A DNA stretch of 38,812 nt, taken from Hydrogenovibrio sp. SC-1. Lineage in GTDB: Bacteria; Pseudomonadota; Gammaproteobacteria; Thiomicrospirales; Thiomicrospiraceae. The translations under genes were made by a program, and so were the position numbers. The stretch is from assembly GCF_002848135.1 (NCBI RefSeq), contig NZ_PKGB01000019.1, positions 1 to 38,812 of the forward strand. Reading direction: 5' to 3'. Each line of letters begins with the position of its first letter. Within the stretch, counting starts at the first letter, position 1. Of the stretch, positions 1 through 38,812 are shown piece after piece. The notes under the pieces are model-generated. The model ran no database searches. It saw only the letters and a program-made list of their open reading frames with translations, and was not told where the DNA came from.

Positions 1-155
1 TTTTCCCAAATAAAGAGAATCTTTCTTTGGCCAAAAGGGCGGATGTAGTGTTTACCTTCAAGTAAAACACTATCCTTCAAAACATTTCTAATTGTTTTAG
101 GGTTATATTTAATGCGTTCTGCAAGTTCGTCAGTAGTAAGGTAAGTGTGTTTCAT
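1..155 (-). CDS. Partial small HTH protein, excisionase/AlpA-like
   Basis: This reading frame runs off the left edge of the window, so only the first 51 codons are visible. It starts at an ATG (complement of 153-155) preceded by a GAGGAT ribosome binding site on the minus strand. The visible protein begins MKHTYLTTDELAERIKYNPK and continues with TIRNVLKD and a basic stretch ending near FGQRKILFIWE. The pattern of a short helix-turn-helix followed by a 'wing' ending in a Trp resembles MerR-like excisionases and AlpA-type regulators found next to tyrosine integrases. It is divergent from the XRE regulator at 335 and shares the repeat-rich 156-334 region with it. The family assignment is an inference from the motif pattern; the truncation is caused by the window edge. 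Confidence 0.6.
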   Translation of the reverse strand, partial: MKHTYLTTDELAERIKYNPKTIRNVLKDSVLLEGKHYIRPFGQRKILFIWE

Positions 156-334
156 GATAATATCCTCATCTTAAAAAAATAATATAAATAAAGTTGTGTT
201 TTATATGCATAACTTTATTTAAAATGAATTTTATATGCGATAAATGCTATTGTCAATGTATTTAGATAAGAAAATGTGAATAAAGTTTATTTAGAATGTA
301 TTTGGCGGTCTAGGCGTTTGAAATTGGAGACAAT
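156..334. promoter_or_regulatory. Divergent intergenic region with repeated operator-like sequences
   Basis: This AT-rich spacer separates the excisionase-like gene (minus) from the XRE gene (plus). It contains a perfect 10-bp inverted repeat, AAATAAAGTT at 186-195 and AACTTTATTT at 211-220, and a related near-palindrome, AATAAAGTTTATT, at 279-291. A direct repeat TTTTATATGC lies at 199-208 and again at 229-238, exactly 30 bp apart, about three helical turns. Such an arrangement is expected of an operator for a small Cro/CI-like repressor. Binding by the adjacent XRE protein is inferred. Confidence 0.5.
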
Positions 335-538
335 ATGATAAATACAAACTTACATTTATTAATGGCGGAGAAACGCTTGAAGGTAATTGATGTTGCAAGA
401 GAGCTAGGCATTCACCGAAATACAATTGATTTGTTGTATAAGGGTGAAGCTAAGAGGGTTGACCTTGAAGTACTGAATAAGTTGTGTAATTTGCTGCAAT
501 GTACGCCAAATGATATTTTGGTATATAAAAAAGATTAA
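335..538 (+). CDS. Small Cro/CI-family (XRE) HTH transcriptional regulator
   Basis: This is a 67-residue protein consisting of little more than a lambda-repressor-like helix-turn-helix. The segment VIDVARELGIHRNTIDLLYK (residues 17-36) carries the scaffold and recognition helices, followed by LEVLNKLCNLLQCTPNDIL, the usual third part of the domain. The size and layout match small XRE regulators of the HTH_26 type found in prophages, integrative elements and toxin-antitoxin loci. The ATG at 335 has a good GGAGA ribosome binding site 6-10 bases upstream. It is divergent from the excisionase-like gene and probably controls that shared region. No partner toxin gene is visible in the window. Confidence 0.85.
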   Translation: MINTNLHLLMAEKRLKVIDVARELGIHRNTIDLLYKGEAKRVDLEVLNKLCNLLQCTPNDILVYKKD

Positions 539-590
539 CCCATTTGGCTGGATTAGTCTTATGGTCAAAATTTTTAAATACTGAAGATAT

Positions 591-623
591 TGGGCACAAA
601 GTGGGCACCATTTGGGCACAGTC
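591..623. repeat. Three tandem 11-bp TGGGCAC iterons
   Basis: TGGGCAC occurs at 591-597, 602-608 and 613-619, in the same orientation and with an exact 11-bp period, so the copies lie on nearly the same face of the helix. They sit just upstream of the tRNA promoter. Clustered iterons of this sort near a tRNA gene and an excisionase-like gene resemble arm-type binding sites of a tyrosine integrase. They could equally bind another regulator. The repeats are directly visible; the function is inferred. Confidence 0.65.
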
Positions 624-632
624 AAATTAAAG

Positions 633-661
633 GTGAAAAACTTGTCAAGTTTCTTTATAAT
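633..661 (+). promoter_or_regulatory. Probable tRNA promoter
   Basis: A consensus TATAAT at 656-661 is preceded, with a 17-bp spacer, by GTGAAA (633-638, four of six matches to TTGACA). It is followed directly by GCGC, a G+C-rich discriminator typical of stringently controlled stable-RNA promoters. It lies about 55 bp upstream of the tRNA. Confidence 0.6.
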
Positions 662-716
662 GCGCATCGTCCAAATGCCTTTAATCATAAGGTGTTTAAA
701 GAATACTTATCAAAAT

Positions 717-793
717 GCCTCCTTAGCTCAGTTGGTTAGAGCACCCGACTCATAATCGGTAGGTCCTGTGTTCAAGTCACAGAGGAGGCACCA
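717..793 (+). tRNA. tRNA with CAT anticodon (probably tRNA-Ile2; elongator Met possible)
   Basis: The cloverleaf is complete and the CCA end is encoded. The acceptor stem GCCTCCT/AGGAGGC pairs perfectly, the D stem is GCTC/GAGC, the anticodon loop is CTCATAA and the T arm is CTGTG-TTCAAGT-CACAG. The anticodon CAT fits elongator Met or the lysidine-modified Ile2 tRNA that reads AUA. The TTCAAGT T-loop and the CCTTAGCTCAG start look more like proteobacterial Ile2 tRNAs, and position 27-43 is an unpaired C/U where Ile2 often has a G/U wobble. The choice of Ile2 over Met is an inference and depends on TilS recognition. Confidence 0.95.
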
Positions 794-1090
794 TTATTTC
801 TTAATACAATTCAATATATTAGTTAGTTTTAGTCTGAAGAATTTATTTCTTTGCAAGCTCAAAACCCCTTTTTAGTTCCCCTATGTGTTGAGTAAACCTG
901 ATAATCAAACCTTCTGATAAGATAATATCTATCTGATTAACTATAGACTGCTAAGATTTTGACCTTAAAATAACCAGGCCTGTTCGTTTTGAGAATATTT
1001 TAGTCTCGATTATTGGGGACAGGATTTTTATAGCTGTTTTTGAGTGGCTGCGACTTTATTTATGAATGAACTTTGGGAGGCGATTCGGTT
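794..1090. other. Intergenic region between tRNA and sensor kinase
   Basis: No coding sequence is supported in this AT-rich stretch. It contains one copy of the repeated palindrome, CAGGCCTG at 975-982 within AACCAGGCCTGTT. A GGGAGG at 1075-1080 is the likely ribosome binding site of the downstream kinase. No convincing terminator follows the tRNA. Confidence 0.5.
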
Positions 1091-2509
1091 GTGTCGTTAA
1101 AATTTAAACTGATTATGGTTTTGATGGCGTTTGGTGTCACGATGCTGGTGGCAACGTTGTTGAGCGGCCAATATTTATTGAACCATACAATGGTTAAATA
1201 TATTGATAGGGCGGATGAGTATCGTTTGGATCGTTTGAAAAACAATCTCGAAGTTTATATGGATGAAGTTGGGTTATTTGATACCGAGTGGGTATCCGAG
1301 GATGTTTGGCAAAGGCTTTTGACGGTTTCTTATCGTATAGATTTAACGCACACATATATTCCAATGAATATCCTCTTGAAAAGAGAGTATCCCCAGTTGT
1401 TAAGATTTCATCCTGATGAATTTGAAACAAGAGTGAGTTTGTTAAATAGAGATGGAAAAGTGATTCGGGGTGATGGACTGGGTTCTAATGAAATGATGTC
1501 TGAGATTGTTGTTGACGGTGATATTGCTGGTTGGGTGGCTTACCCTCATCATCAGTCTTTGACGGAACAGGCTGATATTGAGTTTACTGAGCAACAATCT
1601 ACATTCTTTACTTGGGGCGCTGTTTTATTAACTTTCGTCATTGTTGTGTTATTACTGATATTTGTGAATCACTTTATGAAACCGATCCGCCAATTGACGC
1701 AAGGAATGCGTCAATTATCACAAGGAAAGTTTTCGACACGTTTGTCAATTTATCGCCAGGATGAGTTCGGTCAGTTGCAAAAAGACTTTAATCATTTGGC
1801 TGCCTGTTTGGAGAAAAGTCGTCATAGCCGAAATCAGTGGATTGCTGATATTTCGCATGAGTTACGCACGCCTTTAACCATCTTGCATGGTAGCTTGGAG
1901 GCGATTGAGGATGGTATTCGGCCTGCCAGTATTGAGAATCTGCATAAGATTCATGAAGAGGTCATGTTATTGAGCCGGCTAGTTGAGGATTTTTATCAGG
2001 TGGCATTAAATGATATTGGTGGTTTGAGTTATAAAATGCAGATATTAGATTTTCAGCAGCTGGTATCGAAATCAGTGGCGTCTATTGAGGGGGTTGCGCA
2101 GGAAAAAGGCTTGTTACTTTGTTATGACGTGAAAGAGGGAGACTATCGAATTAACGGTGATGAAGCCCGGCTCGGGCAGATGATTACCAATTTGCTGATT
2201 AACAGTTTGTCTTATACCGATGCGTATACGCATGCAGATGAAGCTGGACGGATTGAGGTGTTGCTTTATAATCAGTCTGGCAATGTGGTTTTAGAAATTA
2301 ATGACTCTGAGCCTGGGGTTGCTGAAGATGAGTTGAGTCAGCTTTTTGAGCGTTTATATCGTACAGAAATGTCTCGCAATAGACGTCACGGCGGAGCGGG
2401 TTTAGGCTTGTCAATCGTGCGTCAAATTGTTGAGGCGCATTCTGGCAAAATTACAGCACATTCTTCACGCTTGGGCGGATTGAGCTTGGTGATTGAGTTA
2501 CCCCTTTGA
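1091..2509 (+). CDS. baeS: Sensor histidine kinase, BaeS-like
   Basis: This inner-membrane sensor kinase should phosphorylate the response regulator encoded 17 bp downstream. I place the start at GTG 1091, because GGGAGG at 1075-1080 is then a ribosome binding site; the upstream TTG at 1073 would put that site inside the gene. The 472-residue protein has a first membrane segment near residues 6-28, a periplasmic sensor domain of about 140 residues, a second membrane segment near 170-193 and a HAMP linker. The HisKA H-box ISHELRTPL has the phospho-acceptor at His256. The ATPase domain shows the N box (NLLINSLSYT), a G1-like EINDSEPG and G2 GGAGLGLSIV. G1 has ND rather than the usual D-x-G core order, as in BaeS. 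The order kinase then regulator and the domain content suit BaeSR, an envelope-stress system. The stimulus cannot be read from the sequence. Confidence 0.85.
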   Translation: MSLKFKLIMVLMAFGVTMLVATLLSGQYLLNHTMVKYIDRADEYRLDRLKNNLEVYMDEVGLFDTEWVSEDVWQRLLTVSYRIDLTHTYIPMNILLKREYPQLLRFHPDEFETRVSLLNRDGKVIRGDGLGSNEMMSEIVVDGDIAGWVAYPHHQSLTEQADIEFTEQQSTFFTWGAVLLTFVIVVLLLIFVNHFMKPIRQLTQGMRQLSQGKFSTRLSIYRQDEFGQLQKDFNHLAACLEKSRHSRNQWIADISHELRTPLTILHGSLEAIEDGIRPASIENLHKIHEEVMLLSRLVEDFYQVALNDIGGLSYKMQILDFQQLVSKSVASIEGVAQEKGLLLCYDVKEGDYRINGDEARLGQMITNLLINSLSYTDAYTHADEAGRIEVLLYNQSGNVVLEINDSEPGVAEDELSQLFERLYRTEMSRNRRHGGAGLGLSIVRQIVEAHSGKITAHSSRLGGLSLVIELPL

Positions 2510-2526
2510 AATGAGAGCAAAATGGA

Positions 2527-3198
2527 ATGTCTTATAAAATTTTAATCGTTGAAGATGAAGAGAAGATTGCTGAAATCCTAAAAGATTATTTACATAACTG
2601 TGATTTTGAGACAGTTTGGATGCAATCGGGTATTGGGGTGGTCGATTGGGTAAAAGAGAATAGTGTTGATCTAGTGATGTTGGATATTATGCTACCTGGA
2701 GTCGACGGCTTGCAATTGTGCCAACAGATTCGTAATTTTAGCCAAGTGCCGATTATGTTGTTAACGGCAAAAGTTGAAGAAGCAGATCGAATTTTAGGGT
2801 TGGAGCAGGGCGCAGATGATTATCTTTGTAAGCCATTTAGTCCGAAGGAAATGGTGGCGCGTGTTAAAGCATTATTGCGTCGTAGCACAGCACTGAAAGA
2901 GCAGGCAAAAGGGTGGCAGTTGGATGCAGCTCGTTATAAGGTGATCTATGAAGGCCGTAGTGCCCAGCTTTCAATGGTCGAATTTGCCATTTTAAAACTG
3001 TTGAGCAGTTCTCCTGGGCAGGTTTATTCGCGAAACCAACTTATCCGTCAAATTTATCCTGATAACCGTATTGTTTCTGATAGGACGATTGATAGTCATA
3101 TCAAGAAATTGCGGCATAAATTGGCGGATGAGCTGTCCTCTAAGGAATTTATCTATTCAGTGTATGGGGTGGGTTACAAATTTGAAGTGCCTGAGTAA
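2527..3198 (+). CDS. baeR: DNA-binding response regulator, OmpR/PhoB family, BaeR-like
   Basis: This 223-residue protein has a receiver domain (about 1-118) and a winged-helix DNA-binding domain (about 128-222). The acidic pocket E9-D10-E11, phospho-acceptor Asp53 in MLDIMLPG, Thr80 and Lys102 in CKPF are all present. The effector ends with the family signature RTIDSHIKKLRHKL and VYGVGYKFE. It lies 17 bp after the kinase gene, so the two are an operon and a cognate pair. Sequence character is closest to BaeR. The nearest downstream elements are the GEMM-like RNA and prfC; whether it controls either is not evident. Confidence 0.88.
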   Translation: MSYKILIVEDEEKIAEILKDYLHNCDFETVWMQSGIGVVDWVKENSVDLVMLDIMLPGVDGLQLCQQIRNFSQVPIMLLTAKVEEADRILGLEQGADDYLCKPFSPKEMVARVKALLRRSTALKEQAKGWQLDAARYKVIYEGRSAQLSMVEFAILKLLSSSPGQVYSRNQLIRQIYPDNRIVSDRTIDSHIKKLRHKLADELSSKEFIYSVYGVGYKFEVPE

Positions 3199-3235
3199 CA
3201 TATATTAACTTTGCGTAATTTTTTTTAATTTAGGG
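3199..3235. other. Start of a 478-base protein-free region (3199-3676)
   Basis: The stretch from the end of the response regulator to prfC holds no credible protein gene. It contains a promoter (3236-3263), a probable c-di-GMP-I aptamer (3273-3354), further hairpins (3354-3509), an intrinsic terminator (3511-3543), a -10-like element (3611-3616) and a 22-bp palindrome (3625-3646). Each is listed separately. Confidence 0.6.
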
Positions 3236-3263
3236 TTGTACTTAACGATATTTTCGTTATAAT
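3236..3263 (+). promoter_or_regulatory. Strong sigma-70 promoter for the non-coding transcript
   Basis: TTGTAC at 3236-3241 and a consensus TATAAT at 3258-3263 are separated by 16 bp. Transcription should begin near 3270, directly before the GEMM-like aptamer. The fit to consensus is good, but the start site has not been measured. Confidence 0.7.
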
Positions 3264-3272
3264 TAATCTATC

Positions 3273-3354
3273 TTAATTTGATAAAGCTAAATTCGTCGCG
3301 AGGCGAAGACAGAAAGCCACGGATCTCTATGAGATGGCCGGGTTACCTTATTAA
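3273..3354 (+). ncRNA. Probable cyclic-di-GMP-I (GEMM) riboswitch aptamer
   Basis: Two adjacent hairpins have the GEMM-I layout. The first, TTCGTC/GGCGAA around a GCGA loop (3292-3307), has the GNRA tetraloop expected on P2. It is followed by GACAGAAAGCCACGG, close to the GEMM signature GACGCAAAGCC. The second hairpin is CGG-ATCTC/GAGAT-GG-CCG (3320-3340), followed by GGGTTACC, as on the 3' side of P3 and the closing region. An outer helix TTAAT/ATTAA (3273-3277 with 3350-3354) could close it. Differences from consensus (AG for GC in the signature, and a weak P1) lower certainty. The class is recognised from memory of the family and was not checked with a covariance model. Confidence 0.7.
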
Positions 3355-3510
3355 CGACCTTAACATTCGTTTTTATTGTACATTTTTGTTTTTCGATTCT
3401 TTAGATCTTATTTCTAGGTCGTATTTACTTTATTGAGTTTAGTCCTTGTTCAGAGTGCAACCGTTTTCTTCTTCCCTTTTCTGACGAGGGAACCACACAA
3501 GAAGAAAACT

Positions 3511-3543
3511 TTTAGGGCTTCAATAATGGAGCCCTTTTTTTTT
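3511..3543 (+). terminator. Strong intrinsic terminator ending the GEMM-headed transcript
   Basis: GGGCTTC (3515-3521) pairs with GGAGCCC (3528-3534) around an AATAAT loop, with one U-G wobble, and nine T residues follow (3535-3543). It would end transcription from the promoter at 3236-3263 more than 130 bp before prfC. Confidence 0.85.
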
Positions 3544-3610
3544 CTGGCAAAATGGATTTTATCTCCCAATGTATGGGGTGATTGAAGGTGTTTGGCAGGT
3601 GAATATCGAG

Positions 3611-3646
3611 TATAATGCCTCCAAAAATAGCCAGGCCTGGCTATTT
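3611..3646 (+). promoter_or_regulatory. Possible prfC promoter -10 box and adjacent 22-bp palindrome
   Basis: TATAAT at 3611-3616 is a full consensus -10 box, but no good -35 lies 16-18 bp upstream. Immediately after it is the perfect palindrome AAATAGCCAGG/CCTGGCTATTT (3625-3646) with the repeated ACCAGGCCTGGT-type core. It would fall at the 5' end of the prfC transcript. It lacks a following T-run, so it does not look like a simple terminator for plus-strand transcription. Confidence 0.4.
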
Positions 3647-3676
3647 CTAATCAATTTCGACTAAAAAGGCACGGAT

Positions 3677-5254
3677 ATGTCGCTTCAGCTGGAAACCAAT
3701 CGAAGACGCACCTTTGCAATCATTTCACACCCAGATGCGGGTAAAACCACCGTAACTGAGAAGTTGCTTCTTTACGGCGGAGCCATACAGATGGCGGGTG
3801 CGGTTAAAAGCCGAAAAACCGACCGTTCAGCCACGTCTGATTGGATGAAAATGGAGCAGGAGAGAGGTATCTCGGTTGCATCATCTGTTATGCAGTTCCC
3901 CTATAAAGACGTGATGATTAATTTATTGGATACGCCGGGGCATGAGGATTTCTCCGAGGATACCTATCGTACACTAACAGCGGTGGACTCAGCGTTAATG
4001 GTGATTGATGTCGCGAAAGGGGTTGAAGATCGTACCATTAAATTAATGGATGTTTGTCGTTTAAGAGATACCCCAATATTAACGTTTATCAATAAGTTGG
4101 ACCGAGAAGGGAAGGAGCCGATCGAGTTATTGGATGAAGTAGAGTCAGTTTTGAATATTCTCTGCGCCCCAATTACTTGGCCGATTGGTATGGGTAAACG
4201 CTTTAAAGGCATTTATCATTTGTTAAACGATACGATTCGTTTATTTGAGTCAGCTGATGGATTAAATGCGTCCGAAGGCGAATTAATTCAAGGTATCGAC
4301 AATCCTGAATTAGATCAAAAAATTGGATCCGCGATGGCTGATGAGTTGCGTGATGAAATTGAATTGGTCAAGGGTGCGAGTCATGCTTTTGATTTAGATG
4401 GATTTTTGAAAGGTGAGCTAACCCCTGTGTTTTTTGGTTCAGCGGTTAATAACTTTGGCTTGCAAGAGTTGTTGGATGGTTTTGCAAAATATGCGCCAGC
4501 CCCAGTGGGGAGAGAGGCTAAAGAACGGTTTGTTTCTGCAAACGAAGAAAAATTAACAGGGTTTGTATTTAAAATTCAAGCCAATATGGATCCAAAGCAC
4601 CGTGATAGAGTTGCTTTTATGCGAATCGTATCGGGGCAGTATCAGAAGGGCATGAGTTTAAAACATGTCCGTATCGGAAAGGATGTCAAAATTTCGAAGG
4701 CCATTACTTTTTTAGCCAATCGAAGGGATCAGGCTGAACAAGCCTTTCCAGGCGATATTATTGGCTTGCATAATCATGGCACCATTAAGATTGGGGATAC
4801 GTTTTCAGAAGATGAATCTCTAAAATTTATTGGTATTCCGAACTTTGCGCCAGAACTATTTCGTCGTGCACAATTGAAAGATCCAATGAAGATGAAAGCC
4901 TTGCAAAAAGGTCTGACGCAATTGTCAGAAGAAGGCGCAACCCAGTTGTTCCGGCCCGTTAGCAACAATGATTTGATTTTGGGTGCGGTAGGTGTTTTAC
5001 AGTTTGAAGTGGTTGCTCAGCGCTTAAAGGATGAATATAACGTTAGTTGTTTCTTTGAGCCAGTTAATGTCAGTACAGCCAGATGGGTTATTGGTTCTTC
5101 GACTGAAATTGAGAAGTTCTTGGCTAAAGTTAAAGATAACGTGGCCTATGATGCAGCCGATCAATTGGTCTATATTGCGCCTACACGAGTCAACTTAACA
5201 CTGACAGAAGAGAGGTGGCCGGATTTGCAGTTTGTAGCGATTCGGGAGCACTGA
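3677..5254 (+). CDS. prfC: Peptide chain release factor 3
   Basis: RF3 is a ribosome-dependent GTPase that recycles RF1 and RF2 from the ribosome after peptide release. The 525-residue length matches the E. coli protein (529). The GTPase domain is at the N-terminus, with the P-loop HPDAGKTT at residues 18-25, the switch II motif DTPGHEDF near 85-92 and NKLD near 139-142. The EF-Tu-like domain II and the RF3 C-terminal domain follow. It starts at ATG 3677 with only a weak AAGG ribosome binding site upstream. It stands alone and follows the riboswitch-terminator region. No truncation or odd residue is visible. Confidence 0.97.
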
Positions 5255-5415
5255 TTTTGGAGCGGGTTAACCCTATGTTTTTAAGGGCTTTTGATTCTAT
5301 TAGGAATTAATGGTAAAGTAAGAAGCTTATTATATAAAGAATCCTTATTTTTATGATAAAAACAATTTGGGTTCTTTGTCATCACTCAATCTAACAAGAT
5401 AGGTATGCCATCAAT

Positions 5416-5559
5416 ATGAAACTTAAGCGCAGACAAGAAGATATTTTTCGGACACAAAAAAAGTCGGGTTCAAAGTTCTTGCTTGGCTTGATTGCTCTGT
5501 TGATTGGCGCCATCATCTATGTTTATATGGTTGACCCTAGCTTAATTAAGCTTTTATAA
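5416..5559 (+). CDS. Small single-pass membrane protein, 47 residues
   Basis: This short frame starts at ATG 5416 and ends at TAA 5557-5559. The protein begins with a charged segment, MKLKRRQEDIFRTQKKSG, followed by a hydrophobic helix of about 20 residues (FLLGLIALLIGAIIYVYMV) and a short tail. Positive charges before the helix predict the N-terminus in the cytoplasm. An AGG-containing ribosome binding site lies rather far upstream (about 11 bases). It follows prfC by 160 bp and ends only 9 bp before the convergent mgtE stop. I do not recognise a family; similar tiny membrane proteins are common in this bacterial group. That it is a real gene rests on the coherent charge and hydrophobicity pattern. 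Confidence 0.6.
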   Translation: MKLKRRQEDIFRTQKKSGSKFLLGLIALLIGAIIYVYMVDPSLIKLL

Positions 5560-5568
5560 AGGCGAAGG

Positions 5569-6930
5569 TTATACCTTTAAAATAATGGTGGCGAGTCCTA
5601 AAAAGACAAAAAAGCCAAGAGAGTCTGTCACGGTTGTTAGCATTAGACCAGAAGCCAGTGCCGGGTCGATTTTCATCTTATTTAGAAACAACGGAATCAT
5701 TGCTCCCGCCAGTGCTGCAGCCACTAAGTTGATTAGCATGGCAGCACCAAAAATTAGTCCCAGCGAACCATCCTGAAACCAGAATCCGGCCGCTAAACTG
5801 GTCATGATTGCCCATAGGATGCCATTAAGCACACCAACAGACGTTTCTTTGTAAATAAGCTTATAACTGTTTTTAGAACCTAACTTTCCGGTGGCAATGG
5901 CTCGGATCACAATCGTTGCCGTTTGAGTGCCGGCTATGCCTCCCATACTGGCGACAATGGGCATTAAAATCGCCAAAGCAACAATCTGTTGAATGGTCGC
6001 TTCAAAAAAACCAATGACAATCGATGCAAATATCGCGGTAAATAAGTTTATTCCCAACCAAAATGAGCGGCGCTTTGCGGATCGCAATGGCGGCGCGAAC
6101 AAGTCTTCTTCATCATCAAGACCTGCGCTGAGCATTTGGCTTCGTTCAGCATCTTCACGAATAATATCAACGACGTCATCAATGGTGATACGACCTAACA
6201 CATAGTTATTTTCATCAACTACCGCGATGGAAATGAGGTCATTCTTTTCAAAAATATGAGCGACTTCTTTATCCGTTGTCAGTGCTTTGATCGCAAACCG
6301 ATTGGGGTCAACTAAGTTGGCGACCAACGTATCGGTATCATTCACCAATAGGTCGTTCAGCTTAATGGTTCCCTGATACTGCCCATCTCTATCTCTGACA
6401 ATTAAGTCGACCATATCATTCGGGAGTGATCCGACTTTACGGAGCAACCGCATCACTACTTCAATGGTTACATCGGAACGAACTGCAATGAAGTCGGTAC
6501 TCATCAATCCCCCTGCTGTGTCTTCAGGGTAAGAGAGTGCTGTTTCTACGGCTTCTCTATCTTGCTCTGGAAGTTGTTGCAGCATGCCTTCTTTATCCGA
6601 TTCGGGTAGTGATTGGATAATGTCAGCAATATCATCTGTTTCGAGGGTTTCAGTGAGTTCAATAATTTCACTTTGATTAAGCAAGCTTAGTAAGTGTGAG
6701 CGAACTTCATCATTGGTATGACCGAGGATTTCACCCTGAGTTTCAGATGGGAGTTGCGCCCAAAGCGTATCACGCTCTTTTGGCGGGGTTGCTTCAAGGA
6801 TTTCAGCAATTTCCTCTGCAACCAGACCTTGTAGTAATTCTTGAATATAGGGAGTGTTCTGTTCGCTGAGCGCGGTATAGAGCTGTTCTGTAATATGTAG
6901 TTTGTCTGATGAGGTATGAATTTGAGACAT
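5569..6930 (-). CDS. mgtE: Magnesium transporter MgtE
   Basis: MgtE is a homodimeric inner-membrane Mg2+ channel gated by cytoplasmic Mg2+. The 453-residue length is usual. The N-terminal superhelical domain (about 1-130) shows the repeated motifs ADIIQSLPESDKEGMLQQLP. Two CBS domains follow (about 135-255), then a long plug helix and five membrane helices (about 285-453). The pore signature region PIVASMGGIAGTQTATIVIR is intact. It has its own upstream region; two small inverted repeats precede the start, ACTGT/ACAGT at 6962-6976 and CTTCAG/CTGAAG at 6980-7006. No M-box riboswitch is recognisable. It is convergent with the small membrane protein gene. Confidence 0.95.
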   Translation of the reverse strand: MSQIHTSSDKLHITEQLYTALSEQNTPYIQELLQGLVAEEIAEILEATPPKERDTLWAQLPSETQGEILGHTNDEVRSHLLSLLNQSEIIELTETLETDDIADIIQSLPESDKEGMLQQLPEQDREAVETALSYPEDTAGGLMSTDFIAVRSDVTIEVVMRLLRKVGSLPNDMVDLIVRDRDGQYQGTIKLNDLLVNDTDTLVANLVDPNRFAIKALTTDKEVAHIFEKNDLISIAVVDENNYVLGRITIDDVVDIIREDAERSQMLSAGLDDEEDLFAPPLRSAKRRSFWLGINLFTAIFASIVIGFFEATIQQIVALAILMPIVASMGGIAGTQTATIVIRAIATGKLGSKNSYKLIYKETSVGVLNGILWAIMTSLAAGFWFQDGSLGLIFGAAMLINLVAAALAGAMIPLFLNKMKIDPALASGLMLTTVTDSLGFFVFLGLATIILKV

Positions 6931-7040
6931 TGGCTACTCTTTAAATTGGGTTTAACAGAACACTGTATTCGACAGTATGCTTCAGCGTTTTTAGCTTAAA
7001 CTGAAGAAATTGTATGTTATGCCGTTTCGGAAAGCTAGCG

Positions 7041-7065
7041 AAAAAAAAGGGCTAAAAAGCCCTTT
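7041..7065 (-). terminator. Intrinsic terminator of the hpf transcript
   Basis: On the minus strand an 8-bp stem, AAAGGGCT/AGCCCTTT (7058-7065 with 7046-7053), with a four-base loop is followed by a run of T residues (complement of 7041-7048). It lies 15 bp beyond the hpf stop codon and separates hpf from mgtE. Confidence 0.88.
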
Positions 7066-7079
7066 GATTGAGAGAGGTT

Positions 7080-7415
7080 TTATGCCTCTTCTTCGGTGGT
7101 CATGTTTTTGACCCCACCAGATTTTTTGTGGTGACTACCAATTTTTTCTTTGTGTTTGATAATTTGACGATCAAGCTTGTCAACAAGACCATCAATGGAA
7201 GCATACATATCATCGCAAGAGTGCTCTGCAAATAGGTCTTTGCCAGATGCATGGACGGTTGCTTCAGCTTTTTGCTGTTGTTTTTCAACTGTCAAAATAA
7301 CATGTGAGTTGGTCACATGGTCAAAATGGCGGGTTAGTTTTTGCATTTTTTCAGTGACGTATTCACGAAGAGGATCAGTCACTTCAATGTGGTGACCTGT
7401 AATATTGATTTGCAT
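7080..7415 (-). CDS. hpf: Ribosome hibernation promoting factor, short form
   Basis: HPF binds the 30S subunit at the tRNA and mRNA channel in stationary phase and helps form inactive 100S ribosomes. The 111-residue protein begins MQINITGHHIEVTDPLREYV and keeps the basic helix segment RQIIKHKEKIGSHHKK typical of the family. It is slightly longer than E. coli HPF (95) because of an acidic tail ending TTEEEA, and lacks the dimerising domain of long HPF. The ATG has a GGAGCG ribosome binding site. In most gammaproteobacteria it follows rpoN; here it follows lptB directly, with its own extended -10 promoter upstream. Confidence 0.93.
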   Translation of the reverse strand: MQINITGHHIEVTDPLREYVTEKMQKLTRHFDHVTNSHVILTVEKQQQKAEATVHASGKDLFAEHSCDDMYASIDGLVDKLDRQIIKHKEKIGSHHKKSGGVKNMTTEEEA

Positions 7416-7494
7416 TTTATCGCTCCTTTATTTGATTTTCTCTGCGATGTTAGGAGAGTTTTTTTATCTGAAAGACCCAGAAGGGCTTTAATTG

Positions 7495-7505
7495 AAGTAT
7501 AGCAT
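7495..7505 (-). promoter_or_regulatory. Extended -10 promoter for hpf
   Basis: In the 115-bp lptB-hpf gap, the minus strand reads TATGCTATACTTC, an extended -10 of the TGN-TATACT kind. The -35 is weak. It would allow hpf to be transcribed separately from lptB, for example in stationary phase. The coordinates are approximate. Confidence 0.45.
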
Positions 7506-7530
7506 ATACCGGGTATTTCAGACGGGGATT

Positions 7531-8253
7531 TTACTTGAAATTATCACCCAAATAGACGCGTTTGACATCTGGGTTAGCCAATATCTCATTGGGTGCGCCC
7601 TGGGCAAGAATGGTTCCGGCATGTAAAATATAGGCTTGGTCACAAACCCCTAAAGTTTCTCTTACATTATGATCGGTGATGAGTACACCGATCCCTTTCA
7701 TTTTTAAGTGAAGAATGATGCTCTGGATATCTTTAACGGAAATAGGATCCACTCCAGCAAAGGGTTCATCCAGTAGAATAAAGTTAGGCTCCATAGCGAG
7801 TGCACGGGCGATTTCAACACGGCGGCGTTCTCCGCCTGAGAGTGCTTGTCCAAGTTGTGTCGTAATGTGTGAAATTTGTAAGTCATCAACCAAGGCTTCA
7901 TAATGCTGCCATTTCTTGGCTTCAGTCATGTCTTCGCGCATTTCTAAGATGGCAAGAATGTTTTGTTGTACAGTCAGTTTACGGAAGACGGAGGCCTCTT
8001 GAGGTAGGTAGCCAATTCCCATCTTAGCGCGCTGATCAATGGTTTTTTGACTGATTTCTACATCATCAAGAAAAATTTCGCCAGCATCATTGTTTACTAG
8101 ACCCGTCATCATATAAAAGGTGGTCGTTTTGCCTGCGCCATTGGGACCAAGCAACCCAACGACTTGACCGCTTTCTACGTCAAGATTGACCGAGCTGACA
8201 ACCGAGCGACGTTTATAACTTTTGGCTAAATTTCGAGCATAAAAATGAGCCAT
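7531..8253 (-). CDS. lptB: LPS export ABC transporter ATP-binding protein
   Basis: LptB is the cytoplasmic ATPase that, with LptF and LptG, extracts lipopolysaccharide from the inner membrane and feeds the LptC-LptA bridge. At 240 residues it has the family length. Walker A is GPNGAGKTT near residues 36-44, the ABC signature [15 protein letters not shown], Walker [14 protein letters not shown], and the switch histidine in ITDHNVRE. The GVDPISV motif after Walker B is typical of LptB. It is translated just downstream of lptA (3-bp gap) and is the last gene of the lptC-lptA-lptB block. lptF and lptG are not in the window. Confidence 0.97.
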
Positions 8254-8256
8254 GGT

Positions 8257-8832
8257 TTAGGGGGCCTTTTGCGGATCAGGTTGGGGAGGGGTTGATGGAG
8301 TATCCGATTCTGATTCAGGTTGGAATGTAACCGTAATGCGTTTTTTGTCGGTTTTTGTCCCTTTTGCGGATAGAGTCTTATCCGTTAAGTTGTAGGTGAT
8401 TTTAGGGCCAGAAATGCTGTTTTTGTCAGCTTGATTAATGTGTGCATCGCCTTCAAGGATAACGATTTTATCGACTGTGTAATAAGTGATTTGATCAGCT
8501 TGGCCATTTACCCAGGTTTGATCATCTTCATTGAATTTTTTAAAGGTCGCGGGGTTTCCAATAATAATGGCTTGATTGACTTGGCGCTCAGGATGCAAAA
8601 TGGTGACTGTCTCGCCTTTAATTTCAGTCAGACCCTGAGTGATAATGACATTGCCTTGGTAAGTGCTTTCGCCAATATTGTCTTGGGCTAAAAGGCTATC
8701 CGCCTTAATTTCAATTGGCAGCTCTGTTTCTGTGGTCTGATTGGTGTCTGCATAGCCTTTCGTTAAGATGGCTGATAGCAAAAAGCTGATGACCAAAAAA
8801 GTAATGAAATGTTGAGATGAAAGGTTGGTCAT
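8257..8832 (-). CDS. lptA: Lipopolysaccharide transport periplasmic protein LptA
   Basis: LptA is the periplasmic bridge protein that carries LPS from LptC to LptD. The 191-residue product has an N-terminal signal sequence (hydrophobic segment FITFLVISFLLSAILTKGYA, with cleavage likely after YADT). It is followed by an OstA-like beta-jellyroll recognisable from IKADSLLAQDNIGESTYQGN and EGDAHINQADKNSISGPKI. A Pro-rich C-terminal tail (TPPQPDPQKAP) extends beyond the fold. It lies between lptC and lptB with 3- and 17-bp spacings, so it is one transcriptional unit with them. Confidence 0.93.
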   Translation of the reverse strand: MTNLSSQHFITFLVISFLLSAILTKGYADTNQTTETELPIEIKADSLLAQDNIGESTYQGNVIITQGLTEIKGETVTILHPERQVNQAIIIGNPATFKKFNEDDQTWVNGQADQITYYTVDKIVILEGDAHINQADKNSISGPKITYNLTDKTLSAKGTKTDKKRITVTFQPESESDTPSTPPQPDPQKAP

Positions 8833-8849
8833 TCGGTTTATTATGATTC

Positions 8850-9440
8850 CTAATTGTGGCGAGTCGAACTAGGCTGGTATCGAGTTTTGACGTCGGATAA
8901 AAATTCTATTGTACCTAAAGCATTGTCCGCTTTAAAGCCAGTGCCACTGATTGTTGTGTTTGCTTGTGTCATTTGAGTAAAAACTTGACTGGTGATTTGT
9001 TTAGACAGGGTATTATAAGAAATCTCATTCGAGGTTAAGGTTTTATTTTCTTTCGGGTTTGTTTTATCTCGAACAAAAACCCGGACATCACCATTGAATA
9101 TCAAAACTTGATCATTGAGGCTTTTCCCTGTTTCACTGGTTAAGATGGTGCGGTTTTCAGTGCGGTCATCAATAATATAAGGCGCTTTAAAAAAACTCTG
9201 GCGAGACTTTTTATGGTATTGAATTTCATTAGCATAGACAGCGGTTTGTTGAGCCTGAGTCTGGAAGGTTGACGGGATTTGCCAACTGGTGGATTCGTAC
9301 AGCTGCCAAGTTGGTTTGATTGCAATATCCTGGGCGTTTAAAGCTTCCTTCGCATTATCCTGCTGGGTCTGTTTAAAAGCAATGAGCAAGGTTGTAACGG
9401 ATAACAAAAATAATAAAATGGCGGGCAATCTTTTTTTCAT
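8850..9440 (-). CDS. lptC: LPS export system protein LptC
   Basis: LptC is a bitopic inner-membrane protein that receives LPS from the LptBFG extractor and passes it to LptA. The 196-residue protein has a short basic N-terminus, one membrane helix (LPAILLFLLSVTTLLIAF, about residues 4-21) and a periplasmic OstA-like domain. The family pattern is visible in TLTSNEISYNTLSKQITSQ and ISGTGFKADNALGTIEF. The gene starts at ATG 9440 and lies between kdsC and lptA. Sequence conservation in this family is low, so the position in the operon supports the call as much as the residues do. Confidence 0.9.
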   Translation of the reverse strand: MKKRLPAILLFLLSVTTLLIAFKQTQQDNAKEALNAQDIAIKPTWQLYESTSWQIPSTFQTQAQQTAVYANEIQYHKKSRQSFFKAPYIIDDRTENRTILTSETGKSLNDQVLIFNGDVRVFVRDKTNPKENKTLTSNEISYNTLSKQITSQVFTQMTQANTTISGTGFKADNALGTIEFLSDVKTRYQPSSTRHN

Positions 9441-9491
9441 CAGATTATTCCTTGCGCAATCGGTTTAGCAGAGCAAGTGGTCACTTAAAGG

Positions 9492-10025
9492 CTATCTTAA
9501 ATAAAAATCCATGTGGGATTGCCATCGATCTTGGGATTTTAAGATGAGTTCGCAGAGCTCTCGAACGCAGCCTTGCCCTCCATTAAAGCGGGAAACATAA
9601 TCCACTCTTGGAATCACCTCACTATCAGCATCTTTAGGGCAGGCAGACAGGCCAACTCTTGTTAAAATTGGCAGGTCCAAAATGTCGTCGCCAATATAGG
9701 CAATATGCTTCATCTCTAAACCGAGTTCTTCGGCAAGCGCAAGGAAAGTCGGAAGCTTATCGGGTACGCCTTGATAGAGGTGCTTGACCTTTAAATCCTG
9801 CATACGCTTTTGGGTGAGTGGTGAGGTTCGGCCGGTAATAATTCCAATTTCAATGCCACTCTTTTGTAGCATCACCATGCCGTGTCCATCACGGGTATAG
9901 AAGGCTTTGTACTCTTGGCCGTCGTCGCCATAGATGAGCTTATTGTCGGTTAGTACACCATCAACATCTAAAATGAGTAATTGAATCTGTTGAGCTTTTT
10001 CAGTAATTTCTGCTTCAAATGACAT
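9492..10025 (-). CDS. kdsC: 3-deoxy-D-manno-octulosonate 8-phosphate phosphatase
   Basis: KdsC removes the phosphate from KDO-8-phosphate in the pathway to the LPS inner core. The 177-residue cytosolic protein is of the HAD C0 type without a cap. Motif I is LILDVDGVLTD, motif II IITGR, the lysine is in GVPDKL, and motif III is YIGDDILDLP. All are intact. Its neighbours are the antiporter gene upstream (6 bp away) and lptC downstream. The isomerase gene kdsD, which usually sits immediately before kdsC, is not there. Confidence 0.95.
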   Translation of the reverse strand: MSFEAEITEKAQQIQLLILDVDGVLTDNKLIYGDDGQEYKAFYTRDGHGMVMLQKSGIEIGIITGRTSPLTQKRMQDLKVKHLYQGVPDKLPTFLALAEELGLEMKHIAYIGDDILDLPILTRVGLSACPKDADSEVIPRVDYVSRFNGGQGCVRELCELILKSQDRWQSHMDFYLR

Positions 10026-10031
10026 AGGGAG

Positions 10032-11021
10032 TTAACCATTAATTGCGCGAAAATATAATAGTAACATGTAACCCACAAAACTGATTAATAAAAGGCTTCC
10101 CTCGGTTCGGGTTATGACGGCACGCCCCTTACGTGGAAGCGCAACTAAGAGCATAGCGAGCGTTAAGGCAAGCATAATAGGGTAATCAATGATAAGGGTG
10201 GTGGTTTCGATTAATGACGGCGCTATCAGCGCAGGCATTGATAGGACAGCCAATAAGTTAAAGAGGTTTGATCCGATGATATTACCAATCATAAGATCAG
10301 CTTCGCCCTTGCGAGCCGCGCTGATAGCTGCTGCTAGTTCTGGCAAGCTAGTGCCGATTGCAATAATGGTTAGACCAATAATCATTTCTGGGACTTCAAA
10401 AAAGTGCGCAATTTCAACCGCTCCCCAAACCATCATTTTGGCACTCATTATCAGAATGACCAGGCCTGTAAATAGGAGTAGCCAAGATTTTTTGAGTCCC
10501 ATTTTGGGGTGCTCTTTTAATTCTTCAAGTGTTTCTTCGGACATAGGGTCTGTTGGGCAAACTGTGCGGTTGGCGTGAATCATCCACCCCATGACGAGAA
10601 CCAGCAAAACAATGAGGATCATTCCATCAAGCGTATCTAAGTCATTGTCGAGCATGAGCAAGATGCCGATAACCGAGATGGCTAACAGAATCGGGAATTC
10701 TCGTTTTAGTAAAGAAGACTTAATGATAATTGGGGAGACAATGGCAGTTATTCCAAGGATAAGGCCGATGTTCGCAATATTGGAACCAACGACGTTTCCG
10801 ATAGCTAAGCCAGGACTGTTGTTGAATGCAGCTAGGATGGCAACCAGCATTTCAGGCGCGGAGGTGCCAAAACCAAGTACGACGACACCAATAATAAGGG
10901 GGGCAATATTTAAATGTTGGGCAACACTGGCGGCACTGTCAATAAAAACGTCTGAACTCCAAACCAATAGTGCAAGACCCAAAAAAAGGGTGAATAGTGG
11001 TAAAATAACCGACAAAAACAT
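10032..11021 (-). CDS. yrbG: Calcium/sodium antiporter, YrbG family
   Basis: This is a cation/Ca2+ exchanger of the inner membrane with about ten helices, made of two inverted repeats. Each repeat carries the alpha motif: GFGTSAPEMLVA in the first half and AIGTSLPELAAAI in the second, both with the acidic residue used for ion binding. The GN(V/I)(V/I)GSN motifs that follow are also both present. I prefer the ATG at 11021, about 10 bases after an AAGGTGG, giving 329 residues close to YrbG; the ATG at 11051 has no ribosome binding site. It heads the kdsC-lptCAB run as in E. coli. A copy of CAGGCCTG lies inside it at 10461-10468. Confidence 0.93.
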   Translation of the reverse strand: MFLSVILPLFTLFLGLALLVWSSDVFIDSAASVAQHLNIAPLIIGVVVLGFGTSAPEMLVAILAAFNNSPGLAIGNVVGSNIANIGLILGITAIVSPIIIKSSLLKREFPILLAISVIGILLMLDNDLDTLDGMILIVLLVLVMGWMIHANRTVCPTDPMSEETLEELKEHPKMGLKKSWLLLFTGLVILIMSAKMMVWGAVEIAHFFEVPEMIIGLTIIAIGTSLPELAAAISAARKGEADLMIGNIIGSNLFNLLAVLSMPALIAPSLIETTTLIIDYPIMLALTLAMLLVALPRKGRAVITRTEGSLLLISFVGYMLLLYFRAING

Positions 11022-11183
11022 AAACTGGGCGCCACCTTCAACATGTGCCATTTAAAAGAATGGTTCGTATTGTATATTTTTTTATAGATAAAATAAATAT
11101 TGTTTATAAGTGGTCATTGAACTTGCTGTGGGTACATTGAACAGTTTTAGAGTGTATGGTGGTGTTATTGAAAGGTGGTTTGA

Positions 11184-11789
11184 GTGATTGAAAATTTGAG
11201 CATTGGTACGCGTAGTTGGACAAACCAGGCATGGCAGTCATTTTTTCCCGAAGATCTGCCAGTTGATTGGCAGTTGGATTACTACAGTCACTATTTTAAT
11301 TGTGTGTTGGTACCTGAAACGCAATGGTTGGCGTGGACTGAGCAGCAACTAATCGATTTTGCTGAAGCGCTGGAAGGTGAGGGTTTTGAATTCTTTTTTG
11401 AGCTGAAAGCCTCTTTTGTTGAGCAAACTGGTAAACAGTTTACGGCGATTAAGTCCCATTTTCAATCAATGGCTGTAGGCATTTTAATGATTGATACAGC
11501 ACAGTCGTTGCCAGATCAATTGAATGATTTTCATGTGACTTTATTTTCAGAAACAGAGTCACTGCCGGGTTGGCGCTGGCACTATAACGGTGAAGTTTGT
11601 TCAGGGTACCCACTGGGATATGTTTCAAACTTACCGGTAGAAGGCAAAATGCAATCCAGCTGTCTTCAATCCTTTATGGATTCACTGCCACCAGATTTGG
11701 AAAAAGCCCATTTTATTGTGGCAGATGAAGCGCTCGCCATTGAGTCGGTTCAAAACCTGAAGATAATTGCCGAAGTCATGGGGTTTTGA
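11184..11789 (+). CDS. Divergent, shortened DUF72-like protein
   Basis: The 201-residue product starts at GTG 11184 with AAAGGTGG upstream. Its opening, IGTRSWTNQAWQSFFPE followed by DYYSHYFNCV, follows the pattern of the DUF72 (YecE) family, where GTSGW..W....FYP and YYA..F..VE are the hallmarks of the TIM-barrel start. Here the usual Gly-Trp and the glutamate are replaced, and the protein is about 50-80 residues shorter than typical members. It may have lost the family's activity or be a specialised offshoot. DUF72 function itself is not established. It stands just before the mla operon, in the same direction, and no terminator separates them. Confidence 0.6.
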   Translation: MIENLSIGTRSWTNQAWQSFFPEDLPVDWQLDYYSHYFNCVLVPETQWLAWTEQQLIDFAEALEGEGFEFFFELKASFVEQTGKQFTAIKSHFQSMAVGILMIDTAQSLPDQLNDFHVTLFSETESLPGWRWHYNGEVCSGYPLGYVSNLPVEGKMQSSCLQSFMDSLPPDLEKAHFIVADEALAIESVQNLKIIAEVMGF

Positions 11790-11903
11790 GTTAAAATCTG
11801 TTAAAATTCTTCGCCTAGTTTTGACTGGATTTACGCAAGTATGTAGGGGGTGTTTCACCTCACTCCAAGTCAGTTGACTTTATTTTTTGATAAGGAAAAC
11901 CCG

Positions 11904-12710
11904 TTGACCGAACAAAACCTTAAGCCATTAATTGAAATTAAGAATCTTACCTTTTCGAGGGGAGAGCGGAAAATATTTGATGGTTTGAATTTATCGATTC
12001 CACAAGGACAAGTGACAGCCATTATGGGGCCGAGTGGAACTGGAAAAACGACTCTTTTGAAGTTGATAGCGGGGCAATTAAAGCCGGATAAGGGTGAGAT
12101 TTGGGTTGCGGGTGAAAATATCCATAAATTAAGGCGGTCAAAACTGTATCAAATGCGTCGCAAAATGGGAATGCTTTTCCAAAGTGGCGCCTTGTTGACC
12201 GATTTAAATGTGTTTGATAACGTGGCCTTTCCTATTCGGGAGCACACGCAGCTACCTGAAGAATTGATTCGTCCTCTCGTGTTAATGAAGCTACAAGCCG
12301 TGGGCTTGAGGGGCGCAAAGGATTTAATGAGTTCCGAGTTGTCCGGAGGGATGGCAAGAAGGGTGGCGTTAGCCAGAGGGATAGCGCTCGATCCCGAAAT
12401 GATTTTTTATGATGAGCCATTTGTTGGCCAGGATCCAATTACCATGGGGGTGCTGATTGAGCTTATTCGAAAACTAAATGATAATTTGAGCTTAACCAGC
12501 GTAGTGGTTTCTCATGATGTGGATGAGGTTTTGTCGATTGCGGATTATGCTTGCGTTTTGTCAGAAGGCAAGGTGGTCGCCGAAGGATCTGCCAAGTCAT
12601 TAATGTCGTCTAGTTCGGATTATGTTCAGCAATTTTTAAAGGGTCTGCCAGATGGTCCAGTGCCTTACGACTATCCAACTGGGTCTTACCAACAGGATTT
12701 AATGAAATGA
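11904..12710 (+). CDS. mlaF: Phospholipid ABC transporter ATP-binding protein MlaF
   Basis: MlaF is the ATPase of the MlaFEDB complex that moves phospholipids between the inner membrane and the periplasmic carrier MlaC. I start it at TTG 11904, which has AAGGA seven bases upstream and gives 268 residues as in E. coli (269). The GTG at 11850 would add 18 residues with a poorly placed ribosome binding site. Walker A is GPSGTGKTT, the signature LSGGMARRVALARG, Walker B MIFYDEPFVGQDP and the H-loop VVSHDVDEV. The DEPFVGQDP sequence is characteristic of MlaF. Its stop overlaps the mlaE start as ATGA, indicating translational coupling. Confidence 0.96.
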   Translation: MTEQNLKPLIEIKNLTFSRGERKIFDGLNLSIPQGQVTAIMGPSGTGKTTLLKLIAGQLKPDKGEIWVAGENIHKLRRSKLYQMRRKMGMLFQSGALLTDLNVFDNVAFPIREHTQLPEELIRPLVLMKLQAVGLRGAKDLMSSELSGGMARRVALARGIALDPEMIFYDEPFVGQDPITMGVLIELIRKLNDNLSLTSVVVSHDVDEVLSIADYACVLSEGKVVAEGSAKSLMSSSSDYVQQFLKGLPDGPVPYDYPTGSYQQDLMK

Positions 12711-13492
12711 ATGCGTTTACAAGTTTCTTAGCAAAGCTAGGCCAGAGCGCATTGGAGTTGATGAGTCAATTCGGTAGAGGAACTTTTTTTATTGGCTCAT
12801 TGGTTCCTGCTGTACCCTTTGCGTTTCTAAGACTCGACTTATTGATTAAGCAAATGTATTTTGCCGGAGTTTTATCCTTGCCCATTATCTTAACCGCCGG
12901 GTTATTTGTCGGGATGGTGCTGAGCTTACAAGGTTATAACGTGCTGGTTGATTACAACTCAGAGGAAGCGGTCGGCACCATGACCGCTTTGTCTTTGTTA
13001 CGAGAGTTAGGGCCAGTGGTCGCGGCATTATTGTTTGCGGGGCGTGCAGGATCGGCTTTAACAGCAGAAATTGGGTTAATGAAGTCAACTGAACAACTAT
13101 CGGCCTTGGAGATGATGGCGGTAGATCCGTTGAAGTTTGTTTTTGCGCCTCGGTTTTGTGCCGCTATATTGATTTTGCCTATGTTGTCTCTCATGTTTAT
13201 TGCAATGGGGATATTGGGTGGTTATTTGGTTGGTGTTGGCTGGTTAGGAATTGATGAAGGGGCTTTTTGGTCACAAATGCAACAAAGTGTGGATTGGCAA
13301 GATGATGTCATGAATGGCATTGTAAAATCCATTGCGTTTGCGATCTTGATCGCGATGATTTCCTTGTATCAAGGGTATGACGCGACGCCTACTTCAGAAG
13401 GTGTTAGTAGTGCCACTACCAAAACCGTGGTACATTCATCCTTAGGGGTTTTGGGGTTGGATTTTGTTCTGACAGCCTTAATGTTTAGTTAG
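12707..13492 (+). CDS. mlaE: Phospholipid ABC transporter permease MlaE
   Basis: MlaE is the membrane permease of the MlaFEDB complex. The 261-residue length matches the family. The conserved block FAGRAGSALTAEIGLMKSTEQ followed by LSALEMMAVDP, the coupling-helix region contacting MlaF, is intact. About five membrane segments are visible, with a hydrophobic C-terminus ending in LTALMFS. It overlaps mlaF by four bases and precedes mlaD by 28 bp. Confidence 0.96.
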   Translation: MNAFTSFLAKLGQSALELMSQFGRGTFFIGSLVPAVPFAFLRLDLLIKQMYFAGVLSLPIILTAGLFVGMVLSLQGYNVLVDYNSEEAVGTMTALSLLRELGPVVAALLFAGRAGSALTAEIGLMKSTEQLSALEMMAVDPLKFVFAPRFCAAILILPMLSLMFIAMGILGGYLVGVGWLGIDEGAFWSQMQQSVDWQDDVMNGIVKSIAFAILIAMISLYQGYDATPTSEGVSSATTKTVVHSSLGVLGLDFVLTALMFS

Positions 13493-13520
13493 AATTCAGA
13501 TTGATCGTTGGGAATATAAA

Positions 13521-13988
13521 ATGACTCGTCAAAAAATTGTAGAAGTATGGGTTGGGGCTTTTGTGTTATTTGCATTAGCGTCTTTAGTAGTCATTGCTTT
13601 AAAGGTGAGTAATTTTGAAGGCTTGACAGACAAGCCAACCTATAAAGTCAATGCGCTGTTCAGTAATATTGGTGGTTTGAAAGTGCGTGCGCCTGTTAAA
13701 ATTAGTGGTGTCGTTGTTGGGCGCGTTGAAGCCATTACAGTGGATCCGATCACTTATCAAGCGCGGGTTGTGATGAACATTGATTCTGACTTTAATGAAT
13801 TGCCGATTGATACGTCAGCATCCATTCTGACATCTGGGTTGTTGGGTGATCAGTATATAGGCCTGACTCCGGGTGCAGATGATCTCTATTTAACAGAGGG
13901 GTCGCAAATTGATTTGGTGCAACCCGCCTTGGTATTAGAAGAGCTAATTGGCCAGTTTATTACTAAGTTTGCAGATAGTGGAGAATAA
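13521..13988 (+). CDS. mlaD: Phospholipid-binding MCE-domain protein MlaD
   Basis: MlaD is anchored in the inner membrane and forms a hexameric ring in the periplasm through which phospholipids pass. The 155-residue protein has an N-terminal membrane helix (about 8-28) and one MCE domain (about 39-117), with the typical FSNIGGLKVRAPVKISGVVV and LTSGLLGDQYIGL. It is shorter at the C-terminus than E. coli MlaD (183) but keeps a hydrophobic end helix near LVLEELIGQFITKF, the segment thought to line the ring pore. It is two bases before mlaC. Confidence 0.96.
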   Translation: MTRQKIVEVWVGAFVLFALASLVVIALKVSNFEGLTDKPTYKVNALFSNIGGLKVRAPVKISGVVVGRVEAITVDPITYQARVVMNIDSDFNELPIDTSASILTSGLLGDQYIGLTPGADDLYLTEGSQIDLVQPALVLEELIGQFITKFADSGE

Positions 13989-13990
13989 CT

Positions 13991-14638
13991 ATGCTATTCA
14001 AAGGCCGACATTTTTTACAATCCTTTTTGATGATGTTGCTGTTTTATTCAGCGGTGTCGACAGCTAGCAACATCCCACAAGAAGACCCCAAGAAGTTAGT
14101 TCAAGAGCTATCTCAGACGGTAATTGACCAAATTGAACTGAACCGGCAAAAATTTGAGACCGACCCTGCGGCCATCAAGCAGTTTGCAGATGAGTATGTC
14201 TTACCTTATATCGATACCCCTAAAATGGCGCGTTATGTGATGGCTCAGTTTTGGCGGCAAGCTTCAGAGGCGCAACAGAATGCCTTTATTGACGCCTTTA
14301 CAAATACCTTATTGCGCTCCTATTCAACCAGTATTTTAAAGTTGGATGTGACGAGTATGACCGTGTTAAATGCGATTGAAACGCACAAAGGGCGAGTATC
14401 GGTTACAACTGAGGTGACTCAGGATGATGGGAATGTCACCAAAGTGGTTTATCGATTGTATTTAAATGGTGATAACCAAAAATGGTTTCTTTACGATGTT
14501 TCCATTGAAGGCATCAGCATGTTATTAAATTATCGCAAGTCATATTCATCAGAGTTCCAAAAGAAAGGCATTGATGAAGTGATAGCATCATTGCAGCAAA
14601 AAAACAAACAGTCTCAAATTATTGTGAGTGGGGAATAG
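13991..14638 (+). CDS. mlaC: Periplasmic phospholipid carrier MlaC
   Basis: MlaC shuttles phospholipids between the outer-membrane MlaA complex and MlaFEDB. The 215-residue product has a signal peptide (FLQSFLMMLLFYSAVSTASN) and a mature domain of the Tol_Tol_Ttg2 family. Diagnostic segments are YIDTPKMARYVMAQFWRQAS, FTNTLLRSYSTSIL and WFLYDVSIEGISMLLNYRKSY. The gene lies between mlaD and mlaB with spacings of two bases on each side, consistent with one operon. mlaA is not in the window. Confidence 0.96.
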   Translation: MLFKGRHFLQSFLMMLLFYSAVSTASNIPQEDPKKLVQELSQTVIDQIELNRQKFETDPAAIKQFADEYVLPYIDTPKMARYVMAQFWRQASEAQQNAFIDAFTNTLLRSYSTSILKLDVTSMTVLNAIETHKGRVSVTTEVTQDDGNVTKVVYRLYLNGDNQKWFLYDVSIEGISMLLNYRKSYSSEFQKKGIDEVIASLQQKNKQSQIIVSGE

Positions 14639-14640
14639 GT

Positions 14641-14970
14641 TTGTTAGTTGTCAATCCGTCAAAAGAGACAACCGCCATCGTTGAAGGCGAGTTATTAAAA
14701 TTGTCTGGAATTATTGACATGGACTCGGTTGCCAGTCTCTATAAAAATGGGATTAAGGCGTTAGAACAACCGATTACTAAGGTTGACTGTCAGGCGATTA
14801 CCTCCGGAGATTCGGCTTGTTTGGCATTGTTGCTGTTCTTACAGTCAAAGCTGGGTAGTCCCGTAGCATTGATTCGTTTACCGGCTTCACTCAAAGTATT
14901 GGTTGATTTATATTGTTTGTCAGACTTATTCACATTTCCTGAAGATTCTGAAATCTCAGCAGCCCATTGA
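14641..14970 (+). CDS. mlaB: STAS-domain protein MlaB
   Basis: MlaB is the small cytoplasmic subunit that binds MlaF and stabilises the complex. The 109-residue product has the STAS fold pattern: an early beta strand LLKLSGIIDMDSVASL, the central VDCQAITSGDSACLALLLFL, where the Asp-Ser pair matches the conserved STAS position, and a terminal helix LKVLVDLYCLSDLF. The start is the TTG at 14641, two bases after the mlaC stop, with GGGGAATAGG upstream. Sequence similarity within this family is low; the position in the mla operon supports the call. Confidence 0.88.
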   Translation: MLVVNPSKETTAIVEGELLKLSGIIDMDSVASLYKNGIKALEQPITKVDCQAITSGDSACLALLLFLQSKLGSPVALIRLPASLKVLVDLYCLSDLFTFPEDSEISAAH

Positions 14971-15038
14971 TTCCATGTTTTTCCATCTTGGCTTTGAAGA
15001 AAACGCCATTTGATATTATTTAAGGTTTAGATAACGTT

Positions 15039-15965
15039 ATGCTTACTCCCGCAGTCTCTTTTCAGGCCGTTCACAAGCAATATGGTGACCTGTCGGCATT
15101 AAAGTCAATTTCATTTGATGTCAGGCCTGGTTGTTTTTTTGGACTATTGGGGCCCAATGGCGCTGGTAAGTCGACTTTGATTAATACCATGGCTGGGCTG
15201 GTTAAGCCCACTTCAGGTTCAATTCATGTTAACGGTCATGACGTGATTAAAGACTATCGTCAAGCCAGGCGAACGCTGGGCGTTGTGCCTCAAGAACTGA
15301 TTTCAGATCCCTTTTTTTCCATTAAAGATTTATTAACCATTCAAGGTGGCTACTTTGGGTTAAAGGGGCCGGCGCAGTCAAAATGGATTGATGAGTTATT
15401 GGAGCGATTAGCGTTATCGGATAAGCGAGATGCTTTAACGCATGAATTATCGGGTGGAATGAAGCGCCGTGTGTTGATTGCAATGGCATTGGTGCATCAG
15501 CCACAGGTGTTGGTGTTAGATGAGCCAACGGCAGGTGTTGACGTCGATTTACGGAAAACCTTGTGGGAATTTACCAAGGATTTGCATAAAAAAGGCCATA
15601 CCATTATTTTAACGACCCATTATTTAGAAGAGGCTGAAGCCTTGTGTGAAGAGGTGGCGATTCTTAAATCGGGCAACCTAAAAGCGTTGGAAACCACCTC
15701 TGAACTTATTTCTCGACATCGCTACCGTTATTTAAGGGTGACACCATCTTCTAGCCTGTTTGACGTCAACCAACTTCCTGAAGTATTGCGGGATCTTTAT
15801 GTTGAACAGGATGCCAATGGCGTTTTGTTTAAGTTGGAAAAAGATATGCCTTTAAATCCCATGTTAGGATGGTTGGCAAATGCTGGGTTCGATGTACAAG
15901 ATGTGACCAGTCGTAATGCCACGCTTGAAGAAGTGTTTTTAGATTTAACGGGTGAGGCGGAATAA
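15039..15965 (+). CDS. yadG: ABC transporter ATP-binding protein, YadG-like
   Basis: This is the ATPase of a two-gene ABC-2 type exporter. The 308-residue protein has Walker A GPNGAGKST, the Q-loop VVPQE, the signature LSGGMKRRVLIAMAL, Walker B VLVLDEPTAGVD and the H-loop TTHYLEEAE. An extra C-terminal domain of about 80 residues is typical of the YadG/CcmA-like group. It overlaps the permease gene by one base. The gene pair sits between mlaB and ibaG. Its substrate is unknown; other bacteria carry yadGH elsewhere. A copy of CAGGCCTG lies inside the coding sequence at 15122-15129. Confidence 0.9.
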   Translation: MLTPAVSFQAVHKQYGDLSALKSISFDVRPGCFFGLLGPNGAGKSTLINTMAGLVKPTSGSIHVNGHDVIKDYRQARRTLGVVPQELISDPFFSIKDLLTIQGGYFGLKGPAQSKWIDELLERLALSDKRDALTHELSGGMKRRVLIAMALVHQPQVLVLDEPTAGVDVDLRKTLWEFTKDLHKKGHTIILTTHYLEEAEALCEEVAILKSGNLKALETTSELISRHRYRYLRVTPSSSLFDVNQLPEVLRDLYVEQDANGVLFKLEKDMPLNPMLGWLANAGFDVQDVTSRNATLEEVFLDLTGEAE

Positions 15966-16732
15966 TGCAAATGAATTGGATTGGATGTTGGGCATTATTT
16001 ATGAAAGAGGTGCGACGTTTTTATTCCGTCGCGGTGCAGACCATCTTTGCCCCCGTGGTCGCTTCTTTATTGTATTTATTGATTTTTGGTCAGGTGATTG
16101 AAGCGCGTATGGATGTTTATACGGGCTTAAGCTATAGTCAGTTTATTATTCCCGGTTTGGTGATGATGACGATTTTGCAGAATGCATTTTCGAATACGTC
16201 CTCCAGTTTGATTCAGTCCAAGATGCATGGCAACCTGACTTTTGTCATGCTTAGCCCGATTTCCCCCTTGGAGTTATATTTAGCCTTTGTCGGTGCATCC
16301 ATTATTCGAGGCCTGGCGGTTGGTGTCGGTGTGCTGGTTGTAGGGATTCTTGGGTTTGACATTACATGGCAGTCGCCGATGTGGATTCTGTTGTTTGCGA
16401 TACTCAGTGCAGCCATTATGGGTGGCGTTGGTATGCTGGCAGGGATTTTGGCGGATAAGTACGATCATTTGGCCGCGTTTCAAAATTTTATTATCATTCC
16501 GTTAACTTTTTTAAGCGGGGTCTTTTATTCGATTCATGCGTTGCCTGAATTTTGGCAGGTTTTTTCTCACTTTAATCCGTTCTTCTATATGGTAGACGGT
16601 TTTCGATTTGGATTTTTTAATCAATCTGATGTATCGGTGGGCTTTAGTTTAACGGTTACCCTGTTGTTCTTTGTGGTTGTTACCGCGATTAACCTGATTT
16701 TATTATACAAAGGCGTTAAAATACGCCATTAA
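15965..16732 (+). CDS. yadH: ABC-2 type transporter permease, YadH-like
   Basis: This 255-residue inner-membrane protein has six predicted membrane helices and the ABC-2 signature region around FLSGVFYSIHALPEFWQ and HFNPFFYMVDGFRFGF, matching YadH. It pairs with the ATPase encoded immediately upstream, whose last base overlaps its start (TAATG). Export of an unidentified lipid, polysaccharide or drug is possible. Its place next to mla and murA genes hints at an envelope role, an inference from context only. Confidence 0.9.
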   Translation: MQMNWIGCWALFMKEVRRFYSVAVQTIFAPVVASLLYLLIFGQVIEARMDVYTGLSYSQFIIPGLVMMTILQNAFSNTSSSLIQSKMHGNLTFVMLSPISPLELYLAFVGASIIRGLAVGVGVLVVGILGFDITWQSPMWILLFAILSAAIMGGVGMLAGILADKYDHLAAFQNFIIIPLTFLSGVFYSIHALPEFWQVFSHFNPFFYMVDGFRFGFFNQSDVSVGFSLTVTLLFFVVVTAINLILLYKGVKIRH

Positions 16733-16753
16733 ATCCAATAGTAGAGTTTTATT

Positions 16754-18240
<1,487 letters not shown>

Positions 18241-18272
18241 ACTCAAAACAACTATTAGATGAAGATAGAATC

Positions 18273-18899
18273 ATGACAGATCAACTGACCATTGCCTTAT
18301 CAAAAGGGCGCATTTACCAAGATACTTTGCCTTTATTGGAGGCGGCAGGGATAGTGCCGTTAGAGGATCCGAGTAAGAGTCGAAAATTAATTATTGGCAC
18401 CAATCATGATCATATTCGGTTGTTGATTGTCAGAGCGACCGATGCGCCAACTTATGTCGCTCATGGTGCTGCGGATCTTGGCGTCGCTGGTAAGGATGTT
18501 TTGATGGAAGCGCCATCGGATAATCTAAATGAATTGTTGGATCTGCAAATTGCTAAATGCAAGCTAATGGTGGCTGGGCCAAAGAATGCAAAACCGCATG
18601 GTCACCGCTTAAAAATAGCGACTAAATATATTCAGTCGGCAAAATCTTATTATGCCGAAAAAGGGGAGCAGGTTGACTTGGTCAAACTCTATGGTTCGAT
18701 GGAAATTGCACCCTTGATTGATTTGGCTGATAAAATCGTTGACTTAGTGGATACCGGAAATACTTTAAGAGCGAATGGTTTAGTGCCAGAAGAGCATATC
18801 GCTGATATCAGTTCTCGGTTGATAGTCAATGAGCATGCTTACAAAACGAAATTTCATCAAATAAATGAAATTGTCGAAAAATTTAGACTGGCGATCTGA
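18273..18899 (+). CDS. hisG: ATP phosphoribosyltransferase, short form
   Basis: HisG catalyses the first step of histidine synthesis, joining ATP and PRPP. At 208 residues this is the short form without the C-terminal histidine-binding domain; such enzymes act with the regulatory subunit HisZ. The catalytic motifs [14 protein letters not shown] near the start, [13 protein letters not shown] and the PRPP loop [14 protein letters not shown] are intact. It lies between murA and hisD. hisZ is not in the window and is expected elsewhere (often near purA). Confidence 0.96.
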
Positions 18900-18918
18900 C
18901 GGGAAGAGGAATAGATTG

Positions 18919-20220
18919 ATGTTAAATATTACAAAAATTTCGGCCGATGCAGAAGGCTTTGACGCACAATTGGATCAATTACTCGCATGGGAAACGGTTT
19001 CAAATGAATCCGTGAATACCACAGTAAAAGAGATTTTAAAATCCGTTCGTGAGCAAGGGGATGCGGCTTTATTGGAGTATACGGCTAAGTTTGATCGTTT
19101 ATCCATAACGGATGCGTCTCAATTAGAAATTCCACAAGCGGAACTGCAAGCTGCCTTGCAACGCATTCCTGCGGATCAGCGTAGTGGATTGGAGCTATCA
19201 GCTCAAAGAGTCAAGGCTTATCATGAACGCCAAATTTCTGAATCTTGGAGTTATGTTGAAGCCGATGGTACTATGCTTGGGCAGCAGGTTACCTGTCTGG
19301 ATCGCGTAGGTCTTTATGTGCCTGGTGGAAAAGCCGCTTATCCTTCTTCTGTGGTGATGAACGCCATACCAGCTAAAGTGGCGGGTGTGCAAGAACTTAT
19401 TATGGTCGTGCCGACGCCAGATGGCGAAGTCAATGATATGGTATTGGCTGCAGCGGCCATTTGTGAAGTGGATCGTGTTTTCACTTTAGGGGGCGCACAA
19501 GCCGTTGCCGCGTTGGCTTATGGAACTGAAACTGTGCCTGCTGTTGATAAAATCGTGGGGCCGGGGAATATTTTTGTTGCAACGGCTAAGCGGGAAGTGT
19601 TCGGCACAGTTGGTATCGATATGATTGCCGGACCATCAGAAATTTTAGTGTACTGTGATGGTCAGACTGACCCAGACTGGATTGCAATGGATTTATTCTC
19701 TCAGGCAGAGCATGATGAAGATGCGCAATCTATTTTAGTCACAGAAGATGAAGCTTTTGCCGATCAAGTGATTGAGAGCATGCAGCGTTTGGTCAAAACC
19801 ATGCCTCGTTCAGAAATTATTACCAAAGCAATTAATGACCGCGGGGCTGTCATTGTTGTCAATAGTGAAGACCAGGCCATTGAAATGATAAATAAAATTG
19901 CGCCAGAGCATTTGGAGTTATCTGTCGCTGATCCTCAGGCCCTATTGCCAAAAATTCGTCATGCGGGTGCTATTTTTATGGGGCGTTATACGGCTGAAGC
20001 TATTGGGGACTATTGTGCCGGTCCTAACCATGTCTTGCCAACATCTCGTACGGCGCGTTTCTCATCTCCTTTGGGAGTGCATGACTTTCAGAAACGCTCA
20101 AGCTTGATCATGTGCTCAGCAGAAGGTGCTGATACCCTTGGAAAGGTTGCTGGAGTTTTAGCGGACGGAGAAGGGTTGCATGCACATGCGGCGTCAGCAC
20201 GCTACCGAGTGAAGTCTTAA
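18919..20220 (+). CDS. hisD: Histidinol dehydrogenase
   Basis: HisD carries out the last two oxidations of histidine synthesis, L-histidinol to L-histidine, using NAD+ and zinc. I use the ATG at 18919, which has GAAGAGGA upstream and gives 433 residues, the same as the family (E. coli 434). The earlier in-frame ATG at 18865 lies inside hisG. Diagnostic stretches are [60 protein letters not shown] and [14 protein letters not shown], and IAPEHLEL with the catalytic Glu-His. In Pseudomonas hisC follows; here a palindromic terminator and a Nif3-like gene follow instead. Confidence 0.97.
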
Positions 20221-20233
20221 TCGACCACTGAAT

Positions 20234-20266
20234 AAAAAAAATGACCAGACCTGGTCATTTTTTTTT
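20234..20266. terminator. Palindromic terminator after hisD, with variant of the repeated motif
   Basis: ATGACCAG (20241-20248) pairs with CTGGTCAT (20251-20258), flanked by an A run before (20234-20240) and a T run after (20258-20266), so it could act in both directions. Its core CCAGACCTGG differs by one base from the repeated palindrome CCAGGCCTGG. Confidence 0.88.
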
Positions 20267-20293
20267 GCCTAAAGAATAGTGAGGAGAGATGAA

Positions 20294-21034
20294 GTGCAGA
20301 TTGATCGCTTAATTCGATATTTGGATGAGTTCTTGCAGGTTTCCCAATTTCAGGACTATGCACCGAATGGGTTGCAGGTGTCGGGAACAGAACATATTCA
20401 AAAAATCGTGACAGGGGTAACGGCTTGTCAAAGCCTTATCGAGACCGCTATTGAAGAGAATGCCGATGCTATTCTCGTCCATCACGGTTTTTTTTGGAAA
20501 AATGAACCTTTGCCTATTGTTGGTATGAAGCAAAAACGGATTAAAAGTTTGTTGCAACATGATATTAATTTATTGGGCTATCATCTTCCACTGGATGCTC
20601 ACCCTGAGCTAGGTAATAATGCCATGTTGGCTAAATTATGGGGGATTGAGGATATAACGCCAGAACCGGGACTGGTTCGCCTTGGACGATTGCAAACCCC
20701 AATGACGATTGATCACTTAATCGATCGGGTCACCGTCTCGTTAAACCGAGCGCCATTACACCTGCCTGGTGGGCCAGAAACCATTGAAACCATTGCTTGG
20801 TGCAGTGGTGGCGCTCAAAATAGCATTCAAACCGCAGTTGATTGGCAAGCTGACGTTTACATTAGCGGGGAAGTGTCAGAACAAACCACGCACCAAGCAA
20901 AGGAATGCGGAATTCACTATTTAGCGGCAGGCCATCATGCCACCGAAATGTTAGGGGTTAAGGCGCTGGGTGAACATTTGGTGCAACAATTTTCACTCGA
21001 TGTGCAGTTTGTCGATGTTTTTAACCCAGTTTGA
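20294..21034 (+). CDS. Nif3-like dinuclear metal centre protein (YbgI family)
   Basis: The family forms a hexameric ring with a dinuclear metal site in each subunit; the biological role is not settled (a GTP cyclohydrolase I type 2 label is often used without proof). I start it at GTG 20294, five bases after GGAGAG, giving 246 residues like E. coli YbgI (247); the GTG at 20279 would include the ribosome binding site. Metal ligands are seen in ILVHHGFFW, LLGYHLPLDAHPELGNN and, near the end, AAGHHATEMLGV. SGEVSEQT also matches the family. It sits between the hisD terminator and the pet operon. Confidence 0.92.
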   Translation: MQIDRLIRYLDEFLQVSQFQDYAPNGLQVSGTEHIQKIVTGVTACQSLIETAIEENADAILVHHGFFWKNEPLPIVGMKQKRIKSLLQHDINLLGYHLPLDAHPELGNNAMLAKLWGIEDITPEPGLVRLGRLQTPMTIDHLIDRVTVSLNRAPLHLPGGPETIETIAWCSGGAQNSIQTAVDWQADVYISGEVSEQTTHQAKECGIHYLAAGHHATEMLGVKALGEHLVQQFSLDVQFVDVFNPV

Positions 21035-21303
21035 GGGTTTTATTACCCATTGAAATGAGACTGAAGTTGGCGGAAACATTTCATTAGCTTATTGATATTC
21101 AAGTGGTTATTTTTTACTTATAGCTGCTTATAAAATATTTTTTAAGGGACGGGAAAAAATATTGATGTTATCCGTATGAAGGCTTTGGTATGATGTTTAG
21201 CCTGAATTTACCAATTAAAATTGATACTGGTCAAATTGCTAAGGTAATCAGTGTTTACTTGATTAATTAGAAAAATAATATTTAGACAAAAGAGGAAGTC
21301 TCT
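21035..21303. promoter_or_regulatory. pet operon upstream region
   Basis: This 269-base gap holds no credible gene. A possible extended -10 (TGG-TATGAT, 21186-21194) is present without a well-placed -35. Partial inverted repeats lie around 21220-21270. A GAGGAAG at about 21291-21297 is the ribosome binding site of petA. Confidence 0.35.
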
Positions 21304-21915
21304 ATGTCGTCCAATGAGCAACAAGAAGTGAAAAATTTAACTCGCCGCAAAGTCCTCACTGCCGCTACGGGTGTGGTCGGTGCAGCGGGCGCAACATTTT
21401 TGGCCGTTCCGTTCGTTAGTTCGTGGCAGCCAAGTGAAAAAGCAAAAGCAGCAGGCGCACCTGTTGAAGCCGATTTAAGTCAGCTTCAACCTGGACAAAT
21501 GCTAACAATTTCTTGGCGTGGTAAGCCAGTTTGGATCGTCAAACGTACCCCAAGAATGCTTGAACTATTACCTTCAATAAACGCAGATTTGCGTGACCCT
21601 ATGTCTGAGGCTTCAGATCAGCCTGCATATTGTCAAAATGAATACCGTTCTACTCGGGAAGAAATTCTGGTCGTAATTGGGGTGTGTACTCATCTAGGTT
21701 GTGCACCATTATATCGTCCAGCAGAAAACTCCGCCGATATGGCTGAGGGTTGGAAAGGTGGTTTTTTCTGTCCTTGTCATGGGTCAACTTATGACTTAGC
21801 AGGACGTGTTTTCCAAGGCGTACCGGCACCGAAAAACCTGGAAGTCCCACCATATCGATATTTATCTGATTCGGTTATTCGTGTAGGCGAAGACCCAGAA
21901 GAAGGAGTGGCTTAA
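21304..21915 (+). CDS. petA: Ubiquinol-cytochrome c reductase iron-sulfur (Rieske) subunit
   Basis: This is the Rieske subunit of the cytochrome bc1 complex. It moves electrons from ubiquinol to cytochrome c1 at the periplasmic face. The 203-residue protein has a Tat-type anchor at the N-terminus ([18 protein letters not shown]) that stays as a membrane helix. The [2Fe-2S] ligands are in C128-T-H130-L-G-C133 and C156-P-C158-H159-GS. It shares one base with petB (TAATG), and heads petABC. An AGAGGAAG ribosome binding site precedes the ATG. Confidence 0.98.
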
Positions 21916-23147
21916 TGCAATCTCAGGAAAATAAACCACAAAATTCATTGTTGGCTTGGATTGACGCACGTTACCCATTGGTGAGTACGTGGAATTTACA
22001 TGTCGGCCAGTATTACGCACCTAAGAACTTTAACTTTTGGTACTTTTTTGGTTCATTAGCGCTATTGGTTTTAGTGAATCAAATCTTAACGGGTGTTTGG
22101 CTGACCATGAGCTTTAAGCCAAGTGCTGCAGAAGCTTTTAATTCTGTCGAGTACATCATGCGTGATGTTGAATGGGGGTGGCTAATTCGTTATCTACACT
22201 CAACTGGGGCATCGGCGTTCTTTATTGTCATTTATCTGCACATGATGCGTGGATTACTCTATGGCTCTTATAAGAACCCTCGAGAACTTATTTGGTTAAT
22301 CGGGATGTTATTGTTCCTGGTGTTAATGGCTGAAGCCTTTATGGGCTACCTATTGCCTTGGGGTCAAATGTCATTCTGGGGGGCCCAGGTTATTATTTCC
22401 TTGTTTGGTGCCATTCCGGTGATAGGGCCAGATTTGGCAGTGTGGATTCGTGGGGATTTTGTTATCTCTGATGCCACTCTTAACCGTTTCTTTGCCTTGC
22501 ATGTTATTGCTTTGCCATTGGTATTGATTATCTTAGTCTTTATGCACATTGTTGCACTTCACCAAGTCGGGTCGAATAACCCAGATGGTGTTGAGATTAA
22601 AAAATACAAAAATGACCAAGGGCTGCCGATTGATGGGATTCCATTCCACCCATATTATTCTGTTAAGGATTTATTTGGAACGTCGGTGTTTTTGTTCTTC
22701 TTTGCAATGGTGGTGTTCTATATGCCTGAGGGCGGTGGTTATTTCCTTGAAAAGCCTAACTTTGAGCCTGCTAACCCACTTAAAACACCTGATCATATCG
22801 CGCCTGTTTGGTATTTCACACCTTTCTATGCGGTATTGAGAGCGGTTCCTGATAAGTTATTAGGAGTCGTAGCAATGGGGGCCGCGATAGCCGTGTTGTT
22901 TACCTTGCCTTGGCTAGATCGTTGTAAGGTTAAGTCCATTCGCTACAGAGGGGCTTCTTATAAAGTATTGTTAGCCATGTTGGTCGTTAGCTTTGTTGTG
23001 TTAGGTTGGTTAGGAACACAACCTGCAACGCCTGAGTTGACCAAGTTAGCACGTATCTTTACTGCAACCTACTTCTTATTCTTTATTATTCTGCCATTTA
23101 CTTCGGTAAGTGAAAGAACCAAACCTGTACCAGAGAGGGTTAGCTAA
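21915..23147 (+). CDS. petB: Cytochrome b subunit of the bc1 complex
   Basis: Cytochrome b carries hemes bL and bH and the two quinone sites of the bc1 complex. The 410-residue protein has eight or nine membrane helices. Two pairs of axial histidines are visible in helices B and D (HSTGASAFFIVIYLHM and FFALHVIALPLVLIILVFMH). The Qo-site motif usually written PEWY appears here as PVWYFTPFYA, a common variant with Pro-Val-Trp-Tyr. The gene is coupled to petA and followed without a gap by petC. Confidence 0.97.
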   Translation: MQSQENKPQNSLLAWIDARYPLVSTWNLHVGQYYAPKNFNFWYFFGSLALLVLVNQILTGVWLTMSFKPSAAEAFNSVEYIMRDVEWGWLIRYLHSTGASAFFIVIYLHMMRGLLYGSYKNPRELIWLIGMLLFLVLMAEAFMGYLLPWGQMSFWGAQVIISLFGAIPVIGPDLAVWIRGDFVISDATLNRFFALHVIALPLVLIILVFMHIVALHQVGSNNPDGVEIKKYKNDQGLPIDGIPFHPYYSVKDLFGTSVFLFFFAMVVFYMPEGGGYFLEKPNFEPANPLKTPDHIAPVWYFTPFYAVLRAVPDKLLGVVAMGAAIAVLFTLPWLDRCKVKSIRYRGASYKVLLAMLVVSFVVLGWLGTQPATPELTKLARIFTATYFLFFIILPFTSVSERTKPVPERVS

Positions 23148-23807
23148 ATGAAAAGAATCTTTTCGATCTTAACACTACTAATCGCACTTCCAGGGGTGGT
23201 TTTAGCGTCAGGTGGCAGTGCCATTCAATTGGAAAAAGCCAACAATAGTTTAGCGGATCAAGACTCATTGCAGCGCGGTGCGGTTTTGTTTTCAAACTAC
23301 TGTATGGCATGTCATTCAACCAAATACATGCGCTATAACCGTATAGCACGTGATATTGGTTGGGATAATGAAACGGCTGTTTCTGAGATGGGTAAAAACG
23401 TTGTTAAGCCTGTTGATAATGTCATGACTCGTATGATGCCTGGCGTTGGTCAGCAAGTCCTAGGTAAAACACCACCTGATCTTTCTTTAATGGCTCGTTT
23501 AAAAGGAACGGATTATATCTATAGTTTCTTAAGAGGTTTTGAATTAGATGAGCATACTGGTGAGTGGGATAATAAGCTGCTGAAAGGGACATCTATGCCA
23601 CATGTTCTAGAAAATATGCAGCGTCATTTTGAGCCTGAGGATTATATGCAGGCAACACGTGACATTGCAAACTACCTAGAGTATGTTGGTGAGCCAGCGA
23701 AGTTACAACGCTATGACTTAGGTTGGAAAGTGCTAGCCTTCTTATTAGTGTTGATTATTCTCAGTTATCTACTGAAAAAAGAATATTGGCGTGATGTGAA
23801 GCATTAA
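23148..23807 (+). CDS. petC: Cytochrome c1
   Basis: Cytochrome c1 accepts electrons from the Rieske protein and passes them to soluble cytochrome c or an oxidase. The 219-residue product has a signal peptide (ILTLLIALPGVVLASGG), the heme motif C52-M-A-C55-H56, and a C-terminal anchor helix (VLAFLLVLIILSYLL) before the basic end KKEYWRDVKH. The methionine ligand is likely in GTSMPHVL. It starts immediately after the petB stop and is the end of petABC, followed by an intrinsic terminator. Confidence 0.97.
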   Translation: MKRIFSILTLLIALPGVVLASGGSAIQLEKANNSLADQDSLQRGAVLFSNYCMACHSTKYMRYNRIARDIGWDNETAVSEMGKNVVKPVDNVMTRMMPGVGQQVLGKTPPDLSLMARLKGTDYIYSFLRGFELDEHTGEWDNKLLKGTSMPHVLENMQRHFEPEDYMQATRDIANYLEYVGEPAKLQRYDLGWKVLAFLLVLIILSYLLKKEYWRDVKH

Positions 23808-23828
23808 TCGCAAATATTCCGTTTAGTT

Positions 23829-23855
23829 TAAAAGCCCGCTTTGCGGGCTTTTTTG
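23829..23855 (+). terminator. Intrinsic terminator after petC
   Basis: AAAGCCCGC (23831-23839) pairs with GCGGGCTTT (23843-23851) around TTT, followed by T residues to 23854. It lies only 13 bp before the radA start, so radA transcription must begin within or past it, or read through. Confidence 0.92.
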
Positions 23856-23867
23856 TTGGAAGAGATC

Positions 23868-25238
23868 ATGGCAAAGAAAAATAAAACCGCTTATGTTTGT
23901 ACGGAGTGTGGTGCGGATTATGCTCAATGGCAAGGTCAATGTATGGCCTGTGGTGAGTGGAATACCTTAAAGGAATTTAAAGTGACCTCCGCTAAAAGCA
24001 GTCAGACACGCGGTACTGCTGCAGGATACAGTGGCGCTTCAGAAAAAGCTGTCTACTCAATTGCTGATGTATCGCTGGCTGAAGTGCCGAGAATCACATC
24101 CTGTCTGAGTGAGTTGGATAGGGTGTTGGGTGGAGGCATTGTTCCTGGATCGGTCGTGTTGATTGGAGGGGACCCTGGTGTTGGTAAGTCATCTTTGTTG
24201 CTGCAAATTTCCTGTTTACTCAGCCAGGCTCATTCCGTGTTGTATGTCACGGGGGAAGAGTCATTGCAGCAAGTCGCCATGCGTGCTAAGCGAATGGAGT
24301 TACCAGATGAAGCTTTACGATTGCTGACTGAAACGGATGTGGAGTCGATTGTGGTTGCGGCTGAAAAAGAGCAACCCAAAGTAATGATAATTGATTCGAT
24401 TCAAACCATGCAATTAGCAGAAGTCACCAGTGCTGCAGGTGGGGTTTCGCAAGTTAGAGAATCCACTGCCTATTTAACCCGTTTTGCCAAGCAAAACAAT
24501 GTCATGGTATTTTTGGTGGGCCATGTGACTAAGTCAGGTGAAGTGGCTGGTCCAAGAGTCTTAGAACATATTGTGGATTCGGTGCTGTTTTTGGAAGGGC
24601 AATCGGACAGTCGTTTTCGGACATTGAGAGCCATTAAAAATCGATTTGGTGCCGTTAATGAGCTAGGGGTGTTTGCCATGACCGACAAGGGCATGAAGCA
24701 AATCAAAAACCCATCCGCCATTTTCTTATCGCGAGCAGAAGAGCCGTCTCCGGGTTCAGTGGTGATGGTGCTTTGGGAAGGCTCCCGGCCTTTACTCGTC
24801 GAAATCCAAGCATTAGTCGATGAATCCCCTTATGGTGCGCCTAAGAGGGTGACGGTGGGTCTAGACTACAACCGAATGGCAATGTTGTTAGCCGTATTAC
24901 ATCGTCATGCAGGGGTGCAAGCCAATGACCAAGATGTCTATGTCAATGTCGTCGGTGGGGTTAAAGTGTCGGAGACCAGCGCTGATTTGGCGGTGTTATG
25001 TGCGGTTGTTTCTAGTTTGCGGAACAGGCTGCTGCCGCAAGATTTGATTGTCTTTGGTGAAGTTGGACTTTCAGGTGAAATTCGTCCGGTTTCCAGTGGT
25101 CAAGAGCGTATTTTTGAAGCCGCAAAGCATGGCTTTAAGCGCGCGATAGTGCCAATGGCAAATGTTCCAAAGGACGGCGTCTCTGGGATGGAGGTTCAAG
25201 GTGTTACCAGTCTGCAGCAGGCATTAAATCTGTTATGA
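23868..25238 (+). CDS. radA: DNA repair protein RadA
   Basis: RadA is a RecA-related, DnaB-like helicase that drives branch migration in recombination and is used in natural transformation. I start at ATG 23868 with GGAAGAG upstream; the earlier in-frame start lies inside the terminator. The 456-residue protein has a zinc finger with C11, C14, C25 and C28, Walker A GGDPGVGKSS, the RadA-specific KNRFG motif (AIKNRFGAVNE) and a C-terminal Lon-protease-like domain (DVYVNVVGGVKVSETSADLA). It is monocistronic in appearance and ends at a convergent palindrome. Confidence 0.97.
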   Translation: MAKKNKTAYVCTECGADYAQWQGQCMACGEWNTLKEFKVTSAKSSQTRGTAAGYSGASEKAVYSIADVSLAEVPRITSCLSELDRVLGGGIVPGSVVLIGGDPGVGKSSLLLQISCLLSQAHSVLYVTGEESLQQVAMRAKRMELPDEALRLLTETDVESIVVAAEKEQPKVMIIDSIQTMQLAEVTSAAGGVSQVRESTAYLTRFAKQNNVMVFLVGHVTKSGEVAGPRVLEHIVDSVLFLEGQSDSRFRTLRAIKNRFGAVNELGVFAMTDKGMKQIKNPSAIFLSRAEEPSPGSVVMVLWEGSRPLLVEIQALVDESPYGAPKRVTVGLDYNRMAMLLAVLHRHAGVQANDQDVYVNVVGGVKVSETSADLAVLCAVVSSLRNRLLPQDLIVFGEVGLSGEIRPVSSGQERIFEAAKHGFKRAIVPMANVPKDGVSGMEVQGVTSLQQALNLL

Positions 25239-25270
25239 GGCAATTGAGGTGATGTAGGCCATTTAATGGT

Positions 25271-25300
25271 GAAAACTTGACCAGGCCTGGTGGTTTTCGT
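25271..25300. terminator. Palindrome between convergent radA and the IMPase gene
   Basis: ACCAGG/CCTGGT (25280-25291) is the core, and GAAAAC/GTTTTC extends it past a small internal loop. A copy of CAGGCCTG is at its centre (25282-25289). It lies in the only spacer between two convergent genes, so it could end both transcripts, though the T-run is short. Confidence 0.55.
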
Positions 25301-25332
25301 CAGTGGCTAAGCAATTTGCTTGGCCTCTAGGA

Positions 25333-26133
25333 CTAAACCTTTAAGTGTTGTTGCCAAGCCTTAAATAAGCTGGGTGTGGTGGCGGCAACGGCTGATCTTT
25401 TGGTAATTTCACTACAAAAAACCGCTTCGCCATCCAAGGTGGCACTTTGTCCACCCGCTTCTTCTAAAATTAGCCAACCTGCAGCATAATCCCAAATATT
25501 TTGCGCGCCGTGACAATACACTTGCCCCCGACCTGCGGCAACCCAGCACCAATCTAACGCAACCGAGCCAATACTTCTTTGAGATGCATAAGGTGCTTGT
25601 GCAATCAATTTTTGTGCAAGTGGCAGTTCAAGCCTTTTAAAATCGACAATGCCAATGCACTGCTTAAGACTGGTTTGCCAGCAGGATGCGACCAGTGGCT
25701 GATCGTTGAGTTCAGCGCCCAGTTCCTGTCGTGCGGCAAATAGCTCTTCGCGGACCGGATCATAAATTATGCCGGCAGCAACCTTGCCTTGGATAACCAG
25801 CGCCAGAGAGACACTGAAAAAGGGTATGCCGCTGGCAAAATTACTGGTACCGTCAACTGGGTCTAAAATCCAGCAACCTTTCGGCGATTGGAGAGCGTCC
25901 TTTTGAACTTGTTCTGAAGATTCTTCACCCAAAAAATCAAACTGAGGCCAGTGTTGCTGCAAAAATACTTGTGTGGCTTTCTGCATTTCAGTGTCGGCTT
26001 CAGTTAATAGACTGCCATCGGCTTTTCTTTCAGCGGAAATTTTTTCGAACCGAGAAAGCACTTCTTGTTTGGCAAGCTGGATAATACCTTGCTTTAAGGT
26101 CTGCCAGTGTTTTGAGTCGGCAAAAATTGACAT
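25333..26133 (-). CDS. Inositol monophosphatase-family phosphatase (SuhB/CysQ-like)
   Basis: This is a Mg2+-dependent sugar/nucleotide phosphatase. The 266-residue protein has all the metal-site motifs: GEESSE, DPVDGTSNF and WDYAAGWLILEEAGG. Members include SuhB (inositol monophosphatase, also a transcription partner) and CysQ (PAP phosphatase). The sequence lets me assign the superfamily but not the substrate, although the length and VDGTSNF fit the SuhB side. It precedes the terminator-like palindrome and follows the CorC-type gene by 10 bp on the same strand. Confidence 0.9.
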   Translation of the reverse strand: MSIFADSKHWQTLKQGIIQLAKQEVLSRFEKISAERKADGSLLTEADTEMQKATQVFLQQHWPQFDFLGEESSEQVQKDALQSPKGCWILDPVDGTSNFASGIPFFSVSLALVIQGKVAAGIIYDPVREELFAARQELGAELNDQPLVASCWQTSLKQCIGIVDFKRLELPLAQKLIAQAPYASQRSIGSVALDWCWVAAGRGQVYCHGAQNIWDYAAGWLILEEAGGQSATLDGEAVFCSEITKRSAVAATTPSLFKAWQQHLKV

Positions 26134-26143
26134 ACGTCTCCTT

Positions 26144-27430
26144 TTATTTAAAACGCTGGGTGGGGTCGACTTCTTTGAGTTTTATTTTCTCAATGGCATG
26201 ATTAGAGGTTTCGACAACCTCAATGGTGTAGTTGCCGATTTTAAGACAGGTTCCGACCATTGGCAGCGTTTCAAGTTCCTCTTGAATCAGGCCATTTAAG
26301 GTTTTTGGACCATCTGTTGGTAAGTCAAATTGATAGGTTTTATTAACGTCTCGAATAAATTCAGATGCGTCAAACGTAATCGAACCGTCTTTATGCGTTT
26401 GAATCGTATTAAACACCTTTTCCCGGTTGTCAGTAGAAAATTTACCAACGATCTCTTCAAGTAGGTCTTCTAAGGTGAGTAACCCTTGCAGATTGCCGTA
26501 TTCATCCACAATCAAAGCCATATGGCGTTTGTGCTTATTGAACTTGGAAAGCTGGATGTTTAAGGTGGTTGTTTCTGGAATAAAATAACCAGGCCTGGTC
26601 GCTTTAATAATGTCTTTTAAGGTGAGATTAGGCTTGGTTAAAATCGGCAGCATTTTGCGCAGATTTATAATCCCAATCAATTCATCGTCCATATTGTCGC
26701 GATACACAGGGATGCGAGTAAACGGCGATTTTAAAATGCGCTTAACAATCTTATCTAGTGGTTCATTGACGTCAATACCATAGATGTCCTGTTTCGGGAT
26801 CATAACATCTTCTACGGTAATGGTTTCCAGTTGCATAATGCCGCTCAACATGCTGCGATAATGTTTTGGTAATCGACCAGTGGCCTCATTGATGAGTGTC
26901 TGTAGTTCTTCTTTGCTTAGTGCATGTTGATCCTGGTCATGCTGCATGACTTTAACACCAAAAATCCTGAGAAACCCATTTGCAATAAAGTTGATGAACC
27001 AGACGAGGGGGGAAAATATTTTGAGTAAAGGTTCTAAAACATAAGCAGCTGGATAGGCAATTTTTTCAGGATAAAGTGCCGCTAAGGTTTTAGGTGCAAC
27101 TTCAGAAAAAATCAAAATCACCAGTGTCAATATCCCAGCGGCAAGCGCAATGCCAGCTTCACCAATCAAGCGCATAGCAATAATGGTGGCAATTGACGAG
27201 GCAAAGATATTGACAAAATTATTGCCTAATAAAATCACCCCTAATAGCCGATCGGGCTTTTCGAGCAATTTTTGAGCTTTAATAGCGCCTTTATGGCCTT
27301 GTTTGACTTTGTGTTTTAGGCGGTACTTATTCAACGCCATCATGCCCGTTTCAGAGCTGGAGAAGAGCGCAGATAAAATAATCATCAAACCAAGGATGAT
27401 AAAGAGGGCAGAAATGGGCAGACTGTTCAA
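26144..27430 (-). CDS. CorC/HlyC-family membrane protein with CBS domains
   Basis: This 428-residue protein has the domain order of the YfjD/CorB group: an N-terminal DUF21 membrane region with three to four helices (opening SSSETGMMALNKYRLKHK), a tandem CBS pair (about 205-325, including IPVYRDNMDDELIGIINLRK and MALIVDEYGNLQGLLTLED), and a C-terminal CorC_HlyC FAD-like domain (about 345-420). CNNM-like relatives take part in Mg2+ transport or efflux. 'Hemolysin' in old names is not supported. A copy of ACCAGGCCTGGT lies inside at 26588-26599. Confidence 0.9.
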   Translation of the reverse strand: MNSLPISALFIILGLMIILSALFSSSETGMMALNKYRLKHKVKQGHKGAIKAQKLLEKPDRLLGVILLGNNFVNIFASSIATIIAMRLIGEAGIALAAGILTLVILIFSEVAPKTLAALYPEKIAYPAAYVLEPLLKIFSPLVWFINFIANGFLRIFGVKVMQHDQDQHALSKEELQTLINEATGRLPKHYRSMLSGIMQLETITVEDVMIPKQDIYGIDVNEPLDKIVKRILKSPFTRIPVYRDNMDDELIGIINLRKMLPILTKPNLTLKDIIKATRPGYFIPETTTLNIQLSKFNKHKRHMALIVDEYGNLQGLLTLEDLLEEIVGKFSTDNREKVFNTIQTHKDGSITFDASEFIRDVNKTYQFDLPTDGPKTLNGLIQEELETLPMVGTCLKIGNYTIEVVETSNHAIEKIKLKEVDPTQRFK

Positions 27431-27474
27431 AATGATCGTTTTATAGAGTGAATCGAAAGAGAATTATAACGATA

Positions 27475-27505
27475 AAACCCCTGCGCCGCAAAGTTTTGGC
27501 GCAGG
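27475..27505 (-). terminator. Terminator of the CcsA-like gene
   Basis: CCTGCGCC/GGCGCAGG (27480-27487 with 27498-27505) makes an 8-bp stem around a ten-base loop. On the minus strand it is followed by a GG and TTTT, so it fits a weak intrinsic terminator just past the gene at 27528 and ahead of the CorC-type gene. Confidence 0.7.
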
Positions 27506-27527
27506 CAATTGATAATAGAGCGGACGG

Positions 27528-28328
27528 TTAAAGTATGATTAGAATCGCTTCGGTTCCAATATAACTTAGGATCAGTAAGAAATACGCCCACAGAATGTAA
27601 TAGGCCGCTTTTTGTCCTCGCCATCCAAAACGGAAATGTCCGAAAAGAAATAACCCATAAGTCAACCAGGCTAGGATTGCAAAAAAGGTTTTGTGAACGA
27701 GGTGCTGAGCAAAAATATCTTCTAGAAAAAACACACCGCTCAGCAAGGCAAAACTTAAAAAGATAAAGCCGATTAATACCATTTGGATCAAGGTTTTTTC
27801 CATGACCTGTAGGGGCGGTAGGTTTTTGAAGAGGGTGGTGAGTTGGCGTTTTTGAAAACGATGTTCTTGAACCGCGTACAGAGCGGCTTGAGCCGCCGCC
27901 AAGCCCATAATGCTGTAAGCGGTAATGGAAATCAGTACATGGCTTCCTAATGGATAAGGGAGCGGACTTCCTTCAAAGCCAACCATGGGTGCTAAGGTGG
28001 TTAAGGCCGAAATTGGGAAGATAAAAATCCCTAAGTTTTCAGTGGCTTTGTTGATATTGGTGATGAGCAAAACCATCACCGCTATCCAACTGATCAGAGA
28101 GAGCCCCATACCTAGGCTAAACACAATGGTGTTATCAACAATCAGGTTATGTGAAAAAGAATAGAGATGTAACAACGCTGCCGTAATAGCAAAGATTAAG
28201 AGTTTTGACCGATTAAATGTCTGACCACTTTTTGTGGATCGATCTTGTTTGAACCTCTGCCACAACAGTCCAGTTGCAAAAAAATACAATAAACTTGAAA
28301 AAATTGCAGCGAGTGCGCTAATGACCAT
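27528..28328 (-). CDS. CcsA/YpjD-type cytochrome c assembly membrane protein
   Basis: This 266-residue inner-membrane protein has about eight helices and belongs to the CcsA/CcmF family of cytochrome c maturation. The tryptophan-rich heme-handling region is not clear, but the histidines in SHNLIVD, GSHVLIS and HLVHKTFFAILAWLTYGLFLFGH fit the pattern; YpjD in E. coli is the closest by layout (next to ffh and CorC-type genes). Its function beyond the family label is unknown. It is divergent from ffh, with the spacer 28329-28525 between. Confidence 0.88.
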   Translation of the reverse strand: MVISALAAIFSSLLYFFATGLLWQRFKQDRSTKSGQTFNRSKLLIFAITAALLHLYSFSHNLIVDNTIVFSLGMGLSLISWIAVMVLLITNINKATENLGIFIFPISALTTLAPMVGFEGSPLPYPLGSHVLISITAYSIMGLAAAQAALYAVQEHRFQKRQLTTLFKNLPPLQVMEKTLIQMVLIGFIFLSFALLSGVFFLEDIFAQHLVHKTFFAILAWLTYGLFLFGHFRFGWRGQKAAYYILWAYFLLILSYIGTEAILIIL

Positions 28329-28390
28329 CTTAATCCTTTACCAAAATTGAAAACACAGAATATAACCGCAAACGGCGAAGCTTAGAAGCC

Positions 28391-28446
28391 AATTCTTAAA
28401 AGAATTTCGGCGTCCTTTAGCTATTTAATTCATAAACACTTATAAT
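28391..28446. promoter_or_regulatory. Divergent ypjD-ffh promoter region
   Basis: The spacer has a consensus TATAAT at 28441-28446 for ffh, without a good -35, and an inverted repeat AATTCTT-AA-AAGAATT at 28391-28406. These could be a promoter and an operator; neither is confirmed. Confidence 0.4.
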
Positions 28447-28525
28447 ATCGAAAATTCAGCGTAAATGAAATGAAATTAACCGAAAGCTTAATTAGAAAAG
28501 CGATTGGGAAACAGTGGGAAAGGAT

Positions 28526-29902
28526 ATGTTTGATAGTTTATCGGATCGTTTGACGAAATCATTTAAAGCCATAACGGGTCAAGGTCGCTTGACTGAAGCC
28601 AATATTAAAGATGCTTTAAGGGATGTTCGTCGTGCTTTGCTCGAAGCAGATGTCGCTTTAAGTGTTGTTAAAACGTTTATTGACCAGGTGCAACAAAGAG
28701 CGATCGGTCAAGAAGTTTCAACCAGTTTAAATCCTGGTCAAGCCTTTATTAAAATTGTTCGCGAGCAATTAACCCAGGTCATGGGAGACGAAGCGGCGCC
28801 GTTGAATTTCAATGTTGAGCCGCCAGCCATTATTATGGTGGCCGGGTTGCAAGGGGCGGGTAAAACCACCTCGGTCGGTAAGTTGGCACGTTGGTTAAAA
28901 GAACACGAAAAGAAAAAAGTAATGGTGGTTTCTGCCGATGTTTATCGTCCTGCGGCGATTAAACAGCTTGAAACCCTTGCCGGTCAGGTGGATGTGAGCT
29001 TTTTCCCCTCGTCAGCGGATCAAGATCCGGTCGCCATTGCTAAGGCTGCGCATGCAGAAGCGAAAAAGCAATTTGCCGATGTCTTGATTCTCGACACCGC
29101 GGGTCGAATGCATATTGACGAAGATATGATGGCGGAGATTAAACGCCTTCATCAGGCGATTAAGCCGATTGAAACTTTGTTCGTTGTTGATGCGATGACG
29201 GGGCAGGACGCCGCTAATACTGCAAAAGCCTTTAATGATGCCTTGCCGTTGACAGGGGTGGTTCTAACCAAAACAGACGGCGATGCCCGTGGTGGTGCCG
29301 CCTTATCTATCCGACAAATTACCGGTAAACCGATTAAGTTTATTGGTGCGGGTGAAAAAACCGATGCATTAGAATCCTTCCATCCAGATCGTATGGCCGG
29401 CCGAATTTTAGGTATGGGTGATGTACTCAGCTTGATTGAAGAAGCTGAAAGCAAAATTGACCAAAAGAAAGCTCAGAAATTTGCCAAGAAGATTCAAAAA
29501 TCCGGACAGTTTGATTTAGAAGATTTCTTAGAGCAGTTGCAACAAATCAATAGCATGGGCGGCGTAGGCGGCTTAATAGGTAAAATGCCAGGCATGGGTC
29601 AAATAAAAGGGCAGATCAATGACCAAGCGGTTGAAAAAGATTTTAAACGCTTAGAGGCCATTATCTATTCAATGACCCCTCAGGAACGCGCACATCCAGC
29701 CATTATCAAAGGGTCCCGTAAAAAACGGATTGCCTCCGGTTCTGGAACGCAAGTGCAAGATATTAATAAACTGATGAAACAATTCACGCAGATGCAAAAA
29801 ATGATGAAGAAGGTTTCTAAAGGCGGTATGAAAAATATGATGCGCGGTATGGCGGGTAAAATGCCAGGCCTGGGCGGAATGATGCCGCCTGGCATGAAAT
29901 AG
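28526..29902 (+). CDS. ffh: Signal recognition particle protein Ffh
   Basis: Ffh binds 4.5S RNA and signal sequences on nascent chains and delivers ribosomes to FtsY. I start at ATG 28526, giving the canonical opening MFDSLSDRLTKSF; the GTG at 28514 would add four residues. The 458-residue protein has an N domain, the GTPase (GLQGAGKTTSVGKL, DTAGRMHID, TKTDGDARGG), and a methionine-rich M domain (MKQFTQMQKMMKKV) ending MPGLGGMMPPGMK. A CAGGCCTG copy lies near the end of the gene (29865-29872). The SRP RNA gene is not seen here. Confidence 0.97.
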   Translation: MFDSLSDRLTKSFKAITGQGRLTEANIKDALRDVRRALLEADVALSVVKTFIDQVQQRAIGQEVSTSLNPGQAFIKIVREQLTQVMGDEAAPLNFNVEPPAIIMVAGLQGAGKTTSVGKLARWLKEHEKKKVMVVSADVYRPAAIKQLETLAGQVDVSFFPSSADQDPVAIAKAAHAEAKKQFADVLILDTAGRMHIDEDMMAEIKRLHQAIKPIETLFVVDAMTGQDAANTAKAFNDALPLTGVVLTKTDGDARGGAALSIRQITGKPIKFIGAGEKTDALESFHPDRMAGRILGMGDVLSLIEEAESKIDQKKAQKFAKKIQKSGQFDLEDFLEQLQQINSMGGVGGLIGKMPGMGQIKGQINDQAVEKDFKRLEAIIYSMTPQERAHPAIIKGSRKKRIASGSGTQVQDINKLMKQFTQMQKMMKKVSKGGMKNMMRGMAGKMPGLGGMMPPGMK

Positions 29903-29942
29903 GGCTAGCCATAAATCGTAACCGTTGTTAGGTTATCTTGTT

Positions 29943-29969
29943 AAAGCCACCCAGGCCTGGGTGGCTTTT
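29943..29969. terminator. Perfect 26-bp palindromic terminator after ffh
   Basis: AAAGCCACCCAGG (29943-29955) pairs with CCTGGGTGGCTTT (29956-29968), and T residues follow to 29970. Its centre is the repeated motif CCAGGCCTGG at 29951-29960. It lies between convergent ffh and the HAD gene, eight bases from the latter's stop codon, and can work for both. Confidence 0.9.
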
Positions 29970-29976
29970 TTCGTTT

Positions 29977-30633
29977 TTAATCCCGAAAAGAGGTAGATGG
30001 CCACTGTTTGGTTTGTCCGTGAGCCAGCAGCGCTTCATCTGCATCGACCATAATCGGGTTGTCTACCAGTTCGAGCAGTGGAATGTCATTATGCGAGTCG
30101 GAATAGAAATAACTGTCTTTTAAGTCTTGCTGTTGATTTTGCAACCAGCTTTTTAATCGAGTCACTTTACCCTGTTGGAAGGAAGGGGTACCGACCACGT
30201 CACCGGTAAAATGATTATCCTTAACTTCTGGGTCCGTACCAATTAACGCTTCTATACCGTAAAGATCCGCAATGGGGCGCGTCACAAAAGAATTTGTTGC
30301 CGTAATGATTAGTAATTGATCTCCTTGCTGGCGGTGCTTATCCACAATGGATTGTGCTTTGTCTTGGTAAATCGGCAGAATGTAATGGTGCATAAAGGTC
30401 TTGCGCCATTCAATCAATGTTCCCATCGGGTGGGCGCTCAACGGTGCTAAAGAAAAGCGTTGGTAAGCCAAAATATCCAAGGTTCCTGCTTGGTAATCAG
30501 CATAAAAGGCGTCGTTCATTTTTTCATAATGATCGCCATCAACGACGCCTTTTTCGATTAAAAATTTTCCCCAAAGATAATCGCTGTCGCCATGAATCAA
30601 GGTGTTATCCAAGTCAAAGATTGCTAATGCCAT
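29977..30633 (-). CDS. HAD-IB family phosphatase (SerB-like)
   Basis: The 218-residue protein is an HAD hydrolase of the IB subgroup, with motif I FDLDNTLIHGD (nucleophile Asp7, acid Asp9), motif II ITATNSF, the lysine in GKVTRLK and motif III YFYSDSHNDIPLL. The helical cap lies between motifs I and II. Such enzymes are often annotated as phosphoserine phosphatases or histidinol-phosphatases; this sequence does not settle the substrate. In related genomes the gene sits beside rppH, as here. It is convergent with ffh and divergent from rppH. Confidence 0.88.
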   Translation of the reverse strand: MALAIFDLDNTLIHGDSDYLWGKFLIEKGVVDGDHYEKMNDAFYADYQAGTLDILAYQRFSLAPLSAHPMGTLIEWRKTFMHHYILPIYQDKAQSIVDKHRQQGDQLLIITATNSFVTRPIADLYGIEALIGTDPEVKDNHFTGDVVGTPSFQQGKVTRLKSWLQNQQQDLKDSYFYSDSHNDIPLLELVDNPIMVDADEALLAHGQTKQWPSTSFRD

Positions 30634-30854
30634 TCAAGTCCCTTAAATCGTGTTGTTTGAGTCGCATAGTTTACCCGACAGATTTAGAGTTGTGATTAGA
30701 ATTTTTTGGGCTTCAATTGGATTTTTTAAGCTTATTTTCAGATTAATGTTAAAAGAGATTGAAAGAAAAGCCCTTTTTTTGCAATAATTGTCACAATTAA
30801 AACGAATATTCAAAGGCTCAAGATGAAGATCACTGAACTGAAAAAGGGACAGGT
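30634..30854. promoter_or_regulatory. Divergent HAD-rppH spacer with a candidate upstream small ORF
   Basis: The spacer contains an inverted repeat AATTGT-C-ACAATT (30786-30798), which could be an operator, and a short frame ATG 30823 to TGA 30858 (11 residues, MKITELKKGQV) with AAAGG upstream. The frame overlaps the rppH start as GTGTGA. Confidence 0.4.
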
Positions 30855-31352
30855 GTGATTGATGAAAATGGGTATCGGCCAAATGTCGGTATTATTATTG
30901 TCAATAAAGAGGGCAAGCTTTTTTGGGGCAAGCGCCTCTATCAGGATGCTTGGCAATTTCCACAAGGGGGCATGCGGGAAAATGAAACCCCACAGCAGGC
31001 TGTTTTTAGAGAACTCAAAGAAGAAGTTGGCCTAGAACCCTCAGATGTGCGGGTATTGGGGCGCACCCAAGATTGGTTAACCTATGATTTGCCAAAACAT
31101 CTCATTCGCCACTATAGCGAACCGGTTTGTATTGGCCAAAAACAGATTTGGTTTTTATTAGGTTTGCTGAGTGAAGAAGATAAAATTGATTTGAATCGTC
31201 ACGATACCCCTGAATTTGAAGGGTGGAATTGGGTCGATTATTGGTTGCCTGTCCAAAAAGTGGTTTCCTTTAAGCAAGCGGTCTATCATCAAGCCTTAAC
31301 CGAGCTTGAAACCCATCTAGAAAAATTCTGGTCAAAAAACCTGACCTCATAA
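30855..31352 (+). CDS. rppH: RNA pyrophosphohydrolase RppH
   Basis: RppH removes pyrophosphate from the 5' end of mRNA and so starts RNase E-dependent decay. The 165-residue protein opens MIDENGYRPNVGIIIVN exactly like E. coli RppH and starts at GTG 30855. The Nudix box G38-x5-E44-x7-R52-E53-x-x-E56-E57-x-G59 is intact. Other diagnostic parts are WQFPQGGMRENE and CIGQKQIWFLL, then YWLPVQKVVSFKQAVY. E. coli RppH (176) has a slightly longer tail. The start overlaps a short upstream frame, which may couple translation. Confidence 0.97.
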   Translation: MIDENGYRPNVGIIIVNKEGKLFWGKRLYQDAWQFPQGGMRENETPQQAVFRELKEEVGLEPSDVRVLGRTQDWLTYDLPKHLIRHYSEPVCIGQKQIWFLLGLLSEEDKIDLNRHDTPEFEGWNWVDYWLPVQKVVSFKQAVYHQALTELETHLEKFWSKNLTS

Positions 31353-31463
31353 ATCATCAAACCGATTGTCTCGGCATTGCTTTAACAGAATGCCGTTAAC
31401 GACACCTCCTTATTTTATCTCCCCGATATTCTGAATCTCACTACCGCCAAAAAGCGTGCTTTG
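31353..31463. other. Spacer after rppH within a 345-base gene-free stretch
   Basis: The gap 31353-31697 holds no protein gene. Its first part has no hairpin with a T-run that would be a clear terminator for rppH. Its second part holds the aceE promoter and structured leader, listed next. Confidence 0.4.
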
Positions 31464-31493
31464 TTAGGCAAAACAAACAAAAAATGTTATTAT
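31464..31493 (+). promoter_or_regulatory. Candidate aceE promoter
   Basis: TTAGGC at 31464-31469 and TATTAT at 31488-31493 are separated by 18 bp. Transcription would begin near 31500, leaving a leader of about 200 bases before aceE. The -35 match is modest. No PdhR-like operator is obvious. Confidence 0.5.
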
Positions 31494-31501
31494 GCGTCAG
31501 C

Positions 31502-31697
31502 ATTTAATGAACTCAGATGGCGATGGAGGGGGTTCCCTCGTCTGCACTATCTCGAGATCTAACGCTTTGGAAATACTAAGTAGCTGGAAACCAAAGTGGT
31601 TATGTTGGCGACACCGGTAAGAACTACTGGCTGTTGAATGACTTTAGGGAAACCCAGCCCCTGAAGCAGGCTTGAACCAACCAAAGAGGTTAAATTT
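31502..31697 (+). promoter_or_regulatory. Structured, about 200-nt aceE leader; no known riboswitch recognised
   Basis: Four hairpins fit. The first is GAGGG-GGTT-CCCTC (31526-31539), extended by CAGA/TCTG. The second is CGCTTTGG/CCAAAGTG (31563-31570 with 31591-31598). The third is CGACACCGGTA/TACTGG-C-TGTTG (31609-31619 with 31625-31636), the longest, with a loop AGAAC. The fourth is CCTG-AAG-CAGG (31660-31670), near GGG-AAA-CCC (31647-31655). Several single-stranded parts carry GGA or GGAAA, as in CsrA/RsmA sites. The ribosome binding site AAAGAGG follows at about 31682-31688. It may be an unclassified cis-regulatory RNA of the pyruvate dehydrogenase operon. Confidence 0.45.
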
Positions 31698-34358
31698 ATG
31701 AACGATAAGTTCGTTGATCAAGATCCACAAGAAACACAAGAGTGGCTTGATGCCCTAGAAGCCGTTGTCTCCTTTGAAGGCTCGGACAAGGCGCAACATA
31801 TCATTGGCACACTAATCGAAAAAGCGCGTGTGCATGGTATCGATATCCCTTATTCTGCAAACACCCCTTACATCAACACCATTGCCCCTGAAGAGCAAGC
31901 GAACTATCCTGGAAATGTGGATATTGAGCGAAGAATGCGTGCGCTACTGCGCTGGAATGCGATGGCAATGGTTTCAAGAGCCAATAAATACACCAGTGTG
32001 GGCGGGCATATCGCCTCTTACGCTTCGAGTTGTACGCTCTATGAAGTTGGTATGAATCACTTTTTTAAAGGCCCTAAGCATGAGCAAGGTGCCGATATGG
32101 TGTTTTTCCAAGGGCATACTGCGCCAGGTATGTACTCCCGCTCTTATATGGAAGGGCGTTTGGAAGCAGACCAACTAAGAAATTATCGTCAAGAAGTGGA
32201 TGGAAACGGTTTATCTTCTTATCCTCATCCTTGGTTAATGTCTGATTACTGGCAGTTCCCAACGGTTTCTATGGGCTTAGGTCCTTTAATGGCCATTTAT
32301 CAAGCGCGTTTTATGAAATATATGCAAGCGCGCGGCCTATCTGAAACCCAAGGCCGTAAAGTTTGGGCCTTCTTAGGTGACGGTGAAATGGACGAGCCAG
32401 AATCTCGTGGTGCCTTACAACTGGCTAAGCGTGAAAAACTCGATAACCTCATCTTTGTTATTAACTGTAATCTACAACGTTTAGACGGCCCTGTTCGTGG
32501 TAATGACAAAATCATTCAAGAATTGGAAGGCGTGTTCCGTGGTGCAGGTTGGAATGTTATCAAAGTACTTTGGGGCTCTGGCTGGGATCGTTTACTATCA
32601 AAAGACGTCACTGGTAAGCTGATTGAGCGTATGGGTGAAGTGGTTGATGGTGAATATCAAGCCTATAAAGCCAAAGATGGTGCTTTCGTTCGTGAACACT
32701 TCTTCGGAAAATACCCAGAAACCGCTGAACTGGTCGCCGACATGACCGATGACGAAATCTTCCGTCTTACGCGCGGTGGTCATTCACCTCGTAAGATTTA
32801 CAATGCCTATAAGCGTGCGACTGAAACGACTGGCCAACCAACCGTAATCTTAGCGAAAACCGTTAAAGGGTATGGTATGGGGCAATATGGTGAAGCCGCT
32901 AATACCGCGCATCAACAGAAGAAACTGGATTTAGATGGATTGAAATACTTCCGTGATCGTTTCTCTGTGCCAATTTCTGATGAAGAGTTAGAAAAAGATA
33001 TTCCGTTCCACCGTCCTGAAGAAGGGTCGGATATTGCGACTTATATGAAAGAACGTCGTGATGCTTTAGGTGGAAGTCTACCGGCTCGTAGTGATCATGC
33101 TGAACCACTTCCTGTTCCTGAATTATCCGCTTTCAAAATGTTAACGGAAGGGACGGATGATCGTGAAATGTCAACGACTATGGCATTTGTTCGTATTATC
33201 TCAATCTTATTAAGAGATAAGAAAATTGGGCCACGTTGTGTTCCAATTATTCCGGATGAAGCCCGTACCTTTGGGATGGAAGGGCTATTCCGTCAAGTGG
33301 GTATCTATGATCCTGCCGGACAGTTATATGAGCCAATGGATTCAGACCAACTGATGTGGTACAAAGAATCGGCCAGCGGTCAAGTTTTCCAAGAAGGGAT
33401 TAACGAAGCCGGCGCCATGTCTAACTGGATCGCCGCGGCCACCGCTTATGCCAACTATGGCGTGAGCATGGTACCTTTCTATATTTACTATTCAATGTTT
33501 GGTTATCAGCGTATTGGGGATCTAGCCTGGGCAGCCGGCGATTCTCGTGCACGTGGTTTCCTAATGGGTGGAACAGCAGGTCGTACCACTTTGGAAGGGG
33601 AAGGGCTACAGCATCAAGATGGTCATAACCTAATCCAATTTGATCATGTCCCTAACTGTCTTTCTTATGATCCAACCTTTGCTTATGAGATGGCGGTGAT
33701 TATCCGTGATGGGATTAAGCGGATGTTTAATGAGAAAGAAGACGTTTATTACTACATCACCTGTATGAACGAAAACTACACCCATCCGGCTATGCCAGAA
33801 GGTTCGGAAGAAGGGATTCTAAAAGGGCTTTATTCCTTTAAGAAATCAACAGCTAAGCACAAGAATAAAGTTCAGTTGATGGGCTCTGGTACCATTTTCC
33901 GTGAAGTGATTGCCGCAGCAGAAATGTTGGAAACTGACTGGAAAGTGGCTGCTGATATTTGGGCAGCGCCAAGCTTTAACCTATTACGTCGTGATGGAAT
34001 TGAAACGGATCGTTGGAATACGATGCACCCAACCGAAACGCCTAAAGTTTCTTATTGTGAAGCGACTTTGGCCGATGCAAAAGGGCCATTTATCGCTGCG
34101 ACCGATTATATTCGTGACTATCCAAACCGGATTCGTGAATATGTTCCGGGTGAATTCTATGTGTTAGGTACAGATGGTTTTGGTCGTTCTGATACGCGTG
34201 AACAACTCCGTAAGTTCTTTGAAGTGAACCGTTATTATGTGGTTGTTCAATCGCTTAAAGCCTTAGCAGATGCGGGCAGTATCAAACCAGAAGTGGTTCA
34301 GCAAGCCATCGAGAAGTATGGTCTTGATAGTGAAAAAACCTATCCTGTTCACGCTTAA
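31698..34358 (+). CDS. aceE: Pyruvate dehydrogenase E1 component, homodimeric type
   Basis: AceE decarboxylates pyruvate with thiamine diphosphate and passes the acetyl group to the lipoyl arm of AceF. The 886-residue length matches E. coli (887). Diagnostic parts are FFQGHTAPGMYSRSYMEG, the ThDP motif GDGEMDEPES ending in NLIFVINCN, ARTFGMEGLFRQVGIYDP and GTDGFGRSDTREQLR. It starts at ATG 31698 with AAAGAGG eight bases upstream, after the long leader. Two hairpins, not a terminator, separate it from aceF. The cluster aceE-aceF-lpd encodes the whole complex. Confidence 0.98.
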   Translation: MNDKFVDQDPQETQEWLDALEAVVSFEGSDKAQHIIGTLIEKARVHGIDIPYSANTPYINTIAPEEQANYPGNVDIERRMRALLRWNAMAMVSRANKYTSVGGHIASYASSCTLYEVGMNHFFKGPKHEQGADMVFFQGHTAPGMYSRSYMEGRLEADQLRNYRQEVDGNGLSSYPHPWLMSDYWQFPTVSMGLGPLMAIYQARFMKYMQARGLSETQGRKVWAFLGDGEMDEPESRGALQLAKREKLDNLIFVINCNLQRLDGPVRGNDKIIQELEGVFRGAGWNVIKVLWGSGWDRLLSKDVTGKLIERMGEVVDGEYQAYKAKDGAFVREHFFGKYPETAELVADMTDDEIFRLTRGGHSPRKIYNAYKRATETTGQPTVILAKTVKGYGMGQYGEAANTAHQQKKLDLDGLKYFRDRFSVPISDEELEKDIPFHRPEEGSDIATYMKERRDALGGSLPARSDHAEPLPVPELSAFKMLTEGTDDREMSTTMAFVRIISILLRDKKIGPRCVPIIPDEARTFGMEGLFRQVGIYDPAGQLYEPMDSDQLMWYKESASGQVFQEGINEAGAMSNWIAAATAYANYGVSMVPFYIYYSMFGYQRIGDLAWAAGDSRARGFLMGGTAGRTTLEGEGLQHQDGHNLIQFDHVPNCLSYDPTFAYEMAVIIRDGIKRMFNEKEDVYYYITCMNENYTHPAMPEGSEEGILKGLYSFKKSTAKHKNKVQLMGSGTIFREVIAAAEMLETDWKVAADIWAAPSFNLLRRDGIETDRWNTMHPTETPKVSYCEATLADAKGPFIAATDYIRDYPNRIREYVPGEFYVLGTDGFGRSDTREQLRKFFEVNRYYVVVQSLKALADAGSIKPEVVQQAIEKYGLDSEKTYPVHA

Positions 34359-34389
34359 TGGTAAAGGACGCTAAATCGTCTATCTAAAC

Positions 34390-34446
34390 GCGCTGCGAAG
34401 GCAGCGTCAGAATTTACATTCAACCTGGCCAAAAGCTCAGGTTGAA
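34390..34446 (+). repeat. Two stem-loops between aceE and aceF
   Basis: GCGCTGC-GAAG-GCAGCGT (34390-34407) and TTCAACCTG/CAGGTTGAA (34419-34427 with 34438-34446) are both strong stems without a T-run. They lie in the 110-bp aceE-aceF spacer. Such intercistronic hairpins can protect upstream mRNA from 3' exonucleases or guide processing; this role is inferred. The second ends 22 bp before the aceF start. Confidence 0.75.
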
Positions 34447-34468
34447 GTTTAACAAGGAATGAAATGAC

Positions 34469-35785
34469 ATGGCTAACCAGCAAATTAATATCCCGGATAT
34501 CGGTGATTTTGATGAAGTCGAAGTTATTGAAGTTTTAGTCGCTGAAGGCGATGAAGTCGAGGTTGATGATTCGTTATTGACTCTAGAATCGGACAAAGCA
34601 ACCATGGAAATTCCAGCACCTACTGCTGGAAAAATTACCAAAGTGATGGTCAATATCGGTGACAAGGTGAGTGAAGGAACGGTGGTTTTTGAAATCGAAG
34701 CCTCGGCTTCGGCGGATGAAACTCCGGCAGAAAAACCGGCACCTGCTCCTGAAAAGGCACCCGAAGTTGCTAAAGAAGCTCCTAAACCAGCGGCTGAAAC
34801 GGCACCTGCGCCAGCGGCAATGCCTTCACCAACTGCTCAAGCTTTAACCAAACCGATTAATGCTCAAGCAATGGGTGCTGCATCTCACGCATCACCATCG
34901 GTCAGAGCCTTTGCCCGTAAATTAGGTGTCGATTTAACCTCGGTAACGGGGTCTGGTCCTAAGGGACGCATTCAGCAAACCGATGTTGAGTCCGCCATTA
35001 AAGCCGTTATGCAAGGCAATGCGGGTGCCGCATCTGCACAAGGCGGAATGGGGATTCCATCCGTACCAGAAATCGACTTCAGCCAATTTGGTGAAACCGA
35101 AACGGTTGAATTGGGTCGTATCAAGAAAATCTCTGGCAAGTTCTTACAAACCAGCTGGTTAAATGTTCCGCATGTGACCCAGTTTGATGAATGTGACATC
35201 ACTGAAATGGATGCGTTCCGTAAGAGTATGAAAGCCCAAGCGGAAAAAGAAGGTGTTAAATTAACGCCATTGGTCTTCGTGATGAAAGCGGTGGTCAAAG
35301 CACTTCAAGACTTCCCAAATTTCAATGCTTCTTTATCACCAGACAGTCAATCTTTAATTAAAAAGCACTATTACAATATTGGTGTTGCGGTCGATACGCC
35401 GAATGGTCTGGTTGTTCCAGTGTTCCGTGATGTCGATAAAAAAGGCATTTATGAATTGTCACGTGAGTTAATGGAAATATCTGGCAAAGCGCGCGATGGT
35501 AAATTAACACCGAAAGATATGTCTGGCGGTACCTTCACCATTTCTAGCTTAGGCGGTATCGGTGGCACCCAGTTTACGCCAATTGTGAACGCGCCTGAAG
35601 TTGCAATTATGGGGCTTTCAAAAGCCAAAATGCAACCTGTTTGGAATGGCTCTGAATTTGAACCGCGTTTGGTCATGCCATTCAGCGTTTCTTATGACCA
35701 CCGTGTGGTCGACGGGGCTGAAGGGGTTCGCTTTACCACCACGGTCGGTCAGTATTTAACTGATCTACGCCAATTGATTCTGTAA
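34469..35785 (+). CDS. aceF: Dihydrolipoyl acetyltransferase (E2) of pyruvate dehydrogenase
   Basis: AceF is the core of the complex and transfers acetyl from its lipoyl arm to CoA. The 438-residue protein has one lipoyl domain (about 1-78, lipoyl Lys43 in ESDKATM), an Ala/Pro-rich flexible linker, a peripheral subunit-binding domain (SPSVRAFARKLGVDL) and the catalytic domain (about 205-438) with DHRVVDG, catalytic His411. E. coli AceF has three lipoyl domains, so this one is a compact form. It starts at ATG 34469, with AAGGAA upstream, and is followed by lpd after 12 bp. Confidence 0.97.
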   Translation: MANQQINIPDIGDFDEVEVIEVLVAEGDEVEVDDSLLTLESDKATMEIPAPTAGKITKVMVNIGDKVSEGTVVFEIEASASADETPAEKPAPAPEKAPEVAKEAPKPAAETAPAPAAMPSPTAQALTKPINAQAMGAASHASPSVRAFARKLGVDLTSVTGSGPKGRIQQTDVESAIKAVMQGNAGAASAQGGMGIPSVPEIDFSQFGETETVELGRIKKISGKFLQTSWLNVPHVTQFDECDITEMDAFRKSMKAQAEKEGVKLTPLVFVMKAVVKALQDFPNFNASLSPDSQSLIKKHYYNIGVAVDTPNGLVVPVFRDVDKKGIYELSRELMEISGKARDGKLTPKDMSGGTFTISSLGGIGGTQFTPIVNAPEVAIMGLSKAKMQPVWNGSEFEPRLVMPFSVSYDHRVVDGAEGVRFTTTVGQYLTDLRQLIL

Positions 35786-35797
35786 TCGGAGAAGTAT

Positions 35798-37570
35798 ATG
35801 AGTAAGATTGTTGACATCCTGATTCCAGATATCGGCGACTTTGCCGAAGTGGATGTAATCGAAGTATTGGTCTCTGCAGGTGAAGAAGTTATTCAAGATG
35901 ACTCACTATTAACCTTAGAGTCAGACAAAGCCACCATGGAAATTCCAGCACCTTATACCGGTCGTATTGTGGAAATGCAAATTGCCGTGGGCGATAAGGT
36001 CAAAGAAGGCTCGCTGGTTGGTAAAATCGAAATTGCCGATGTTGAAACCGTTTCTTCCAATGTCGAAGAAAGTGTTACCCCAGAACCAGCACCTGAAAAA
36101 TCAACCAATACCCCAGCACCACAAGCCGTTTCGGCGGCAGACTTACCCGATACTGATATGCAATGCGACGTCTTGGTTCTCGGTTCTGGCCCTGGTGGCT
36201 ACACAGCCGCATTCCGCGCAGCGGATTTAGGCAAAAAAGTGGTGATGATTGAGCGATATGAAAATATCGGTGGTGTTTGCTTAAATGTCGGCTGTATTCC
36301 ATCAAAAGCGTTATTGCACATGTCTGTGGTATTAAACGAAACCCGTGAAATGGGTGCGCACGGCATTACCTTTGCCGAGCCAGAAATTGATACCAACAAA
36401 ATGCGAGCTTATAAAGATTCCGTCATCGGCAAGCTAACTGGCGGGCTAGCGGGTCTGGCGAAAGCACGTAAAGTTGAAGTCGTTCAAGGCTATGGTAAAT
36501 TCAGTTCTGCCAATACCGTCACGGTTGAGTTAGCAGAAGGCGGCACCAAAACCATCGCCTTTGAAAACGCCATTATCGCTGCCGGTTCTCGTGTTGTGAA
36601 ATTGCCATTTATTCCACATGACGATCCACGCGTCATGGACTCAACCGATGCGTTGGAACTGGAAGAAGTCCCAAAACGGATGTTGGTGATCGGTGGTGGC
36701 ATTATCGGACTGGAAATGGCACAAGTCTACAATTCACTGGGTGCAAGCATTACCGTGGTTGAATTGGGTGACACCATTATTCCGGGTGCAGATAAAGACA
36801 TCTCAAAACCCCTATTGAACAAGATCAAAAAGCAGTATGAGAATATCTACCTAAAATCAAAAGTCACTAATGTTGAAGCCAAAGATGAAGGCTTGGTGGT
36901 GACATTTGAAGGTAAAGACTGCCCAGAAACTGATACGTTTGATCGTATCTTGGTTGCGGTCGGTCGCGCACCAAACGGCAAATTGATTGATGCTGAAAAA
37001 GCCGGTGTGGCTGTCAATGATTGGGGCTTTATTGAGGTAGATGAGCGTCAAAAAACCAATGTCGATCACATCTACGCCATCGGCGATATTGTTGGTCAAC
37101 CCATGTTAGCGCATAAAGCGGTACACGAAGGGAAAGTGGCTGCAGAAGTTATTAACGGTATGCCAAGTGCCTTTACCCCAATGAGCATTCCATCGGTTGC
37201 CTACACCGACCCAGAAGTGGCTTGGGCAGGTAAAACCGAAGCCGAACTCAAAGCCGAAGGCATCGCTTATGAAAAAGGCGCTTTCCCTTGGGCAGCGTCT
37301 GGACGTAGCTTAAGTCTAGGGCGTGACGAAGGGGTGACCAAAGCACTCTTCTGTGCTGAAACCCACCGTCTACTCGGTTGCGGTATTGTCGGGCCTAATG
37401 CCGGTGAACTAATTGCCGAAGCCATGCTCGCCATTGAAATGGGCGCAGATATGCAAGACATCGGTCTCACCATCCATCCGCATCCAACGCTGAGTGAAAC
37501 GCTTTGTTTCGCAGCCGAAATGGCGGAAGGTACAATTACCGATCTCATGCCGCCAAAGAAAAAGAAATAG
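35798..37570 (+). CDS. lpd: Dihydrolipoyl dehydrogenase (E3) with N-terminal lipoyl domain
   Basis: Lpd reoxidises the dihydrolipoyl groups using FAD and NAD+. The 590-residue protein is longer than the usual E3 (about 475) because it carries its own lipoyl domain (about 1-80, Lys44 in ESDKATM), as in Neisseria and some other proteobacteria. The E3 part has the FAD fold VLGSGPGGYTAAFRAADLG, the redox disulfide C161-LNVG-C166, the NAD fold VIGGGIIGLEMAQVY and the C-terminal HPHPTLSE. The lipoyl part is nearly the same as in AceF. The gene ends the operon and is followed by an intrinsic terminator. Confidence 0.98.
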   Translation: MSKIVDILIPDIGDFAEVDVIEVLVSAGEEVIQDDSLLTLESDKATMEIPAPYTGRIVEMQIAVGDKVKEGSLVGKIEIADVETVSSNVEESVTPEPAPEKSTNTPAPQAVSAADLPDTDMQCDVLVLGSGPGGYTAAFRAADLGKKVVMIERYENIGGVCLNVGCIPSKALLHMSVVLNETREMGAHGITFAEPEIDTNKMRAYKDSVIGKLTGGLAGLAKARKVEVVQGYGKFSSANTVTVELAEGGTKTIAFENAIIAAGSRVVKLPFIPHDDPRVMDSTDALELEEVPKRMLVIGGGIIGLEMAQVYNSLGASITVVELGDTIIPGADKDISKPLLNKIKKQYENIYLKSKVTNVEAKDEGLVVTFEGKDCPETDTFDRILVAVGRAPNGKLIDAEKAGVAVNDWGFIEVDERQKTNVDHIYAIGDIVGQPMLAHKAVHEGKVAAEVINGMPSAFTPMSIPSVAYTDPEVAWAGKTEAELKAEGIAYEKGAFPWAASGRSLSLGRDEGVTKALFCAETHRLLGCGIVGPNAGELIAEAMLAIEMGADMQDIGLTIHPHPTLSETLCFAAEMAEGTITDLMPPKKKK

Positions 37571-37613
37571 CCAGGCCTTTATGCCCCTTGTGGGTATGGT
37601 TGTTTTTGATAAC

Positions 37614-37640
37614 AAAAAGCCCGCTTTATGCGGGTTTTTT
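37614..37640 (+). terminator. Intrinsic terminator after lpd
   Basis: AAAGCCCGC (37616-37624) pairs with GCGGGTTTT (about 37630-37638) around TTTAT, with more T residues to 37640. It ends the aceE-aceF-lpd operon. A partial copy of the repeated palindrome, CCAGGCCT, lies just after the lpd stop (37571-37578). Confidence 0.9.
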
Positions 37641-37767
37641 GTTTATTAAATTGCGCATTTATTTACTGTATTATGCTCTTGTTGATTAAGTGTGATTCGA
37701 CTTTACTCTGACTCAAAAACCATAATCAAGTCTTTCTAATTTGTACCATCTAACTAGAGGATGTTTT

Positions 37768-38631
37768 ATGTCGGAAGATTGGAAATTATTAATTGAAGCC
37801 ATTAACAATCTAAAGCAAGAATCAAGTTATTTAAAAGATTATGTATGGCCTATCGTATCAGGGATTTTTTCGGCACTTCTTGGTGCAGGAGTTGCGTTTT
37901 GGACTATAAAGCATCAGGAAAGGATGCAAGTAGAGAAAGATAAACTAGATAGCGGTAACTTGCTAATAATGCTGGTTTTGCAGGCTCAAAGCAGTTTAAT
38001 TGCTTGGAAGCATAATTATGCTCTTGCAATCCAAGAAGTTGATGATCCTATTCAAAGATTGCTTTACATCCCTAGGATGATAAGTAATGGCAATTCAATA
38101 GAGTATAAAGTTGAATCCATTATTTTTGCTGCAAAACAAGTTCCAGGAACAATGAAGGATTCTAGCTGGAGAAATATTGTAAGAATTTTCTCTATGATAG
38201 AGAACTATAATGAACTCCAAACTATTATGGCAAAACGAAGTATGTTGCATGAAAGGATTGTACAACTTATTACTGAATCACAGAGCGAGTCAAATATTGA
38301 GCTTGAAACACTTTTAAAAATAATACCGAATCAGACTTTGAAAGAAGCCATAGATTTAACAGAAAAAATGATTGTGTTTGTTGATGATTTAATAATAGAA
38401 ATGGTTAGCTTTCTTGATGCATTTCCTAAAATAATGCAAGAATCAATTCTCACTAAAAAAATAAAAAATTATGGAAGTGTAATAATGACTTCTTCACCAC
38501 CAAATCAATTTATACATCTTTATGATAGGTCTGTAGAAGTTGATTACAAAAAACTGGCTACCATTTTTCAAGAAAGTGAGGAAGTTGTTAGTACTTTATA
38601 TAAAGCTGGTCAAATGACATCTGAAAAATAA
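37768..38631 (+). CDS. Uncharacterised protein with one N-terminal membrane helix
   Basis: I do not recognise this family. I start it at ATG 37768 with AGAGGATG upstream; the TTG at 37741 is unlikely. The 287-residue protein has a short cytoplasmic-looking N-terminus with a coiled-coil-like start (LIEAINNLKQESSYLKDYV), one membrane helix (WPIVSGIFSALLGAGVAFW, about 29-48), then basic and charged residues (KHQERMQVEKDK) and a long helical, mostly charged part without signal for secretion. Codon use is AT-rich compared with its neighbours, which suggests it was acquired. It lies alone between two hairpins at the right edge, next to a CCAGGCCTGG palindrome. A role in surface sensing or defence is possible but is not supported by any motif. 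Confidence 0.75.
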   Translation: MSEDWKLLIEAINNLKQESSYLKDYVWPIVSGIFSALLGAGVAFWTIKHQERMQVEKDKLDSGNLLIMLVLQAQSSLIAWKHNYALAIQEVDDPIQRLLYIPRMISNGNSIEYKVESIIFAAKQVPGTMKDSSWRNIVRIFSMIENYNELQTIMAKRSMLHERIVQLITESQSESNIELETLLKIIPNQTLKEAIDLTEKMIVFVDDLIIEMVSFLDAFPKIMQESILTKKIKNYGSVIMTSSPPNQFIHLYDRSVEVDYKKLATIFQESEEVVSTLYKAGQMTSEK

Positions 38632-38812
38632 AATTATTGGGCTAGTAAAATGTAAGAATCAATGGGTCTGGCTCGATTGATTTGTATTCTGGTTAGCGAA
38701 TAAACAATCAAAACTGACCAGGCCTGGTTGTTTTTGAGCTTAAAAAAAAACCGCTTTGCAATTTTGTTTAGTGGGTTTCTTATGGTTTCAATCTCAGTTA
38801 AGTTGTGCTTTT
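38632..38812. other. Right-edge spacer with another palindrome copy
   Basis: No gene is seen. ACCAGGCCTGGT at 38717-38728 is flanked by CAAAAC and GTTTTTG, which extend its stem. A run of nine A residues near 38742-38750 could be the T-run of a minus-strand terminator for a gene beyond the window. Confidence 0.5.

Follow-up and report, generated by a model that had tools for sequence, protein, structure and literature searches.

To our knowledge, c-di-GMP riboswitches control the gene that lies behind them, with few exceptions. In Bdellovibrio bacteriovorus, merRNA is a c-di-GMP riboswitch within a 445-nt RNA that has no conserved downstream frame, and a role as a c-di-GMP store has been proposed for it (PMC3627812, in the text available). 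In EutX/Rli55 an aptamer is coupled to an element whose role is to sequester a response regulator, and transcription can end prematurely, depending on the ligand (PMC7602753, as set out in its accessible part). In a survey of antisense-acting riboswitches, the c-di-GMP family was the most prone to this arrangement, with 152 antisense against 2,554 sense cases (PMC9943018, available portion); because the neighbour of the RNA described here lies in the sense direction, that model is not directly applicable. Literature searches with thin coverage of subscription journals returned no paper that combines Hydrogenovibrio with riboswitch, one unrelated paper for Thiomicrospira and, among the papers listed, judged by title, none about the Hydrogenovibrio RNA. 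In a survey that covers 50 genomes, a term search of the accessible text turned up neither Hydrogenovibrio nor Thiomicrospira (PMC11109978).

The window analysed here is a 38,812-nt stretch of Hydrogenovibrio sp. SC-1 (contig NZ_PKGB01000019.1), whose genome (G000) comprises 2.45 Mb in 41 contigs. A sequence-only reading had proposed that a GEMM aptamer heads a gene-less, terminator-ended stretch in this window. Searches at the DNA level in 55 genomes, among them that of the window, together with family-wide searches, found this arrangement kept as a unit between a regulator gene and prfC in 7 of the 11 genomes of the genus (G000, G002, G003, G005, G006, G008 and G009). The closest relative is G003, G009 and G002 form a close pair, and G005 matches Hydrogenovibrio halophilus DSM 15072 exactly over 2000 bases.

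The aptamer (3277-3351, + strand) was recognised by cmscan with two Rfam families. RF03167 (c-di-GMP-I-GGC) matched 3277-3351 at 61.5 bits against a cut-off of 59, and RF01051 matched 3276-3350 at 59.5 bits, 2 bits lower, against a cut-off of 35, so that the proposed GEMM-like aptamer passed the covariance-model check; the GNRA cap proposed for P2 is also there, as a GCGA loop at 3298-3301. In Vc2 the ligand-contact residues are named as G20, A47 and C92 (PMC4744006, accessible text). The equivalent positions are G, A and C in the window and in the six homologues. They were placed by alignment to the RF01051 consensus and by reference to the structure of such aptamers. The GGC of RF03167 presumably denotes a G replacing A47; at that point the RF03167 consensus reads GACGCGAA (G) and the window GACAGAAA (A), the RF01051 consensus has A, and the G is absent from all seven RNAs, which carry A. 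Because the contact positions carry the canonical G, A and C, the c-di-GMP-I-GGC label was not adopted despite the RF03167 score. By the usual computational standard the window aptamer is securely assigned to the canonical c-di-GMP-I class, and is predicted to bind the ligand. Among the homologues its identity to the window is 80-97%. It is the only c-di-GMP-I aptamer recognised in the G000 genome (for class II the scan covered the window), which holds 59 GGDEF matches in 2.45 Mb, apparently a very high density. With one recognisable c-di-GMP-I riboswitch against 59 GGDEF matches, this RNA may be the only c-di-GMP-I RNA output of the genome.

Upstream of the aptamer, a promoter-like pair was read from the sequence at 3236-3263 (+): TTGTAC at 3236-3241, 16 nt, and TATAAT at 3258-3263, from which transcription would be expected to start near 3270. 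By eye, a TTG-starting element stands 16-17 nt 5' of a TATAAT-like hexamer, at a similar distance, in all seven homologues. The pair had been called a strong promoter; the promoter-like pair itself stands, but the word strong does not, since the -35 hexamer matches at three of six positions only and the consensus promoter scan does not list the TTGTAC/TATAAT pair. At the other end, a terminator scan of 2800-4000 returned a single site, 3514-3535 plus a U tract (3514-3543, +; stem 3514-3522/3527-3535), against 1.2 sites expected in shuffled sequence, a count that is not significant by itself. This terminator had been claimed before, and a hairpin with U tract indeed recurs at the same place in all seven genomes and forms in all seven minimum-energy folds.

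No conserved gene was found between the promoter-like pair and the terminator. This agrees with the earlier claim of a stretch without ribosome binding site and reading frame; plus-strand frames of 8-58 aa do occur in the seven transcripts, and a Shine-Dalgarno-like motif accompanies short TTG frames in G009 and G002, the only plus-strand frames to have one. On the minus strand, a TTG frame that begins in the invariant stretch has a Shine-Dalgarno-like motif in four of seven genomes (G008, G009, G002 and G006; 13-51 aa), but was rejected as its length and sequence diverge after the first residues. We also compared the locus with other GEMM loci of the family, of which 30 were taken and four at contig edges dropped. 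A terminator precedes the first frame of at least 70 aa in 3 of 5 loci of the present type and in 0 of 21 others; setting aside a 103-aa frame unique to G005 raises the first count to 4 of 5, and G003 failed since its hairpin exceeds the loop limit of the search. A stand-alone RNA is likely.

Between the linker and the terminator lies a conserved 3' module (3449-3509, +). It occurs once in each of the seven genomes, always 3' of the aptamer and directly 5' of the terminator, and its CAGAG lies 164-322 nt 3' of the aptamer GCUAAA in all of them. The exact module pattern was found in six genomes of the genus and the covariance model (R1) in seven, at 79-85 bits, G003 having one change in the pattern. 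With the same model, at E<0.1 and under stricter filters, no module was found in 51 other genomes of the family, the next best score being 21.6 bits (E 0.135). A shallow scan of the class at E<=0.01, with 13 candidates scored per listed genome, found none in 368 other genomes, the one positive in 369 being the window's own. Among 80 named prfC neighbourhoods, one, that of H. halophilus, carries it. In viral contigs there were three exact pattern matches, none of which was upheld by the model.

The module is 65-94% identical to the window among homologues. In the linker (3352-3448, +), where both sequence and length vary between species, identity is at the shuffled level in five of six comparisons, the exception being G003 (82% against 59%), and the stretch 3' of the terminator is 31-70% identical to the window in raw identity. 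The conservation that the sequence-only reading had wanted checked in the 3' part was found, in the module. Since the aptamer and the module are conserved and the linker is at the shuffled level, two separate blocks are kept and the sequence between them is not. Sequence comparison shows a feature that is real and conserved.

Within the module, a UUCAGAGUGCAAC on the 5' side and CCACAC are invariant in all genomes. P1 pairs 3463-3473 with 3499-3509, the 11-bp hairpin of the sequence-only reading being correct, and P2 pairs 3474-3478 with 3486-3490. The hairpin is one helix of the larger module, so that the conserved RNA exceeds aptamer plus hairpin. A fold of 3447-3540 reached -30.8 kcal/mol; 200 shuffles averaged -18.9 +/- 3.0 (z -3.9), and none of them was as good.

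Covariation was assessed on six distinct module sequences among the seven genomes, all of one genus, and on an alignment that was fitted to the structure, because of which the test leans towards structure. Both sides have changed in 5 of the 13 pairs of P1 and P2 (shuffled mean 3.3; 36/500 shuffles reach 5). Cells changed on both sides number 9 against 3.9 in shuffles (0/500), and 88.2% of cells are paired against 79.1% (0/500), with the best value at slide 0; the pair types in the module helices showed no excess (8 against 8.0, 355/500). On the same alignment RNAalifold drew both helices and a weak 5' hairpin, with 20 pairs, 6 of them changed on both sides, and a covariation term of +0.9, a small penalty. 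The P2 loop UCUGA complements an upstream UCAGA (3480-3484 and 3450-3454); the match is perfect in six of the seven genomes, and G006 has one G-U pair. A pseudoknot between them is possible from this complementarity; because the pairing is nearly invariant, with the one G-U change, it comes without covariation proof. An alternative 5' hairpin, UUCAG/CUGAA, was seen by eye in G009, G002, G005 and G006 and is drawn in those four folds, and weakly by RNAalifold.

No Rfam family matched the module at its curated cut-off, the best being Phe_leader with 30.9 bits against 55. A Phe-type leader or hidden peptide was rejected, as this sub-threshold match rests on the shape of stem and terminator and no plus-strand frame is conserved. 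We regard the module as a candidate RNA domain with some covariation support that is absent from the RNA library searched.

Three pairings of the module with other sequences were considered. The CU-rich arm of the 3463-3473 stem had been suggested to pair with ribosome binding sites; this was abandoned, and with it an antisense seed in the arm, because the arm covaries and its sequence is not conserved, running from UUUUCUUCUU to CCCCCC across homologues with compensating changes in the partner. For the invariant 11-mer, the genomes of G000, G003, G006 and G008 hold no perfect complement other than the RNA itself, and further perfect complements were found in G005 (two) and in G009, G002, G004 and G001 (one each). 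Pairing of the module GCAAC with the aptamer GUUGC is, by eye, mismatched in G000, G008 and G005 and was rejected.

A helix that would compete with the aptamer was seen in the folds. In the window, the aptamer 5' strand (3275-3286, +) matches a strand shortly 5' of the module (3428-3439, +) over 12 bp, and only 10 of 2000 shuffles gave a helix as long. This test was restricted to a 24-nt stretch and devised after the helix had been seen; at the same place, 55 (G003), 7 (G008), 184 (G009) and 197 (G002) of 2000 shuffles were as long, and there was no signal in G005 (1828/2000) or G006 (642/2000). A duplex-energy test against linker shuffles, unrestricted in position, was favourable in G000, G003 and G006 (36, 8 and 18 of 500 as good) but not in G008, G009, G002 and G005 (111, 103, 282 and 258 of 500). 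In the unconstrained ensemble about 12 shared pairs were present in G000, 15 in G003, 11 in G008, 6 in G009, 8 in G002, about 0 in G005 and 2 in G006. The strand before the module reads UAUYRARUU in five genomes, and every variant pairs with the aptamer (A/G)AUUUGAUA. Found after the fact and uneven across genomes, the competing helix is suggestive as modelled.

We lean, if only slightly, towards a small RNA that stands alone and senses c-di-GMP, with its own promoter, an aptamer, a 3' output module, a terminator and an inferred switch. Transcription would start from its own promoter just 5' of the c-di-GMP-I aptamer and end at the intrinsic terminator, before the likely prfC promoter, giving a discrete transcript of about 275 nt in the window and a longer one in most relatives. 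The 5' aptamer would sense c-di-GMP, and the conserved 3' module would provide the output, its invariant stretches being the contact with a partner, either protein or RNA. We infer that without ligand the aptamer 5' strand can pair with the segment that shortly precedes the module, and that with c-di-GMP the aptamer folds and this strand is freed; this switch is the weakest step of the model. As the strand would be freed by the ligand, c-di-GMP would alter the presentation of the module or the stability of the RNA. More tentatively, and with real doubt, we suggest that the module is a structured RNA domain of a class not described before, either a pseudoknotted effector or a second aptamer, and that the whole acts as a c-di-GMP-gated trans-acting RNA controlling other RNAs or a protein and not a gene in cis.

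The alternative that survives best, although we judge it unlikely, is a reservoir or sponge for c-di-GMP as proposed for merRNA, in which the aptamer would be active and the module would only stabilise the RNA or protect its 3' end. The layout of a c-di-GMP aptamer in a gene-less RNA is the same as in merRNA (PMC3627812, available text), the genome has its 59 GGDEF matches, and a compact 3' structure next to the terminator could shield the end. The invariant UUCAGAGUGCAAC and CCACAC, however, exceed the needs of a stabilising stem, and a sponge with one aptamer per RNA would have to be very abundant to be effective.

A very long attenuator of prfC, which the sequence-only reading had left as an option, is now decidedly unlikely. 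It would work like the two-terminator platform of Bacillus Bc1, the ligand altering termination at 3514-3543 and read-through reaching prfC. That gene (peptide chain release factor 3; 3677-5254, +; NF001964, 871 bits) is the next on the same strand in all seven genomes, starting 134 nt 3' of the U tract in the window, and long platforms with strong terminators are known (PMC11218506, accessible text). Against this, a TATAAT stands between the terminator and the prfC start in 7/7 genomes, 66-199 nt 5' of the ATG (3611-3616, +, in the window), probably as a separate prfC promoter although no clear -35 was identified. Moreover, prfC occurs without the upstream RNA and without the two-component system in G001, G004 and G010, the three sister genomes compared among the four of the genus that lack the RNA (the fourth is G007). 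Because of the TATAAT and these three genomes the attenuator is unlikely, and prfC does not appear to be transcribed only through the aptamer leader. Folds of the full 3' ends, computed at equilibrium with neither ligand nor pseudoknots, point the same way: the terminator forms in all seven RNAs, and its 5' arm is unpaired with upstream sequence save for one base in G008. We consider prfC a downstream neighbour and not the target.

Several features of the prfC surroundings were observed in passing. An inverted repeat, AGCCAGGCCTGGCT, lies at 3629-3642 (+) between the prfC TATAAT and the start and is a possible operator or hairpin. By eye, CCAGGCCTGG recurs 5' of prfC in G003, G008, G009 and G002 and 5' of a small frame in G005 and G006. 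In each of the ten genomes of the genus that were read by eye, prfC is followed by a small frame resembling a membrane protein (in the window 5416-5559, +, 47 aa, starting MKLKRR). Within the prfC-mgtE interval (loci L046, L047, L048, L051, L052 and L053) another c-di-GMP-I aptamer lies 5' of the small frame in G001, G004, G010, G002, G008 and G009, because of which the frame may encode a c-di-GMP-controlled protein; no aptamer was found before it in G000, G003, G005 and G006. Locus L055 (G008:C1:322500-330500) holds tandem c-di-GMP-I aptamers, at 3736-3814 and 3913-3991.

In another reading the 3' module would itself bind a ligand, as a second sensor domain; the RNA would then integrate c-di-GMP with another signal and act on an antisense product or on the terminator that it carries. 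The compact fold, the invariant residues, the possible pseudoknot and the position directly against the terminator would suit such a domain, but the module has no Rfam likeness (30.9 bits at best against 55), the terminator folds independently of it, and it is hard to see what a second input would bring where no gene is controlled; we hold this reading to be very unlikely.

Directly 5' of the RNA in all seven genomes is a two-component system (1073-3198, +; kinase 1073-2509, regulator 2527-3198) whose best matches are BaeS and BaeR, at scores under the curated cut-offs. Of the 11 genomes of the genus, all 7 with the RNA have a close orthologue of the regulator and none of the 4 without it does; those four have paralogues of at most 41%. 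An obligatory partnership of RNA and two-component system, perfect within the genus, was nevertheless rejected, because a regulator of 53-67% occurs without the module in 23 genomes of the family that lie outside the genus. The link between regulator and RNA may be merely positional. It is highly improbable that the RNA serves chiefly as 3' untranslated region and terminator for the two-component operon, with feedback on that operon. In favour of this reading, the regulator gene is just upstream in all seven genomes, the scan of 2800-4000 shows no terminator between the two, and the four RNA-less genomes are those without a close regulator orthologue. Against it, a promoter-like element separates regulator and RNA in 7/7, extra sequence of about 300 nt lies there in G002 and G009, and the module is missing from the 23 extra-genus genomes.

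The extra sequence, seen by eye between regulator and RNA in G009 and G002 only (L047 and L048), has inverted-repeat arms and is perhaps a small mobile element. Three regulator flanks from sister genera were read by eye (L203, L206 and L207, in G029, G079 and G012). There a small secreted frame that looks Spy-like comes after the BaeR-like regulator, prfC is absent within 1.5 kb, and TTTGCA repeats 5' of the Spy-like frame are a possible regulator box.

Compared with known systems, the aptamer is like the c-di-GMP-I family RF01051 in fold, score and contact residues. It differs in what follows, as the usual members precede a gene and none of the 21 other family loci has the terminator before the first frame of at least 70 aa. 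Naming the riboswitch after the next gene would misfile the RNA as a prfC leader. Bc1 of Bacillus thuringiensis likewise has a c-di-GMP-I aptamer, a long platform and intrinsic terminators, but it leads into its own gene, mcpE, and no such conserved 3' module is described in the accessible text (PMC11218506). RCd5 of Clostridioides difficile is likewise listed as a regulatory RNA with a GEMM motif, of 398 nt (PMC3649979, as far as available).

The likeness to EutX/Rli55 lies in an aptamer combined with a separate effector element, in a trans-acting RNA and in the link to a two-component system (PMC7602753, accessible part). There, however, the aptamer binds vitamin B12 and the ligand stops transcription early so that the RNA is not made, whereas the window showed no terminator that would separate aptamer from module, the sole site in 2800-4000 following the module. 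By model match the Hydrogenovibrio regulator is OmpR/BaeR-like, and not of the ANTAR type that binds RNA.

The closest parallel is merRNA. In both cases a c-di-GMP riboswitch appears in a discrete RNA without a conserved downstream frame, for the Hydrogenovibrio RNA as judged from its sequence. They differ in that merRNA, of 445 nt, is not conserved outside Bdellovibrio according to its authors (PMC3627812, available text), whereas the Hydrogenovibrio RNA has a conserved 3' module against its terminator. As merRNA is the one stand-alone case that we found in the literature, and its function is only proposed, the Hydrogenovibrio RNA would be the second. This second case would be conserved over species and would offer a distinct output module for testing mechanism, making it answerable whether c-di-GMP can act via a trans-acting RNA.
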